This document shows, piece after piece, positions 1-64,000 of a stretch of DNA of 64,000 nt (positions are counted from its first letter, which is position 1; each line of letters begins with the position of its first letter). The stretch covers positions 1 through 64,000 of the forward strand of contig NZ_JRNB01000067.1 of NCBI RefSeq assembly GCF_000758885.1, written 5' to 3'. Below the pieces are notes generated by a model that was not told the DNA's origin, searched no databases, and saw only the letters and a list, made by a program, of their open reading frames with translations. This DNA comes from Peptostreptococcus sp. MV1 (GTDB taxonomy: Bacteria; Bacillota; Clostridia; Peptostreptococcales; Peptostreptococcaceae). Position numbers and translations under genes: made by a program.

Positions 1-41
1 TTTAGCGTTGGGAGAGAATTTTTTCTCTCACCAACGCTAAA
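1..41 (-). terminator. Terminator-like hairpin downstream of murC
   Basis: An inverted repeat has arms TTTAGCGTTGG plus AGAGAA on the left and TTCTCT plus CCAACGCTAAA on the right, around a short T-rich loop. It lies just past the murC stop on the minus strand. Any T tract following it on that strand would fall outside the window, so the terminator call is partial. Confidence 0.6.
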
Positions 42-59
42 TATTATACAACCGTATGT

Positions 60-1421
60 TTATTTATTTTCTAATTTTAAAAGAGATTCAGCTACTCTGT
101 TTATAGGTCCTGCTCCACAAGTCATAAAGATGTCATTAGGTCCCAACTTGTCCTTTATATAGTCAACTATATCGTCGAAGGTTGGAAGGTAGATGGCATC
201 TACATGGTTTTGGTAGAGGCTCTGGACTAGGTCCCTGGAAGATATATCGCCGGGGTCCTTTTCTCTGGCTGCATATATATCAGTTACAATTACCTTGTCT
301 GCTGAATAGAAGGCCTCTGAAAATTCCTTGAACAAGCTCTTGGTCCTAGAGTATGTATGAGGCTGGAAGGCAACCCATAGTTTCTTGTCCTTGAGATTTT
401 TGGCAGCTGCTAGAGTAGCCTTAATTTCAGTTGGATGGTGGGCATAGTCATCTATGACTAGGGCCTCCCTGTAGTAACCCTTCTTTTCAAACCTCCTGCC
501 AACTCCAAGGTATTCCTTTACAGCCTTTCTAATAGTGTCTATATCTATATCCGATACTATGGCAGCTAGGATAGCAGCTGTAGCATTGTATATATTGTGA
601 AGTCCGTATACGGATAGGTGGAAGCTACCTAGGTTTACGCCCTTGTATTTTAGGTTGAATATGGCATAACCGTTCTCGTCATACCTGATGTCTGTAATGA
701 TGGCATCATTGTCAGGGTCCTGACCAAACCTAATTATATTTGCTCTGACATCATAGACTATGTCCTTGGTATTTTCATTGTCGCCATTTATTATAAAGTG
801 ACCATTTTTAGGTAGGAGCTTGCCAAACTTATTGAAGGAAGCCTTGATCTCATCTAGGCCTGAAAAATAGTCTAGGTGGTCTTCTTCTATATTCAATACA
901 ATTCCTATCAATGGGTTGAAGCTAAGAAAGCTATCTACATACTCGCAGGCCTCTGTAATAAAGTGTTTGGAGTTACCAATCCTTACATTTCCTCCTATTG
1001 TACTCAGGTTGCCACCAACTAGGACAGTTGGATCAGTCTGAGCATAGTCAAAAATAGTTGACAGGATACTAGTAGTTGATGTCTTGCCGTGAGTACCTGC
1101 AACAGCTATAGAGTTTTTGTATTCCCTCATTATCTGGCCCAAGAAGGCAGCTCTGTTGATTAAAAGTATGTTCTTGTCTTTTGCTTCTTGTAGTTCTTCA
1201 TTGTCATCTGATATGGCAGCAGTGTAGACTACCATATTTATATCATCTGCTATATTCTCTTTTTTCTGGCCGATGTATATAGTTGCTCCTAGGCTCCTAA
1301 GGTGGTCTAGTAGGTAGGAGTCTTGGGCATCTGAGCCAGATACCCTATAGCCTTTATTTAGGCAAATTTCTGCTAGAGCACTCATATTTATGCCACCTAT
1401 ACCTATAAAATGTATATTCAC
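60..1421 (-). CDS. murC: UDP-N-acetylmuramate--L-alanine ligase MurC
   Basis: MurC adds L-alanine to UDP-N-acetylmuramic acid with ATP, the first amino-acid step of peptidoglycan precursor synthesis in the cytoplasm. The 453-residue protein has the usual family length. An N-terminal Rossmann-like UDP-binding part begins with [11 protein letters not shown] (residues 4-14). The ATP loop AGTHGKTST lies near residues 108-116, followed by the Mur ligase central and C-terminal domains with [10 protein letters not shown]. The start is GTG, chosen because AAGGAGAGGTGA lies just upstream on the minus strand. It is divergent from purR, so the two share a 338-bp control region. The identification is firm. 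Confidence 0.97.
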
Positions 1422-1759
1422 TTACGTGTCACCTCTCCTTATTTAAAAAACTATAAAAATATTTATCTAAAGTATACAATATGAACGTTTTATATGTTAT
1501 AATTAAGGAACGTTCACTATATATCGGTGTTTTTAATTACTTGAAAACACTATAGACAGTATAATGTATATTTCAAATAAAATAAAGTTTTTATTTTATT
1601 TAATAGCTACATTATACCATAAAGGGTATGTGTGTGCTAGTTTTGATATGTTTAAAACAAATAGTTCTATAAAGAAAGTTTATTATATAAAGTTTTATGT
1701 ATGAATTATGAATCATACTTAAGAAAAATAAGAGTTAACTATATAAAAATGGAGGAATT
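1422..1759. promoter_or_regulatory. Divergent murC/purR control region with two GAACGTT motifs
   Basis: This 338-bp AT-rich gap separates two divergent genes and must hold both promoters. It contains GAACGTT at 1483-1489 and the palindrome GAACGTTC at 1508-1515. The spacing and the CGAAC-like core recall PurR boxes of Bacillus, but the match is not exact. A candidate -10 (TATAAT, 1560-1565) for purR lacks a clear -35. No ORF or RNA element was recognised. Confidence 0.4.
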
Positions 1760-2602
1760 ATGAATAAATTTAAAAGAAATGAGCGTATAGGAGCAATCGT
1801 AAAGATACTATCAGACAATCCAAATAAGATTTTTACCTTGAGTTTTTTCACTAACCAGTTCAATGCGGCCAAGTCTACCATTAGTGAAGACCTTATAGTG
1901 GTTAAGAATGTGTTTGAAAAGCTACAGCTAGGAAGGGTCGTGACAATATCTGGAGCAGCTGGTGGTGTCAAGTATATACCAAAGACATCAAAGGAAGAGA
2001 ATGAAGAGTTCCTATACCAGCTATGTGATAGGATAAAAGAAGAAGGTAGAATTTTGTCAGGTGGATTTTTGTACCTGATAGACCTGATATACGACCCAAG
2101 TGTTGTCTACAAGATAGGCGAGATATTTGCCTCTAATATAGACTACAGTGAGGCCGACTGCGTAGTTACTATGGAGACCAAGGGTATACCTATGGCCCTG
2201 ATGACTGCCAAGGCTATGAACCTACCACTTGTAATAATCAGGAAAAATACCAAGGTGTCCGAGGGTCCTACAATCAGTATGACCTATGTAACTGGCTCGT
2301 CTTCTAAGATTGAGACAATGAGTCTTCCTAGCAAGGCCCTAAAGCCAGGCAGCAAGGTTATAATTATAGACGACTTTATGCGTGGGGGTGGTACTATCAA
2401 GGGTATGACTGAGTTGATGAAGGAATTTGACACTGAGGTAGTGGGAACTGGAGTATTTATTTCTACTATTCACCCAGAAAACAAGTTAGTTTCTAACTAT
2501 ATCTCTTTACTTGAGTTGGATACTAGGGGTGAAGAGGTCCTAGTATATCCTAATTTAAAGACCTTCAATTTTGAATACAGGGGTGAACAGGATCAAGACT
2601 AG
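1760..2602 (+). CDS. purR: Pur operon repressor PurR (PRPP-responsive)
   Basis: This is the Gram-positive PurR type: an N-terminal winged helix (residues 1-75) that binds DNA and a C-terminal type I phosphoribosyltransferase-like domain that senses PRPP without catalysis. The PRPP loop is VIIIDDFMRGGGTI at residues 200-213. The 280-residue length is typical of the family. GGAGGAA lies a few bases before the ATG. By family knowledge it represses purine synthesis and often its own gene when PRPP is low. The GAACGTT motifs in the upstream gap are candidate operators. It opens the block that continues to glmU and prs, as in Bacillus, but spoVG and yabJ are absent between them. Confidence 0.95.
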   Translation: MNKFKRNERIGAIVKILSDNPNKIFTLSFFTNQFNAAKSTISEDLIVVKNVFEKLQLGRVVTISGAAGGVKYIPKTSKEENEEFLYQLCDRIKEEGRILSGGFLYLIDLIYDPSVVYKIGEIFASNIDYSEADCVVTMETKGIPMALMTAKAMNLPLVIIRKNTKVSEGPTISMTYVTGSSSKIETMSLPSKALKPGSKVIIIDDFMRGGGTIKGMTELMKEFDTEVVGTGVFISTIHPENKLVSNYISLLELDTRGEEVLVYPNLKTFNFEYRGEQDQD

Positions 2603-2633
2603 TTTTAGCTTTATTTTATAGAAATATTAGAGG

Positions 2634-2677
2634 GCGTTTCAGATGCTTATACTTTGTGTAGGAGTCATCTGGAACGC
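2634..2677 (+). other. Imperfect 12-bp inverted repeat after purR
   Basis: The arms GCGTTTCAGATG (2634-2645) and CATCTGGAACGC (2666-2677) pair over 12 bp with one G-U wobble and a 20-nt loop. No T run follows, so an intrinsic terminator is doubtful. It may be an RNA stability element or a protein site. The role is unknown. Confidence 0.4.
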
Positions 2678-2791
2678 TATTATGATGGGGAAAATTAAGC
2701 TTTAGTTTATATAGGGGGTATAAACTAGGGAAAGGTATATGGGAACTTCTGTGTATATACCTTGAATTTGCAGTAAAGAGGAGTGATATAT

Positions 2792-3442
2792 ATGAAATTT
2801 ATTAAAAGATTGATCTTCTTGCTGGTAGTGGTATCGATAGCAGGTGGATCTTTCTATCTAATTCCTACCAGGTATCTAGATGTCAAGGCCAGCTACCAAT
2901 ATCCTAATATGCCAAATGGTTGTGAGGTGACTTCTCTAGAAATGCTGATGAGGTATGAGGGTTTTGACGTGTCTAATGAGAGTTTAGAGTCATACCTAGC
3001 CAAGTCTGGATACAGGGATGGCGACCCGGACAAGGCCTATATAGGCAGTCCCTATAGCAAGGATGGTTTTTATTGCTATGCAGGGCCATTGGCATCTTGT
3101 GCCAATTCCTACTTTAGGGATTTAGGAGTGTCAAGAAGTGCAAAAGATATAAGTGGGGCAAACCCATTTACTATTTTAAATTATGTAATATTTAATAAGA
3201 AGCCGGTGGCAGTATGGTATACCCTAGATGACAAGGAACCGACCTATAGTGACAGGTCATACAGGGATGCCAGTGGTCAAGATATCAAGCTCTATTCTAA
3301 CCTTCACTGTGTGGTGGTAAATGGAATTGGCAAGGGCATGGTCAGTTTGATCGACCCAATCAAGGGCTATAGAAAGGTGAATTTTCTAGAATTTGCAAGG
3401 CTATATATGCAAATGGGAAATAGGGCTCTGGTATTGGAGTAG
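2792..3442 (+). CDS. Secreted or membrane-anchored C39-like peptidase domain protein
   Basis: The product has 216 residues. An N-terminal hydrophobic segment (about residues 5-24) suggests export or membrane anchoring. The body matches the C39-like papain-fold family. The cysteine motif NGCEVTSLEML is at about residues 41-51, a possible catalytic His lies in NLHCVVVNG, and an aspartate sits in SLIDPIKGY. The start at 2792 is preferred to an upstream GTG at 2783 because AAGAGGAG lies at the right distance only from the ATG. Substrate unknown; by the family it is a cysteine protease or an immunity-like homologue. It sits between purR and glmU where Bacillus has yabJ and spoVG. Confidence 0.75.
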   Translation: MKFIKRLIFLLVVVSIAGGSFYLIPTRYLDVKASYQYPNMPNGCEVTSLEMLMRYEGFDVSNESLESYLAKSGYRDGDPDKAYIGSPYSKDGFYCYAGPLASCANSYFRDLGVSRSAKDISGANPFTILNYVIFNKKPVAVWYTLDDKEPTYSDRSYRDASGQDIKLYSNLHCVVVNGIGKGMVSLIDPIKGYRKVNFLEFARLYMQMGNRALVLE

Positions 3443-3556
3443 AGGATACATAGATTGATACTGTAATTTGGCTAATAAAATATATTATAATTCGGATGAA
3501 AAATGCCCAACATATGATATAATAATTGTTGACTAAAAAATGATGGAGGACGGAAT

Positions 3557-4948
3557 ATGAAAAAGGCAATAATATTAGCGGCTGGCAAGGGTACTAGGAT
3601 GAAGTCTATTCACCCTAAGGTAATTCACCAGGTGTGTGGTAAGGCAATGGTAAACCATGTAATTGATGCGGCTAGGTCTGCTGGTGTAGGCGAGACTGTG
3701 GTTGTCTTGGGTCATGGTATAGATGAGGTAAGAAGTATAGTAGGTCAAGATGTGAAGATAGCCATTCAAGAGGACCAATTGGGAACAGGCCATGCGGTAA
3801 TGATGGCAGATGAATATATTGGTGCAGAGGACACTATAATGGTCTTGTGTGGGGACACACCACTTATAGAGGCTGATACTTTGGAGAGGTTTTTTGCCTT
3901 CCATGATGATGGTGGATATGCAGTGTCTGTACTGACAACATCAGTTGCAGATCCTACAGGTTATGGCAGGATCATCAGGGATGACCAGGCTAGGTTGGTC
4001 AGGATAGTTGAGCAAAAGGACGCCAACGACCAGGAAAGGGCTGTAAAGGAAATCAATTCTGGTATATACTGCTTCAAGGGCAGCTACCTTAAGGAGGCCC
4101 TAGCCAAGGTTGACAATAATAATGCCCAGGGTGAGTACTATCTACCTGATACAATAGAGCTTATCAGAAATGCAGGTGGTCTAGCTGGTGCCTACCAGGG
4201 GGCTACTATAGAAGAATTGATGGGTGTAAACTCTAGGATCCAGTTATCAGAGGCTGAGGCCACTATGAGAAAGAGGATTAATGAGAGACATATGGTAAAT
4301 GGTGTAACTATTATAGACCTAGCTTCTACATATATAGATGCAGATGTAGAAATAGGCAGTGATACTATTGTCCTACCTGGTTGTATGCTTACTAGAGGAG
4401 CAAAGATAGGATCAGCTTGTAATATTGGTCCACATACTAGCATAGAAAATTCTGTGATAGGTGACAATACAAGCGTCAAGAAGTCTGAAGTAATAGACGC
4501 TAGAGTAGGTGACAACACCAATGTAGGTCCATTTGCCTACCTAAGACCAAAGGCAGATATAGGTAACAACTGTAAGATAGGTGACTTTGTCGAGGTCAAA
4601 AATGCTAGCTTTGGTGACGGTTCAAAGGCTTCCCACCTTTCATATATAGGCGATGCAGAGGTCGGCAAGAATGTAAATGTAGGTTGCGGAGTTGTATTTG
4701 TAAACTACGACGGCAAGAACAAGTTCAGGTCTATAGTAAAGGACAAGGCCTTTGTAGGTTCAAATTCAAACCTAGTGGCTCCTGTTGTTGTTGAAGAAGA
4801 TACCTTCATAGCTACTGGTTCTACTATTACTGACGATATACCAGAGGGTTGCCTAGCAATAGCTAGACAGAGGCAGGTATTAAAGCCAGGCTGGGTAGAG
4901 AAGAAGAGAAAAAGAGACGAGGAAATCTCTGCAAAGAAAGATAAATAA
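3557..4948 (+). CDS. glmU: Bifunctional GlmU (GlcNAc-1-P uridyltransferase / GlcN-1-P acetyltransferase)
   Basis: GlmU makes UDP-GlcNAc for cell-wall synthesis: the C-terminal domain acetylates glucosamine-1-phosphate and the N-terminal domain transfers UMP. The 463-residue protein shows the nucleotidyltransferase loop AAGKGTRM (residues 7-14), the GTGHAVMMA and CGDTPL motifs, and a C-terminal left-handed beta helix of hexapeptide repeats from about residue 250. The start follows GGAGG. Tandem order with prs is the ancestral Firmicute order gcaD-prs. Possible -10 hexamers lie at 3486-3491 and 3518-3523, without clear -35 elements. Confidence 0.97.
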   Translation: MKKAIILAAGKGTRMKSIHPKVIHQVCGKAMVNHVIDAARSAGVGETVVVLGHGIDEVRSIVGQDVKIAIQEDQLGTGHAVMMADEYIGAEDTIMVLCGDTPLIEADTLERFFAFHDDGGYAVSVLTTSVADPTGYGRIIRDDQARLVRIVEQKDANDQERAVKEINSGIYCFKGSYLKEALAKVDNNNAQGEYYLPDTIELIRNAGGLAGAYQGATIEELMGVNSRIQLSEAEATMRKRINERHMVNGVTIIDLASTYIDADVEIGSDTIVLPGCMLTRGAKIGSACNIGPHTSIENSVIGDNTSVKKSEVIDARVGDNTNVGPFAYLRPKADIGNNCKIGDFVEVKNASFGDGSKASHLSYIGDAEVGKNVNVGCGVVFVNYDGKNKFRSIVKDKAFVGSNSNLVAPVVVEEDTFIATGSTITDDIPEGCLAIARQRQVLKPGWVEKKRKRDEEISAKKDK

Positions 4949-4983
4949 GATAGGTAAAAATAGATGAATAAACATAGATAATA

Positions 4984-4992
4984 TGTTATAAT
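4984..4992 (+). promoter_or_regulatory. Extended -10 promoter candidate for prs
   Basis: TGTTATAAT fits the extended -10 form TGnTATAAT about 60 bp before the prs start. No good -35 lies 17 bp upstream, which is usual for extended -10 promoters. Confidence 0.5.
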
Positions 4993-5052
4993 GTAATATA
5001 GAGTGTAAAAATTAAGTTAAGTTTAAGTATTACTTTAGGAGGTTTGTATATT

Positions 5053-6009
5053 ATGAGTTGTTACAATAGCCATAAGATGAAGCTTATTGCTGGTAACGCG
5101 TCTAAGGAGTTAGCTGCCAAGATAGCAGGTAACCTAGGAGTAGAACTAGTTGATTGTCAGGTCAATACATTTAGTGATGGTGAAATAGCTGTTACAATAA
5201 ATGAAACTATTAGAGGTTGTGACGTTTTCGTTATCCAGTCTACAAATAGTCCTGTAAATAACAATTTGATGGAATTATTGATATTGATAGATGCATTAAA
5301 GAGGGCATCTGTAGGAACTGTTGCAGCAGTTATCCCATACTATGGATATGCTAGACAGGACAGAAAGGCTAAGGCAAGAGATCCAATCACTGCCAAGCTA
5401 GTAGCTAACCTAATCACAGCAGCAGGTGCTGATAGAGTTCTTACTATGGACCTACATGCAGGCCAGATTCAGGGTTACTTTGATATACCAGTTGACCACC
5501 TATTGGGTGGCAAGATATTGGCTGACTACTTTGCAAAGAAGCTATCAACTGATGATCTAGTGGTTGTATCACCAGACCTAGGTAGTGTTACAAGGTCTAG
5601 AAAGTTCGCCAACAATATCAGTAAGGAAGTGCCAATTGCAATAATTGACAAGAGAAGACCTAAGCCAAATGTAAGTGAGGTAATGAACATAATCGGTGAA
5701 GTAGAAGGAAAGAATGTAATCCTACTTGACGATATGATAGATACTGCAGGAACGATAGTTAATGCAGCCAATGCCCTTAAGAAGTTTGGTGCCAAGGATG
5801 TATATGCTTGTTGTACACATGCTGTATTATCTGGTCCAGCCATTGAAAGAATAGATAACTCAGATATTAAGGAATTGATAGTACTTGATACTATAGAACT
5901 TCCAGAAGAAAAGAAGATAGATAAGATAAAAGTCATGTCAGTAGCAGATGTATTTTCAGATGCTATCAACAGGATTTATACTTGTGATTCAGTAAGTAAG
6001 CTGTTCTAG
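5053..6009 (+). CDS. prs: Ribose-phosphate pyrophosphokinase (PRPP synthetase)
   Basis: Prs makes PRPP from ribose-5-phosphate and ATP, feeding purine, pyrimidine, histidine and NAD synthesis, and its product is the PurR effector. The 318-residue protein has the family length. Visible motifs are the FSDGEI nucleotide-binding strand, [10 protein letters not shown] flexible-loop arginine region, the metal-binding [11 protein letters not shown], and the PRPP loop [12 protein letters not shown]. The ATG at 5053 sits 10 bp after AGGAGG; a TTG at 5044 is too close to it. A strong terminator follows, so the glmU-prs unit ends here. Confidence 0.97.
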
Positions 6010-6043
6010 TATCAGTTTATTTTTGAAATATAAAAATTCATAT

Positions 6044-6084
6044 CAACAACAGAAAAACTCAAGTTCGCTTGGGTTTTTTTGTTG
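6044..6084 (+). terminator. Rho-independent terminator after prs
   Basis: The stem AAAAACTCAAG / CTTGGGTTTTT closes a TTCG tetraloop and runs into a T tract, extended by flanking CAACA / TGTTG. It ends the glmU-prs transcript. Confidence 0.85.
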
Positions 6085-6182
6085 CAAATTTAATTTGCTT
6101 AGGGCGATTTTCCTCCTTGTGCACATAATACTATAGTGGATATCTTATGTATAAATAGATGATACTAGGAGGAGGTAGACCA

Positions 6183-7247
6183 ATGCTTGATTATATAAAA
6201 AGCTTGAACCATATAGAATATTCAGACATACATATAAGAGAGGGCAAGGAACTAGCACTTAGGCTAGATGGAGATATTGTAAAGACCAATGTAATAGTAT
6301 CTCGTGATGATATATTGAGATTTATGGATGGTGTAGGCAGGGCAGATATGGTGGACAAGATAGGGTCCAGTGGTGACTTGGATTTTTCTGTAGACTCGGA
6401 TGGCTTGAGGTTTAGGGCCAACTTGTTTTTGCAGAGGTCAGGTATGGGCTTGGTGCTCAGGAGGATAAATAATCATATTAGGTCCATAGAGGAACTGGGG
6501 CTTCCTCATATTGTAACTGACTTTGCTAGATTGACCAGTGGTCTAGTCCTGATAACAGGTCCTACTGGATCAGGCAAGTCCACTAGCCTAGCAGCTATTA
6601 TAGAATATATAAATGTAAATTTTGCCAAGCATATAGTCTGTATAGAGGACCCCATTGAATACTACTATGAGGACAAGAGGTCTATTATCAGCCAAAGAGA
6701 GTTGGGACTGGATTCAACTTCTTTTGAAAATGCCCTTAAATATTCTTTGAGACAGGACCCCGACGTTATAGTGATTGGTGAGCTAAGAGATCAGGAAACT
6801 GTAAGAATTGCCATGAGGGCGGCTGAGACAGGCCACCTATGTTTTTGCACCCTCCATACCTTGGGAGCAGGGGCAAGTGTGGAAAGGTTGATAGATATGT
6901 TTGATACAGGTGACCACACCAAGGTTAGGACCCAGTTGGCCATGGTGCTCAGGGGTGTATTGTCCCAACAACTGATACAAACAAGTAGAGGAAGAAGATT
7001 GGTAGTGGAGCTTCTCCTATCAGACAAGTCTGTTGCCAATATGCTCAGGGAAGGCAAGACAAATCAACTGACCAACTATATACTTACGAACAAGTCCAGG
7101 GGGATGGAGTCAATGGATGAAAACCTCCTGGCTCTCTATGATTCCAAGCTGATAGACCTAGACTGCCTATTAGACCATGCAATAGACCAAGATTACCTGA
7201 TGAAAAAGAAGGGTAAGGTCAAGGAGGGCTATGGATTATGGAAGTAG
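6183..7247 (+). CDS. pilT: PilT-family twitching-motility ATPase
   Basis: This is a hexameric secretion/retraction ATPase of 354 residues, a typical PilT length. An N-terminal PAS-like part precedes the RecA-like core with Walker A GPTGSGKST (near residue 126), an Asp box, Walker B VIVIGELRD and the HLCFCTLHT histidine box. The ATG at 6183 follows AGGAGGAGG; the upstream ATG at 6159 lies before that site. The next ORF, a prepilin peptidase, overlaps its end by 10 bp. By family it would power pilus retraction or disassembly, but no pilin, PilB, PilC or PilM-Q gene is near. It could also belong to a DNA-uptake or type II-like machine encoded elsewhere. Confidence 0.9.
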   Translation: MLDYIKSLNHIEYSDIHIREGKELALRLDGDIVKTNVIVSRDDILRFMDGVGRADMVDKIGSSGDLDFSVDSDGLRFRANLFLQRSGMGLVLRRINNHIRSIEELGLPHIVTDFARLTSGLVLITGPTGSGKSTSLAAIIEYINVNFAKHIVCIEDPIEYYYEDKRSIISQRELGLDSTSFENALKYSLRQDPDVIVIGELRDQETVRIAMRAAETGHLCFCTLHTLGAGASVERLIDMFDTGDHTKVRTQLAMVLRGVLSQQLIQTSRGRRLVVELLLSDKSVANMLREGKTNQLTNYILTNKSRGMESMDENLLALYDSKLIDLDCLLDHAIDQDYLMKKKGKVKEGYGLWK

Positions 7248-7882
7248 TTGTATATTTTGCCCTTAGTTGTCTACTACTAGGTATCTTTACCATGACTCTC
7301 TTGGAAGCAAGGGGGCTTGAAATTTCTATAGGGGGACAAATTTTTATATTTGGACTCATATGTTTATCGGTTATTTATAATATTTACTGTGTAGCCATAG
7401 GAGATTTTTTCTACATTTGTCGGATGGTCTATATTCTGCCCTTCTTGATAGCTATATCCCTGGTTGATGCTAGCAGCCAGTGGGTATTTGATATAGATGT
7501 GATGGGCGGTCTTGTCCTTAGTGAATCTATATTGGTCTTGGAAATATTAGAAATTTTGCTTGATACTGGAAATACTATAGATAAAATTGGCCCGTTGATT
7601 TATAATAATGTAGTAGGCGTTTTGGTCTTGGTCGGCCTATCTTATGGTTTACACAGGTTTACCAAGGGGCTTGGCATGGGAGATGTCCTAGTATATGCCA
7701 TGGTTGGAACCATGGGTGGCTTGCTAGATTCCTTAGCGGTATTTTTTTTATCGTTTATAAGTGCAGGCCTATATTGTGTGATAATATTGATAAATACGAG
7801 GAAAAAGGACGGTTTGATAGCATTCACTCCGTTTATTTCTATTGGTTTTATAGTGACATATGAAATAATGATATTTATTTAG
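7238..7882 (+). CDS. A24 family prepilin peptidase-like membrane protein
   Basis: The 214-residue polytopic membrane protein has about six to seven hydrophobic segments. The aspartyl peptidase signature GMGD lies in GLGMGDVLVYAM (near residue 145), and a candidate first catalytic Asp is in SLVDASS (near residue 80). It lacks the N-terminal cysteine-rich methylase part of full-length PilD, so it resembles short A24 peptidases. The start overlaps the pilT end and AAGGAGGG lies 9 bp upstream, indicating translational coupling. By family it would process type IV prepilins or competence pseudopilins. The pairing with pilT supports this, but no substrate gene is in the window. Confidence 0.8.
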   Translation: MEVVVYFALSCLLLGIFTMTLLEARGLEISIGGQIFIFGLICLSVIYNIYCVAIGDFFYICRMVYILPFLIAISLVDASSQWVFDIDVMGGLVLSESILVLEILEILLDTGNTIDKIGPLIYNNVVGVLVLVGLSYGLHRFTKGLGMGDVLVYAMVGTMGGLLDSLAVFFLSFISAGLYCVIILINTRKKDGLIAFTPFISIGFIVTYEIMIFI

Positions 7883-7898
7883 GAAGGATTAAGAAAAA

Positions 7899-8459
7899 AT
7901 GTATATAATAGTGGGGCTGGGTAATCCCGGAAAAAAGTATGAGCATACCAGGCACAATGCGGGTTTTGATGCAGTGGATATCTTGGCCGAGGAATACGGT
8001 ATAAAGATAGACAAGATAAAGCACAAGGCCTTGATAGGAGAGGGCAGGATAGGTAGTGAAAAGGTGGTCTTGGTTAAGCCACAGACCTATATGAACCTGA
8101 GTGGTGAGTCTGTCCAGAGCGTATTTCAGTTTTATAAGCAAGACTTGGACCATCTAATTATCATATATGATGATATAGACCTAGATGTGGGCAAGTTAAG
8201 GATTAGAAAAAAGGGAAGCGCCGGTTCCCATAATGGTATGAAATCTATAATCAAGTGTTTGGGTTCACGGGATTTTCCTAGGGTTAGGATAGGTGTATCC
8301 AAACCAGAACCTAATAGGGACCTAGCAGACTTTGTTTTGTCCAGGGTTTCCAAGGACCAGGCTGATGATATGAGGTCAGGACTAGACAAGGCAGTTAAGA
8401 CTGTGGAGGAAATTATTAGGACTGATATAGATATGGCAATGAACAAGTATAACGGTTAA
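7899..8459 (+). CDS. pth: Peptidyl-tRNA hydrolase
   Basis: Pth releases tRNA from peptidyl-tRNA that drops off ribosomes. The 186-residue protein has the family length and the motifs [15 protein letters not shown] (residues 6-20, with the catalytic His), [10 protein letters not shown] and [12 protein letters not shown]. It sits directly before mfd, the order found in Bacillus (spoVC-mfd). AGGAAGG precedes the start. Confidence 0.97.
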
Positions 8460-8477
8460 AGTGTGGTGTTAATATAA

Positions 8478-11400
8478 ATGGAAGATGTGCTAATATATCC
8501 TTTGAAAAATGACAAGGACTATAGCGGTATGCTGGCTGCTATAAATGAAAAAGGCAATATACATATAAGTGGCCTGTTACCAGTGACTAAGCCTAATATG
8601 GTGTATTCTATTTTCAAGGATACGTCTAGGCAGGTTATGTATATAGCCAATACTGAATATGAGGCAAAAAAAATATACGAAGAATTAGGCGTCTACCTAA
8701 ACAAGAAGGTTGAATTCTTAACTACGAATGATATCCTATTTTATCACTTGGATGCTAGGGATAGGAAGGCAGATGCCAGAAACCTAAAGACTATACTAAG
8801 ACTACTGAAAAAAGAAAAGATAGTCTTGGTTACATCAGTAGAGGCCATAGCTAGAAAGTATCTTCCAAAGAAGATAATCTTGGACAATATATTCAAGCTA
8901 AAGGTTGGTCAGACCATGGATATGCAGGAATTGGCTAGGAAGCTAGTCCATCTAGGCTACCAGAGGGTAGGCAAGGTGGAAGGTTTTGGCCAGTTTAGCA
9001 TGAGGGGAGGAATAATAGACGTATTTACCCTTATGTATGACTTTCCTTTGAGGTTGGAGTTTTTTGATGATGAGATAGACTCTATCAGAGAGTTTGATAT
9101 ATATTCGCAGAAGTCAATCGACAAGTTCAAAACTGTGACTATTACCCCATCTAGGGACTTTATATATCCTGATGATGTGGATGCCGCTGTAGAAAAGATA
9201 AGGGCAGAGGTAAATGATATCACTGACTCGGATATCTTCAGAAATATTGAAAAGATAGGCTCTAGAGAGTACTTTGACGGAATTGAAAACTATATAGACT
9301 ATATGTACGAAGGCCATGACAAGAGTCTTTTTGAGTATCTAGCAGATGATGCCCTGATATTTATAGATGATATATCCAGGTACAGGGAGAGGTTTAAAAA
9401 TATACATGCAGAGTTCAAGGACAAGTATATGCTCAACCTTGAAAGGGGCTTGGCTATCAAGGGCCAGGGCAAGCTTTTGTATTCACTAAACGATTCTATT
9501 GACTGGATGGGTGATAGGAAATTAATTGTCAATTCCCTGCTTAATAAGGCGGTTAGTGATATGAATATCCAGCACGACTTTAGTATTGAGACTAGGGAAG
9601 TACCTAGCTACAGTGGTAGGATAGATATGTTTGTGGAAGATGTCAAAAGGTTGAGGCACGCAGGCTACAAGCTAGTCATAGCTGCAGCCACAAATGACAG
9701 GGCCAAGAAACTATCAAATATGCTTAATGACAATGGTATAGACAATATATACACTTCCAAGAGAGACCTGGAAATAAAGACATCCCAGGTGGTAGTTATG
9801 GCAGCCAATATAGGACAGGGATTCCAGTACCCTTCTATCAAGTTCCAGGTGACAACAGATAGGGAGATGTTGGGTGCTAGCAAGCAGGGCAAAAAATCCA
9901 AGTCCAAGAAAAAGAAGAAGGTCAATTCTTCTAAGATAGATTCCTTCCTAGATTTAAAGGTTGGAGACTATGTTGTTCACGAAAATAGTGGTGTAGGTAA
10001 GTACACCGGTATAGAACAAATTAGTGTAAATAATATAAAGAGGGACTATCTAAAGCTAGTCTATCAGGGTGGTGATAACCTCTATGTACCTATAGACCAG
10101 ATGGATAAGGTCCAGAAATATATAGGAGGAGATGTAGAAAGGGTCAAGCTAAATAAATTGGGCAGTCAGGACTGGTCCAGGGCCAAGCGCAAGGTCAAGA
10201 AGGAAATAGAGGACATGACCAAGGAGTTGATCGAACTCTATGCCAAGCGTGAGGCAAGAAAGGGCTACAAGTTTGCCAAGGATACCCTATGGCAGGGAGA
10301 GTTTGAAGAAAAATTCCCATTCCAGGAGACTGATGACCAGCTCAAGGCTATCAAGGATACCAAGAAGGATATGGAATCATGTAAGGCCATGGATAGGCTA
10401 ATATGCGGTGACGTTGGTTATGGTAAGACAGAGGTAGCTATTAGGGCAATTTTCAAGGCTGTCATGGAAGGCAAGCAGGTAGCTGTCTTGGTACCGACTA
10501 CAATCCTTGCCCAACAGCACTACAATACCTTCGTTGAGAGATTTGAAGACTATCCTATCAGGGTAGAAGTCTTGTCTAGGTTTAGGACTGCCAAGCAACA
10601 AAAGGATATAATTAGCGCTGCCAAGAAGGGCTTGGTTGACGTCCTGATAGGTACCCACAGGATAGTGTCAAAGGATATAGATATGCCAAAATTAGGTCTG
10701 GTAGTTGTAGATGAGGAGCAGAGGTTTGGTGTAAAGCACAAGGAATCCTTAAAGAAAATCAAGGCTAATGTAGATGTCTTGACCCTATCAGCTACACCTA
10801 TACCTAGGACCCTACATATGTCCTTGAGTGGTATAAGGGACATGTCTATTATAGAGGAGCCTCCACAGGAGAGGTACCCAGTAATGACCTATGTTACAGA
10901 GGCCAAGGATAGTATTATCCAGGACGAGATTCATAGGGAGTTGGCCAGGGATGGTCAGGTATTCTTTGTATATAACAGGGTCGAGGGCATAGACGAAATG
11001 GCTGCCAGGATTAGGAGATTGGTACCGGATGCCAAGGTGGGGGTCGCCCACGGTAGGATGTCATCCAATCAGTTGGAAAATACAATATTGTCCTTCCTGT
11101 CTAAGGAATTTAATGTTCTGGTCTGTACAACTATTATAGAAACGGGCATGGACATAGCCAATGCCAATACCATGATAATATACGATGCAGACAAGATGGG
11201 CTTGTCCCAGCTCTACCAGTTAAGAGGTAGGGTAGGTAGGTCTACTAGACAGGGCTATGCCTACTTGATGTATGAGAGGAACAAGGTTCTAAGTGAGGTT
11301 GCCGAGAAGAGGTTGAAGGCCATCAAGGAATTTACTGAGTTTGGATCCGGTTTCAAGGTTGCTATGCGAGACCTTGAAATAAGAGGGGCAGGAGATGTCT

Positions 11401-11882
11401 TGGGAGCCCAGCAGCATGGTCATATGGCAGTCATAGGTTATGAATTGTATGTCAAGATGCTCAACCAGGCCATAGCCAAGGTCAAGGGCCAAGAGGTCGA
11501 GGAAAATGTAGATGTGGAAATCGACCTGACAGTCAATGCCTTTATACCGTCCAGCTATATAGAAGACGAAATGATAAAGTTGGAAATGTACAAGAAGATT
11601 GCTACCATAGACAGCAAGGAAGACATGTATGAAATACAGGAAGAACTAGAAGATAGGTTCTCCGATATACCTAAGGAAACTCAAACCCTTCTGAACATAG
11701 CCTATGCCAAGGGACTCTGTAGGAGGTTGAAGATAGAAAGGGTAAAACAGACAGGCAATACTATAGACTTAGCTCCACTTACAAAGTACCAGACCAAGGA
11801 GGTTGGTAGCTCAAAAATAGTTGAAGAGTTATTGGTAATGTTAGAGGGCTTTTATCAAAATATAGAAAAAATAAAAAATTAG
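8478..11882 (+). CDS. mfd: Transcription-repair coupling factor Mfd
   Basis: Mfd pushes stalled RNA polymerase off DNA lesions and recruits UvrA. At 1134 residues it has the family length. Domains in order are the UvrB-like N-terminal part (about 1-350), the RNA-polymerase-interaction domain starting near DYVVHENSGVGKY (about 496-508), the RecG-like helicase with Walker A GDVGYGKTE (about 643-651) and Walker B box DEEQ (about 744), and the C-terminal TRCF domain. A lysine-rich linker (KKSKSKKKKK) precedes the polymerase-interaction domain. The ribosome binding site is weak (GTGGTGTT), suggesting coupling to pth, 18 bp upstream. Confidence 0.97.
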   Translation: MEDVLIYPLKNDKDYSGMLAAINEKGNIHISGLLPVTKPNMVYSIFKDTSRQVMYIANTEYEAKKIYEELGVYLNKKVEFLTTNDILFYHLDARDRKADARNLKTILRLLKKEKIVLVTSVEAIARKYLPKKIILDNIFKLKVGQTMDMQELARKLVHLGYQRVGKVEGFGQFSMRGGIIDVFTLMYDFPLRLEFFDDEIDSIREFDIYSQKSIDKFKTVTITPSRDFIYPDDVDAAVEKIRAEVNDITDSDIFRNIEKIGSREYFDGIENYIDYMYEGHDKSLFEYLADDALIFIDDISRYRERFKNIHAEFKDKYMLNLERGLAIKGQGKLLYSLNDSIDWMGDRKLIVNSLLNKAVSDMNIQHDFSIETREVPSYSGRIDMFVEDVKRLRHAGYKLVIAAATNDRAKKLSNMLNDNGIDNIYTSKRDLEIKTSQVVVMAANIGQGFQYPSIKFQVTTDREMLGASKQGKKSKSKKKKKVNSSKIDSFLDLKVGDYVVHENSGVGKYTGIEQISVNNIKRDYLKLVYQGGDNLYVPIDQMDKVQKYIGGDVERVKLNKLGSQDWSRAKRKVKKEIEDMTKELIELYAKREARKGYKFAKDTLWQGEFEEKFPFQETDDQLKAIKDTKKDMESCKAMDRLICGDVGYGKTEVAIRAIFKAVMEGKQVAVLVPTTILAQQHYNTFVERFEDYPIRVEVLSRFRTAKQQKDIISAAKKGLVDVLIGTHRIVSKDIDMPKLGLVVVDEEQRFGVKHKESLKKIKANVDVLTLSATPIPRTLHMSLSGIRDMSIIEEPPQERYPVMTYVTEAKDSIIQDEIHRELARDGQVFFVYNRVEGIDEMAARIRRLVPDAKVGVAHGRMSSNQLENTILSFLSKEFNVLVCTTIIETGMDIANANTMIIYDADKMGLSQLYQLRGRVGRSTRQGYAYLMYERNKVLSEVAEKRLKAIKEFTEFGSGFKVAMRDLEIRGAGDVLGAQQHGHMAVIGYELYVKMLNQAIAKVKGQEVEENVDVEIDLTVNAFIPSSYIEDEMIKLEMYKKIATIDSKEDMYEIQEELEDRFSDIPKETQTLLNIAYAKGLCRRLKIERVKQTGNTIDLAPLTKYQTKEVGSSKIVEELLVMLEGFYQNIEKIKN

Positions 11883-11894
11883 GAGGTTGTAATT

Positions 11895-12956
11895 TTGAAA
11901 AAAGTATTAGCAATTTTATTGGCTGCAGTAGTGGGAATATCTACAGTAGCGTGCTCAAGTGATGATGTAGGTTCTGTGGATGGAAAGGGAATATCAAAGA
12001 AAGAGTATACAGATCAGTTGAAGTTCACAAAGTTAATGTATGAGATGCAGTATGGTGAGAAAATTTGGGATCAGATGAAACTAAAGGACAAGAACTATCA
12101 AGAGACTGTTAAAAAGAATGTATTAGATTCCTTAATCAAGACTAATGTATACCTAAATTATGCAAAAAAGAATGATATCAAGCCAGACAAGAAGGTTTTG
12201 AGCCAGTACAAGGAACAGAACAAGAAGATATTTGAAAATGCCAAGTCTAAGGAAAGCTTCAAGAAGGCTGGTATAGATCAGGATTTCATGGAAAAGTATT
12301 CTGAACAGGCAGCTACAATGGCAGGTTTATCAAACTACTTACAGAAGAAGGCTGCTCCTTCAGAGGAAGAAATGAAGGCCAAGTTCAAGACTATGGGCGA
12401 TAAGGTAGATGCATCTCATATATTAATCAAGACAGTTGATGACAGCAACAAGCCGCTTCCTGAAGCCAAGAAGGCAGAGGCCAAGAAGAAGGCGGAAGAC
12501 CTATATAAGCAGTTGAAGGCAGGAGCAGATTTTGCAGAATTAGCCAAGAAGAACTCACAGGATCCAGGAAGTGCTGCAAATGGTGGTGCCCTAGGTGAAT
12601 TTGGCAAGGGTCAGATGGTTCCTGAATTTGAAAAGGCTGCATTCGCACTTAAGGAAGGTGAGATATCTCAGGTAGTAGAAAGTCAGTTTGGTTACCATAT
12701 TATCAAGTTGAACAAGAAGGTGAAGGCAGACTATGCTAAGAGTAAGGCTGAAATTAAATCAACTCTTACAAATGAAAAAGTTAAGAAGTTAGTTGAAGAA
12801 ATAGTCAAGGGAACTAAGACAGAAAAGAACGAAGACAAGTTAAAAGACATTGCTTTTGGTGATGAAGCCAAGGCTGATGACAAAAAATCAGACGAAAAAA
12901 AGTCAGATGACAAGAAGGCTGCTGAAAAATCAGACGACAAAAAAGCAGACAAGTAA
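11895..12956 (+). CDS. prsA: PrsA-like foldase lipoprotein (parvulin peptidyl-prolyl isomerase)
   Basis: This exported lipoprotein of 353 residues has a lysine-plus-hydrophobic signal ending in STVAC, an atypical lipobox with Cys about residue 20. A SurA-like N-terminal helical part follows, then a PpiC rotamase domain (about residues 172-273) with ASHILIKT, GGALGEFGKGQMVPEFE and GYHIIKL. The last 35 residues are a low-complexity Lys/Asp tail. It should help fold exported proteins at the outer face of the membrane. It starts with TTG after AGGAGG, 12 bp behind mfd. The prsA name is by family; the exact orthologue is not proven. Confidence 0.85.
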   Translation: MKKVLAILLAAVVGISTVACSSDDVGSVDGKGISKKEYTDQLKFTKLMYEMQYGEKIWDQMKLKDKNYQETVKKNVLDSLIKTNVYLNYAKKNDIKPDKKVLSQYKEQNKKIFENAKSKESFKKAGIDQDFMEKYSEQAATMAGLSNYLQKKAAPSEEEMKAKFKTMGDKVDASHILIKTVDDSNKPLPEAKKAEAKKKAEDLYKQLKAGADFAELAKKNSQDPGSAANGGALGEFGKGQMVPEFEKAAFALKEGEISQVVESQFGYHIIKLNKKVKADYAKSKAEIKSTLTNEKVKKLVEEIVKGTKTEKNEDKLKDIAFGDEAKADDKKSDEKKSDDKKAAEKSDDKKADK

Positions 12957-12961
12957 AAAAT

Positions 12962-13000
12962 AAGAAGTGGCAATCTTTAAGATTATGCCACTTCTTTTTT
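12962..13000. terminator. Terminator between prsA-like gene and convergent HTH gene
   Basis: The arms AAGAAGTGGCA (12962-12972) and TGCCACTTCTT (12986-12996) pair perfectly and are followed by a T run. A-rich sequence on the left makes it likely to work in both directions. Confidence 0.85.
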
Positions 13001-13018
13001 AATAATAAAAATCTTTAA

Positions 13019-14518
13019 TTAACAGTATTTCTCTATTAGGCTATCTATGTATTCTATTGCCTTGTCCTCTTCAAGTGTTATCATAGTAGGCACGTACATC
13101 TTACCAAATTCGTAGAAGATGTCACCAAAGTTCTTGCTTTCTATGATGCAGTAAGGGTTGTTGTCTGGAATACATTTAGGATCATTGTATTCTATCAAGA
13201 GTCCATAATTTTTGAAGGCTGTTAGAACAAAGTCCTTGTTATCGTATTCTCCTGTAACTATATAGAACTTGAAAGAATCCTTTTTATTAAGGTGTCTAGA
13301 CTTTATCGATTCAAATATCGCCCTTATTTCTTCCGGTGTAAATGCTGGAAGAGAATTTAGGTGATCTGTCAGCATACCTGTCTTAGCAAATTCCTCCAAG
13401 CCACTCATTGTATAGACATCAAATTGCTTTTTCTTTTTAGAAGAATTAATTCTGTCTTCCAAATATTTTATTAGAGAACTTAGAGCAGTCTTGGAATCAA
13501 CACCAGAGATATCAATGTCACTAATGCTTGATAGTAGTATTTCCATATCTTCTTTAGGTGTTCTATCTATTAGGCTCTTATAAACTTCCATAGGTATCCT
13601 ATTATAGCAAGGGTTTGGCTTAAACAAGAAAACATCATATTTCTTTTCCAAGTCTGCTATTAGGTCTCCCAAGAAGTTTAGCTTTTTTCTATTATCCACT
13701 GCAAGTGTGTAGCCACTTGCTATAGATTCATAATTTCTATAGAAAAATTCTTTAAGGTTATCATCAGAGTTAAGTGCATAACAAGATGAAAGGTTTTCAT
13801 CAAGTAGGGAAATTAAGAACTGCTTGTTGTTGAACTTTCCATCTTCATCTGTATATCTGTAGTCCAATATCATAAAATTGTTGAAAAAGCCCTTGTTGAA
13901 AGCTACAGAATCTTCTGAATAGAAAAGAGTGTAGTTGTTTACCTGTAGTAGAGGTATAATAGACTTCAACATATTTATATTGTCGGACTGGTTTATCTGT
14001 GACAGACTAACTAGGTGTTCTATCTTATAATTAGAAGAATTTGTAGATATATTTTCAATGAATTTTAATACTGATTCAACGGCATCTTCCTTGTAACAGT
14101 TAATAATCTTTATGTCGCACTCAAAGTTTTTGCTATCAGAAACTTTTTCGATCATTCCAAATACATCATCTATGTATCTTACATATTTTTCCTTGTCATA
14201 AAAAACAAGTTCAATATTATCCTGGAAGTCCTCAGATGTATTTTTACCGTATAAGAGTTGGAATATAGCATCTGTAGCATAGGATAGTTTTTCATTTGAT
14301 GTAGACATGTTTCCGTAGTAGATTAATTCTCTCTTCTCTAATTGGCTGAGATTCAAGATGTCTGCTATTATGTCTAGCAATTCATCAGACGGTTTTTGAA
14401 GACCTTTCATTACCCTGTATATAGTAGATTTACTCATACCTGTTTTTGTAATAAAAGTTTCAATTTTCATTTTTTTCATTTTAAGTTTTTTCTTAATAAA
14501 AGAATCCAAATTTTCCAT
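13019..14518 (-). CDS. Large HTH-domain protein of unknown function
   Basis: The 499-residue protein begins with an XRE/Cro-like helix-turn-helix (about residues 5-65) containing TKTGMSKSTIYRVMKG and a following helix DELLDIIADILNLS. The remaining 430 residues match no domain I recognise; they are Asp/Asn/Lys-rich, mostly soluble, with no transmembrane segment. I prefer the ATG at 14518 over 14563 because GGATGTGAT, close to the ideal GGAGGTGAT, lies just before it. It interrupts the conserved mfd to spoVB-like order on the opposite strand and shares a control region with the flippase gene. It is probably a transcription regulator with a long sensory or scaffold domain. Confidence 0.75.
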   Translation of the reverse strand: MENLDSFIKKKLKMKKMKIETFITKTGMSKSTIYRVMKGLQKPSDELLDIIADILNLSQLEKRELIYYGNMSTSNEKLSYATDAIFQLLYGKNTSEDFQDNIELVFYDKEKYVRYIDDVFGMIEKVSDSKNFECDIKIINCYKEDAVESVLKFIENISTNSSNYKIEHLVSLSQINQSDNINMLKSIIPLLQVNNYTLFYSEDSVAFNKGFFNNFMILDYRYTDEDGKFNNKQFLISLLDENLSSCYALNSDDNLKEFFYRNYESIASGYTLAVDNRKKLNFLGDLIADLEKKYDVFLFKPNPCYNRIPMEVYKSLIDRTPKEDMEILLSSISDIDISGVDSKTALSSLIKYLEDRINSSKKKKQFDVYTMSGLEEFAKTGMLTDHLNSLPAFTPEEIRAIFESIKSRHLNKKDSFKFYIVTGEYDNKDFVLTAFKNYGLLIEYNDPKCIPDNNPYCIIESKNFGDIFYEFGKMYVPTMITLEEDKAIEYIDSLIEKYC

Positions 14519-14973
14519 GTAATCACATCCATTTCTTTTATGTAAATAATTATAAAAATTCATTGAATATATTTATATACCTTTTATATATTCTGACATA
14601 CGTAATAGGTATTCTAATATATATAACATATATCTCAATATATTCGCTACCTATAACTATATTCTATCACACTTTTATAAGATAAGACCATAAAAATCTT
14701 AGAAGTATCAAAAATACATGCTTATTTGGAGGTGCATTTTAGTGGAGCGAGTTGTACTTTTTGTCTATCATTATATTTTTGCATTTAAAAGGCTGAGATG
14801 AATTTAAAAAGTTTTTGCACAGTTAAAGAAAAATTAATATTCTGTGGTATAATATACTTTGAATTACTATGGACAGCATGTTTTATTTCAATAGAATTGA
14901 GTATATACTAGGGGGTGTAGCCTCTTTAATACACTTGGATTAAGAATACAGAATTATTTATATGGAGGAAATA
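14519..14973. promoter_or_regulatory. Divergent control region between HTH gene and flippase gene
   Basis: This 455-bp AT-rich stretch holds an interrupted inverted repeat, ATAGGTA (14605-14611) and TACCTAT (14648-14654), whose inner flanks ATATAT also pair. It could be an operator for the HTH protein. Further right, TGGTATAAT (14845-14853) is an extended -10 for the plus-strand gene. No further ORF or RNA element was recognised. Confidence 0.45.
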
Positions 14974-16596
14974 ATGGAAACAGAACAGAAGAAAAGTAAT
15001 AAATTTATAAAGGGAACCCTGATACTAGGGGCAGCGGGAGTAATCATCAAGCTCCTAGGAGCTATATTTAGGATACCTCTGGGATCTTTGATAGGTTCTG
15101 AGGGTATGGGTTACTATCAGACGGCCTATCCGGTCTATGCCCTCTTCCTAACTTTGGCCACAGCAGGTTTTCCAACTGCTATTGCCAAGTTAGTATCTGA
15201 ACAGGTGGCCTTGGGCAACCACAAGGGGGCAAATGAGATATTTAAGATAACCCATATAATGCTTTTTGCTACGGGACTTGTCATGTTTATGATCTTGTTT
15301 TTTGGAGCTGAATTTATAGTTGGTAGTGTTCAGCACAATCCGAATGCAGTTACAGCTATGAGGGCTATTGCACCGGCCTTGTTGATTGTACCATCTATGT
15401 CTGCCTATCGTGGTTACTACCAGGGTTACCAGCAGATGAGTAGGATTGCCCTATCACAGATATTTGAGCAGGTATTTAGGGTGTTTTTAGGATTGGGACT
15501 AGCCTATGTATTGATGAGACAGTTTGGTCCAAAGCTAGGTGCAGCCGGTGGTATATCGGGTGCTACAATAGGTGCCTTTGCATCATTCTTGTTCCTAGTC
15601 TTGATATATTTGAAGGATACAAAGAAGAGGAAGGAATTGGTTAATAATAGTGTAGGATATGTGAAGAAGCCTACCATGGAAATCATTGAGAATATCATAG
15701 TAGTGGTATTACCTATAAGTATAGGGGCCTGTATAATGCCTTTGGTAAATGTAGTGGATTCAGTTATAGTTATTATGAGACTCAAGGTAGCTGGTTATAC
15801 ACTTATGTCTGCCAATTCACTTTTTGGTCAGTTAACAGGTATGACAATGCCTATTATAGCCATGCCTATGGTCTTTACTACAGCTATAGGTATGAGTCTG
15901 GTACCAGCCATATCTGAATCATACGCCTTGAAGGACTTTGACCAGGCTAGACATAATGCCAAGTTGGCTATAAAGATTACGCTTTTGTTACTATTACCAT
16001 GTGCCTTTGGTTTGGCAGCCTTGTCAACACCGATAATGTCACTACTCTTTCCTAAGCAGCCTGGTGCTACATTAGGAATGATTTTATTTACCCTATCTCC
16101 AGCCTGTATCTTCCTTGGTCTATTGTATACTTTCAATGGAATACTACAGGGAATGGGCAAGCCTATGGTTCCGGTTATGGCCCTATTATGTGGTATAATA
16201 GGTAAGATAGTTGTAAGTTATGTCCTGACTGCTATACCGGCAATAAATATTCTGGGATCAGCCTTTGGTACTCTTGTTTCTTATGTGATAGCTGCGGCTA
16301 TAGAGTACATATATATAAAGAGGTCATTGAAACTTCAGTTCAACCAGATGGAATACTTTATAAAGCCGTTAATAGTAGTTATGTTGATGTTTGTAGCAGC
16401 TAGATTCTCTTATATTGGCTTGACTGCATTTATAAATCCGAAGATTTCTACCCTAGTAGCAATAGCTATCGGTGGTTTAGTTTATATATTTGGTATTTTG
16501 GGTCTTGGCGGTATCACCCAGGAAGAAATATTAGCCATGCCAAAGGGAAACAAGCTCTTGGCAAAGCTTAAAAAATATAGGTTGATAAGGGGTTAG
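14974..16596 (+). CDS. SpoVB/MurJ-type polysaccharide or lipid II flippase (MOP superfamily)
   Basis: The 540-residue integral membrane protein has about 14 hydrophobic segments and the MOP-type N-terminus GAAGVIIKLLGAIFRIPLG. It resembles Bacillus YabM and SpoVB. By family it moves undecaprenyl-linked cell-wall or polysaccharide precursors across the membrane. The ATG at 14974 is chosen because GGAGGAAATA precedes it; the ATG at 14962 lies before that site. It is followed immediately by the yabN-like gene, as yabM-yabN in Bacillus. Whether the substrate is lipid II cannot be told. Confidence 0.88.
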   Translation: METEQKKSNKFIKGTLILGAAGVIIKLLGAIFRIPLGSLIGSEGMGYYQTAYPVYALFLTLATAGFPTAIAKLVSEQVALGNHKGANEIFKITHIMLFATGLVMFMILFFGAEFIVGSVQHNPNAVTAMRAIAPALLIVPSMSAYRGYYQGYQQMSRIALSQIFEQVFRVFLGLGLAYVLMRQFGPKLGAAGGISGATIGAFASFLFLVLIYLKDTKKRKELVNNSVGYVKKPTMEIIENIIVVVLPISIGACIMPLVNVVDSVIVIMRLKVAGYTLMSANSLFGQLTGMTMPIIAMPMVFTTAIGMSLVPAISESYALKDFDQARHNAKLAIKITLLLLLPCAFGLAALSTPIMSLLFPKQPGATLGMILFTLSPACIFLGLLYTFNGILQGMGKPMVPVMALLCGIIGKIVVSYVLTAIPAINILGSAFGTLVSYVIAAAIEYIYIKRSLKLQFNQMEYFIKPLIVVMLMFVAARFSYIGLTAFINPKISTLVAIAIGGLVYIFGILGLGGITQEEILAMPKGNKLLAKLKKYRLIRG

Positions 16597-16600
16597 TTTG

Positions 16601-17608
16601 ATGACTATTAGTATAGTGGGTCTGGGTGCTGGCGATATATCTCAGATTAGTCATGGGGCCATCAGCCTCTTGAAATCTGGCAAGCCAGTCTACCTAAGAA
16701 CAGAAAAACATCCAATAGTAGATCTTTTGGACATAGAATATAGGTCTTTTGACGACTATTATGATAGTAGGGATGATTTTGAGCAAGTATATGAATCTAT
16801 AGCCAGGGAGATTATAGACCTGGCTAGGATGAATGATATAGTCTATGCTGTGCCTGGTCATCCTAGGGTGGCTGAGTCAACAGTAGGTCTGATCGAAAAA
16901 TATGCCCTTGAAGAGGGGATAGATATAGAAGTTATTCCTTCTATGAGCTTTATCGATGCCATGTACAATTACCTGGGATTTGATCCGGCAGAGGGTTTTA
17001 GGCTCTTGGATGCCTTTACTATAGACAAGTGTGATTTGGATGAACGGGCCAATGTGATAGTGACACAGGTATATGATAGGTATATAGCATCTAATGTGAA
17101 ATTAACTTTGATGGACTACTACAAGGATGAACAAGAGCTATGGCTAGTAAGTGGAGCAGGTGTGAAGGGTCTTGAAAGAAAGAAGAAGTTGGCCCTGCAT
17201 GAGCTGGATAGTCAGTTAAATGAATTTGATCACCTGACTAGCCTGTATATACCTAGGTCTGATGGAAGTCCAGGCCAGGGGAAAAAATACAGGTCAATAG
17301 GAGACTTAATAAAGGAATTGGAAGGTCATACCTATATAGAAAGTTTAAATATGTTAGATAAAAAACAATCGATATCTTCTCTTGGGTCAGATAGGGAGAC
17401 AAGAGATCCATATGAACATATATTAGATAAGATGATTGAAATTTGTAAAAAAGCCAGAATTGATTTGGACTTGGATTTTGATTTTATGTTGGAAGACTTG
17501 TCTGAACTGGTTTATTCACTTGCAATTCTGTCTAGCCAGGGAAGCAAGGATGGTTATTTTGACTTAGATGAGATAAGCGATATGGTCTATAGTAAAACAT
17601 TGATTTAA
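16601..17608 (+). CDS. YabN-like protein: tetrapyrrole-methylase-fold domain with shortened MazG region
   Basis: The 335-residue protein starts with a tetrapyrrole-methylase fold (residues 1 to about 215) with GLGAGDISQI and VYAVPGHPRVAEST. Bacillus YabN has about 490 residues because a full MazG NTP pyrophosphohydrolase domain follows. Here only about 120 residues follow, with ERANVIVTQ still in the first domain and a helical end (EHILDKMIEI, MLEDLSELVYSLAIL) that looks like a reduced MazG. I do not see the paired acidic metal motif of active MazG. Position after the flippase and before HU and yabO supports orthology. Catalytic activity is uncertain. Confidence 0.75.
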   Translation: MTISIVGLGAGDISQISHGAISLLKSGKPVYLRTEKHPIVDLLDIEYRSFDDYYDSRDDFEQVYESIAREIIDLARMNDIVYAVPGHPRVAESTVGLIEKYALEEGIDIEVIPSMSFIDAMYNYLGFDPAEGFRLLDAFTIDKCDLDERANVIVTQVYDRYIASNVKLTLMDYYKDEQELWLVSGAGVKGLERKKKLALHELDSQLNEFDHLTSLYIPRSDGSPGQGKKYRSIGDLIKELEGHTYIESLNMLDKKQSISSLGSDRETRDPYEHILDKMIEICKKARIDLDLDFDFMLEDLSELVYSLAILSSQGSKDGYFDLDEISDMVYSKTLI

Positions 17609-17686
17609 TCCAATCTTGACAGATGCTTGGAAATTGCAAAAAAAAGATAAAAAATAAAATAAATATGAATAATTTGGATAAAAACA

Positions 17687-17715
17687 TTGAAAAATGAACA
17701 AAACTTATGTATAAT
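17687..17715 (+). promoter_or_regulatory. Sigma-A promoter of hup
   Basis: TTGAAA (17687-17692), a 17-bp spacer, and TATAAT (17710-17715) form a near-consensus promoter about 68 bp before hup. A strong promoter fits an abundant nucleoid protein. Confidence 0.75.
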
Positions 17716-17782
17716 ATTGTTGTCAACTAGAAAGTGAGTTACATTTTTTATTGTGAAATTATAAATACAGGAGGTAGTTATT

Positions 17783-18064
17783 GTGAATAAGGCAGAATTA
17801 GTTGCAAAAATGTCAGAAAAGAGTAATTTAACAAAGAAGGAAAGTGAACTTGCATTAAATGCATTCATGAAAGTTGTTGAAGAAACTTTAATAGCTGGAG
17901 ATAAGGTTCAGTTGGTAGGATTTGGAACTTTTGAAACTAGAGAAAGAGCAGCTAGATCAGGAAGAAACCCAAGAAAGCCAGAAGAAGTAATTGAAATACC
18001 AGCTTCAAAGGCACCAGTATTCAAGGCTGGTAAGGGTCTTAAGGAATTAGTAAACAATAAGTAA
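17783..18064 (+). CDS. hup: HU family DNA-binding protein
   Basis: HU is a small homodimeric nucleoid protein that bends DNA. The 93-residue length is typical. The arm motif GFGTFETRERAARSGRNP is plainly HU, with the N-terminal dimerisation helices before it (KAELVAKMSE). It starts with GTG after AGGAGGTAG and has its own strong promoter and terminator. HU between yabN and yabO is a common clostridial order. Confidence 0.97.
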   Translation: MNKAELVAKMSEKSNLTKKESELALNAFMKVVEETLIAGDKVQLVGFGTFETRERAARSGRNPRKPEEVIEIPASKAPVFKAGKGLKELVNNK

Positions 18065-18096
18065 TAAAATCGAACTAAATAAATAAAGTTTACTAT

Positions 18097-18137
18097 AAAA
18101 TAGTATTGACACTAGAAATTGTCGGTACTATTTTTTT
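18097..18137 (+). terminator. Terminator after hup
   Basis: The arms AAATAGTA-tt-GACA and TGTC-gg-TACTATTT pair around an 8-nt loop and run into seven Ts. Confidence 0.75.
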
Positions 18138-18143
18138 CTTGTG

Positions 18144-18152
18144 TGGTATAAT
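18144..18152 (+). promoter_or_regulatory. Extended -10 promoter candidate for yabO
   Basis: TGGTATAAT fits the extended -10 form and lies about 70 bp before the yabO start. The same GTGGTATAAT string precedes the flippase gene. Confidence 0.5.
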
Positions 18153-18220
18153 AGATAATAGTGGATAAAACTAAGTCATAATAGATGTTATAATAAGTAT
18201 TGTAAGAAAAGGAAATGATC

Positions 18221-18460
18221 ATGAGATTGGATAAGTACCTTAAGGTATCAAGGATAATTAAAAGAAGGACAGTAGCCAAGGAAGCTTGTGAAAAGGGTTT
18301 AGTAGAAATAAATGGCAAGTTAGCCAAGTCGTCTTCCGAAGTAAAGGTTGGCGATATCTTAAAGATTAGATTTGGCGAAAGAATGGTAGAATACAGGATA
18401 ACCAATATAAAAGAGCACGTCTTAAAGGATGAAGCTAAGGAATTGTATGAGTTAGTATAG
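18221..18460 (+). CDS. rqcP: S4-domain protein RqcP (YabO)
   Basis: The 79-residue protein is a single S4 RNA-binding domain, starting MRLDKYLKVSRIIKRR as in YabO. In Bacillus, RqcP works with RqcH on stalled 50S subunits to add alanine tails to nascent chains. The ATG at 18221 follows AAAGGA at 7 bp spacing and gives the usual N-terminus; the ATG at 18215 does not. Position beside hup and the yabM-yabN pair agrees. Confidence 0.92.
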   Translation: MRLDKYLKVSRIIKRRTVAKEACEKGLVEINGKLAKSSSEVKVGDILKIRFGERMVEYRITNIKEHVLKDEAKELYELV

Positions 18461-18496
18461 ATTATCAAAAATTATTATAAGTGGGAGGGTATTTTT

Positions 18497-19390
18497 ATGA
18501 ATAAGGTAGTAAAAAAGGCAGTAATACCGGCTGCTGGATTGGGAACTAGGTTTTTGCCTGCAACTAAGGCTCAGCCAAAGGAAATGTTACCAATAGTGGA
18601 CAAGCCAACTCTTCAGTATATTATTGAAGAAGCTGTGGCATCTGGAGTTGAGGAGATATTGATAATAACAGGTAGGAATAAGAAGTCTATAGAAGACCAT
18701 TTTGATAAGTCAGTAGAGTTGGAATTAGAATTGGAAAATAAGGGCAAGACAGAGCTCCTAGACATAGTTAGGAGTATATCAAATATGGTGAATATTCATT
18801 ATATTAGGCAGAAGGAGCCTAAGGGGCTAGGGGATGCTATATACTGTGCTAGGTATTTTATAGGTGATGAGCCATTTGCGGTTATGCTAGGAGATGATAT
18901 GGTTGACAATGGTCAGGGCACTCCTTGCTTGAAGCAGTTGATGGATGCCTATGAAGAACATAATGCGACTATATTGGGTGTACAGGAAGTTGCAAATGAA
19001 AATACCGACAAGTACGGTATAATTGATGGACAGAAGGTTTCAAAAAATACTTACAAGGTCAATGCCCTAGTTGAAAAGCCTGATCCTGACCAAGCACCAT
19101 CAAATGTGGCTATTTTGGGTAGGTATATAATTACACCTCAGATATTCGATATATTAGGTCAGATACCACCAGGTAAAAATGGTGAGATCCAGCTAACAGA
19201 CGCCTTGGAAATATTGAAGGACAAGGAAGATGTGTATGCCTATATTTTTGAGGGTAGGAGATATGATTTAGGAGATAAGCTGGGATTTTTACAGGCTACA
19301 GTAGATGAAGCCTTGAAGAAACCTCAGTTGAGAGATGATTTTTTAGCATATCTAAACCAGGTTTGTGAGAGGGAAAATGGTGAAAGGTAG
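18497..19390 (+). CDS. galU: UTP--glucose-1-phosphate uridylyltransferase
   Basis: The enzyme makes UDP-glucose for glycolipids, teichoic acid decoration or polysaccharide. The 297-residue protein has the loop AAGLGTRFLPATKAQPKEM near the N-terminus, GLGDAIYCAR and VEKPDPDQAPSN, all typical of GalU/GtaB. It follows GGGAGGG. A short membrane ORF begins 9 bp after it, so the two may be co-translated. Distinguishing GtaB from paralogues such as YngB needs comparison. Confidence 0.94.
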   Translation: MNKVVKKAVIPAAGLGTRFLPATKAQPKEMLPIVDKPTLQYIIEEAVASGVEEILIITGRNKKSIEDHFDKSVELELELENKGKTELLDIVRSISNMVNIHYIRQKEPKGLGDAIYCARYFIGDEPFAVMLGDDMVDNGQGTPCLKQLMDAYEEHNATILGVQEVANENTDKYGIIDGQKVSKNTYKVNALVEKPDPDQAPSNVAILGRYIITPQIFDILGQIPPGKNGEIQLTDALEILKDKEDVYAYIFEGRRYDLGDKLGFLQATVDEALKKPQLRDDFLAYLNQVCERENGER

Positions 19391-19398
19391 TTATTGTG

Positions 19399-19506
19399 AT
19401 GGCTAAGAATAAGAAAGTTTTGTATAAGCTAGTATCTATTTTGATAGCGTTGATGTTTGCAGTTTCCAGTGTGGCTTTTGCCATTAGCGTATTGATGGGT
19501 AACTAG
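19399..19506 (+). CDS. 35-residue single-pass membrane protein (DUF4044-like)
   Basis: The ORF reads MAKNKKVLYK followed by a hydrophobic helix (VSILIALMFAVSSVAFAISV) and LMGN. The positively charged start plus single transmembrane helix resembles the small DUF4044 proteins of Firmicutes; that link is from memory of the family pattern. It starts 9 bp after galU and ends 16 bp before rho, with AAAGGTAG upstream. An in-frame GTG three bases earlier is an alternative start. Function unknown. Confidence 0.6.
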   Translation: MAKNKKVLYKLVSILIALMFAVSSVAFAISVLMGN

Positions 19507-19522
19507 GGGAAAGGATGTTTTT

Positions 19523-20965
19523 ATGACGGACATAGAAATCGAAAAATTAAAAAGTGAGAGTCTAATAGAGTTAAGAGTTATAGCAAGAAATCTGGGTGTA
19601 AAATCTGTCACTACATATAATAAGTCCGGCTTGATAGAAAAAATTAAGGAATTTGCAGAGTTGGAAAATTCATCTAATAAGATGGGACTTAGCTACAATA
19701 ATGGTGATAGGCAGGAAAAGTCAAATGAAGACTTTGGAAGACGCAACAATAATTCAATGGCTGAAAAGTCTGGCTCATATAGGAATCAAAACGATGGCAA
19801 TAGTGGGCAACAAAAGAGGATTCTTTATATGACACCTCCGGAAATGAATGACGATAACAAGGCTGAAGGTGTACTTGAAATATTACCAGATGGATTTGGA
19901 TTTTTGAGGGGAAGCAATTATTTGTCAACGGAAAATGACACTTATGTATCCCCCAACCAGATAAGAAAATTTGGACTAAAGACAGGTGACTTTATAACAG
20001 GTGTAGCCAAGCCGGAAAACCCTAATGAAAGATTTAGGGGAATGATGTATATATACAAGGTGAATGGAGATGATATATCATCTGGAAGATCTAGGACTCC
20101 ATTTGAACAACTAGTGCCAATTTATGCCAATGAAAAGCTTGTGTTGGAAACTGAAAGGTATGAGATTGCAACTAGGATAATAGACCTTTTTGCTCCAATA
20201 GGTAAGGGGCAGAGAGGCTTGATAGTTGCTCCACCTAAGGTAGGTAAGACAGTATTGCTAAAGAATATTGCTAATAGTATTACACAAAACTATCCAGATG
20301 TAACACTAATAGTCCTATTAATAGATGAAAGACCGGAAGAAGTGACAGACATGATGGAATCAATAGACGGTGAGGTTATATATTCAACTTTTGACCAGGC
20401 GTCTTCCCACCACGTTAAGGTTGCTGAAATGGTACTGAATAGGGCTCAGAGGTTGGTGGAACATGGAAGGGATGTAGTAATATTGCTAGATAGTATAACA
20501 AGGTTAGCGAGGGCCTACAACCTTACTATAAACCCTACAGGTAGGACTCTTACAGGAGGGCTAGACCCTGGAGCTTTATATGGACCTAAGAAATTTTTTG
20601 GTGCGGCAAGAAATATAAGAAATGGTGGTTCATTGACTATATTAGGTACAGCCTTAATAGATACAGGATCTAGGATGGATGATGTAATCTTTGAGGAATT
20701 CAAGGGTACTGGTAATATGGAGCTTCACCTGGATAGGAATTTAGCCGAAAAGAGGATATTCCCCGCTATAGATGTGTACAAGTCGGGTACTAGAAGAGAA
20801 GACCTTCTACTTAATGGAGAAGAAATGGAAGTCTTATACAAGTTGAGAAGGTCATTTACTAATGGAAGTAACCAGATTATATCAGATAATGTAATTGAAG
20901 AAATGAAGAAAACAAAGGACAATAAAGAATTTATAGACAAGATTAAAAAAATTAATTTTAAATAG
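19523..20965 (+). CDS. rho: Transcription termination factor Rho
   Basis: Rho is a ring-shaped RNA-dependent ATPase that ends transcription. The 480-residue protein has the N-terminal Rho helix bundle (1-48, [13 protein letters not shown]), a Gly/Asn/Ser-rich disordered insert (about 49-98), the cold-shock-like RNA-binding domain (about 112-180, [13 protein letters not shown]), and the ATPase core with Walker [22 protein letters not shown] and [10 protein letters not shown]. It follows GGGGAAAGGATG. The order rho then rpmE is common in Firmicutes. The insert makes it longer than the E. coli form of about 419 residues. Confidence 0.97.
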
Positions 20966-21069
20966 TATCTATAAAGTTGTTGAACAAAGTCGCTTATTAT
21001 GCTATAATAAGGAAGTTGAATTTTATTAGAATCGGAAGGTTCGTGATTATAGGGAAAGGAGTGAATTAC

Positions 21070-21270
21070 ATGCAGAAGGATATACAGCCAAACTACAAGG
21101 AAGTTGAAGTACGTTGTGCTTGTGGAAATACATTTATGGCAGGATCAACTCAGGACGAGATAAGAGTAGAAATATGCTCAGAATGTCATCCATTCTATAC
21201 AGGTAAGCAGAAGAATATCGAAAAGGGTGGAAGAATCGATAAGTTCAAGAAGAGATTCAATATGGAGTAA
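21070..21270 (+). CDS. rpmE: 50S ribosomal protein L31
   Basis: The 66-residue protein has CACGNTF and [10 protein letters not shown], a zinc-binding form of L31. A longer reading back to 20977 is open but AAAGGAGTG lies just before the ATG at 21070, which also gives the expected N-terminus MQKDIQP. It follows rho. The four-cysteine C+ form would release zinc when replaced by a C- paralogue, none of which is seen here. Confidence 0.97.
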
Positions 21271-21314
21271 TATTACACCTAGATTAATATTTAGATTCGA
21301 ATTTATGTATTAAG

Positions 21315-21347
21315 GGACTATTGCAGGATTTTGCAATAGTCTTTTTT
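21315..21347 (+). terminator. Terminator after rpmE
   Basis: The arms ACTATTGCA and TGCAATAGT pair around a short loop and are followed by CTTTTTT. Confidence 0.85.
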
Positions 21348-21451
21348 GTATTTCAAATGATATGAATTTGGCCAGATTAGGATCCTAATTACCACAAGCT
21401 AGACTATCTATGATATAATTCTAATGACAGAAAGAGAGAGTGAACTTAGCT

Positions 21452-22336
21452 ATGCTAATTAAGGATATAATAGAAAAATACAGTAATATTCTGTCAGGAA
21501 CTAGCAGCAGTCCAAGGTTGGATGTAGAAATCCTTCTATGCTATGTCCTGGCTTGTGACAGGGTCAAGTTAATGATAGACTATGGACAGGAATTGGGAGC
21601 TCAACAATTTTCAAAATTTGATGACTTGGTAAGCAAGAGGATGGACCATATGCCCATAGCCTATATAATAAATAGAAAAGAGTTTATGGGCTTAGATTTT
21701 TATGTAGATGAGAGGGTCTTGATACCTAGGCCAGACACAGAGTTGATAGTAGAGGACTTGGTTGAAAGTCTGGCAAATTATAGAGGTTCAACAAACGTAC
21801 TAGATATGTGTACCGGATCGGGAGCTATTATACTAAGTGGTGCTAGCTTGTGGAAGGAGTCTGAGGACCTAGCCAGTGGACAAGTCAACAGGGACATAAA
21901 TTTTATAGGTGTTGATATATCCAAGGAGGCCCTTGAGGTAGCCAGAAAGAACAGGTATATGCTTGGCCTTGAAGGTGTAAAGCTGATAGAATCGGACCTA
22001 TTTTCCCAGCTTGAAGACTATAAGGGAGGACTCGATATAATAGTATCAAATCCGCCTTATATAGAAAATGCAGTCATGGATGGTTTGCAAAGAGATGTAA
22101 AGGACTATGAGCCGAGACTAGCCCTAGTTGGTGGAGATGATGGTATGGACTTTTATAATAGGATTATAGAAGATGCCTATGATTTTCTAAGGCCAGGTGG
22201 TAAGTTGACATTTGAGTCAGGCCACGACCAGGCCCAAAAAATATTAAAAAAGATGGAGCAAGTAGGTTATATAAATGCCTACACCAAAAGAGATATACAG
22301 GGATTCGAAAGACTGGTTGCAGCCTATAAATATTGA
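21452..22336 (+). CDS. prmC: Peptide chain release factor N5-glutamine methyltransferase
   Basis: PrmC methylates the GGQ glutamine of release factors RF1 and RF2. The 294-residue protein has an N-terminal helical RF-binding domain, the motif I strand LDMCTGSGAI, and the catalytic SNPPYIE near residue 200. It lies just before its substrate gene prfA, a widespread pairing. The start is uncertain: GTG at 21440 is in frame and GAGAG lies between the two choices. I prefer the ATG. Confidence 0.95.
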   Translation: MLIKDIIEKYSNILSGTSSSPRLDVEILLCYVLACDRVKLMIDYGQELGAQQFSKFDDLVSKRMDHMPIAYIINRKEFMGLDFYVDERVLIPRPDTELIVEDLVESLANYRGSTNVLDMCTGSGAIILSGASLWKESEDLASGQVNRDINFIGVDISKEALEVARKNRYMLGLEGVKLIESDLFSQLEDYKGGLDIIVSNPPYIENAVMDGLQRDVKDYEPRLALVGGDDGMDFYNRIIEDAYDFLRPGGKLTFESGHDQAQKILKKMEQVGYINAYTKRDIQGFERLVAAYKY

Positions 22337-22362
22337 CATTTGTTATCTAGGTGTGTTAAAAT
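22333..22362 (+). promoter_or_regulatory. Promoter of prfA overlapping the prmC stop
   Basis: TTGACA (22333-22338), an 18-bp spacer, and TAAAAT (22357-22362) with TG one base upstream form a near-consensus promoter. It shows prfA can be transcribed separately from prmC. Confidence 0.6.
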
Positions 22363-22431
22363 ATAAAATTGATTATGTGAAAAACGAGAACTAATATATA
22401 TTTAGATAAAATACAGGAAGGTGAAAATCAA

Positions 22432-23496
22432 ATGCTAAATAAGCTAAGGGTTTTAGAAGATAAGTACAAGGAGCTGAGTAAAAAAGTGGCAGATCCTGAT
22501 ATAATCAGCGATCAGCCTACTTGGCAAAAGTTGATGAAGGAAACTTCTGAAATAGAACCAATCGTAATGAAGTACAGAGAGTACAGTAAGGCGAGCGAGA
22601 GTATCGCAGAGTCAAAGCAGATACTAGAAGAAGAAAGTGACGAGGACCTAAGAGAGTTGGCCAAGATGGAGCTGTCTGAATCAGAGGCCCTATTAGAAGA
22701 ATATGAAAATGAGTTAAAGATACTATTGGTACCTAAGGACCCTAACGATGAAAAGAATGTTATCGTAGAAGTTAGAGGAGGAGCCGGTGGTGATGAAGCA
22801 GCCCTATTTGCTGGAGACCTATTTAGGATGTATTCTAGGTATGCAGAAAGAAGGGGTTGGAAGACATCCCTTATGAGTTCCAATGAAACAGGAGTAGGTG
22901 GCTATAAGGAAGTATCCTTTATGATAAAGGGTAAGGGGGCTTATTCTAGACTAAAGTATGAATCAGGAGTTCATAGGGTTCAGAGAATACCAACTACAGA
23001 ATCTGGTGGTAGAATTCATACATCTACAGCCACAGTAGCAGTGTTACCAGAGGTAGAGGATGTAGAAGTAGATATAAATCCAGAAGATGTAAGGGTTGAC
23101 GTATTTAGGGCATCAGGTAATGGTGGTCAGTGTGTCAACACAACAGACTCAGCAGTTAGACTGACTCATATACCTACAGGAGAGGTAGTTTCTTGTCAGG
23201 ATGAAAAGTCTCAGCTAAAGAACAAGGAAAAGGCCATGAAGGTCTTGAAGGCTAGATTGTACGACAAGGCCCTAGCAGAACAGCAAAAGGGTATAGCCGC
23301 AGAGAGAAAGAGCCAGGTTGGTACTGGAGATAGATCAGAAAGAATCAGAACATACAACTTCCCACAAGGAAGGGTTAGTGACCATAGAATTAATTTAACC
23401 CTATATAAGTTGGATTCATTTATAGATGGGGATTTAGATGAAATGATAGATGCATTGATTACAGTTGACCAGACTGAAAAGATGTCATCAATATAA
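22432..23496 (+). CDS. prfA: Peptide chain release factor 1
   Basis: RF1 ends translation at UAA and UAG. The 354-residue protein has the GGQ motif at residues 231-233 within [15 protein letters not shown], and the stop-codon region contains [15 protein letters not shown], with the PxT-like tripeptide PTT of RF1. AGGAAGGTG precedes the ATG. It ends at a clear terminator. Confidence 0.97.
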
Positions 23497-23510
23497 TCTA
23501 GGTATTTGTT

Positions 23511-23541
23511 AAAAGACTTTGGTTTTACTAAAGTCTTTTTT
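23511..23541 (+). terminator. Terminator after prfA
   Basis: AAAAGACTTT and AAAGTCTTTT pair around GGTTTTACT and continue into a T tract. Confidence 0.85.
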
Positions 23542-23597
23542 AGAAAGGAATTACACTTTTTACCTAGCTAACAAGACTCGTAAAGAAGGTTGATACT

Positions 23598-24635
23598 ATG
23601 AAAACACTGATAAAAGAGATAGATATAAATGAGCCTGATAAGGGCTTGATAGATGTATTTGCAGCTATGCTGGCTGATGGCAAGACTGTCATATTCCCGA
23701 CGGAAACGGTCTATGGTCTAGGAGCAAACGCCTTAGATGAAGATGCCGCTGCCAAGATATACCAGGCCAAGGGCAGACCAAGTGATAATCCACTTTTGGT
23801 TCATGTTGCGGATAAAAAGGATGTATACGACTTGGTAGAGAATATAGATGGAAGGGCAAAATTATTGATGGAAAAATTTTGGCCAGGCCCCCTAACCATA
23901 GTCTTCAAAAAGAAGGACATTATACCGGATAGGACTAGTGGAGGGCTAGATACTGTTGCAATTAGAATGCCATCTGACCCGGTGGCTAGACAACTTATCA
24001 GGCGGGCAGGGGTACCTATAGCAGCTCCTTCTGCAAATATATCAGGCAGGCCATCTCCAACCAAGCCGGATCATATAATCAGGGATATGGATGGTAGGGT
24101 AGATGGAATACTGGTAGGAGGACCATGCAATTATGGTGTAGAGTCTACAATTGTTGACTTATCATCAGGTATAGCCATGGTACTGAGGCCGGGTAGTGTG
24201 ACCCTGGAAATGCTCAAAGAGGTATTGGGTCAGGTAGAACTAGACCCATCATTAAAAAATAAGGATGACAATATAAAGGCCAAGGCTCCGGGTATGAAGT
24301 ACAAGCATTATTCTCCACAGGCCCAGGTATACATAGTGAAAGCAAATGACCTAGATGACTTTGCACAAAAGGTGGACGCCCTGTGCCTAGAGAATGAAAA
24401 GAAAAAATTGAGAACAGGGGTCATGACTAGGAGTTCAGACGGTCATACTTATCGGGCCATACGATTTGACCTAGGTGAATCTGATGCTGACCTGGCAAAG
24501 AACCTATTTGATGTATTGATTGGCTTGGATAGGGAGTCTGTAGACATAGCCTATGTACCTTATTTTGAGGAGAAGGGCCTGGGTGTAGCTATAATGAATA
24601 GGCTGAAAAAGGCTGCTGCCTATAGGATTATATAG
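23598..24635 (+). CDS. tsaC: L-threonylcarbamoyladenylate synthase, Sua5 type
   Basis: The enzyme makes threonylcarbamoyl-AMP from threonine, bicarbonate and ATP for the t6A37 modification of ANN-reading tRNAs. At 345 residues it is the two-domain Sua5 form: a YrdC domain (residues 1-210) with PTETVYGLGANA and KGRPSDNPL, then a C-terminal Sua5 domain after the linker PGMKYKHYSP. The start follows AAGAAGG. In Bacillus, ywlC also lies near prmC-prfA, so the position agrees. Confidence 0.95.
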   Translation: MKTLIKEIDINEPDKGLIDVFAAMLADGKTVIFPTETVYGLGANALDEDAAAKIYQAKGRPSDNPLLVHVADKKDVYDLVENIDGRAKLLMEKFWPGPLTIVFKKKDIIPDRTSGGLDTVAIRMPSDPVARQLIRRAGVPIAAPSANISGRPSPTKPDHIIRDMDGRVDGILVGGPCNYGVESTIVDLSSGIAMVLRPGSVTLEMLKEVLGQVELDPSLKNKDDNIKAKAPGMKYKHYSPQAQVYIVKANDLDDFAQKVDALCLENEKKKLRTGVMTRSSDGHTYRAIRFDLGESDADLAKNLFDVLIGLDRESVDIAYVPYFEEKGLGVAIMNRLKKAAAYRII

Positions 24636-24693
24636 TAGAGTGTAAATGAGCTACATTATTGTGTAGTTAAAATAAAATTTTGGAGGAATGAAT

Positions 24694-25140
24694 ATGAAAA
24701 TAGCATTAGCATGTGATCATGGTGGACTGAACCTAAAGTCGGCTATCAAGAAGCATCTTGAAAAGTTGGGCCATGAAGTAGTGGACTTTGGAACTAATAC
24801 AAGTGATTCAGTCGATTATCCGGATTTTTCTGAAAAGGCAGCAAACAGTGTGGCCGAGGGTCAAACTGAATGTGGTATCCTAGTATGTGGTACTGGTATA
24901 GGTATAGGTATAGCGGCCAACAAGGTTAAGGGAATTAGGTGCGCAACTGTAGGGGATACATTCTCTGCTAGGATGACTAAGGCCCATAACAATGCTAATA
25001 TGATAGCCTTGGGTGAAAGAGTCACAGGTATAGGTCTTGGTTTGGATATAGTAGATGCCTATCTGAATTCATCGTTTGAAGGTGGAAGACACCAAAACAG
25101 GGTAGACAAGATTACAGCAATAGAAAATAAAAATTTATAA
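24694..25140 (+). CDS. rpiB: Ribose 5-phosphate isomerase B
   Basis: RpiB interconverts ribose-5-phosphate and ribulose-5-phosphate. The 148-residue protein begins MKIALACDHGG and has the active-site region VCGTGIGIGIAANK and GERVTG. The ATG at 24694 sits 7 bp after GGAGG; the ATG at 24688 is too close. It precedes upp, so it belongs to a nucleotide and pentose group with prs upstream and the transketolase pair downstream. Confidence 0.96.
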   Translation: MKIALACDHGGLNLKSAIKKHLEKLGHEVVDFGTNTSDSVDYPDFSEKAANSVAEGQTECGILVCGTGIGIGIAANKVKGIRCATVGDTFSARMTKAHNNANMIALGERVTGIGLGLDIVDAYLNSSFEGGRHQNRVDKITAIENKNL

Positions 25141-25152
25141 AAGGTATTTTAG

Positions 25153-25791
<639 letters not shown>

Positions 25792-25804
25792 TTTTAATAA
25801 GTGT

Positions 25805-25848
25805 GGAGGTTGCATAGACTTTTTGTTTGTGTAGCCTTCAAGCTTTTT
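25805..25848 (+). terminator. Terminator-like hairpin after upp
   Basis: GGAGGTTGCATAGAC (25805-25819) and GTTTGTGTAGCCTTC (25825-25839) can form 15 continuous RNA pairs, several of them G-U, around a UUUUU loop, followed by AAGCTTTTT. The many wobbles mean it works as a hairpin in the plus-strand transcript only. Confidence 0.65.
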
Positions 25849-25968
25849 GTAAGATACTTGGTCATGATAGTATTTGATTTTGTTCGTGAAATTAATGTAA
25901 AATAAATATTAATTATTTTTAAAATTTGCATAAGTGGGGTATATTTAAGGGTAATTAAAAGTTAAATG

Positions 25969-25977
25969 TGATATAAT
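25969..25977 (+). promoter_or_regulatory. Extended -10 promoter of the atp operon
   Basis: TGATATAAT fits TGnTATAAT exactly and lies about 30 bp before the first atp gene. The gap 25792-26006 otherwise holds only the upp terminator. Confidence 0.65.
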
Positions 25978-26006
25978 GAGTAGTCAATTGAATTTATGGA
26001 GGAAAT

Positions 26007-26246
26007 ATGGGTAAAAATAGTGTATGGTTTGAAGCTATGAAGTCTTTTTCATTACTTACACAATTGGGAATAATGGTTGTTGTATGTATATTTGGATGTG
26101 GGTTTATAGGGATAACTATTGATAAGAAGTTTGGTACTTCGCCAATTTTTTCGATAATATTCATAGTGCTAGGCATAGCAAGTGCCTTTGTTAGCCTATA
26201 CAAGACCCTAAAAGTATTCACTAAAAAAGATGAAAAATACAAATAG
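26007..26246 (+). CDS. atpZ: AtpZ/AtpI-type small membrane protein of the ATP synthase operon
   Basis: The 79-residue protein has two hydrophobic helices, LGIMVVVCIFGCGFIGITID and IFSIIFIVLGIASAFVSLYK. A G-rich first helix and ITIDKKFGTSP between the helices match the AtpZ (AtpQ-like) family that sits at the head of atp operons. By family it may help Mg2+ or ion handling or assembly of the c ring. GGAGG precedes the ATG. Confidence 0.8.
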   Translation: MGKNSVWFEAMKSFSLLTQLGIMVVVCIFGCGFIGITIDKKFGTSPIFSIIFIVLGIASAFVSLYKTLKVFTKKDEKYK

Positions 26247-26315
26247 GGACCTCTTGGAGGATGGATAGAGTAATAGTGTATAGGTTTATATGTTGATGGG
26301 TTAGGAAGTGATGCA

Positions 26316-26717
26316 TTGGATAAACAATTGATAGAAAATTTGAAGAAAATATACATGGGTATAGGGGTCTATGACTTGGTGGGACTAGTAGTAATAGTCT
26401 TGATTGGTAAGGCTTCAGTTTCTACCATGGCAGGCCTGATAGCAGGTAGTATAGTCGCCATGTTGGGCTTACTTTCTATAGCTAAAAATTTAGATGGTCT
26501 AGGGGATAGGGACAAGACAAGAGCTACCCTGTCATCATTGGGAAGCTATGTTTTTAGAATTTTTATCTACGGGGCTATCCTAGTTTTTGCAGCAATTACA
26601 AAACATATAAACGTATATACTGTTGCATTTGGCTTGATTAGTACGAATATAGTAATAAAAGCCCAAAACCTCCTTGGAGGCAAAAATTTAATAAAGAAAA
26701 TGAGAAAGGAGGATTAG
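26316..26717 (+). CDS. atpI: ATP synthase subunit I (AtpI), c-ring assembly
   Basis: The 133-residue membrane protein has four hydrophobic segments and the N-terminal soluble helix typical of AtpI. In Na+-type ATP synthases AtpI is a chaperone for c-ring assembly. It starts with TTG after AGGAAGTGAT. It ends 4 bp before atpB. Sequence conservation of this family is low, so the call rests on position and membrane layout. Confidence 0.75.
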   Translation: MDKQLIENLKKIYMGIGVYDLVGLVVIVLIGKASVSTMAGLIAGSIVAMLGLLSIAKNLDGLGDRDKTRATLSSLGSYVFRIFIYGAILVFAAITKHINVYTVAFGLISTNIVIKAQNLLGGKNLIKKMRKED

Positions 26718-26721
26718 GCTT

Positions 26722-27426
26722 ATGTATCAAGCAAAATATGTTCTCTATTTTGGCAACTTCAAGCTAAGTGAGACCATAGTAACCCAGTGGTTGATAATGG
26801 CCTTCTTGATAATTGTAGCCCTACTACTTACCAGGAATATCAAGAAAGTTCCAATCAGCAAGAAACAGGTATTTTTGGAATGGGCGATTGGTGGACTTAG
26901 AAACTTAGTTACGGAGACTACGGGAACAGCTTTTATAAAGCGTGCACCTTGGATGATATCATATATTGGAACGATATTCTTGTTCTTTGTATGTTCAGAC
27001 CTGATAGTAATGTTAGGCTTTAGGTCACCGACCACAGACTTGGATACAACTGTAGCTTGGGCATTGATTACATTCTTTATGATCTATGTAATGGGTGTAA
27101 AGTTCAAGGGTATAGCCTATTTCAAGGAACTATTAGAACCAACACCTTTGATGGCACCACTTAATATAATTGGTGAATTTGCAAGGCCAATATCATTGAG
27201 TTTCCGTCCCTTTGGTAATATATTGGGCGGTTCTATAATAATGTCCTTGTTCTACAAGATGTTGGAGTATTTTTCAAGTATGATACCTTCATTGAATATT
27301 CCGATTGGGGAATTTTTGATACCAGTTCCACTACACCTGTATTTTGACCTATTTGCAGGTTCACTACAGGCTTTCATATTTATAATGCTGACAATGGTAT
27401 TTGTAAGTGGAGCTACACAGGAATAA
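26722..27426 (+). CDS. atpB: ATP synthase subunit a
   Basis: Subunit a carries the ion half-channels. The 234-residue polytopic protein has the essential arginine at residue 162 in SLSFRPFGNILGG and the conserved N-terminal part of helix 4, EFARPISLS. The C-terminal helix PVPLHLYFDLFAGSLQAFIF fits the family. The C-ring partner next to it carries a Na+ signature, so this subunit probably conducts Na+. Confidence 0.96.
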   Translation: MYQAKYVLYFGNFKLSETIVTQWLIMAFLIIVALLLTRNIKKVPISKKQVFLEWAIGGLRNLVTETTGTAFIKRAPWMISYIGTIFLFFVCSDLIVMLGFRSPTTDLDTTVAWALITFFMIYVMGVKFKGIAYFKELLEPTPLMAPLNIIGEFARPISLSFRPFGNILGGSIIMSLFYKMLEYFSSMIPSLNIPIGEFLIPVPLHLYFDLFAGSLQAFIFIMLTMVFVSGATQE

Positions 27427-27469
27427 GAATTAAAAGAAAAAATATAAAAATGGAAATTAGAAAATTTAG

Positions 27470-27745
<276 letters not shown>

Positions 27746-27779
27746 TCGAAAAAACAGCTAAAGATGGGAGGCAACAAAT

Positions 27780-28286
27780 ATGGAATTTAAGCCATTGGTA
27801 GGCTTGACATATGAGCTATTCTTTACCTTGGCCAATGTGCTAATATTGTTCTTGATATTGAGAAAGATACTTTTCAAAAAGGTAATTGATGTGATGGATG
27901 CCAGAGAGGCTGACATAAAGAATAATATAGAAGCAGGCCAAAAGGCAAAGGAAGAAGGCATGAAATTTAAGTCAGAGTATGAGACCAAGGTCCAGGATGC
28001 TCGTGATGAGGGTCAGATGATAGTTGATATTGCAAGAAAGAGGGCAGAAGAAAAGTCTGACACTATAATTTTAGAAGCCAAGAAGGAAGCTGAATATATC
28101 AAGCAAAAGGCAAACAATGAAATTGCAAAGGAAAAGGAACAGGCATTTAATAATATCAAGTCTGAGATTTCTGAGATAGCTGTTTTGGCAGCCTCAAAGG
28201 TCATCGAAAAGGACATAGACAAGGCCAAGCATGAAGATTTGATAGATAACTTTATTAAAGAAGTAGGAGAAGCTAAGAATGATTAG
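27780..28286 (+). CDS. atpF: ATP synthase subunit b
   Basis: The 168-residue protein has one N-terminal membrane helix (about residues 8-28) followed by a long charged helix rich in K, E and A, as expected of the peripheral stalk. GGGAGG precedes the ATG. It overlaps atpH by 8 bp, indicating coupled translation. Confidence 0.95.
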   Translation: MEFKPLVGLTYELFFTLANVLILFLILRKILFKKVIDVMDAREADIKNNIEAGQKAKEEGMKFKSEYETKVQDARDEGQMIVDIARKRAEEKSDTIILEAKKEAEYIKQKANNEIAKEKEQAFNNIKSEISEIAVLAASKVIEKDIDKAKHEDLIDNFIKEVGEAKND

Positions 28287-28821
28287 TCAGGTTGCAAGTA
28301 GATATGCAGAGGCTTTATTTCAATTAGCAGAAGAAGAAAATCAGCTTTCTCAAATATATTCTGAGATAGAGGATTTAAACAAGCTTATTTTAGAAAATAC
28401 AAACCTATATGACGTATTGAGGTCCCCTTTTATAGGCAAGGACGAAAAGTTGTCGATAGCAGACCAGCTGTTTACGGACAAGCTGTCAAAAAACGCTAGA
28501 AACTTTTTGATGGTTCTGATTGAAAATTCAAGGACTACAGAGCTAGACTCGATTGTGAAGTCATATAAGCAGATGTTGGATATAAAGAATAATGTCGCAG
28601 AAGGAAAGGTAATAACTGCTATAGCACTCAGTCCAGACAAGTTGGCTGAACTAGAGGGCAAGCTTTCTGCTAAATACAATAAGACGATAAAATTAACAAA
28701 TGAGATAGACGAGAGGATCCTAGGTGGTGCCCTTGTGAAAATAGGTAACGAAGAGATAGATGGCAGCTTGAAGTCTAGATTGGAAGGCATCAAGGATACA
28801 CTTTCTCAGGTAATATCATAA
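28279..28821 (+). CDS. atpH: ATP synthase subunit delta
   Basis: The 180-residue protein links stalk subunit b to the alpha subunits. It starts [15 protein letters not shown] after a short lead, and its C-terminus contains the family-typical [20 protein letters not shown]. The start lies inside the end of atpF. Confidence 0.95.
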
Positions 28822-28838
28822 GAAATGGTGGTGAACCA

Positions 28839-30341
28839 ATGAATTTAAATCCAGAGGAAATAAGTTCCATAATTAAAAGTCAGATTAAGAATTATGACAA
28901 TAAGATAAAACTTACCGACACTGGTAGCGTATTAAACGTTGGTGACGGTATAGCAAGTGTATATGGTCTTGAAAATGCTATGTCAGGTGAGCTACTTGAA
29001 TTCCCAAATAAGGTATACGGTATGGCCCTTAACCTTGAAGAAGAGGTAGTAGGTGCTGTTGTGCTTGGTGATGATTCAGGTATCAAGGAAGGCGATGTGG
29101 TAAAGAGGACTGGTAGGATAGTTGAAGTACCAGTTGGAGAGGCCATGATAGGTAGAGTAGTAAATGCCCTAGGTCAACCAATAGACGGCAAGGGTGATAT
29201 ACTAACTAACAAGACTAGACCAGTTGAATATCCAGCTCCTGGAATTATGAGCAGGAAGTCAGTATTCGAACCGCTACAGACAGGTATCAAGTCAATTGAC
29301 TCTATGATACCAATTGGTAGGGGCCAGAGAGAGCTAGTAATAGGTGATAGACAGACTGGTAAGACTTCTATTCTTACAGATACTATCATCAATCAGAAGG
29401 GCAAGGATGTAATATGTATATATGTAGCCATAGGACAAAAGAGGTCGACTGTAGCCCAGTTGGTTTCAACTTTTGAAGAATTTGGTGCTATGGACTACAC
29501 AATAGTAGTGTCAGCTACAGCTTCAGAATCTGCTCCACTACAGTACCTAGCTCCATATGCAGGTGCTGCTATAGGTGAAGAATTTATGTACAATGGCAAG
29601 CATGTCCTAATAGTATACGACGACCTTTCTAAGCAGGCAGTTGCCTACAGAGAAATGTCCCTACTACTTAGGAGACCACCAGGACGTGAAGCTTATCCAG
29701 GTGACGTATTCTACCTACATTCAAGACTACTAGAGAGGGCTGCCAAGCTTTCTGATGAATTGGGTGGAGGGTCAATGACAGCCCTACCAGTAATTGAAAC
29801 ACAGGCTGGTGACGTAGCTGCCTATATACCAACTAATGTAATATCAATCACAGATGGTCAGATTTACCTACAGCCAGAACTATTCTATGCAGGTATTAGG
29901 CCAGCCGTAGATCCTGGTATATCAGTATCAAGAGTTGGTGGTTCAGCCCAGATCAAGTCAATGAAGAAGATAGCTGGTACCCTAAAGTTAGCATATTCTC
30001 AGTATAGAGAACTTGCTGCCTTCTCTCAGTTTGGTTCAGACTTGGATGAGGATACTAAGAGGAGACTAGCCCAAGGACAGAGAATAGTAGAAGTCCTAAA
30101 GCAGGAAGAACACAAGCCTGTAACAGTAGAAAACCAGGTAATTATAATATATGCAGTAATCAACAACCTATTAGCAGATATCGATTTAGAGGATATCAAG
30201 AGGTTTGAAGAGGAACTATACAGCTATATGGATAGCGTACACCCTGAAATAATTGAAAAGATACTAAAGGCTGAAGACTTTAACGAAGAGCTTACAAAGG
30301 CAATAGAAGAGTTTAAGGTAAAATTCAAGTCAGAAGTATAA
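28839..30341 (+). CDS. atpA: ATP synthase subunit alpha
   Basis: The 500-residue non-catalytic nucleotide-binding subunit has the P-loop GDRQTGKT (about residues 169-176) and the family motif [18 protein letters not shown]. It follows the ribosome binding site GGTGGTG, 17 bp after atpH. Length and order are standard. Confidence 0.98.
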
Positions 30342-30359
30342 TTTTAAAGGAGGCGTACA

Positions 30360-32768
<2,409 letters not shown>

Positions 32769-32769
<1 letters not shown>

Positions 32770-33038
32770 TGTTTAGTTTAAAAGTAGTAACTCCGAACAG
32801 CACTTTTTATGAGGACCAGGTAGATATGGCAATCTTTAAGACAACCCTAGGGGACAGGGCCATATTGAATGGACACATACCTATTGTAGCAGGTATCAAA
32901 GAAGGTAAATTGAGAATCAAGAAAGACGGGGGTCCTTTTAAGACAGCTGATATAGGCAATGGCTTTGTAACTGTAAATTCAGATACTGAGACTGTTATAC
33001 TGACTGAATCCGCTGCTTGGCGCGAAAATGAGGTTTAA
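32769..33038 (+). CDS. atpC: ATP synthase subunit epsilon, lacking the C-terminal helical domain
   Basis: The product has only 89 residues. They cover the N-terminal beta-sandwich that binds gamma and the c-ring (LKVVTPNSTFYEDQVDMAIF; GDRAILNGHIPIVAGIK). A full epsilon of about 130-140 residues also has a two-helix C-terminal domain that inhibits ATP hydrolysis. Here the frame stops after AAWRENEV and the next gene starts 3 bp later, so there is no leftover helical domain or frameshift. The overlap with atpD indicates translational coupling. Confidence 0.93.
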
Positions 33039-33040
33039 TA

Positions 33041-33616
33041 ATGAAAATTAGACATTGGGTAGTTATTATTGTGTTTGTATTACTAGCCGCAGTTTTTGGA
33101 TTATATGCAATGTCGAAAGAGCACGATGCTAAGGTTCCCTTGGATGAGATATATCCAGAGAACATTATAGACAAGTACTATGGTTCATTAGAAATTCGAA
33201 TGGGTAAGAATGTACCCTTCCTAGTTTTAAATGACAGGCCATATCGTAGGTGGGAATTGTACAATGACAAGGGGGAGCCAGGTCATAGGATTACATCCCA
33301 GATGATTAAAAATATCAAAAACCTACATATGGTTGGCAAGGAAAAATTAGACTATTCGGGTAAGCCGATTACATTTCCGAGAAGGGATGGCAAGACTGAG
33401 GTTTTCTCCTTGGATGATACTGTCCTGTACGAAGTTACATACGACATAGAGTATTTTGATACTCACGATCCTACTATTATGTATGGTGAGTATGGCAACA
33501 AGGATTACAAGGATAGCAAGAAAAAGAAATACAAAAATAAAAAAGAAAAAGTATGGCTAGTAAAGATAAAAGATGGAGCCTGGAGGATAGCCAAGTTTGA
33601 GCTGATTCCAGACTAG
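33041..33616 (+). CDS. Membrane-anchored hypothetical protein at the end of the atp operon
   Basis: The 191-residue protein has an N-terminal hydrophobic helix (WVVIIVFVLLAAVFGLYAM) followed by an extracytoplasmic domain rich in Lys and Tyr. The layout recalls DUF4829-type clostridial proteins, but I am not sure. It begins 3 bp after atpC, so it is co-transcribed with the synthase. Nothing catalytic is visible. Function unknown. Confidence 0.75.
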   Translation: MKIRHWVVIIVFVLLAAVFGLYAMSKEHDAKVPLDEIYPENIIDKYYGSLEIRMGKNVPFLVLNDRPYRRWELYNDKGEPGHRITSQMIKNIKNLHMVGKEKLDYSGKPITFPRRDGKTEVFSLDDTVLYEVTYDIEYFDTHDPTIMYGEYGNKDYKDSKKKKYKNKKEKVWLVKIKDGAWRIAKFELIPD

Positions 33617-33628
33617 ATTATTGAATGT

Positions 33629-33674
33629 AACGCTGATTGTGACGATTCCAAGTTGGTCTTGTCATGTCAGCGTT
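33629..33674 (+). other. Inverted repeat after the atp operon
   Basis: AACGCTGA (33629-33636) and TCAGCGTT (33667-33674) are perfect arms, with GAC and GTC pairing further inside. No T run follows; AT repeats do. It may be a weak terminator or RNA end stabiliser for the atp transcript. Confidence 0.45.
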
Positions 33675-33714
33675 TAAATATATATATATCTTTATTAGTA
33701 TGATGGAGGATTTG

Positions 33715-34647
33715 ATGAAAGTTGTAGAAACCCTGTTTCCAGTATTTTTCATGGTGTTTCTAGGTTTAGTTTCTAGGAGCAAGAATTGGATTAGCTGGGA
33801 CCAAAAAGAAGGAGCCAAGAAAATAGTATTTGGAATCCTATTTCCAGCCCTGATATTTCATGTAATATTTGTATCCGACCTGTCTATAAACCTATTGAAG
33901 CAGATAGTATTTTTAGATGTGGCCTGGATCATAGTATATTTGATAGGTAAGATACTATCTAGGTTTGTGGGTGAGAGATATAGGTCTTTGGCACCATTTC
34001 TATTGATGACTTGTGAGGGAGGAAATGTAGCCCTACCCCTATATATAAGCCTAGTAGGTTCAGCCTACGCCCTTAATATAGTCACATTTGACGTGGCCGG
34101 TATAATTATAAACTTTGGTCTAGTACCTATACTGGTATCTAGGCAGGTCAATTCAGGCCAGTCGGCAAAGGGGCTGCTAAAAAATATATTTACCAATTCC
34201 TTTGTGCTAGCAGTGCTATTGGGCATCTTGGCCAACCTTATAGGCCTGCATGGTATCTTGGAATCTATAGGACTTGCGACCCTATATGGCAATACCATGA
34301 CAGCAGTCCTAGCACCAATTACAGGTATAATCCTATTTACTCTAGGCCATGACCTCAAGGTAGACCTATCGACCCTTAAGTCGCTTTTCTCGCTGATGGT
34401 GATAAGGTTGGTCCTATGTGGCCTAATAATAGGTGGATTTTACCTAGTCTTCCCAGGGCTAATGGCAGACCCATATTTCAAGATAGCAGTTTTCTTGTAT
34501 TTTATGTGTCCAACTGGATTTCCAGTACCACTTCAGCTATCTGCCTTGTGTGATGGCAAGGACCAGGAAAGTTTTATGTCGGCCTTTATATCGGTATATA
34601 TGCTGATAACCCTAGTGGCCTACACATTAATAACAGTATTTAAATAA
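33715..34647 (+). CDS. AEC family transporter (auxin efflux carrier/malate permease type)
   Basis: The 310-residue integral membrane protein has about ten hydrophobic segments in two halves and opens with VVETLFPVFFMVFLGLVSR. The family includes malate and other carboxylate permeases in bacteria. The ATG at 33715 is chosen because ATGGAGGATTTG precedes it; the longer reading from 33664 runs over the upstream repeat. Substrate unknown. A 40-residue ORF follows at 17 bp. Confidence 0.85.
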   Translation: MKVVETLFPVFFMVFLGLVSRSKNWISWDQKEGAKKIVFGILFPALIFHVIFVSDLSINLLKQIVFLDVAWIIVYLIGKILSRFVGERYRSLAPFLLMTCEGGNVALPLYISLVGSAYALNIVTFDVAGIIINFGLVPILVSRQVNSGQSAKGLLKNIFTNSFVLAVLLGILANLIGLHGILESIGLATLYGNTMTAVLAPITGIILFTLGHDLKVDLSTLKSLFSLMVIRLVLCGLIIGGFYLVFPGLMADPYFKIAVFLYFMCPTGFPVPLQLSALCDGKDQESFMSAFISVYMLITLVAYTLITVFK

Positions 34648-34664
34648 AACAAAGAGGTGATATT

Positions 34665-34787
34665 ATGAGTGAAATAAAAAGTCCGTGGCCAGGTCCTAAG
34701 GGGCTGATTCCAGTGACAAGTGCTAGGGCAGAAGATGATGATGTATACAGGTGTCAAGGATACTACTCTTATATGCCAACCTTATAA
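34665..34787 (+). CDS. 40-residue ORF with good ribosome binding site, unknown
   Basis: The ORF starts MSEIKSPWPGPKGLIPVTSA and ends GYYSYMPTL. AAAGAGGTGATATT precedes the ATG, better than chance for a short ORF. It is soluble, Pro/Gly-rich at the start and acidic in the middle (EDDD). Its stop overlaps the acpS stop on the other strand by 6 bp. It could be a small functional protein or the truncated front of a larger gene lost where acpS sequence has been inserted. I do not recognise a family. Confidence 0.5.
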   Translation: MSEIKSPWPGPKGLIPVTSARAEDDDVYRCQGYYSYMPTL

Positions 34788-35153
34788 TAAGGCTATAGCA
34801 GTTGCAGTAGCATAGTTATCTGAGTGGGCTATTGTTACCATTATCTGACTAATCTCAAGTTCGTCACACATATCTTTTAATTTACCACCTATAACCACAT
34901 AGGGCTTATCTAATTCATCCCTTAAAATTTCCAAGTCCAATATTTTAAAACCCCTAAGACCTGTTCCTAGAGCCTTCACAGCAGCCTCCTTGGCACAAAA
35001 ATTTCCAGCAATAGACTGGGCCTTGAAACCCTTGGCCCTTAGCATTGCTATCTCATTATCAGAAAAAAGCTTATCTATAAGGCGTGAATTCCTATCAAGA
35101 GCTTGACGTATACGGTCAATTTCAATAATATCATTGCCTATTCCATAAATCAT
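34782..35153 (-). CDS. acpS: Holo-[acyl-carrier-protein] synthase
   Basis: AcpS transfers phosphopantetheine from CoA to ACP. The 123-residue protein has GNDIIEIDRIRQA (Mg-binding Asp) and NFCAKEAAVKALGTGL, both family hallmarks. GGAGGATTTGAT precedes the ATG. It is alone on the minus strand with its own promoter and faces the AEC transporter and a small ORF. Confidence 0.96.
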   Translation of the reverse strand: MIYGIGNDIIEIDRIRQALDRNSRLIDKLFSDNEIAMLRAKGFKAQSIAGNFCAKEAAVKALGTGLRGFKILDLEILRDELDKPYVVIGGKLKDMCDELEISQIMVTIAHSDNYATATAIALL

Positions 35154-35184
35154 ATCAAATCCTCCAAAAATATATTCTAATTAT

Positions 35185-35213
35185 ATTAGACCTTATCATA
35201 CCTCCAATGTCAA
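35185..35213 (-). promoter_or_regulatory. Promoter of acpS
   Basis: Read on the minus strand, TTGACA (35208-35213), a 17-bp spacer, and TCTAAT (35185-35190) make a near-consensus promoter about 30 bp before acpS. Confidence 0.65.
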
Positions 35214-35225
35214 CTCTATTTTTAT

Positions 35226-35275
35226 TAAAGACTATAGCAGTTGCAGTAGTATAGCTATCTAAGCGGGCTATTATT
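35226..35275 (-). pseudogene. Decayed duplicate of the acpS 3' end
   Basis: CTATAGCAGTTGCAGTAG is repeated exactly at 34792-34809 inside the end of acpS, and the match continues for about 45 bp with only a few transitions. On the minus strand this copy can be read as a diverged C-terminus (ATATAIA to TTATAIV). It lacks the rest of the gene. It lies upstream of acpS, so it is a relic of duplication or recombination, not a continuation. Confidence 0.65.
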
Positions 35276-35400
35276 AGGCAAGCCTATCTTTATTAAATGA
35301 AAATGAAAAATTACAATAATATCTCAAGTAACCGATACCAGTACCCCTCCCCTAGTATTTGTAGTATAATAAAAAATGTATTGGTATATCCAAATACAGA

Positions 35401-35438
35401 TAAAATTAGGCTGCAAATGTAAAATTAGGCTGCAAATG
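35401..35438 (+). repeat. Perfect 19-bp tandem duplication before transketolase
   Basis: TAAAATTAGGCTGCAAATG occurs twice head to tail (35401-35419, 35420-35438) in the leader of the transketolase genes, ending 27 bp before the start codon. It could be a polymerase slip or a tandem binding site. Confidence 0.8.
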
Positions 35439-35465
35439 GCGACCTAAAGGGAAAGGAATTATATA

Positions 35466-36278
35466 ATGATAGATTATAACGCCTTATATGAAAAGGCAAA
35501 AAAAATAAGAAGGAATGTTGTCAAGATGATATACAAGGCCCAGTCAGGCCATCCAGGTGGTTCTCTGTCTTGTGTGGATATATTGACTGCACTCTACTTT
35601 GGCAAGATGGATGTAGATCCACATAACCCAGATAGGGCTGATAGGGACAGGTTTGTCATGTGCAAGGGACATTCTTCGCCTGCTATATATGCAACCCTAG
35701 CGGCAAAGGGATTTTTATTAGAAGAGGAATTGGATGGTTTTAGGCAATTCAATGAAGACCTTCAGGGTAGTCCTGATATGCTGAGGATCAATGGTATAGA
35801 TATGTCTACAGGATCTCTAGGGCAAGGTCTGTCTGCAGCTTGTGGTATGGCCCTGGCGTCCAAGATTGATGATGTCGACTACAATGTCTATGCTCTCTTG
35901 GGTGATGGTGAATTGCAGGAGGGTATGGTCTGGGAGGCGGCTATGTTTGCCAACCAGTACAAGCTAGACAACCTTCTAGCTATAGTTGATATGAACGGAC
36001 TTCAGATAGATGGCTCTACTGATGAAGTTATGAGTCTAGGCTCAATAGCAAAGAAGTTCACATCATTTGGCTGGTATGTACTTGAGATAGATGGCCATGA
36101 TTTTGACCAGATATTTGGGGCCCTGAATACCTTTGACAAGATTGAATCCAAGCCGGTCTTGGTAATAGCCAATACTATAAAGGGCAAGGGGGTTTCTTTT
36201 ATGGAAAATGCCTGTGAATGGCATAGTAATATACCAAATGAAGCAGAGTTTAAGTTAGCCATGGAAGAGCTAAGATAG
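35466..36278 (+). CDS. Transketolase, N-terminal (thiamine-pyrophosphate binding) subunit
   Basis: The 270-residue protein is the N-terminal half of transketolase. It shows SGHPGGSLS, CKGHSSPAIYATLA and the ThDP/Mg motif GDGELQEGMVWEAA...NGLQIDG. Split transketolases are common in Clostridia. The partner starts 9 bp downstream. The pair moves two-carbon units in the pentose phosphate pathway and so links with rpiB and prs. GGGAAAGGAATT precedes the ATG. Confidence 0.95.
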   Translation: MIDYNALYEKAKKIRRNVVKMIYKAQSGHPGGSLSCVDILTALYFGKMDVDPHNPDRADRDRFVMCKGHSSPAIYATLAAKGFLLEEELDGFRQFNEDLQGSPDMLRINGIDMSTGSLGQGLSAACGMALASKIDDVDYNVYALLGDGELQEGMVWEAAMFANQYKLDNLLAIVDMNGLQIDGSTDEVMSLGSIAKKFTSFGWYVLEIDGHDFDQIFGALNTFDKIESKPVLVIANTIKGKGVSFMENACEWHSNIPNEAEFKLAMEELR

Positions 36279-36286
36279 GAGAGTTT

Positions 36287-37222
36287 ATGAGTAAGAGTTC
36301 GATGAGAGAGGCCTTTGGAAGGGCCTTGGTAGATATAGGAGATGAGAGAGAAGAGGTAATAGTTGTAGATGCTGACCTAGCTACATCTACAAAAACCCAG
36401 TATTTCAGAGAATCTTTTCCGTCTAGGTTTGTAGACGTGGGTATAGCAGAACAGAACCTGATAGGTGTATCTGCTGGCTTGGCCTCTACTAACAAGACGG
36501 TATTTGCTAGTTCCTTTGCAGTTTTTGAAACTGGAAGGGCCTATGAAATTATAAGAAATACTGTATGTATGGCCAGGCTAAATGTCAAGTTATGTGCTAG
36601 TCATGCAGGTCTGATGACAGGACCAGATGGGGCTACCCACCAGAGTTTGGAGGATATAGCTACTATGAGAGTCTTGCCTAATATGAAGGTCCTGGTACCA
36701 GCTGATGCCAGAGAGGCTGCCAGTATGGTGAAATTTATGGCTGATGATTATGGACCAACCTATATGAGGATGGTCAGGGATGATACAGAGGATATATATG
36801 GCCATGACTATATATTTGAACTTGGCAAGGCCCAGGTCTTGAGAGAGGGTAAGGATATTAGTATACTTGCCTGTGGTCCCATGGTCAAGAAGGCCCTGGA
36901 TGCAGCTAGTGACCTAGAGTCTGCTGGTATAGATGCCAGGGTGGTCAATGTATCAACTATAAAGCCTATGGATATGGAAACGATCATAGGTTGCGCTAGG
37001 GAGACTAGGGCAATAATAACGGTTGAGGACCACAGTATCCATGGTGGTTTGGGTTCTGCTGTGGCTGAAATCGTGGTAGAGCATTGTCCAGTCAGGGTCA
37101 AGATGATAGGTGTCAATGATAGTTTTGGTATGTCTGGAAGGACCCGGGAGCTATATAGTCACTTTGGTTTGACTAGTGAGAGGATAGTAAACGAAGCAAT
37201 TTCTATCTTGGATATAGGTTAG
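36287..37222 (+). CDS. Transketolase, C-terminal subunit
   Basis: The 311-residue partner carries the pyrimidine-binding domain with the activating Glu in DVGIAEQNLIGVSAGLA and the C-terminal transketolase domain. It follows AGGAGAG and the N-terminal subunit in the same operon. Confidence 0.95.
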   Translation: MSKSSMREAFGRALVDIGDEREEVIVVDADLATSTKTQYFRESFPSRFVDVGIAEQNLIGVSAGLASTNKTVFASSFAVFETGRAYEIIRNTVCMARLNVKLCASHAGLMTGPDGATHQSLEDIATMRVLPNMKVLVPADAREAASMVKFMADDYGPTYMRMVRDDTEDIYGHDYIFELGKAQVLREGKDISILACGPMVKKALDAASDLESAGIDARVVNVSTIKPMDMETIIGCARETRAIITVEDHSIHGGLGSAVAEIVVEHCPVRVKMIGVNDSFGMSGRTRELYSHFGLTSERIVNEAISILDIG

Positions 37223-37322
37223 TAGGAGGTATTGTGGTTTGCAAAAGGTTGAGCGACTATAATATTGAGGTGTTGGATATAGTGAATAATTAATAGTAAT
37301 CACAGTAAAGGCAAGGTATATT

Positions 37323-38474
37323 ATGAAGGATAGTTTAGAAAAAAGAGTAATAAAGACAGTTGCTATAGTGCTTGTAACGGCTATAGTGACTGGATTTGCA
37401 TTGGTTAAGATTGGCTTTTTGGGGTTTGTACCGCCGGCAGAATACAAGAAGTATGCCAAGTACAAGGCCTTGGAAGCTAGTATAAAGAAGGAATTCTATA
37501 AGAAACCTGACGAAAAAAAGCTAGAGGATGCTACATACAAGGGGCTTTTTAGTGGGCTTGATGATGTGTATTCGGCCTACTATACTGCAGATGAGATGAA
37601 GCAACTTCTAGAAGTATCTACAGGCAAGTATGTGGGTATTGGATTTGTGGTTGGTGCCGACAAGGGAACTGGAGCTATAAAAGTAGAGTCTGTCATGGAC
37701 AATAGTCCTGCCAAGGCTTCTGGAGTGAAGAAGGGGGACCTAGTCATAGCTGTAAACGGAAAAAAATACTCATATATGGAGATGGATATTGCAGTTAAAA
37801 ATCTAAGGGGACCAGAAAATACCAGTGTAAAGATAAGTTTCTTGAGAGATGGCCAGAAGTTAGAAAAGACTATTACTAGGAAAGAAATAAAGATAGTATC
37901 CATAGAGAGTAAGATGTTGGAAAATAAGATTGGATACATTAATATAAAGGGATTTGAAGAGGACACATCCAAGGACTTTAGGAAGGCTTTGGACAAGTTG
38001 GAGGCTCAGGGGATGAAGGCCTTGATTATTGATGTTAGAGATGACGGTGGCGGACTACTGACTGTCGTTGAAGATATATGTGATAGGATTTTAGGTAAGG
38101 CGGTCATAGTCTATACCCAGGATAGGCAGGGCCACAAGGAATATATGAAGAGTAGCGACAAGGAAAAGATTGACAAGCCTATAGTAGTCCTTACAAATGG
38201 TAATTCGGCTTCTGCTTCTGAGATATTGACTGGGGCAATCCTTGATAACAAGGCCGGTATATCTATAGGAGAGACTACCTATGGAAAGGGGCTAGTCCAA
38301 GGCATGTTAAAGTTGAGGGATGGTAGTGGCTACAAGATTACTACAGCCCAGTACTTTACTCCAAATGGTAGCTATATAGACAAAAAGGGAATCAAGCCAA
38401 CTATAGAGATTAAGGACAAGAACCAACAACTTAGTAAGGCTGTAGAATACTTGAATGGAAAGATAGAAAAATAA
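37323..38474 (+). CDS. S41 family C-terminal processing protease
   Basis: The 383-residue protein has an N-terminal membrane anchor (about residues 11-35), a PDZ domain (about 100-185) with GKYVGIGFVV, and the S41 peptidase domain. The catalytic Ser297 lies in NSASASEI and Lys322 in YGKGLVQ, at the 25-residue spacing of Tsp/CtpA. It should cleave exported proteins at the outer membrane face. It starts 100 bp after the transketolase pair and ends 21 bp before cobT, so it may be co-transcribed with the cobalamin genes without being part of the pathway. Confidence 0.93.
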   Translation: MKDSLEKRVIKTVAIVLVTAIVTGFALVKIGFLGFVPPAEYKKYAKYKALEASIKKEFYKKPDEKKLEDATYKGLFSGLDDVYSAYYTADEMKQLLEVSTGKYVGIGFVVGADKGTGAIKVESVMDNSPAKASGVKKGDLVIAVNGKKYSYMEMDIAVKNLRGPENTSVKISFLRDGQKLEKTITRKEIKIVSIESKMLENKIGYINIKGFEEDTSKDFRKALDKLEAQGMKALIIDVRDDGGGLLTVVEDICDRILGKAVIVYTQDRQGHKEYMKSSDKEKIDKPIVVLTNGNSASASEILTGAILDNKAGISIGETTYGKGLVQGMLKLRDGSGYKITTAQYFTPNGSYIDKKGIKPTIEIKDKNQQLSKAVEYLNGKIEK

Positions 38475-38495
38475 GATGATTTTATGGAGGAAGAT

Positions 38496-39578
38496 ATGAA
38501 TCTTTTGGTTAGTATATCTAGGAATATATACCCACTAGATAAAAGGAGTATAGACAAGGCCAGGGCCAGGTGGAATGACCTTATACATCCACCTCAGTCC
38601 TTGGGTAGGTTGGAGGATATCACTTGTATGATGGCAGGCGTATATGGCAGTGATGAAATTGAAGACAGGCCCAAGAAGTGCATAATAGCCTTTGCTGGAG
38701 ACCACGGTGTCCATGCAGAGGGAGTATCACCCTACCCACAGGATATTACTAGGCTACAATTTGAGAATTTTGTAAATGGTAAATGTGGTGTAGCCAGCCT
38801 AGCCAAGTGCAATAATATAGACATGGTTGCAGTGGATATAGGTATGAAGGGGAGAGAATCCATAGTCGGTGTCCTTAACTACAAGATAAGGGAAGGAACT
38901 GACAATATGGCCCAGGGGCCTGCTATGAGCATGGATGATGCAGTCAAGGCTATAGAGATTGGTATAGAGGTAGCTGAGAGGTGTATAGTTGACGGTTACA
39001 AGATAATAGGCATAGGCGAGATAGGTGTATCCAATACTACACCATCAACGGCTATCCTGTCAGTTATGTCTGGACGTGACCCTATAGACATTGTTGACTT
39101 TGGGGCAGGTCTGCCTAGTCAAGAGCTCAAGCATAAGGCTGATGTCATCAGAAAGGCAATAGAGATAAATAACCCCAACCCAACTGATGGTATAGAGGTC
39201 TTGGCCAAGGTTGGAGGTTTTGAAATAGGTGGTATGGTGGGTGTAATATTAGGTTGTGCAGCCAATAGGATACCGGTTGTTATTGATGGATTTATATCCT
39301 ATGCAGCCGCCCTAATAGCCAATAGGATAAATCCGAAGAGTCTAGATTATTTGATTCCTTCACACTTGTCTGGTCAAAAGGGGGCTAGGTTGGCACTCGA
39401 TATACTAAAGATGAATCCAATTTTGGATATGAACATGTGTCTAGGAGAGGGATCTGGTGCAGCCTTAGCCATGCCAATAATAGATTCTGCCATATATGCA
39501 TATAATAATATGGCCAGGTTCAGTCAGGAGCCAATAGGTGACTTTTTGAGGTCTTACGAGGCTGACCAGGGCAAGTAG
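38496..39578 (+). CDS. cobT: Nicotinate-nucleotide--dimethylbenzimidazole phosphoribosyltransferase
   Basis: CobT makes alpha-ribazole phosphate, the activated lower ligand of cobalamin. The 360-residue protein has AGDHGVHAEGVSPYP and the catalytic Glu318 in CLGEGSGAALA. GGAGGAAG precedes the ATG at 38496; the ATG at 38484 lies within that site. It heads the 18-gene cobalamin run. No gene for making the lower ligand (bluB or bza) is in the window. Confidence 0.95.
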   Translation: MNLLVSISRNIYPLDKRSIDKARARWNDLIHPPQSLGRLEDITCMMAGVYGSDEIEDRPKKCIIAFAGDHGVHAEGVSPYPQDITRLQFENFVNGKCGVASLAKCNNIDMVAVDIGMKGRESIVGVLNYKIREGTDNMAQGPAMSMDDAVKAIEIGIEVAERCIVDGYKIIGIGEIGVSNTTPSTAILSVMSGRDPIDIVDFGAGLPSQELKHKADVIRKAIEINNPNPTDGIEVLAKVGGFEIGGMVGVILGCAANRIPVVIDGFISYAAALIANRINPKSLDYLIPSHLSGQKGARLALDILKMNPILDMNMCLGEGSGAALAMPIIDSAIYAYNNMARFSQEPIGDFLRSYEADQGK

Positions 39579-39588
39579 GGTGGCTAGT

Positions 39589-40242
39589 ATGGCGAGGATA
39601 ATTTTAGTAACCGGTGGGGCTAATTCAGGTAAGAGCAAGTTTGCAGAGGACATCTGCCTGGGACAGCCTGGAAGAACTAATAACATAGAAGATGAAAGTA
39701 AAAATAAGATAGTTGATGACAAGAGACTAGATGCTCGTGATATAGGGAAAAATAATAAGGTTCTATATATAGCTACTGCCAAGATACTTGACTATGAGAT
39801 GGCAGAAAAAAAGAAAAAACACCTGGATAGAAGGGCATCCTATGGTTGGGATACACTAGAGGCCTACAGGGATTTTGACAGGTTTTTTAGAGAACAATCC
39901 ATCTTGGACAAGGCCTATGATTTTATCTTATTTGACTGTCTGACCATGATGGTGACAAATATATTGTTTAATGACAATATGGACTTTGATGCAGGTGATA
40001 AGGAACTTAGGCTAGAAAAAGAAAGACTCGTTTTTAGGGAGATAGACAAGCTATTAGACCTGGTAGAGGACCAGGACCTAGATCTAGTATTTGTGACAAA
40101 TGAATTGGGTATGGGCTTAATAGGAGACTCCAGCCTATCCAGATACTTCTTGGAGTTGGCATCCAAGCTCAACAGGTATATAGCTGATAGGTGTCAGGCC
40201 ATGTATTTTGTGGTATCAGGTCAACCTATAAGGGTTAAGTAG
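39589..40242 (+). CDS. cobU: Adenosylcobinamide kinase/guanylyltransferase CobU with insertion
   Basis: CobU phosphorylates adenosylcobinamide and then adds GMP. The 217-residue protein has the P-loop TGGANSGKSKFAE and LYIATAKILDYEMAEKKKKH with the guanylylated His region. Between them sits an extra segment of about 30 charged residues, absent from usual CobU proteins of about 180. GTG at 39580 is an alternative start, but the ATG gives the normal N-terminus. Confidence 0.94.
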   Translation: MARIILVTGGANSGKSKFAEDICLGQPGRTNNIEDESKNKIVDDKRLDARDIGKNNKVLYIATAKILDYEMAEKKKKHLDRRASYGWDTLEAYRDFDRFFREQSILDKAYDFILFDCLTMMVTNILFNDNMDFDAGDKELRLEKERLVFREIDKLLDLVEDQDLDLVFVTNELGMGLIGDSSLSRYFLELASKLNRYIADRCQAMYFVVSGQPIRVK

Positions 40243-40334
40243 TTGGTCAAATATAATATATAAAAGGTATAATTGGTATGTCTATATTAAGAGATGTAAT
40301 ATATAGCTTACGATTTAGTTGGAGGTGGTCGAGC

Positions 40335-41105
40335 ATGAGATTTTTGAATATACTTCAGTTTTTGACTAGAATAAGTATTAAAAATGACCTAGGCTACGAC
40401 CCACATATGGAAAGGGGAATTGTATATTTTCCGGTGGTTGGAGGCCTAATAGGCCTGATACTAGTGGTGGCTAACGGGGCATTTGAGTGGATTTTTTCTG
40501 GTATAGATAATATATACCTCCAAGCCTGCCTAGTTTTACTGTTGGAAGTAGTATTGACTGGGGGATTGCATATAGATGGTTTTGGCGATACCTTTGACGG
40601 TTTTTTTTCATACAGGCCTAAGGATAGGATTTTAGAGATAATGAAGGACCCAAGGCTGGGTACCAATAGTCTACTGGCCATAGTATTTTTACTTGTTTTT
40701 AAGCTAATATCTATGGCAGTCTTGATAGACTACAATATGGCCTGGTGTATAGGTTTTATGCCACTGGTCGGACGCTTGGGGGCAGTCTTTATGACATACA
40801 AGACTAGGCCTGCCAGAGAAAATGGTATGGGGAATATGTTTATAGGAAAATCTAGCCTGACAACATTAATTTTGGCGAGTATATTTTCTCTATTGGCAGC
40901 AGGGGTCTTGACGTATTTTAGCCAGCCTAATCCCTACATATTTACATACCTACTAGGAGCCATAGTCCTCACATTTATCTTGACCAAGCTACTTGTGAGG
41001 TCTAGCTATAAGAAGATAGGTGGTATCACAGGGGATGTACTGGGCTGTGGAATTGAACTTAGTGAGATTGTATTTTTGATATATATTTTGATTGTAATGA
41101 GGTGA
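40335..41105 (+). CDS. cobS: Adenosylcobinamide-GDP ribazoletransferase (cobalamin synthase)
   Basis: CobS joins adenosylcobinamide-GDP and alpha-ribazole phosphate in the membrane. The 256-residue protein has about six or more hydrophobic segments and the catalytic Asp cluster GGLHIDGFGDTFDGF. GGAGGTGG precedes the ATG at 40335; an ATG at 40278 lies before that site. It overlaps the ribosome binding site of the next gene. Confidence 0.94.
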   Translation: MRFLNILQFLTRISIKNDLGYDPHMERGIVYFPVVGGLIGLILVVANGAFEWIFSGIDNIYLQACLVLLLEVVLTGGLHIDGFGDTFDGFFSYRPKDRILEIMKDPRLGTNSLLAIVFLLVFKLISMAVLIDYNMAWCIGFMPLVGRLGAVFMTYKTRPARENGMGNMFIGKSSLTTLILASIFSLLAAGVLTYFSQPNPYIFTYLLGAIVLTFILTKLLVRSSYKKIGGITGDVLGCGIELSEIVFLIYILIVMR

Positions 41106-41109
41106 TAGA

Positions 41110-41748
41110 ATGAATAAATTGATATTGGTTAGACACGGGCTAACCGTAGACAACGAGCACAAGAGCTTTTCGGGTTTTAGTGACTGTGACCTTAGCCAGG
41201 TTGGCAAGGCCCAGGCTCAGGGACTGTGTGAGTATTTGAAGAGGTATGAGGTAGACAAGATATATACATCAACTCTTAAGAGGACAGTTCAGACAATTGA
41301 GTCCTATGCTGACTACAAGGGCCTGGAAATAGACAGGAGAGACGGCTTTAGGGAAATGAATTTTGGACTTTTTGACGGTCTCAACTATGACGAGATAAGG
41401 GAGAGATACCCTCAAGAGGCTGAGAATATGATGGTTTCTAGTATAGGCTATAGGTTCCCTGAGGGAGAGAATCTGGAGGAAATGTACCGGAGAAATGCCA
41501 GGGAACTGGATATGATAATAGATGAAAATAAGGATAACGACAAGAATATACTAATTTGTTCGCATATGGGGACTATAAGGAATATCCTATCTCATTTGCT
41601 GACTAAGAGTCTGGATATCCATTGGAATTTTAGACTTCAAAATGCAACGATAACAATATTGGATATGTCAAGTGGCTTCCCAATGATTGAATTAATGGGA
41701 TTTGTACCTTATAGTGAAGATTTAATAAGAGACCCTTATAGGTCATAA
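41110..41748 (+). CDS. cobC: Histidine phosphatase, probable alpha-ribazole phosphatase
   Basis: The 212-residue protein has the LVRHGLT motif (residues 5-11) and a second His in SHMGTIRNI, as in the phosphoglycerate mutase-like family. Its place between cobS and cbiP suggests dephosphorylation of alpha-ribazole-5'-phosphate or of adenosylcobalamin-phosphate. Family alone would not settle the substrate. GAGGTGAT precedes the ATG. Confidence 0.85.
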   Translation: MNKLILVRHGLTVDNEHKSFSGFSDCDLSQVGKAQAQGLCEYLKRYEVDKIYTSTLKRTVQTIESYADYKGLEIDRRDGFREMNFGLFDGLNYDEIRERYPQEAENMMVSSIGYRFPEGENLEEMYRRNARELDMIIDENKDNDKNILICSHMGTIRNILSHLLTKSLDIHWNFRLQNATITILDMSSGFPMIELMGFVPYSEDLIRDPYRS

Positions 41749-41857
41749 GTTTAGAAAGAGTATCTTTATAGGTTACATAGTATAGGTCTTGAACATATGC
41801 AATTGGATGTGGAATATAGGTCTAGACAATAAGATTGTGAAGGGAGGGGTAAGACTT

Positions 41858-43435
41858 TTGAATAATATAATGTTTCAGGGGACTGCATCAAACGTAGGTA
41901 AGAGTATAATATCAGCAGGAATCTGTAGGGTCCTATGGCAGGATGGATACAGGGTAGTCCCCTTCAAGTCACAGAATATGTCCCTCAATTCCTATATAGA
42001 CAAGTATGGTGGAGAAATGGGAAGGGCCCAGGTATTTCAAGCGGAGGCATGTCATATAGAACCGAGAGCCTATATGAATCCAATCCTTCTAAAGCCATCC
42101 GGAAATCATATGTCCCAACTTTTAATGAATGGTAGACTTGTAAAAAATATATCCTCTAGTGACTACCAGGCTATGAAGCCTGACCTAGTACCTTGGTTGG
42201 AAGGGGTCTATAATATGATCCAAAAAAAATATGATATTGTAGTCCTAGAAGGAGCAGGTAGTCCAGTAGAGATAAATATAAATAAATTGGACATATCAAA
42301 TATGGCCATGGCCAAGATAGCAGATTCACCGGTTGTCCTAGTGGCAGATATAGACCGAGGGGGTGTATTTGCTTCGGTAGTTGGAACCCTCAGCCTTATG
42401 TCAGATGAGGAAAGGGCAAGGGTCAAGGGGGTCATAATCAACAAGTTTAGGGGAAAGAAGGAATACTTTGAAGAGGGTGTCAGGATCTTGGAAGATATCA
42501 TCAAGATACCTGTTCTGGGAGTAGTACCATATCAAAAGCTGGGCATAGAAGAAGAGGATGGGGTAAGCTATAAGATCTACCATGGCTCTAGACAAGCTTA
42601 TAGGCCTGATACGATAAATGTGGCTGTCCTAAAGCTGGACCATATGTCCAACTATACTGACTTCAATATATTTGAGCATATAGAAGGGGTAAATCTCTCC
42701 TATGTATCCCTAGACCAAAATTTAGCTTGTTACGATTGGAAGGAAGGTTGGAAATTTCCAGATATGCTACTTATACCGGGTTCAAAAAATACCCTAGGAG
42801 ATATGGAGACCTTGAACCAGTCGCCAATGAAGGACCAGGTGATGGCCTATGCCGAGGAGGGTGGTTTGCTTATTGGTATATGTGGTGGCTACCAAATATT
42901 GGGCCAGAGTATAAAGGATGATCATGCCCTTGATGGTAGAGGTGGCAGTGTCAAAGGTTTGGGGCTTTTGGATGTATATACGGTTTTTGGCAAGGAAAAA
43001 AAGACCAGTCAAGTCAAGTGGTCATTTGGAGACGAGGAAGGATATTTTTCTGGACTGGGAGGCAGTCAGATAGAGGGCTATGAGACCCACTTGGGGACAA
43101 GTATTCCTCTTGATGAAAAAAATAGGGAAGTTGATAAAGTCGATAAAATAGATAAGGAACTTGAAGCAAAACACGAGAAAAAGGAAGATGAGGGTCAAAA
43201 TTATATAATTAGGGATGGTCACATAATGGGGACCTATTGCCATGGTATATTTGATTCGTCTGAATTTTTGTCAGGGCTATTGAATAATATTGCCAAGAAG
43301 AAGGGTTTGGATAAGAAGATAGATGTAAAAAATTACAAGTCTATCAAGGAGGCTGAGTACGACAAGCTAGCTGACCTAATAAGAGAAAATGTAGATATGG
43401 AAAAGATCTACAAGATAATATTTGAAAGTAAATAA
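41858..43435 (+). CDS. cbiP: Cobyric acid synthase (CobQ/CbiP)
   Basis: The enzyme amidates four carboxyls of adenosylcobyrinate a,c-diamide with glutamine and ATP. The 525-residue protein has an N-terminal P-loop domain (MFQGTASNVGKS, 5-16), then a class I glutamine amidotransferase domain with nucleophile Cys342 (GICGGYQILG) and His462 in YCHGIFD. A Lys/Asp-rich insertion (KNREVDKVDKIDKELEAK) lies before the His. TTG at 41858 is preferred as start because AGGGAGGGG lies 8 bp upstream; the usual ATG-like reading to 41789 is longer than needed. Confidence 0.93.
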   Translation: MNNIMFQGTASNVGKSIISAGICRVLWQDGYRVVPFKSQNMSLNSYIDKYGGEMGRAQVFQAEACHIEPRAYMNPILLKPSGNHMSQLLMNGRLVKNISSSDYQAMKPDLVPWLEGVYNMIQKKYDIVVLEGAGSPVEININKLDISNMAMAKIADSPVVLVADIDRGGVFASVVGTLSLMSDEERARVKGVIINKFRGKKEYFEEGVRILEDIIKIPVLGVVPYQKLGIEEEDGVSYKIYHGSRQAYRPDTINVAVLKLDHMSNYTDFNIFEHIEGVNLSYVSLDQNLACYDWKEGWKFPDMLLIPGSKNTLGDMETLNQSPMKDQVMAYAEEGGLLIGICGGYQILGQSIKDDHALDGRGGSVKGLGLLDVYTVFGKEKKTSQVKWSFGDEEGYFSGLGGSQIEGYETHLGTSIPLDEKNREVDKVDKIDKELEAKHEKKEDEGQNYIIRDGHIMGTYCHGIFDSSEFLSGLLNNIAKKKGLDKKIDVKNYKSIKEAEYDKLADLIRENVDMEKIYKIIFESK

Positions 43436-43497
43436 AGATATAAAAAGATATGTGTGATAAATTAAAGTGTTTATAGGAACACAGATTGAAGGTAAGT

Positions 43498-44868
43498 ATG
43501 AAGAAGATTGTAATTGCAGGAACAGGAAGTGGAGTGGGCAAGACTACTATCAGCCTGGGTATAATGAAGGCCCTGGTAAATAGGGGCAAGTCAGTACAGC
43601 CTTTTAAGGTGGGACCAGACTATATAGACCCTAGCTATCACAAATATGTCACAGGAAGGCCATCTAGAAACTTAGATTCCTATATGTTGGATGAAGATCA
43701 GGTCAAGTATGTTTACAGCCAGGCATCTAAGTCAACTGATATATCAATAATAGAGGGAGTAATGGGTTTATATGATGGATTAGGTATCGACATCAACAAG
43801 CATTCTACATCACAGATAGCAAAGACATTGAAGGCACCGCTAATACTAGTTTTAGATGCCAAGGCTATGGGGGCATCAGCTGCAGCTATGGTTTTGGGCT
43901 ACAAGCAACTTGACAAAAATGTAGATATAGTCGGTGTAATCGCCAATAATGTCAGGACCAAGAGACACTATGAGATAGTCAAGGCATCAATTGAGAAGTA
44001 CTGTTCTCTAGAGGTCTTGGGATATCTTCCACCGGATGATGAAATTAGTTTGGAGTCCAGGCAGCTGGGCCTGGTTCCTAGTCAAGAAATGGAAAACCTA
44101 GACAAAAAAATAGATAGAATAGGTCAATTGGTTGAAGAATATGTAGATGTAGATAGGATTATAGAGCTATCAGAGAGTGAGGCAGTGACATCTAGCTTTG
44201 AGCTAAGTATGTTTGTAGAGGACCCGGATGTATTGGATTTGGCAAGGGATAAAAGGATGGCAGTGGCCTATGATAAGGCCTTTAACTTTTATTACCCTAG
44301 TAATATCGAACTCTTGAAGTCTATAGGCGTTCAGTTGAAATTTTTCTCTCCATTGGAAGATGAATCTGTGCCGGATGCTGACATAATATATATTGGTGGT
44401 GGTTTTCCAGAGGTATTTGCAGGCCAATTAGAGGCCAACAAGTCTATGAGAGAAAGTCTCTATAGGGCCTATGAAGCCAACAAGCCCATATATGCAGAAT
44501 GTGGTGGCTTGATGTATTTAGGAGAGGACTTGCTAGACTTAGAAGGCAATAGCTTTCAGATGGTAGGTGCTATAAAGGGGCACAGCAAGATGGAAAAATC
44601 ATTAAAGAGGTTTGGCTATTGTCAGGCTACTGCCAAGGAAGACAACCTAATAGCCTACAGGGGTCAGCAGATTTGTGGACACGAATTCCACCATTCGAGC
44701 TTCCATTCAGACCTTGATACGGCCTTTGATATAGAAAAAATAGTAAACGGACAGGTTATAGATAGGTGGGAGGGTGGATATTTTTCAAAGAACACCCTAG
44801 CAAGTTACCTGCATATCCACTTTTATAATAACTTGAGTCTGGTATGTTACCTATTGAGTAGGGTCTAG
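43498..44868 (+). CDS. cbiA: Cobyrinic acid a,c-diamide synthase (CbiA)
   Basis: CbiA amidates the a and c side chains, before CbiP. The 456-residue protein has a P-loop GTGSGVGKT (8-16) and the amidotransferase Cys335 in ECGGLMYLG. The start at ATG 43498 rather than TTG 43486 fits the family N-terminus and AAGGTAAGT. It ends 2 bp before cbiB. Confidence 0.95.
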   Translation: MKKIVIAGTGSGVGKTTISLGIMKALVNRGKSVQPFKVGPDYIDPSYHKYVTGRPSRNLDSYMLDEDQVKYVYSQASKSTDISIIEGVMGLYDGLGIDINKHSTSQIAKTLKAPLILVLDAKAMGASAAAMVLGYKQLDKNVDIVGVIANNVRTKRHYEIVKASIEKYCSLEVLGYLPPDDEISLESRQLGLVPSQEMENLDKKIDRIGQLVEEYVDVDRIIELSESEAVTSSFELSMFVEDPDVLDLARDKRMAVAYDKAFNFYYPSNIELLKSIGVQLKFFSPLEDESVPDADIIYIGGGFPEVFAGQLEANKSMRESLYRAYEANKPIYAECGGLMYLGEDLLDLEGNSFQMVGAIKGHSKMEKSLKRFGYCQATAKEDNLIAYRGQQICGHEFHHSSFHSDLDTAFDIEKIVNGQVIDRWEGGYFSKNTLASYLHIHFYNNLSLVCYLLSRV

Positions 44869-44870
44869 TT

Positions 44871-45968
44871 ATGCTAGATCTTTTTAAGAGTAATTCTGGG
44901 GGAAATTTTTTACTAGTTGCTGTCTTGTCATTTTGCTTGGACCTTTTAGTAGGTGACCCATATTGGTTCCCACATCCAGTTATATTTATGGGGAGGCTAG
45001 TGGCATATCTAGAAAAGAGATTTAGAAAAATATTATCTAAACCATCTATAGCAACTGACCTAGACAATATCAATGGTATAGATAAGTACAGATACAAGCC
45101 ATATGGGTATAGTAACAATCAGGTCAAGAATAGGTCCAGGTGGATGAAGGCATCAGGTCTAGCCATATGGATAATAGTGGTGGGAACTAGTTCACTATTG
45201 GCCTATATATGGTTTTACATATTTGATTTTAATATGTATTTAAGCCTACTTATGTCGACTATAGCCTTGTCTACCTGTCTTTCTACAAGGTGTCTGGCAG
45301 CTGAGGCGGGCAAGATATACAAGGCCCTTGACAAGGGGGATATAGACTTGGCCAGAAAGCAGCTGTCATATATAGTTGGCAGGGATACTGGAAACCTGGA
45401 CCAGGCGGATATAATAAGGGCTACGGTTGAGACGGTTGCTGAGAATACTGTTGATGGTACTTTGGCACCTATGTTTTATTATTTCTTGGGTGGACTAGGC
45501 ATGGCCTTTGCCTACAAGGCAGTAAATACTATGGATTCTATGCTAGGCTACAAGAATGAAAAGTACAGGGATATAGGATTTTTTCCAGCTAGGCTAGATG
45601 ACCTGTTTAACTATATACCAGCCAGACTATCATTGATATTTTTTATAGTGGGTAGTATATTTTTGGGTTATGATTTTAGGGCTTGTATGAGGATTGGTAT
45701 TAGGGACAGGAAAAACCACACCAGTCCAAACTGTGCATATCCAGAAGGGGCTGTAGCTGGAGCTCTTGGAATAAGATTGGGAGGAACCAATGTATACTTT
45801 GGTCAGGAGGTATACAAGCCAAGCATAGGAGATGCCAATAGGCCCCTAGACAAAGAAGATATAATAAAGGCTAATAGGCTCTTGTATGCTTCTAGCCTTG
45901 TGGGACTTTTATTTTTCCTATTGGTCTATATACTATTTAGACACCTACTTAGAAATATAGTAGTATAG
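44871..45968 (+). CDS. cbiB: Adenosylcobinamide-phosphate synthase CbiB with insertion
   Basis: CbiB is a membrane enzyme that attaches the aminopropanol phosphate arm to adenosylcobyric acid. The 365-residue protein has DLLVGDPYWFPHPVIFMGR, NRPLDKEDI-like motifs and NTMDSMLGYKNEKY. About residues 57-90 form an extra charged loop after LVAYLEKRF, making it longer than the usual 310-320. The ATG is 2 bp behind cbiA with no clear ribosome binding site, so it is likely coupled. Confidence 0.94.
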   Translation: MLDLFKSNSGGNFLLVAVLSFCLDLLVGDPYWFPHPVIFMGRLVAYLEKRFRKILSKPSIATDLDNINGIDKYRYKPYGYSNNQVKNRSRWMKASGLAIWIIVVGTSSLLAYIWFYIFDFNMYLSLLMSTIALSTCLSTRCLAAEAGKIYKALDKGDIDLARKQLSYIVGRDTGNLDQADIIRATVETVAENTVDGTLAPMFYYFLGGLGMAFAYKAVNTMDSMLGYKNEKYRDIGFFPARLDDLFNYIPARLSLIFFIVGSIFLGYDFRACMRIGIRDRKNHTSPNCAYPEGAVAGALGIRLGGTNVYFGQEVYKPSIGDANRPLDKEDIIKANRLLYASSLVGLLFFLLVYILFRHLLRNIVV

Positions 45969-46032
45969 GGGACTTTGTTTTTCACGCTGGTTCATAGACT
46001 GGCGGACTAGTCATTATAAATATGGAGGGACT

Positions 46033-47127
46033 ATGTTGGGACATGGGGCAGATTTGGACAAGATAAAAAGAAAATATAGGATAGATGGACCCATTATTGA
46101 CTTTAGCTCAAATATAAATCCATCCATTCCAGATGGACTGGCTCATATGCTGGTAGCCAATATAGACTCCTTGAGGGCTTACCCTGACATCGAGTATATG
46201 GAGCTGAGAAATACAATTGCAGCCTATATTGGTGGCCTAGGACCAGAAAATATATGCGTAGGCAATGGGGCAAGTGAGCTAATATTCCTGTTTATGAAGT
46301 CGATCAAGGGAAGTCTGGTAATTATAGGGCCGACCTTTTCTGAATATGCCAGGGCTGCCCAGATATCGGGTTTGGATTACAGGATTGTGAGTATGGATGT
46401 CAAGGGTGACAGTTTCGAATTAGCTGGGCTTGACAGGCTGGATGCAATAGGGGACCTAGAGGCTATAGTTGTCTGCAACCCAAATAATCCAGATGGAGGC
46501 CTAAAGGACTTATCAAGTCTAGTGAAGTATTGCCATTCGAGGTCAGTCAAGCTCTTGGTGGATGAAACCTTTATAGAGTTTTGTAGGGACTATGATGACT
46601 ATACCTGCCTAAACTACGATTATGAGGATATATTTGTCTTGAGGGCCATGACCAAGTTTTATGGTATGCCAGGCCTGAGGATGGGTTATCTTTTAAGTAA
46701 AAATAAAGACTTTGTTGGTAGATTATATAGTATAAAGGAGCCTTGGACTGTTAACTCCATGGCTGAAAAAATAACGATAGAAGTGCTAAAAAGAGAAGTT
46801 GAAAATTCCTATACATTTGGGGAGAATACCAGGTCTGCCTATGAAAAAGAGAGGGCCTATCTAGTGAGGGAGCTTGATAAAATCAAGTTAATAAGGGTAT
46901 ATAGGACGGATTCTGCTTTTATCCTATTTGAGATGGACAAGGCGCTCCCTTACACATCTGCTAGTATCAAGGATTGCCTGATAAGACAGCATTCAATTTT
47001 GATAAGGGATGCCAGCAATTTTTATGGACTAAGTGATAGGTTTATCAGGTTGGCTATAAAGGATAGGAAGTCTAATGAAATACTTTTAGATGCTCTTTTT
47101 AGTATATTTGGAGGGGGAAACCTATGA
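46033..47127 (+). CDS. cobD: Threonine-phosphate decarboxylase
   Basis: This PLP enzyme makes (R)-1-amino-2-propanol phosphate. The 364-residue protein has HGADLDKIKRKY and the PLP lysine K208 in TKFYGMPGLRMG, the pattern that sets CobD apart from HisC only in context. It stands next to pduX, which makes its substrate L-threonine phosphate. GGAGGGACT precedes the ATG. Its stop overlaps the pduX start (ATGA). Confidence 0.93.
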   Translation: MLGHGADLDKIKRKYRIDGPIIDFSSNINPSIPDGLAHMLVANIDSLRAYPDIEYMELRNTIAAYIGGLGPENICVGNGASELIFLFMKSIKGSLVIIGPTFSEYARAAQISGLDYRIVSMDVKGDSFELAGLDRLDAIGDLEAIVVCNPNNPDGGLKDLSSLVKYCHSRSVKLLVDETFIEFCRDYDDYTCLNYDYEDIFVLRAMTKFYGMPGLRMGYLLSKNKDFVGRLYSIKEPWTVNSMAEKITIEVLKREVENSYTFGENTRSAYEKERAYLVRELDKIKLIRVYRTDSAFILFEMDKALPYTSASIKDCLIRQHSILIRDASNFYGLSDRFIRLAIKDRKSNEILLDALFSIFGGGNL

Positions 47128-48008
47128 AGAAGGGGTATGGAACCTGTCCAGCGACGTGCGGAGAGTTGGTTCAAGGTTATTCGAATAAAACAGAATGTAT
47201 TAGTTCCTACTGCATTGATGTCTTTTCAAGGGCAATAGTGACTGAGGGGGCTGGTATGTCAAATAAATACACAAAGAATAAGAAAAAGTCAGTTGAGGCA
47301 ATAGGCCAGGTCTTGGACTTTTTTGATATAGATAGGTCATGGATGGACAAGCTCAGCCTGTCTATAAGGTCTAACATACCTACAGGCAAGGGTATGGCTA
47401 GTTCTACAGCAGATATAGGGGCTAGTATAATGGCCATTCTTGACTACTTGGGTGAGGACATGGAGCCCAACTTGATTTCAAAGATGGTTGCCAATATAGA
47501 GCCCACTGACTCAATCTACAATGAAAATATATGTATCTTTGATCCAGTAAAGGGTCAGGTGGTAGATGAGCTGGGCAGGTTGAATATCAAAAAGGTACTG
47601 ATACTAGAGCCAGCCTTTAAGATAAATACTGTTAGGTTGAGGATGAGACAGGACTACTACAGGTGTCTAAGTGAAAATAAGGAACTGACTAGTCAGGCCT
47701 TCAAGAAGCTGAAATACGGCGTAGAGAATGACAATATGGAATCAATTAGACAGGCCTGTGAGACCAGTGCCCTGGCCAATGAAAATATCAAGTCAACGCC
47801 TTATTTAAGAGAATTAATCGAACTGGCTAGAGATTGTAATTATGGTTTTTTGAATATTTCACATACAGGATCTGTAGTTGGCATAGGACTTGATACTGGC
47901 ACAGATATAGATAGATTGGTATATGAAATAAGGAATTCCGAGATTTCTAAAATATATAAAAGGCAGTATGTAAAGAAGGTAATTGATGGAGGTTTGAGAA
48001 GGAGGTAG
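47124..48008 (+). CDS. pduX: L-threonine kinase (PduX-type GHMP kinase)
   Basis: The 294-residue protein has the GHMP motif PTGKGMASSTAD (residues 86-97) and an N-terminal CPATCGELVQGY typical of PduX. It makes L-threonine O-3-phosphate for CobD. The coupled start with cobD supports the pair. GGAGGGGG lies before it. Confidence 0.92.
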   Translation: MKKGYGTCPATCGELVQGYSNKTECISSYCIDVFSRAIVTEGAGMSNKYTKNKKKSVEAIGQVLDFFDIDRSWMDKLSLSIRSNIPTGKGMASSTADIGASIMAILDYLGEDMEPNLISKMVANIEPTDSIYNENICIFDPVKGQVVDELGRLNIKKVLILEPAFKINTVRLRMRQDYYRCLSENKELTSQAFKKLKYGVENDNMESIRQACETSALANENIKSTPYLRELIELARDCNYGFLNISHTGSVVGIGLDTGTDIDRLVYEIRNSEISKIYKRQYVKKVIDGGLRRR

Positions 48009-48012
48009 ACCG

Positions 48013-48651
48013 GTGGACTATATAAAAAATCCAGGTAAAATTGAAGAAAAGAGCTTTGAAATTATCCAGGCTATAATAGATGAGACTAGGCCTGACTATA
48101 AATTTTCATCAAGGATAGAGGAACTGATAATCAAGAGGGCTATTCACACGACAGCAGACTTTGATTATTTAGATATTTTAAAAATCTCAGAAGGGGCAGT
48201 GGAAACAATAGTCCATGCCCTAAAAAATGGTGCAACTATATATACGGATACAAGCATGGGCCTAAGTGGTATAAACAAGAGGATCCTTGACAAGTTGAAA
48301 GTTGGATATAGGTGTTTGATAGCAGACCGGGCAACTATAGACTTGGCCAAGGCCAAGGGGATTACCAGGTCTATGGCGGCTGTAGAGATAGCAGCTCAGG
48401 ATAGCAATGACAAGATATTTATATTTGGAAATGCCCCAACAGCCCTTTACAAGGCTATAGAAATGAATGAGGAAGGTCTTTTAAAGACGAGTGCCATAAT
48501 AGGGGTTCCGGTTGGATTTGTAGGAGCAGAGGATTCCAAGGAGGCCTTAATGAATAGCCAGATAGAATATATAGTATCTAGGGGTAGAAAGGGTGGTAGT
48601 AATTTGGCTGCAGCCATTATAAATGCGATACTCTACCACTATTTTATGTAG
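48013..48651 (+). CDS. cbiC: Precorrin-8X / cobalt-precorrin-8 methylmutase
   Basis: CbiC moves a methyl from C11 to C12 to give (hydrogeno)cobyrinate. The 212-residue protein has IVHALKNGATIYTDTSM, with the probable catalytic His, and the mid-protein motif TRSMAAVE. It starts with GTG after AAGGAGGTAGACC. It ends 80 bp before cbiD, the largest gap inside the run. Confidence 0.95.
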   Translation: MDYIKNPGKIEEKSFEIIQAIIDETRPDYKFSSRIEELIIKRAIHTTADFDYLDILKISEGAVETIVHALKNGATIYTDTSMGLSGINKRILDKLKVGYRCLIADRATIDLAKAKGITRSMAAVEIAAQDSNDKIFIFGNAPTALYKAIEMNEEGLLKTSAIIGVPVGFVGAEDSKEALMNSQIEYIVSRGRKGGSNLAAAIINAILYHYFM

Positions 48652-48731
48652 GGGATGTATTCTTGCTAAGGCTAGCTAGTTTAGCTTGTTGTTGACTGGT
48701 ATATGGATATATAAATTAGGGTGGTGACTAT

Positions 48732-49934
48732 ATGATAGATGAGTTTGTATATGTGGATGGAAAAAAGTACAGGAGGGGCTATACTACAGGATCTTGTGCC
48801 TGTGGGGCAACTAAGGCCTCACTTAAAGTTCTCTTAGAAAAGTCACCCATAGATAGGGTGAGGATAGGGACACCCAAGGGAATAGACCTAGACCTTGCAG
48901 TTGACAATATTAGCCTAGGTAAGACCTGGGCCCAATGCTCTGTCAAAAAAAACGGGGGAGATGATATAGATGCAACTCACGGTATGGATATATTTTCCAG
49001 GGTTGAGCTGGTAGGTCCGGACTCCTTGCCTTATTTTAGGTCAGATCTAGATTCGGATTATCTGGTCATCACATCAGGACAGGGTATAGGAAGAGTAAGC
49101 AAAAAAGGCCTGGACGTAGCCATTGGCAGGCCAGCCATCAATAGGGTTCCCCTAGAGATGATAGCTAAGGAGGTCCAAGAGCTAATAGATGAGCTGGGGC
49201 TTGATATCTATGACTACCTAGGTGGACGAAAAATACTGGTGACTATATTTGCACCAGAGGGTCAGGCAATAGCCAAGAAAACCTTTAATAGCAATTTAGG
49301 CATATTAGGAGGTATATCCATTATAGGTACTAGTGGCATAGTTGAACCCATGAGTGATGAAGGCTGGAAGAAGGCCCTATCTGCAGAGTTGGCTATCAAG
49401 AAGGTAGAAGGTAGGGATGCTATTGTTTTGGTTCCTGGAAATATAGGCAGGAATATAATGGTTGAGTCCTACGGTGTAGACCCAGATGAAGTTGTGAAAA
49501 TGAGTAATTTTATAGGATATATGTTGATGGAATGCAAACGTTTGGGCTTTGCTAAGATCAGGATAGGTGGTCATATAGGCAAGCTGATAAAACTGTCTGC
49601 AGGCATTACTAACACCCACAGCAGGGTGGCAGATGCCAGGAGGGAGATAATGGTGTCAAACCTAGCCCTACTAGGAGCACCACTAGACCTATTAAAAGAG
49701 GTTGATGCTTGCCTGAGTACAGATGCCATGGTGGATGTCATCAGGTCTAGGGGCTATAATACCGTCTTTCAAGTGCTGGCAGACAAGGCCCTTGCTAGGG
49801 CGAGGCAATATATGAGGCTAGGGCAAGATGAGACTGTGGATATGGAAGTATATTTGTTTTCTATGGATGGAGGCCTCTTGGCAAGGTCGGCTAGTAAGGA
49901 CAGTGTAGTTGTCGACGCCTATCCAATAAGGTGA
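48732..49934 (+). CDS. cbiD: Cobalt-precorrin-5B (C1)-methyltransferase CbiD
   Basis: CbiD methylates C1 in the anaerobic pathway only. The 400-residue protein has the hallmark RGYTTGSCACGATKAS near the N-terminus and GTSGIVEPMSDEGW, PGNIGRN. This gene together with cbiG marks the oxygen-independent route. GGGTGGTGA precedes the ATG. Confidence 0.96.
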   Translation: MIDEFVYVDGKKYRRGYTTGSCACGATKASLKVLLEKSPIDRVRIGTPKGIDLDLAVDNISLGKTWAQCSVKKNGGDDIDATHGMDIFSRVELVGPDSLPYFRSDLDSDYLVITSGQGIGRVSKKGLDVAIGRPAINRVPLEMIAKEVQELIDELGLDIYDYLGGRKILVTIFAPEGQAIAKKTFNSNLGILGGISIIGTSGIVEPMSDEGWKKALSAELAIKKVEGRDAIVLVPGNIGRNIMVESYGVDPDEVVKMSNFIGYMLMECKRLGFAKIRIGGHIGKLIKLSAGITNTHSRVADARREIMVSNLALLGAPLDLLKEVDACLSTDAMVDVIRSRGYNTVFQVLADKALARARQYMRLGQDETVDMEVYLFSMDGGLLARSASKDSVVVDAYPIR

Positions 49935-49987
49935 TTTTTTGAAGTGATTTAGAATTGTGTGGTGACTTGTCTACGAAAGGAATTTGT

Positions 49988-50629
49988 ATGGTATACGTTG
50001 TAGGAGTAGGTCCGGGTTTGGGTCTTTACCTGACTAGGGCAGGAGAAAATATAATAAAAAAGGCCAAATTGATAATTGGCGGTGCAAGGAACATAGATTT
50101 TATAAGGTCCAGCCTAGGTATATCGAGTGACCAAGAGGTCTACAGCTTGGGAGCAAACCTAGCTGATATGATGGACAAGATAAGGGCCTGTATGGACGAG
50201 GATATAGCAGTCCTAGCTTCAGGTGATCCATCGGTCTATGGTATAGCAGACTATATCAAGAGAAATATGTCAGAATGCCAAGAACTGGAGATAGTGCCAG
50301 GTATAAGCTCTATCCAGTATGCTTTTTCGGCCTTTCAAATACCTATGAATGACCTATATATATCTAGTAGCCATGGAAGGCAACCGGATTATGACCTTAT
50401 ATTTATGCATGACAAGGTGGCCATCCTGACAGACTCTAAGATAGGTCCTAGGGAGATAGCCCAAGAAGTCAAAAAAAGAGGTCTAGGTTATACTTTTTAT
50501 GTGGGTGAAAACCTGTCATACCCAGACCAGAGGTTGACTGTAGCTAATGCAGACCATATATTGGATAGACAGGCCTATGATATGTGCCTAGTAATACTGG
50601 TTAAGTGGAGAAGTGAAGATGAAGAATAG
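49988..50629 (+). CDS. cbiE: Cobalt-precorrin-7 (C5)-methyltransferase CbiE
   Basis: The 213-residue protein has a tetrapyrrole methylase fold with VGVGPGLGLYLT and LASGDPSVYGIADYI. It acts with the separate CbiT as a CobL equivalent. AAAGGAAT precedes the ATG at 49988. It overlaps cbiT by 11 bp. Confidence 0.93.
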   Translation: MVYVVGVGPGLGLYLTRAGENIIKKAKLIIGGARNIDFIRSSLGISSDQEVYSLGANLADMMDKIRACMDEDIAVLASGDPSVYGIADYIKRNMSECQELEIVPGISSIQYAFSAFQIPMNDLYISSSHGRQPDYDLIFMHDKVAILTDSKIGPREIAQEVKKRGLGYTFYVGENLSYPDQRLTVANADHILDRQAYDMCLVILVKWRSEDEE

Positions 50630-51185
50630 TGAATTTATAGTTGGCAAGGTGCCTATTACCAAGGAAGAGGTCAGGGCCATATCTCTGGCGAAATTGGACC
50701 TTTCAGAGGCTGATAACTTTTTGGACGTAGGATCTGGAACGGGTAGTGTGACAGTTGAGGCAGCCTTGAAAAATAAGGGCATAAGAGTTATCTCAATAGA
50801 AAAGGATCCGGTGGCCCTTGATCTGACTAGACTTAATATAGAAAAATTTAATCTGAAAAATGTGGTTCAAATTGATGGCCTAGCCCCCCTAGACCTAGAA
50901 TTGTATGGATTGAAGGATAAGTACCAGGCAATATTTTTAGGGGGGACTGGCAAGAATCTAGGGAAAATTTTGTCATGGTCTTATGAAATACTGGACAAGG
51001 GTGGCAGGATAGTATCTAATTTTATACTCTTGGAAAATGCAGTCGAGTCTTATAGACTAATGAAAGAAATTGGATTCAAAAATGTAGAACTAGTCCAGGT
51101 AGGAGTATCCCTACTTGAAGAACTAGGAGGGGGGCACTACCTCAAGCCTAGAAATCCAATCGTAATTATAAGTGGAGAAAAGTAA
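50619..51185 (+). CDS. cbiT: Cobalt-precorrin-6B (C15)-methyltransferase, decarboxylating, CbiT
   Basis: The 188-residue class I methyltransferase has the SAM motif [15 protein letters not shown] and [14 protein letters not shown]. The N-terminus [19 protein letters not shown] is family-typical. GGAGAAGTGAAG before the ATG at 50619 supports this start over GTG at 50613. Its stop overlaps the cbiF start. Confidence 0.95.
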
Positions 51186-51934
51186 TGGAAAAAATATATT
51201 TTGTTGGAGCAGGTCCTGGTGACAAGGAATTGATTACTGTGAAGGGACATAGGCTCTTGAGTCAGGCAGATATAGTAATATATGCAGGTTCTCTGGTAAA
51301 CCCAGACCTACTTGACTATTGTAAGCTAGGGGCTAGGATATACGATAGTGCAGGTATGAGCCTGGAAGAAATTATAGCTATAATGGAAGAAGGGGCCAAA
51401 AAGAACATCTTAGTAGTAAGGCTACAGACGGGTGATATATCCATCTATGGTTCTATTAGAGAACAGGCAGAGGAGCTAAAAAAGTTGGGAATAGAATATG
51501 AATCGATACCAGGTGTAAGCTCATTTTTGGGGGCTGCAGGAGCCCTAGGCCTAGAGTATACTGTGCCTGAAGTATCCCAAAGTCTAATTATCACCAGGAT
51601 AGAAGGTAGGACTCCAGTCCCTAAATTTGAAAGTCTCAAGTCATTTGCAGTCCATCAAACGTCAATGGCTATCTTTTTATCCATCCAAAATATAGGGGGT
51701 GTAGTTGATCAACTGGTAGAGGGTGGGTATCCCATGGATACGCCAGTAGCAGTGGTCTACAAGGCAACTTGGCCGGACCAGGAAGTGGTAAGAGGCTCCT
51801 TGGCTGACATAGCTGACAAGGTCAAGGCAGCAGGTATAAAAAAGACGGCCCTAATTTTGGTGGGCAGGTTTTTGGGACATGAATACAAGTATTCCAAATT
51901 ATATGATAAATATTTCAGCCACGAGTACAGGTAA
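51185..51934 (+). CDS. cbiF: Cobalt-precorrin-4 (C11)-methyltransferase CbiF
   Basis: The 249-residue tetrapyrrole methylase has [29 protein letters not shown] and [10 protein letters not shown], which distinguish CbiF/CobM. The start overlaps the cbiT stop by one base. Confidence 0.95.
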
Positions 51935-51951
51935 TCAAAATAGGTGTTGCT

Positions 51952-53130
51952 ATGATGATTAAATATATATATTTAACAGACCAGTCAAGGAAGCTTGCTG
52001 AGAGGATAAATGAAAGCGTGACTGATCATATCTTGATGGATATTGACAATAAGTATGGAAATAAAAAAAACAAATATGGAAAAGGCATTAAAAGAGGTGG
52101 CTGCCTTATTTCATATAGAGATTTCAAGAAGGATTCGGCGAGGATATTTGCTGAAGCTGACTGCCTAGTCTTTATAATGGCAAGTGGTATAGTGGTTAGG
52201 GCAATAGCAGGCCTCTTGACCGATAAATTTAGGGACCCAGCAGTCCTAGTTGTGGACGAGTTGGGTATAAATGTCATCAGTCTCCTGTCTGGCCATATGG
52301 GTGGAGGAAATGATTTTTGTAGGATGATAGCTGCTAGGATAGGTGCAAATCCGATAATTACAACGGCTACTGACATCAATGGCAAGTCTGCCTTTGATAT
52401 GCTTGTGAAAAAGATGTGGGCAAATGTGGATAATATCAGGGACCTCAGCCTAAAAATAAATTCATCCCTCCTAAGAGGTGGGGACAACTATATCTATATA
52501 GACCCAGACTACAGGGACTACTTTGCAGAGGAAGAACTATCGGGCTTCAAGATAATAGATTCAATAGGAGACCTGGCTCTGATAGGCCTTGAGGGTATAG
52601 ATAAAAATGGTCTAGAAGATAGGAGTCAGATAGAAAATATATTTGATAAGACTAATGTGGTCAGTCTTAGTAATAAAGATAATGAAAATAAGATAGTTAT
52701 CAGTGACAAGTCCTATATTTGTCACTATGCTGAAAAACATGGTCTAGTCCTGGTAATTCCAAGAAGGAATGTACTGGGGATAGGTTGTAGAAAGGATACT
52801 GATTCGAGCCTATTTGAAGGGCAAGTATTGGAATACCTATCAGGCTATGATATAGATGTGAGGTCAATTGGAAGGGTGGCTAGTATAGACCTAAAAAAGG
52901 ACGAGACTTGCATAGGTGACTTTTGTGCCAAGTATGGGATAGAGAGTGACTTCTTTGCCCCCCATATCCTGGCCAATTATGAGGACCGGTATGAAAAGTC
53001 AGATTTTGTAAAAAAGACTATTGGAGTCTATTCTGTAGCCCAGCCAGCCTGTCATATCCTGTCAGGTGGAAGGCTACTAGGACAGATGTACAGAGGCAAG
53101 GGTATTACCCTGGCTCTGGGAAGAAGATAA
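51952..53130 (+). CDS. cbiG: Cobalt-precorrin-5A hydrolase CbiG
   Basis: CbiG opens the delta-lactone and releases acetaldehyde, a step of the anaerobic route. The 392-residue protein has an N-terminal part with MASGIVVRAIAGLL and SGHMGGGNDFC, then a C-terminal part with VLGIGCRKDTD. A central region of about 70 Asn/Asp/Lys-rich residues (about 200-265) looks poorly conserved. Either ATG at 51952 or 51955 may start it; AGGTGTTGC precedes both. Confidence 0.92.
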   Translation: MMIKYIYLTDQSRKLAERINESVTDHILMDIDNKYGNKKNKYGKGIKRGGCLISYRDFKKDSARIFAEADCLVFIMASGIVVRAIAGLLTDKFRDPAVLVVDELGINVISLLSGHMGGGNDFCRMIAARIGANPIITTATDINGKSAFDMLVKKMWANVDNIRDLSLKINSSLLRGGDNYIYIDPDYRDYFAEEELSGFKIIDSIGDLALIGLEGIDKNGLEDRSQIENIFDKTNVVSLSNKDNENKIVISDKSYICHYAEKHGLVLVIPRRNVLGIGCRKDTDSSLFEGQVLEYLSGYDIDVRSIGRVASIDLKKDETCIGDFCAKYGIESDFFAPHILANYEDRYEKSDFVKKTIGVYSVAQPACHILSGGRLLGQMYRGKGITLALGRR

Positions 53131-53202
53131 TATAAGCAGGCTTTTATATAAATAAAATTGGCTAGTCTCAGGATAAGATTAGGTTTTAAGAAAGGAAATA
53201 AT

Positions 53203-53928
53203 ATGATATATGTAGTTGGGATAGGGCCAGGAAATAGGGAACATATGACCCTAGAAGCCCTTGAAACTATTGAAAAATGCGATGTAATAATAGGCTACAA
53301 GACCTATATAGGCCTGGTCAGGGAACTGATAGTAGGAAAGACAGTCCTAGAAAATGGGATGAGGCAGGAGGTCGATAGGTGTAAGAAGGCCCTAGACTTA
53401 TCGAGTCGAGGCCATAAGGTGGCCCTCATAAGTGGTGGAGATTCTGGTGTGTATGCCATGGCAGGATTGGTTTACGAGTTGAATTCCAAGTTGGACAATA
53501 AGGAAGAAATAAGGGTAGTCCAGGGAGTTACATCAAGCATATCAGCAGCAGCCAGCCTAGGTGCCCCGCTCATGCACGACTTTTGCCAGATTAGCCTGAG
53601 TGACCTGATGACAGACTGGTCACTGATAGAAAAAAGGATTGAATTAGCTGCTATGGCAGATTTTGTTATCTGCATATACAACCCCAAGAGCAAGGGTAGG
53701 CCAGACCATTTGGAGAGGGCCTTTGAGATAATGGCAGAGTATAAGCCAAGGTCTACACCTGTAGGCATAGTAAAAAATGCTGGCAGGCCTAATGAAGAAA
53801 AGTATATAATGACATTGGAAAGTATGGATTTTGAAATTTGTGATATGTCTACCATGATAATTGTGGGTAATAAAGAAACATATATTGATGGAGACAAGGT
53901 AATAACTCCAAGGGGGTATGGGATATGA
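53203..53928 (+). CDS. cbiH: Cobalt-precorrin-3 (C17)-methyltransferase CbiH
   Basis: CbiH methylates C17 and contracts the ring. The 241-residue protein has YVVGIGPGNREHMTLEALE, SGGDSGVYAMAGL and IYNPKSKGRPDHL. The ATG at 53203 follows AAAGGAAATAAT; a TTG-led reading from 53158 is not needed. Its stop overlaps the cbiJ start by 4 bp. Confidence 0.95.
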   Translation: MIYVVGIGPGNREHMTLEALETIEKCDVIIGYKTYIGLVRELIVGKTVLENGMRQEVDRCKKALDLSSRGHKVALISGGDSGVYAMAGLVYELNSKLDNKEEIRVVQGVTSSISAAASLGAPLMHDFCQISLSDLMTDWSLIEKRIELAAMADFVICIYNPKSKGRPDHLERAFEIMAEYKPRSTPVGIVKNAGRPNEEKYIMTLESMDFEICDMSTMIIVGNKETYIDGDKVITPRGYGI

Positions 53929-54689
53929 TATTGGTCTTAGGTGGGACTTCGGATAGTTTGAAGATATGTGATAGGTTAAATGAAATAGGTATAAGTGACT
54001 TTGTCCTATCAGTGGCAACTGAATTTGGTAGAGACTTGGCCCTAGAGCACGCAAAAAATATAATAAATGGCAAGATGGACAAAAAAGAAATGATAGAATA
54101 CATCAAAGACAAGGAGATCAGGCAGGTAATTGATGCTACCCATCCTTATGCAATTGAAGTTTCTAGAAATGCAATAGAGGCTTGTGACCAGACAGATATC
54201 AAGTATATTAGGTTTGAGAGGAAGTCGCTTTTGGATGAGATCAAATACCAGCAGGAATATGTGGTAGATACTATAGAAGAGGCCTGCGATATGGTCATGA
54301 AAAACAAGTCTTGGGAAAATGTACTTATAGCTACTGGTAGCAAGAATCTAGCTACCTATGTCAAGCTCCTTAAGGGCAAAAAGCTATTTGCCAGAGTCCT
54401 CCCAACCAGTGAAGTAATCAGGAGTTGTGAGGCCATGGGCCTAAATGCAGACAATATTATAGCCTTGAAGGGGCCTTTTAGTAAGGACATAAATGTGGCC
54501 CTACTTAAACATTCCAAGATAGAGGTGGTAATTACCAAGGAAAGTGGCTTTGCAGGTGGTTTTATTGACAAGATAGAGGCTTGTGAGGAGTTTGGAATAC
54601 CAGTCATTATAATCAGGAGAAGGACCATAGATTATCAGAGGATGATACATGATATAGACGAAATAGAAGAAAGTTTGATATTTGGCTAG
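53925..54689 (+). CDS. cbiJ: Cobalt-precorrin-6A reductase CbiJ
   Basis: The 254-residue protein begins MILVLGGTSDSLKICDRL and has DATHPYAIEVSRNA and ATGSKNLATYV, all CbiJ/CobK features. It reduces the macrocycle with NAD(P)H. It is coupled to cbiH by an ATGA overlap and is 8 bp before cbiKL. Confidence 0.94.
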   Translation: MILVLGGTSDSLKICDRLNEIGISDFVLSVATEFGRDLALEHAKNIINGKMDKKEMIEYIKDKEIRQVIDATHPYAIEVSRNAIEACDQTDIKYIRFERKSLLDEIKYQQEYVVDTIEEACDMVMKNKSWENVLIATGSKNLATYVKLLKGKKLFARVLPTSEVIRSCEAMGLNADNIIALKGPFSKDINVALLKHSKIEVVITKESGFAGGFIDKIEACEEFGIPVIIIRRRTIDYQRMIHDIDEIEESLIFG

Positions 54690-54697
54690 GAGGGAAG

Positions 54698-56251
54698 ATG
54701 GAAAAGAAAAATAATGAAAAGGCCTTGTTAGTTATTAGCTTTGGGACTTCACATATGGATACGAGAAAGAAAACTATAGAGGTTTGCGAAAGAAAGTTGA
54801 TGGATGCCTTTCCTGAATATGATTTTTTTAGGGCATGGACATCCAAGATGATTATAAAAAAACTAAAATACAGGGACAAGGAGGAGATACTTTATCCGAG
54901 TCAGGCCCTAGATATGCTCCTTGAAAAGGGCTATAGGGAGGTATACATCCAGTCTCTCCACCTTATCTGCGGTGAAGAGTACAATAAGATGGTGAATATA
55001 ATAGACAATTACAGGCACAAGTTTGACAAGCTTGTAGTAGGTAGGCCCCTGCTTACAAGCTTGGATGACTATGACTATGTGACCGATTTTATAAGAGATG
55101 TCAGCTTAGAAGATACTGAGCATGATGTGAATAGGTCTGCCAGTGTGTGGATGGGGCATGGAACTGGGCATATGGCCCACTCTGCCTACGCAGCTATGGA
55201 CTATAGGCTGAGTAGGAGGTCTATCAAGGCCTATATAGGTACTGTAGAAGGGTATCCAGAACTGGAGGATATAATATTTTTCCTGAAGAAGGATGGAATA
55301 GAAAAACTACACCTTAGACCCTTTCTCCTGGTAGCAGGTGACCATGCAAAGAATGACATGGCAGGAGATGATGAGGACTCTTGGCTAAATATATTGAAAA
55401 GAGAAGGATTTGATGTAGAGGTCCATATGGAGGGGATAGGTGAGTTTGTACCTGTTCAGGACAAGTTTGTAGAAAATCTAAGGGATGCAATTGAGGAAGA
55501 AAAAAGCATGGGTCAGGCTCAAGAAGCTGACAATACTGAAAAAGGGAAGTTCTATGGCATAGGTGCTGGACCGGGAGATAGTCAGTTGATGACCCTAAAG
55601 GCTATAAAAACTATAGGAAAGCTAGATATTCTTTACCTACCTAAGGCTAAGATGGGTGGGGATAGCACAGTCAAAAAAATAGTAGCCCCTTATCTGAAGT
55701 CAGACCTAGTCTTGAAGGAAAGGCACTTTCCAATGTCTTTTAATAGCCAGGAAAAAAGAAAATCATGGGATGCTATTTCAAGAGAGATAATGGACGATGT
55801 GAAAAATGGCAGGCAGGTTGGCTTTGTTAGCCTTGGTGATCCTATGTTGTATTCTACTTATATCTACCTATTGGATAGGCTGGTAGACCAGGTTGAGGTA
55901 GAAACAACAGCTGGACTTAGTTCTTTTTCCAACATAGCAGCCTCAAATAATTTCCCTCTGGCTATGGATACCGACTCAATGGTGGTATACCCGTGCACAT
56001 CTAGTATGGAAGATATATCGAGAATCCTAGACTCTTTTGACACTATTGTCTTGATGAAGGTATACAAAAAATGCAGAGCCATAATAGAAATGCTGGAAGA
56101 CAAGGGCCTAGCAGACAAGTCCATAATGGTATCTAATTCATCTATGGAAGGTCAGCTAGTATATGGGGATATCAGTCAGGCTAAAGACCTAGACAAGTAC
56201 TCTTATTTTACTACAATAATCATAAATAAAAGAAGATACCAAGAAAAATAA
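54698..56251 (+). CDS. cbiK-cbiL: Fused CbiK (cobaltochelatase) and CbiL (cobalt-factor II C20-methyltransferase)
   Basis: The 517-residue protein joins two pathway steps. Residues 1 to about 265 are CbiK-type sirohydrochlorin cobaltochelatase, with LVISFGTSH (11-19), the metal His154 in WMGHGTGH and His216 in VAGDHAKNDMAGDD. After a linker (about 266-283) residues 284-517 are the CbiL tetrapyrrole methylase with FYGIGAGPGDSQLMTLKA and SLGDPMLYSTYIYL. Both halves look complete. The enzyme would insert cobalt into sirohydrochlorin and methylate C20 of the product. It ends the cobalamin run. AGGAGGGAAG precedes the ATG. Confidence 0.93.
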   Translation: MEKKNNEKALLVISFGTSHMDTRKKTIEVCERKLMDAFPEYDFFRAWTSKMIIKKLKYRDKEEILYPSQALDMLLEKGYREVYIQSLHLICGEEYNKMVNIIDNYRHKFDKLVVGRPLLTSLDDYDYVTDFIRDVSLEDTEHDVNRSASVWMGHGTGHMAHSAYAAMDYRLSRRSIKAYIGTVEGYPELEDIIFFLKKDGIEKLHLRPFLLVAGDHAKNDMAGDDEDSWLNILKREGFDVEVHMEGIGEFVPVQDKFVENLRDAIEEEKSMGQAQEADNTEKGKFYGIGAGPGDSQLMTLKAIKTIGKLDILYLPKAKMGGDSTVKKIVAPYLKSDLVLKERHFPMSFNSQEKRKSWDAISREIMDDVKNGRQVGFVSLGDPMLYSTYIYLLDRLVDQVEVETTAGLSSFSNIAASNNFPLAMDTDSMVVYPCTSSMEDISRILDSFDTIVLMKVYKKCRAIIEMLEDKGLADKSIMVSNSSMEGQLVYGDISQAKDLDKYSYFTTIIINKRRYQEK

Positions 56252-56366
56252 ATAATAATTATAAAAAAATTGTGAATCTGTATATACTTATAGATAAACA
56301 ATTTTTTTGTTGCGATGAATGTATAGGGAATAATAAAAAAAGTTATGAATTTTTTTGAAAAAAACG

Positions 56367-56394
56367 TTCACCTTTTTTGTAAATAGCCTATAAT
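56367..56394 (+). promoter_or_regulatory. Promoter candidate of the sigma-factor gene
   Basis: TTCACC (56367-56372), a 16-bp spacer, and TATAAT (56389-56394) lie about 65 bp before the sigma-factor start. The -35 overlaps AACGTTCAC, a string also found in the murC/purR gap. Confidence 0.45.
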
Positions 56395-56456
56395 GATATG
56401 TAGAACGATTATCTATAATATATAATATTAATAATACATTTTAGGAGGCTGTTTTT

Positions 56457-57326
56457 ATGGTTGAGTTGAATGAAGAAAAAATTATTTCAGAATTTATGAC
56501 TAATAATGGATATAAGGCTTTGTATAATGGTCAGGATGTAGACATAGCTTCTATAGATATGGATGATTTAAAGGATAGATTTTTGCTCATGAGATCAATT
56601 AATGGAGACAAGGTAGCAAGGAATAAATTTATACTAGGTAAAATTGACTATATAAAGAAGATAATAACAAGTGATAATGAAATAAAGAATTTTAAGTCAA
56701 GAGGATTGGACGATGAAGATCTTTTTCAAACGGGCGTAATCGGAGTTATTTCTGCAATAGATAAGTTTGATTTTAGGCCAGGAGTCAAGGTTAATACATA
56801 CATAAATAATAATGTGAAATATAGTATTAAGAATACATACAGAAAATATGGATCGATAAGTGTATCAAGAGAAGCAAATTCTATATATAGGATATGTTCA
56901 AAAGAAATGGATTTGTTGGAAGAAAAGATTGATTCAAGAAAAATACTCGAATTATCAAGGGAAACCAATATACCTCCTTCAAGGCTAGTCTATGGTATTA
57001 TGGCAGTCAAGAACAGGAATTGTCAATACAGATATGACAACGATGGTTTTCTAGATGCTGACCTTGTATCTACTGAAAAATATTTCCGTAAGGTTTTGAT
57101 GAGTTATCTAGAGGAGAAAGAACGTAAATTTAATTTTTGGTTGATTAATGAATCTATCGCAAAATTGGAAGAAAAAGAAAATTTGGTTATCAAAGAAATC
57201 TATATAAACGACAAAACTCAGAAACAGGTGGCTGATCAACTGGGGTGTTCGACAACATCTGTTGGAAATATCAAAAAGAAAGCTATTGAAAAAATAAGGT
57301 ATATGATGAGAGATTTAGATGATTAA
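56457..57326 (+). CDS. Sigma-70 family RNA polymerase sigma factor (group 3-like)
   Basis: The 289-residue protein has region 2 at about residues 53-130 (DDEDLFQTGVIGVISAIDKF; VNTYINNNVKYSIKN), a region 3-like stretch to about 190, and region 4 at about 232-284 with the helix-turn-helix TQKQVADQLGCSTTSVGNI. It lacks region 1.1. Length and layout recall the stress and sporulation factors SigB/F/G, but the sequence is divergent. It stands alone between a promoter and a terminator, with no anti-sigma partner beside it. Which genes it serves is unknown. AGGAGG precedes the ATG. Confidence 0.88.
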   Translation: MVELNEEKIISEFMTNNGYKALYNGQDVDIASIDMDDLKDRFLLMRSINGDKVARNKFILGKIDYIKKIITSDNEIKNFKSRGLDDEDLFQTGVIGVISAIDKFDFRPGVKVNTYINNNVKYSIKNTYRKYGSISVSREANSIYRICSKEMDLLEEKIDSRKILELSRETNIPPSRLVYGIMAVKNRNCQYRYDNDGFLDADLVSTEKYFRKVLMSYLEEKERKFNFWLINESIAKLEEKENLVIKEIYINDKTQKQVADQLGCSTTSVGNIKKKAIEKIRYMMRDLDD

Positions 57327-57346
57327 TTAAGAGGAATACTTTGACC

Positions 57347-57387
57347 AAAAATTTACAGCAGGTAAAAAATACCTGCTGTAAATTTTT
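57347..57387. terminator. Bidirectional terminator between sigma factor and Gx-transporter gene
   Basis: A perfect 18-bp stem (left arm AAAAATTTACAGCAGGTA, 57347-57364; right arm 57370-57387) closes an A5 loop, with A runs on one side and T runs on the other. It serves both convergent genes. Confidence 0.9.
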
Positions 57388-57401
57388 GATTAAATAATAT
57401 T

Positions 57402-57929
57402 CTAAGGATTAAATCTTAGGCTATGTTTCTTGAATAGGGGGTCAGTAAAGTTAACAACTATACCTATAAATATACCCGTAGCAAGTGAGGCTCCGAGCAT
57501 GACAGGTAGGTAGGTCATCATAGTTAGATTTTCTATCATGGCACTGGCAACCAGTAGCTGTCCAATATTGTGCATGATGGCCCCAAAGACGCTGATACCG
57601 ACTTTTGAAAATCCACTTATCTTGATTGCTATGTACATACCAAATAGGCTGAGGTAGGCACCGGCTATGCTGTATAGGAGAACGGTAGCGGCACCTGCGA
57701 ATATTGATGATAGGATGACTCTAGCACTTATTATTTTGAAGGTATCCTTGAAACCAAAATTCAAGAGGCATAGCATGGTAATTATATTACTAAAGCCTAG
57801 CTTAGCTCCTGGGAAAAAGGCTATTAGTGGATTTGGTATAAGTTGCTCCAATAGGTATAGGGCCAAACTATAGGCTACCATAAGGCTATAGAAGACAAGT
57901 TTTCTAGTTTTTGAATGACTATTATTCAT
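57402..57929 (-). CDS. Gx transporter family membrane protein (heptaprenyl diphosphate synthase component I-like)
   Basis: The 175-residue protein has five or six membrane helices and the family core NPLIAFFPGAKLGFSNIITML and GAIMHNIGQLLVAS. The family is often named HepPP synthase component I but is now grouped with ECF-type substrate-binding membrane proteins. The substrate is unknown. AAAGGAAAAC precedes the ATG on the minus strand. Confidence 0.85.
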   Translation of the reverse strand: MNNSHSKTRKLVFYSLMVAYSLALYLLEQLIPNPLIAFFPGAKLGFSNIITMLCLLNFGFKDTFKIISARVILSSIFAGAATVLLYSIAGAYLSLFGMYIAIKISGFSKVGISVFGAIMHNIGQLLVASAMIENLTMMTYLPVMLGASLATGIFIGIVVNFTDPLFKKHSLRFNP

Positions 57930-58158
57930 AGTGTTTTCCTTTCTATTTACTTATATAATTAATGTAGCAGTTTATGTGTTTTCTTGTATCATTAATTATT
58001 ATACCATAGATTTGATGCTTGCATGAGAATTAGTTTTAAATGCTAGAAAAGAGTCAAGTCTATAGTAAAAATAAAGGTAAGTAGGGTATAATATATATTA
58101 CGATAAGAATTAGTAATTGGTAAATATATAAAAGTAATATATAAAAATGGAGGTAAAT

Positions 58159-59946
58159 ATGGCAAGAGAGAGAATAGAAATTTCTAATGAATATAAATGG
58201 GATCTGGACAAGATGTACCCAAACCAGGAGGCGATGGAGTCAGATATATCATACATAGAAGAATCGCTAAAGAAAGTAGCTAGCTACAGGGGCAAACTAT
58301 CTGAGTCAGTGGACAACTTCTACCAGGCCCTAAAGTTGATGGAGGATATTTCAAGAAAGATATCCCACTATTATGTCTATACACATATGAGGCACCATGA
58401 AGATACTAGGATAAATGAAAATCTGGCTGATTCTAGCAAGAGTGAGATGATGTCAACAGACCTAAGTAAGGCTACTGCCTATGTAGTTCCCGAGATAATA
58501 GCTATGGATGAAGACCTTTTGTCTTCCTATGTAAAAGACCAGAGGGTCGCCCACTACAAGAAGATGATAGACGAAATACTAAGAGACAAGCCTTATACCC
58601 TTAGCGACAAGGAAGAGGAAATAATGGCTGCAGTATCTGAATTGGCAGGTGTGCCTGAAAATACATATGAAATGCTATCATATGCAGATATGAAATTCCC
58701 AGAAATTACGGATGAAGATGGCAACAAGGTCAGGCTGGATATGTTTAACTACAGCAAGTTCATCAAGTCCAAGGTTAGGAGGGTTAGAAAGGAAGCCTTT
58801 GAGGCGGAATTTGAAACTTACAAGAAGTATTCAAATACCATGGCTGCTACCCTATTTGGAGGTATCAAGGCAGAGATATTTAATTCAAGTATGAGAAAGT
58901 ATCCATCAGCCTTGTTTGCGTCACTTTATGCTGATAATATCAGCCTAGATGTATACAATAACCTGATTGAATCAATACATGAGAATATACCAGCCTTGGA
59001 CAAGTATATTGGTCTAAAGAAGAAGTATCTGGGGCTTGACCAAGTCCATATGTACGACCTCTATGTTCCTATGGCCAAGGATTTTAAGATGGAAATTCCA
59101 TATGAAGAGGCCCAGGAAATTATAATAAGAGCCCTAGAGCCTATGGGTCAAGCCTATGTGGACCTAATCAAGCGTGCCTTTGATGAGAGGTGGATAGATG
59201 TGTACGAAAATGAAGGCAAGAGGGGTGGAGCCTATTCATGGGGTAGTTATGATTCCCACCCATATATATTGATGAGCTACAACAACGACTTGAACTCAAT
59301 GTTTACGCTTATCCACGAGTTGGGCCACTCTATGCATAGCTATCTATCACATGAGAGTCAGCCATACCTATATTCCAGCTACAAGATATTTGTAGCAGAG
59401 GTGGCATCTACTGTAAATGAGAACCTACTTATCAAGTATCTATTGAAGAATGCCAAGAGTGATGAAGAAAAATTGTACCTATTAAACTACTACTTGGAGC
59501 AATTTAGGACTACAGTATATAGGCAGACCCTATTTGCAGAGTTTGAAAAGATTAGTCATGAAAGGGTTGAGGCTGGCCAGCCAATGACAGCCAAGGACTT
59601 CACTGAGATATATTACGACTTGAACAAGTTGTACTATGGAGGTTCTTGCAATGTCGATGAATTAGTTGGGATAGAGTGGGCCAGGATACCTCATTTTTAC
59701 TCTAACTTCTATGTCTACAAGTATGCGACAGGCTTCTCAGCAGCAACCGTTCTTAGCAATATGATATTAAATGAAGAAGGATCAGTGCCAAGGTATATGG
59801 ACTTTTTGAGGAGCGGTGGTTCTGAGTATCCACTAGACCAGTTGAGGCAGGCAGGTGTCAATATGGAAGAAAAGTCAGCAGTTGACGGTGCCTTGAAGGT
59901 ATTTGCCGACCTTGTTGATGAATTAGAAGCCCTAATAAGCAAGTAG
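58159..59946 (+). CDS. pepF: Oligoendopeptidase F
   Basis: The 595-residue M3-family zinc metallopeptidase has the active site HELGH at residues 386-390 (TLIHELGHSMHSYLS) and the downstream zinc-ligand region FVAEVASTVNENLL. It cleaves short peptides in the cytoplasm. The ATG at 58159 follows GGAGGTAA; the ATG at 58147 lies before it. A -10 candidate (TATAAT, 58087-58092) lies upstream. A 40-residue membrane ORF follows 13 bp later. Confidence 0.96.
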   Translation: MARERIEISNEYKWDLDKMYPNQEAMESDISYIEESLKKVASYRGKLSESVDNFYQALKLMEDISRKISHYYVYTHMRHHEDTRINENLADSSKSEMMSTDLSKATAYVVPEIIAMDEDLLSSYVKDQRVAHYKKMIDEILRDKPYTLSDKEEEIMAAVSELAGVPENTYEMLSYADMKFPEITDEDGNKVRLDMFNYSKFIKSKVRRVRKEAFEAEFETYKKYSNTMAATLFGGIKAEIFNSSMRKYPSALFASLYADNISLDVYNNLIESIHENIPALDKYIGLKKKYLGLDQVHMYDLYVPMAKDFKMEIPYEEAQEIIIRALEPMGQAYVDLIKRAFDERWIDVYENEGKRGGAYSWGSYDSHPYILMSYNNDLNSMFTLIHELGHSMHSYLSHESQPYLYSSYKIFVAEVASTVNENLLIKYLLKNAKSDEEKLYLLNYYLEQFRTTVYRQTLFAEFEKISHERVEAGQPMTAKDFTEIYYDLNKLYYGGSCNVDELVGIEWARIPHFYSNFYVYKYATGFSAATVLSNMILNEEGSVPRYMDFLRSGGSEYPLDQLRQAGVNMEEKSAVDGALKVFADLVDELEALISK

Positions 59947-59959
59947 TAGGTGGTGGCAT

Positions 59960-60082
59960 ATGGAAGCTATAAATTTTGAATTGATTGCAGGTGTGATGCT
60001 CTTTGTCATACTGATATCTATACAGCTGACACTAAACAAAATATTGGTCTTGCTCAAAGAAATCAGAGAACGTCAGAAGTAA
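59960..60082 (+). CDS. 40-residue single-pass membrane protein, unknown
   Basis: The ORF starts MEAINFELIAGVMLFVILIS and ends with a charged helix, LLKEIRERQK. One hydrophobic helix then a cytoplasmic tail is suggested. AGGTGGTGGC precedes the ATG. It is 13 bp behind pepF and likely in the same transcript. No family is recognised. Confidence 0.55.
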   Translation: MEAINFELIAGVMLFVILISIQLTLNKILVLLKEIRERQK

Positions 60083-60208
60083 GGCCAGCAGTAGGATGTA
60101 CTAAACCAGTAAATTTCCCCACATTATATAGAGCAATTACAGGTACAAGAAAAGCAACTATCACAGATAAAATGGAATGAGTTAGAGATATACAACTAAG
60201 TGGGAAAG

Positions 60209-60217
60209 TGGTATAAT
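60209..60217 (+). promoter_or_regulatory. Extended -10 promoter of the methyltransferase gene
   Basis: TGGTATAAT fits TGnTATAAT about 57 bp before the start codon. The stretch 60083-60208 upstream holds no recognised gene. Confidence 0.5.
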
Positions 60218-60274
60218 AAAAATAATTAGTTTCACATAATTTGCAAAATAAAATGAGAAAGGAGGGACATGGAG

Positions 60275-61090
60275 ATGAACAAAAATGAGTTGCTTAGTGG
60301 TGTTGCAGATACTCTATATATTCCTCTTATAGCAAGAGTTTATGCGTCTGAAAAATTTCCTGATTTTTTCTATGATGAAAAAGCATTATCCTTAAAACAA
60401 CATATACCCACAAACAGTATAGAAAGTAATACTACTGAATATTTTTATATGGCAAGTGTTTGCAGACAACAAACGATGGACAAAAAAATTATTAGTTTCA
60501 TCGAAAAAAACAAGGAATGTAATATTGTCTTTTTAGGGGCAGGATTGGAAACATCATATAATCGTATAAAAAATGTTAAAGTTAATTTCTATCAAATCGA
60601 TTTGCCAGATGTCATAATAGTAAGAAAAAAAGTATTAGGAAATGCCGATAATGAAAGATTGATAGCAGGGGATATGTTTACTCTTGATTGGATAAAAGAA
60701 ATAGATACTTCTTTGCCGACAATGATTGTAGTTGCAGGAGTATATCAATATTTTGATAAAGAAAAAAATGTAGATATGATTAAGGGCATGAAATCATTGA
60801 TTCCTAACGGAGAATTGATATTTGACGCAACAAATTCCAAGGGATTAGAGCTTGCTAATAAATATGTAAAACAAACGGGAAATGAAGACGCACAAATGTA
60901 TTTTAGCGTAGATGACCCAAAAGAATTTGCAAGCTGCACGAATACAGGGTTAGTAGGAGTTACAGGCTTTTTTGATGGAGCATTAAAGCATTGTAAGGGA
61001 TTGAAATTAAAAACAAGAATATATATGTATTTTGCGGATAAGTTAAACAGAACAAAAATTATACATTTGAGTTTCCAACTCAATATCTAA
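60275..61090 (+). CDS. Class I SAM-dependent methyltransferase, leucine carboxyl methyltransferase-like
   Basis: The 271-residue protein has the fold of the LCM/Ppm1 family: CRQQTMDKKIISFIEK, the SAM strand IVFLGAGLETSYNRI, acidic YQIDLPDVI and VVAGVYQYF. Bacterial members act on unknown or natural-product carboxyls. The gene differs from its neighbours in codon use, with AAA for Lys and few AGG Arg codons, and it has its own promoter and terminator. This suggests recent transfer. AAAGGAGG lies 9 bp before the ATG at 60275; the ATG at 60269 is too close. Confidence 0.85.
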   Translation: MNKNELLSGVADTLYIPLIARVYASEKFPDFFYDEKALSLKQHIPTNSIESNTTEYFYMASVCRQQTMDKKIISFIEKNKECNIVFLGAGLETSYNRIKNVKVNFYQIDLPDVIIVRKKVLGNADNERLIAGDMFTLDWIKEIDTSLPTMIVVAGVYQYFDKEKNVDMIKGMKSLIPNGELIFDATNSKGLELANKYVKQTGNEDAQMYFSVDDPKEFASCTNTGLVGVTGFFDGALKHCKGLKLKTRIYMYFADKLNRTKIIHLSFQLNI

Positions 61091-61117
61091 CTAATAAATT
61101 TTAATAAAACCAATAGC

Positions 61118-61152
61118 AAAACAGTAAATCAAAAAAAGGTTTACTGTTTTTT
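61118..61152 (+). terminator. Terminator after the methyltransferase gene
   Basis: AAAACAGTAAA (61118-61128) and TTTACTGTTTT (61140-61150) pair around an A-rich loop and end in a T run. Confidence 0.85.
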
Positions 61153-62893
<1,741 letters not shown>

Positions 62894-63241
62894 TAGTTTC
62901 TCCTTACCTTGACCTTGATAGCAATTAATTCTAGCCAATTCTTTTACTTTATGGCTACACTGGGTTTCCTTGCTTATAATATTAAAAAAATCAGATCCCA
63001 AACCAAAAGTGCAATTTGTCTAGGAAAGATTAAAATATTTATCAGATTATAGTACAAATTTTAAGTTGATTTACAGTAGATATTTGCGACAATAATTGCC
63101 ACGGGACAACAAATATATTGAAAATCATTATGCTTTGATATACAATATAAATAAGAACTATACTTATTTTAAGTAATAATAAAATACAGATTGATTTTGT
63201 GAGTTTAAATAGTATTTATTTTTGTAGAGGAGGTTGTGTCA
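62894..63241. promoter_or_regulatory. Gap between glpK and the ABC transporter, with promoter
   Basis: In this 348-bp AT-rich gap, TTGAAA (63118-63123), a 17-bp spacer, and TACAAT (63141-63146) form a good promoter for the ABC genes. The rest shows no gene or clear terminator for glpK. Confidence 0.55.
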
Positions 63242-63949
63242 GTGAGTGGAAATATAATAGAGTTTTCAAATTTAAGAAAATCTTATGGTCAGGGAGATAG
63301 CAGGATAGATGTTCTCAAAGGTATTGACTGTAAGATAAAAAGAGGATCGATATGCACTTTATTGGGGCCATCAGGCTCTGGAAAATCAACCCTTCTAAAT
63401 ATTTTGGGAGGCATAGAGTCTTTTGAAGAGGGGAGTGTTATAGTTGACGGACTCGAGTTGAATAACCTGTCAAAGGATGATCTGTTGAGATATAGGAGAA
63501 ATAAATTAGGTTTTGTTTTCCAATTCTACAATCTAGTTTCAAATCTGACTCTAAGAGAAAATATAGAAGTGGGGGCATATTTAAGTCAGGAAGCTCTGGA
63601 TATAGATGAGTTGATGGAAGTTCTAGGTCTGACAGACCACCAAATGAAGTTTCCAAATCAATTGTCAGGTGGCCAGCAACAGAGGACTGCCATAGCTAGG
63701 GCCTTGTCAAAGGGGCCAGCCATACTACTATGCGATGAGCCTACGGGAGCTTTGGACTACAAGACTGCCAAGGACGTATTGGAGATGATACAAAAAATAA
63801 ATAAAGAATACAAAAGCACCATTATAATTGCTAGTCATAATATTGCTATTGCCCAAATGTCACATGAAGTTTTGAGTCTTCATGATGGCACTATTTTGGA
63901 ACACAAGATAAATGACAAGCTAGTAGATGCTAGAGATTTGGTTTGGTAG
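63242..63949 (+). CDS. ABC transporter ATP-binding protein (MacB/LolD-like)
   Basis: The 235-residue ATPase has Walker A GPSGSGKST (about 42-50), the signature LSGGQQQRTAIARAL, Walker B ILLCDEPTGALD and the switch His in IIASHN. It is close to the families working with FtsX-like permeases in antimicrobial-peptide export or sensing. GTG at 63242 is chosen as start since GGAGG lies 8 bp before it; GTG at 63236 is too close. The permease begins 9 bp later and leaves the window. Confidence 0.93.
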   Translation: MSGNIIEFSNLRKSYGQGDSRIDVLKGIDCKIKRGSICTLLGPSGSGKSTLLNILGGIESFEEGSVIVDGLELNNLSKDDLLRYRRNKLGFVFQFYNLVSNLTLRENIEVGAYLSQEALDIDELMEVLGLTDHQMKFPNQLSGGQQQRTAIARALSKGPAILLCDEPTGALDYKTAKDVLEMIQKINKEYKSTIIIASHNIAIAQMSHEVLSLHDGTILEHKINDKLVDARDLVW

Positions 63950-63958
63950 GTGTAGCTT

Positions 63959-64000
63959 ATGAGAAAAGTAGGTAAAATGAAAAATCCTCTGAATAAGAGA
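63959..64000 (+). CDS. Start of ABC transporter permease (partial)
   Basis: An ATG after GGTAGGTGT opens a frame of 14 codons, MRKVGKMKNPLNKR, to the window edge. By position it should be the FtsX-like permease partner of the ATPase. Only the cytoplasmic start is visible, so the family is inferred from context. Confidence 0.5.
   Translation, partial: MRKVGKMKNPLNKR

Follow-up and report, generated by a model that had tools for sequence, protein, structure and literature searches.

The open reading frame (ORF) at positions 56457-57326 of the window, the whole 64,000-nt stretch of DNA analysed here, which lies on contig C67 of a 1.98 Mb genome, raises the question of which genes an orphan sigma factor serves in Peptostreptococcus. 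Read from its ATG start on the forward strand, it encodes a protein of 289 amino acids, in which two Pfam matches exceed the gathering score, one to sigma region 2 (E=4e-7) and one to region 4 (E=3e-9). Region 3 is not found by Pfam and is visible just through profile and structure matches, and the length of the protein suggests that region 1.1 is absent. Regions 2, 3, and 4 without region 1.1 are the hallmark of group 3 sigma-70 factors. The gene and its immediate signals are as follows.

56457..57326, + strand: orphan SigF/SigG-like sigma factor gene, 289 aa (ORF, Pfam, profile matches)
56685..56849, + strand: sigma region 2, residues 77-131 (Pfam PF04542; Sigma70_r2 match)
57156..57299, + strand: sigma region 4, residues 234-281 (Pfam PF04545)
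56443..56448, + strand: ribosome-binding site AGGAGG (read from sequence)
57346..57388, + strand: terminator hairpin with a 19-bp stem (folding compared with shuffles)

The top profiles for the protein are those of SigF, with 99 bits against a cut-off of 321, and of SigB/F/G, with 94 bits against 234, corresponding to 31% and 40% of the respective cut-offs. The SigG profile gives 84 bits against an NCBIfam equivalog cut-off of 457, and thus neither the SigF nor the SigG equivalog cut-off is reached. Scores of this kind point to kinship without membership. The closest solved structure by sequence is 1l0o_C (E=6e-18), listed as 'sigma factor', which we take to be SigF with SpoIIAB. An AlphaFold model generated from nine sequences is of middling confidence, with a mean pLDDT of 74 and a pTM of 0.50, and Foldseek aligns its whole length to sigma factors with low TM-scores (0.2-0.3).

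Judging from the translations, the gene lies between a cobalamin-pathway ORF on its 5' side (54698-56251) and a convergent Gx-transporter-like ORF on its 3' side (57402-57929). No anti-sigma gene adjoins it among the window ORFs, and neither spoIIAA-spoIIAB nor spoIIGA-sigE is found among its neighbours. In seven of the eight other species, a heavy-metal P-type ATPase (again read from translations) lies upstream of the ortholog, and five of these seven also have an AEC-family transporter flanking the gene on its opposite side; G039 and the window species have neither of the two beside the sigma gene. The hairpin downstream has a folding energy of -28.5 kcal/mol (z=-9.5, with 0 of 200 shuffles as good), and since it is AT-rich on both flanks, it is probably shared with the convergent gene. 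The first-pass annotation had described a group 3-type factor with clear regions 2 and 4, diverged from the known sporulation sigma factors, with its own terminator and no adjacent anti-sigma gene. This description agrees with the Pfam scores, the failed SigF, SigG, and SigB/F/G cut-offs, and the probably shared hairpin, and the word 'orphan' is apt for the immediate neighbourhood.

Among 71 genomes of the family, orthologs of the sigma factor are present in all nine from Peptostreptococcus (E of 1.1e-59 or better). The other 62 are without an ortholog, and their best matches, between 1.2e-19 and 7e-12, are at the level of ordinary SigF, SigG, or SigB. A scan of 84,980 genomes, which is pattern-based and can miss diverged members, returned seven Peptostreptococcus loci (P. 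faecalis, P. russellii twice, P. porci, P. canis, P. anaerobius, and sp. D1) and three remote ones in Rheinheimera, a Gemmatimonadetes MAG, and a Prevotella MAG, with 20-26% identity over parts of the protein. In the collections searched so far, the orphan sigma factor is restricted to Peptostreptococcus. A phage or mobile origin was considered and rejected, viral contigs giving just two weak partial matches (28-29% identity). Within the genus, the median pairwise identity is 43% for the orphan sigma factor, compared to 80% for SigB, 85% for RecA, and 50% for SigH (n=5). Regions 2, 3.0, and 4 are conserved among the orthologs, and the gene is open in all nine genomes.

In a sigma factor tree of 48 rows, the nine orphan proteins form one clade with a support of 100/100, sister to SigF+SigG (91/74) and with SigB outside (95/84). 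They are not nested within SigF or SigG, and SigH of the same genomes sits apart from them. A long stem of 3.2 changes per column leads to the clade, and the tree program warns of long-branch joins, so that the tree suggests an ancestry on the SigF/SigG side while the long branches leave the sister placement itself unproven. Regions 2.4-3.0 differ from those of SigF and SigG, which fits a changed -10 element. Spo0A scores above the cut-off in none of the nine Peptostreptococcus genomes, compared to 57 of the 71 genomes across the family. The region 2 matches read in the genus, a part of the 50 listed, were assigned from their sequences to RpoD, SigB, SigH-like, ECF types, one phage-like factor, and the orphan, with no SigE, SigF, SigG, or SigK among them; the SigB-like factor, at G000 C56, has rsbVW-like genes in front. 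The absence of a sporulation cluster, claimed earlier for the window, holds for its ORFs and is matched by the genome-wide absence of Spo0A. The phylogeny that the first-pass annotation had proposed as a check places the protein in its own clade beside SigF+SigG and not as a SigF or SigG ortholog. Its idea of a retained and repurposed developmental factor fits this tree, within the limit set by the long branches.

Comparing the upstream regions of the sigma gene, pilB, and pilT side by side revealed a recurrent GTTKA-N15-GNCTATA pattern. A scan of the comEC regions, taken beforehand as competence genes, located the pattern ahead of comEC itself in one genome; in three it preceded a gene for a ComEC-type metallo-beta-lactamase. 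The motif is bipartite, GTTTA-N15-GNCTATA, with the full form gGTTTAt-N13-TGNCTATAttatT, and in 48 of 69 regions a gap of 13 separates its 7-column block from its 13-column block. A GTTTA-like -35 element is of the SigB/SigF type and not of the SigH type. Across the genus, the motif is found upstream of pilB/comG, comEC, comEA, recA, yraN-comM-dprA, and the ComEC-type metallo-beta-lactamase gene. At the sigma gene of the window, the site (56366-56394) is located 63 nt ahead of the start codon and comprises two elements.

56366..56370, + strand: -35-like element GTTCA of the proposed autoregulatory promoter (motif matrix)
56386..56394, + strand: -10-like element GCCTATAAT of the proposed autoregulatory promoter (motif matrix)

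This site tops the 59 upstream regions of the window when it is itself in the training set; held out, it scores 11.9, which is at and not over the 95% background level. The promoter that the first-pass annotation had assigned to the gene is present as a promoter-like site, with a held-out score that stops at the threshold. The site also contains TATAAT, so that by sequence alone its use by SigA is possible.

The genes of the DNA-uptake machinery are well represented in the genus, with comEC, pilT, dprA, recA, and comEA in all nine genomes and a full pilB in eight. We searched for the core GHCTATA within 300 nt upstream of eight gene families (66 regions of 300 nt) and in a background of intergenic spaces of at least 100 nt. 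The core occurs on the sense strand in 49 of the 66 com regions and on the antisense strand in 6 of 66. Of the 172 background regions, 23 contain it, and at least four of these 23 are true targets missed by the filter (Fisher p=4e-19, the species not being independent). By family, it precedes the sigma gene in 9/9 cases, recA in 8/9, comEA in 7/9, yraN in 7/8, comEC in 6/7, mblC in 5/6, pilB in 4/9, and pilT in 3/9.

A two-block matrix gave a similar result when each family was left out in turn: 55 of 69 regions score above the 95% level of 168 background regions, compared to 7 of 69 on the antisense strand. The held-out counts are 9/9 for both pilB and recA, 8/9 for comEA, 7/8 for mblC, 6/9 for the sigma gene, 6/8 for both yraN and comEC, and 4/9 for pilT. 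Rank tests yield p <= 7e-5 for the seven families other than pilT, which has 0.11; because the regions come from related species, these p-values are optimistic, and it is the families that count as independent. The matrix was seeded with consensus words from sigma, pilB, and pilT, and recA, yraN, and the lactamase gene were first spotted through pattern matches in some genomes. As comEA played no part in the discovery of the motif, it offers the cleanest test among the held-out families. Start codons were assigned by program or manually, and the pilT starts of G042 and G045 are doubtful. Below the threshold are the sigma sites of G039 (11.2) and of P. anaerobius (G038; 6.5, without a good site), as well as the regions upstream of pilT and yraN in the window species. 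A loose form of the motif occurs in 40 of 69 com regions, in 9 on the antisense strand, and in 14 of 169 background regions.

These counts bear on the suggestion, made in the first-pass annotation, that the gene encodes a competence-type factor. The suggestion gains from a motif that recurs in nine genomes, and the search for a shared promoter motif that had been proposed there has located one at com, pilus, recA, and dprA operons. The reason given for it, a pilT/prepilin-peptidase pair in the same window (6159-7882), is weaker than the suggestion itself, since this pair lacks the motif here (held-out score 1.1) and just 4 of 9 pilT regions pass in the genus.

Promoters of recA were read individually. 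Seven of the nine genes seem to have a LexA-box/SigA-like promoter near the gene and a competence-type motif further up (L178-L186), and those of G042 and G045 seem to be without the nearer promoter. The nearer box, GAAC..GTTCTTGAC, is presumably LexA-like, and the motif site would thus be a second, competence promoter.

At the scale of whole genomes the motif is less selective. The strict pattern is not enriched in bulk across the nine genomes, with 86 matches compared to 75 for a reversed control, and this uninformative count moved the analysis to gene families. Seventy of the 86 matches, together with those in the loci already analysed, were examined in their surroundings, giving 30 intergenic sites (29 distinct sequences). 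Sixteen of them precede the sigma gene (in three genomes), recA (in five), comEC, the lactamase gene, yraN, pilT, minor pilins, recD2, or rpsF-ssb; the remaining 14 precede genes of other kinds (for example hflX and pheS), unknown ORFs, or no ORF at all. A model of 40 sites run on the 71 genomes has a best match at E <= 0.022 in all nine Peptostreptococcus genomes, training sites included, and in 5 of the 62 others, and matches at E <= 1 do not separate the genus (12-32 per genome, compared to 4-26 elsewhere). Among the matches listed, 20 that are outside the training set were examined: eight inside ORFs, four within 250 nt upstream of minor pilin operons (in two species), radC, and rpsF-ssb, one about 790 nt before a prepilin gene, and seven before other or no genes. 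None of 21 best matches examined in other genera precedes a recognisable com gene, and several have no downstream ORF. Upstream of recA, the score has a median of 18.1 and a minimum of 14.4 in Peptostreptococcus (sites in training), compared to a median of 9.3 and a maximum of 16.6 in 30 genomes of other genera, where the core is present in 10 of 30. The core is absent before sigH (0/5), rsbVW-sigB (0/6, with three loci without a recognised rsbV), and five ECF or phage-like sigma genes, although one of these five reaches a score of 12.7. Sites that precede no ORF mostly run into convergent genes where they were read, and a small-RNA reading of them was rejected. A site in G044 C20 (L276 2393-2425) is the second-best match in the whole family and has as its nearest ORF one of 64 aa about 1.5 kb downstream; it may be a chance match or mark a small RNA.

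Which factor reads these promoters can be addressed by comparing site types at the same regions. One alternative is that the SigH homolog of the genus is the competence sigma factor and that the orphan is merely one of its targets or unrelated to it. SigH/ComX factors run competence in other non-sporulating Firmicutes, namely staphylococci, lactobacilli, and streptococci, according to the available parts of PMC3364868 and PMC3486894. SigH-like proteins are also present in the genus and diverge fast (median identity of 50%, n=5). However, SigH-type sites, searched with a strict pattern, occur in 0 of 69 com regions and 0 of 169 background regions, while region 2.4 of SigH is near the canonical sequence in the proteins compared, four of the five, and the -35 element of the motif is unlike that of SigH, which makes this alternative unlikely. 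Cin-boxes with up to one mismatch, a loose test, are mildly raised, with 20/69 com regions, 11/69 on the antisense strand, and 30/169 in the background. SigB-type sites are not enriched (2/69, compared to 10/169). The motif could instead be a local flavour of SigA promoter whose frequency at com genes reflects weakly expressed, AT-rich operons, and TATAAT does occur in some sites, including GCCTATAAT in the window. We regard this as quite unlikely, given that a G and a C ahead of TATA recur together with the GTTTA-like block at N15, that SigA-type pairs are no commoner at com genes (8/69) than in the background (26/168), and that the core is much rarer on the antisense strand and in other upstream regions.

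The orphan might also be a SigF or SigG that has been decaying since sporulation was lost and that either controls no coherent regulon or retains a few of its former forespore targets. Its position beside SigF+SigG, its 43% median identity, and the loss of Spo0A in all nine genomes are compatible with decay, as is a relaxed SigF form that is mildly commoner at com genes (13/69, with 6 on the antisense strand and 16/168 in the background); exact SigF-type (3/69, compared to 3/168) and SigG-type sites (4/69, compared to 4/168) are rare there. A gene that is open in nine of nine genomes with conserved regions 2, 3.0, and 4, that is nested in neither SigF nor SigG, and that goes with a coherent set of com promoters makes such a remnant very unlikely. 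Another, unrecognised factor could read the motif.

We favour, at a probability of about three in four, the reading that the product of this gene is the competence sigma factor of Peptostreptococcus, predicted to act through GTTTA-N15-GNCTATA promoters and to regulate itself. On this best reading, the protein would descend from the SigF/SigG side and work like ComX yet stand outside the SigH/ComX family. Once made, it would bind core RNA polymerase and direct the enzyme to the motif, whose recognition by the orphan we infer from the distribution of the sites. The site 63 nt before its own start implies that activation should feed on itself, adding a positive feedback on the sigma factor. The holoenzyme would further drive three sets of genes: those for the DNA-uptake pilus (the pilB/comG operon, joined in some species by pilT and minor pilins), those for the DNA channel (comEC, comEA, and the ComEC-type metallo-beta-lactamase that is encoded apart from ComEC), and those for recombination (yraN-comM-dprA, recA in addition to its SOS promoter, and in single species radC, rpsF-ssb, and recD2). 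Pilus, channel, and recombination proteins would then be made together, and this predicted joint induction may render the cells transformable. A broader scenario, in which an ancestor that had lost sporulation recruited a sigma factor of the forespore lineage as its competence master switch, replacing the SigH/ComX route and acquiring a rewired -10 element and a self-activating promoter that could make competence bistable, is one that we hold to be evenly balanced between right and wrong.

The closest functional parallels are ComX/SigX of streptococci and SigH of Staphylococcus aureus and Lactobacillus sakei, secondary sigma factors for late com genes in non-sporulating Firmicutes, a role predicted here for the orphan (available parts of PMC3364868 and PMC3486894). 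The Firmicute competence sigma factors described in those parts belong to the SigH/ComX family, in which the SigH proteins of two lactobacilli share just 29% identity (PMC3364868). Unlike them, the orphan is probably of a SigF/SigG-side lineage, is linked to a different motif, and has an apparent site before its own gene. Profiles, the PDB sequence match, and the tree all place SigF and SigG closest to it. A conserved G before the -10 element is common to the orphan-linked motif and to C. difficile SigF promoters, where it is described upstream of the -10 (in the part available of PMC3789822), and self-feedback is predicted for the orphan as for B. subtilis SigG, which feeds back on its own promoter (in the part available of PMC3174212). 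In contrast to SigF and SigG, the orphan has neither SpoIIAA/SpoIIAB neighbours nor Spo0A in its genomes, forms its own clade, and is predicted to act on com genes. SigB of the same genomes belongs to the same broad SigB/F/G superfamily, and its -35 element is GTTTA-like. It differs from the orphan in having rsbV/rsbW anti-sigma and anti-anti-sigma neighbours, in its separate clade, and in its sites, which are not enriched at com genes; the orphan has no rsbV-rsbW operon and falls outside the SigB clade. A SigF-type sigma factor of cyanobacteria, tied to type IV pili (pili, motility, competence), is of group 3 like the orphan but from another phylum.

Should the favoured reading hold, a competence switch would have arisen independently from the SigF/SigG side, and a sporulation-type regulator would have been reused after spore loss. 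An open-licence literature search returned no report of transformation in Peptostreptococcus, and searches naming the genus or its family turned up nothing on a competence sigma factor there. Parvimonas micra, formerly placed in Peptostreptococcus, is naturally competent according to the part available of PMC9045310. The predicted sigma factor and motif offer a handle for testing DNA uptake in Peptostreptococcus.

Several observations on the com genes themselves were made along the way. In G040 (L084 6985-10181 and L211), the com system looks to be decaying: about 90 internal residues are missing from pilB, pilC is directly followed by an integrase-like ORF, and comM is short, with no yraN in the 6.6 kb examined, whereas the sigma gene is open. 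The SigH-like factor (L237-L240, L244) diverges fast although the genus has lost Spo0A. ComEC is short in several genomes (~420-490 aa, with the Competence domain; L090 3616-4875 and 7604-8470, and similarly L091, L093, L094, and L098), and a gene nearby encodes a lipoprotein-like protein of its own with a metallo-beta-lactamase fold, as if the C-terminal domain of ComEC had been detached. Finally, two ORFs without a Pfam match follow strong motif sites, L106 1565-2359 in G000 and L157 1588-2118 in G039, and could be new competence genes.
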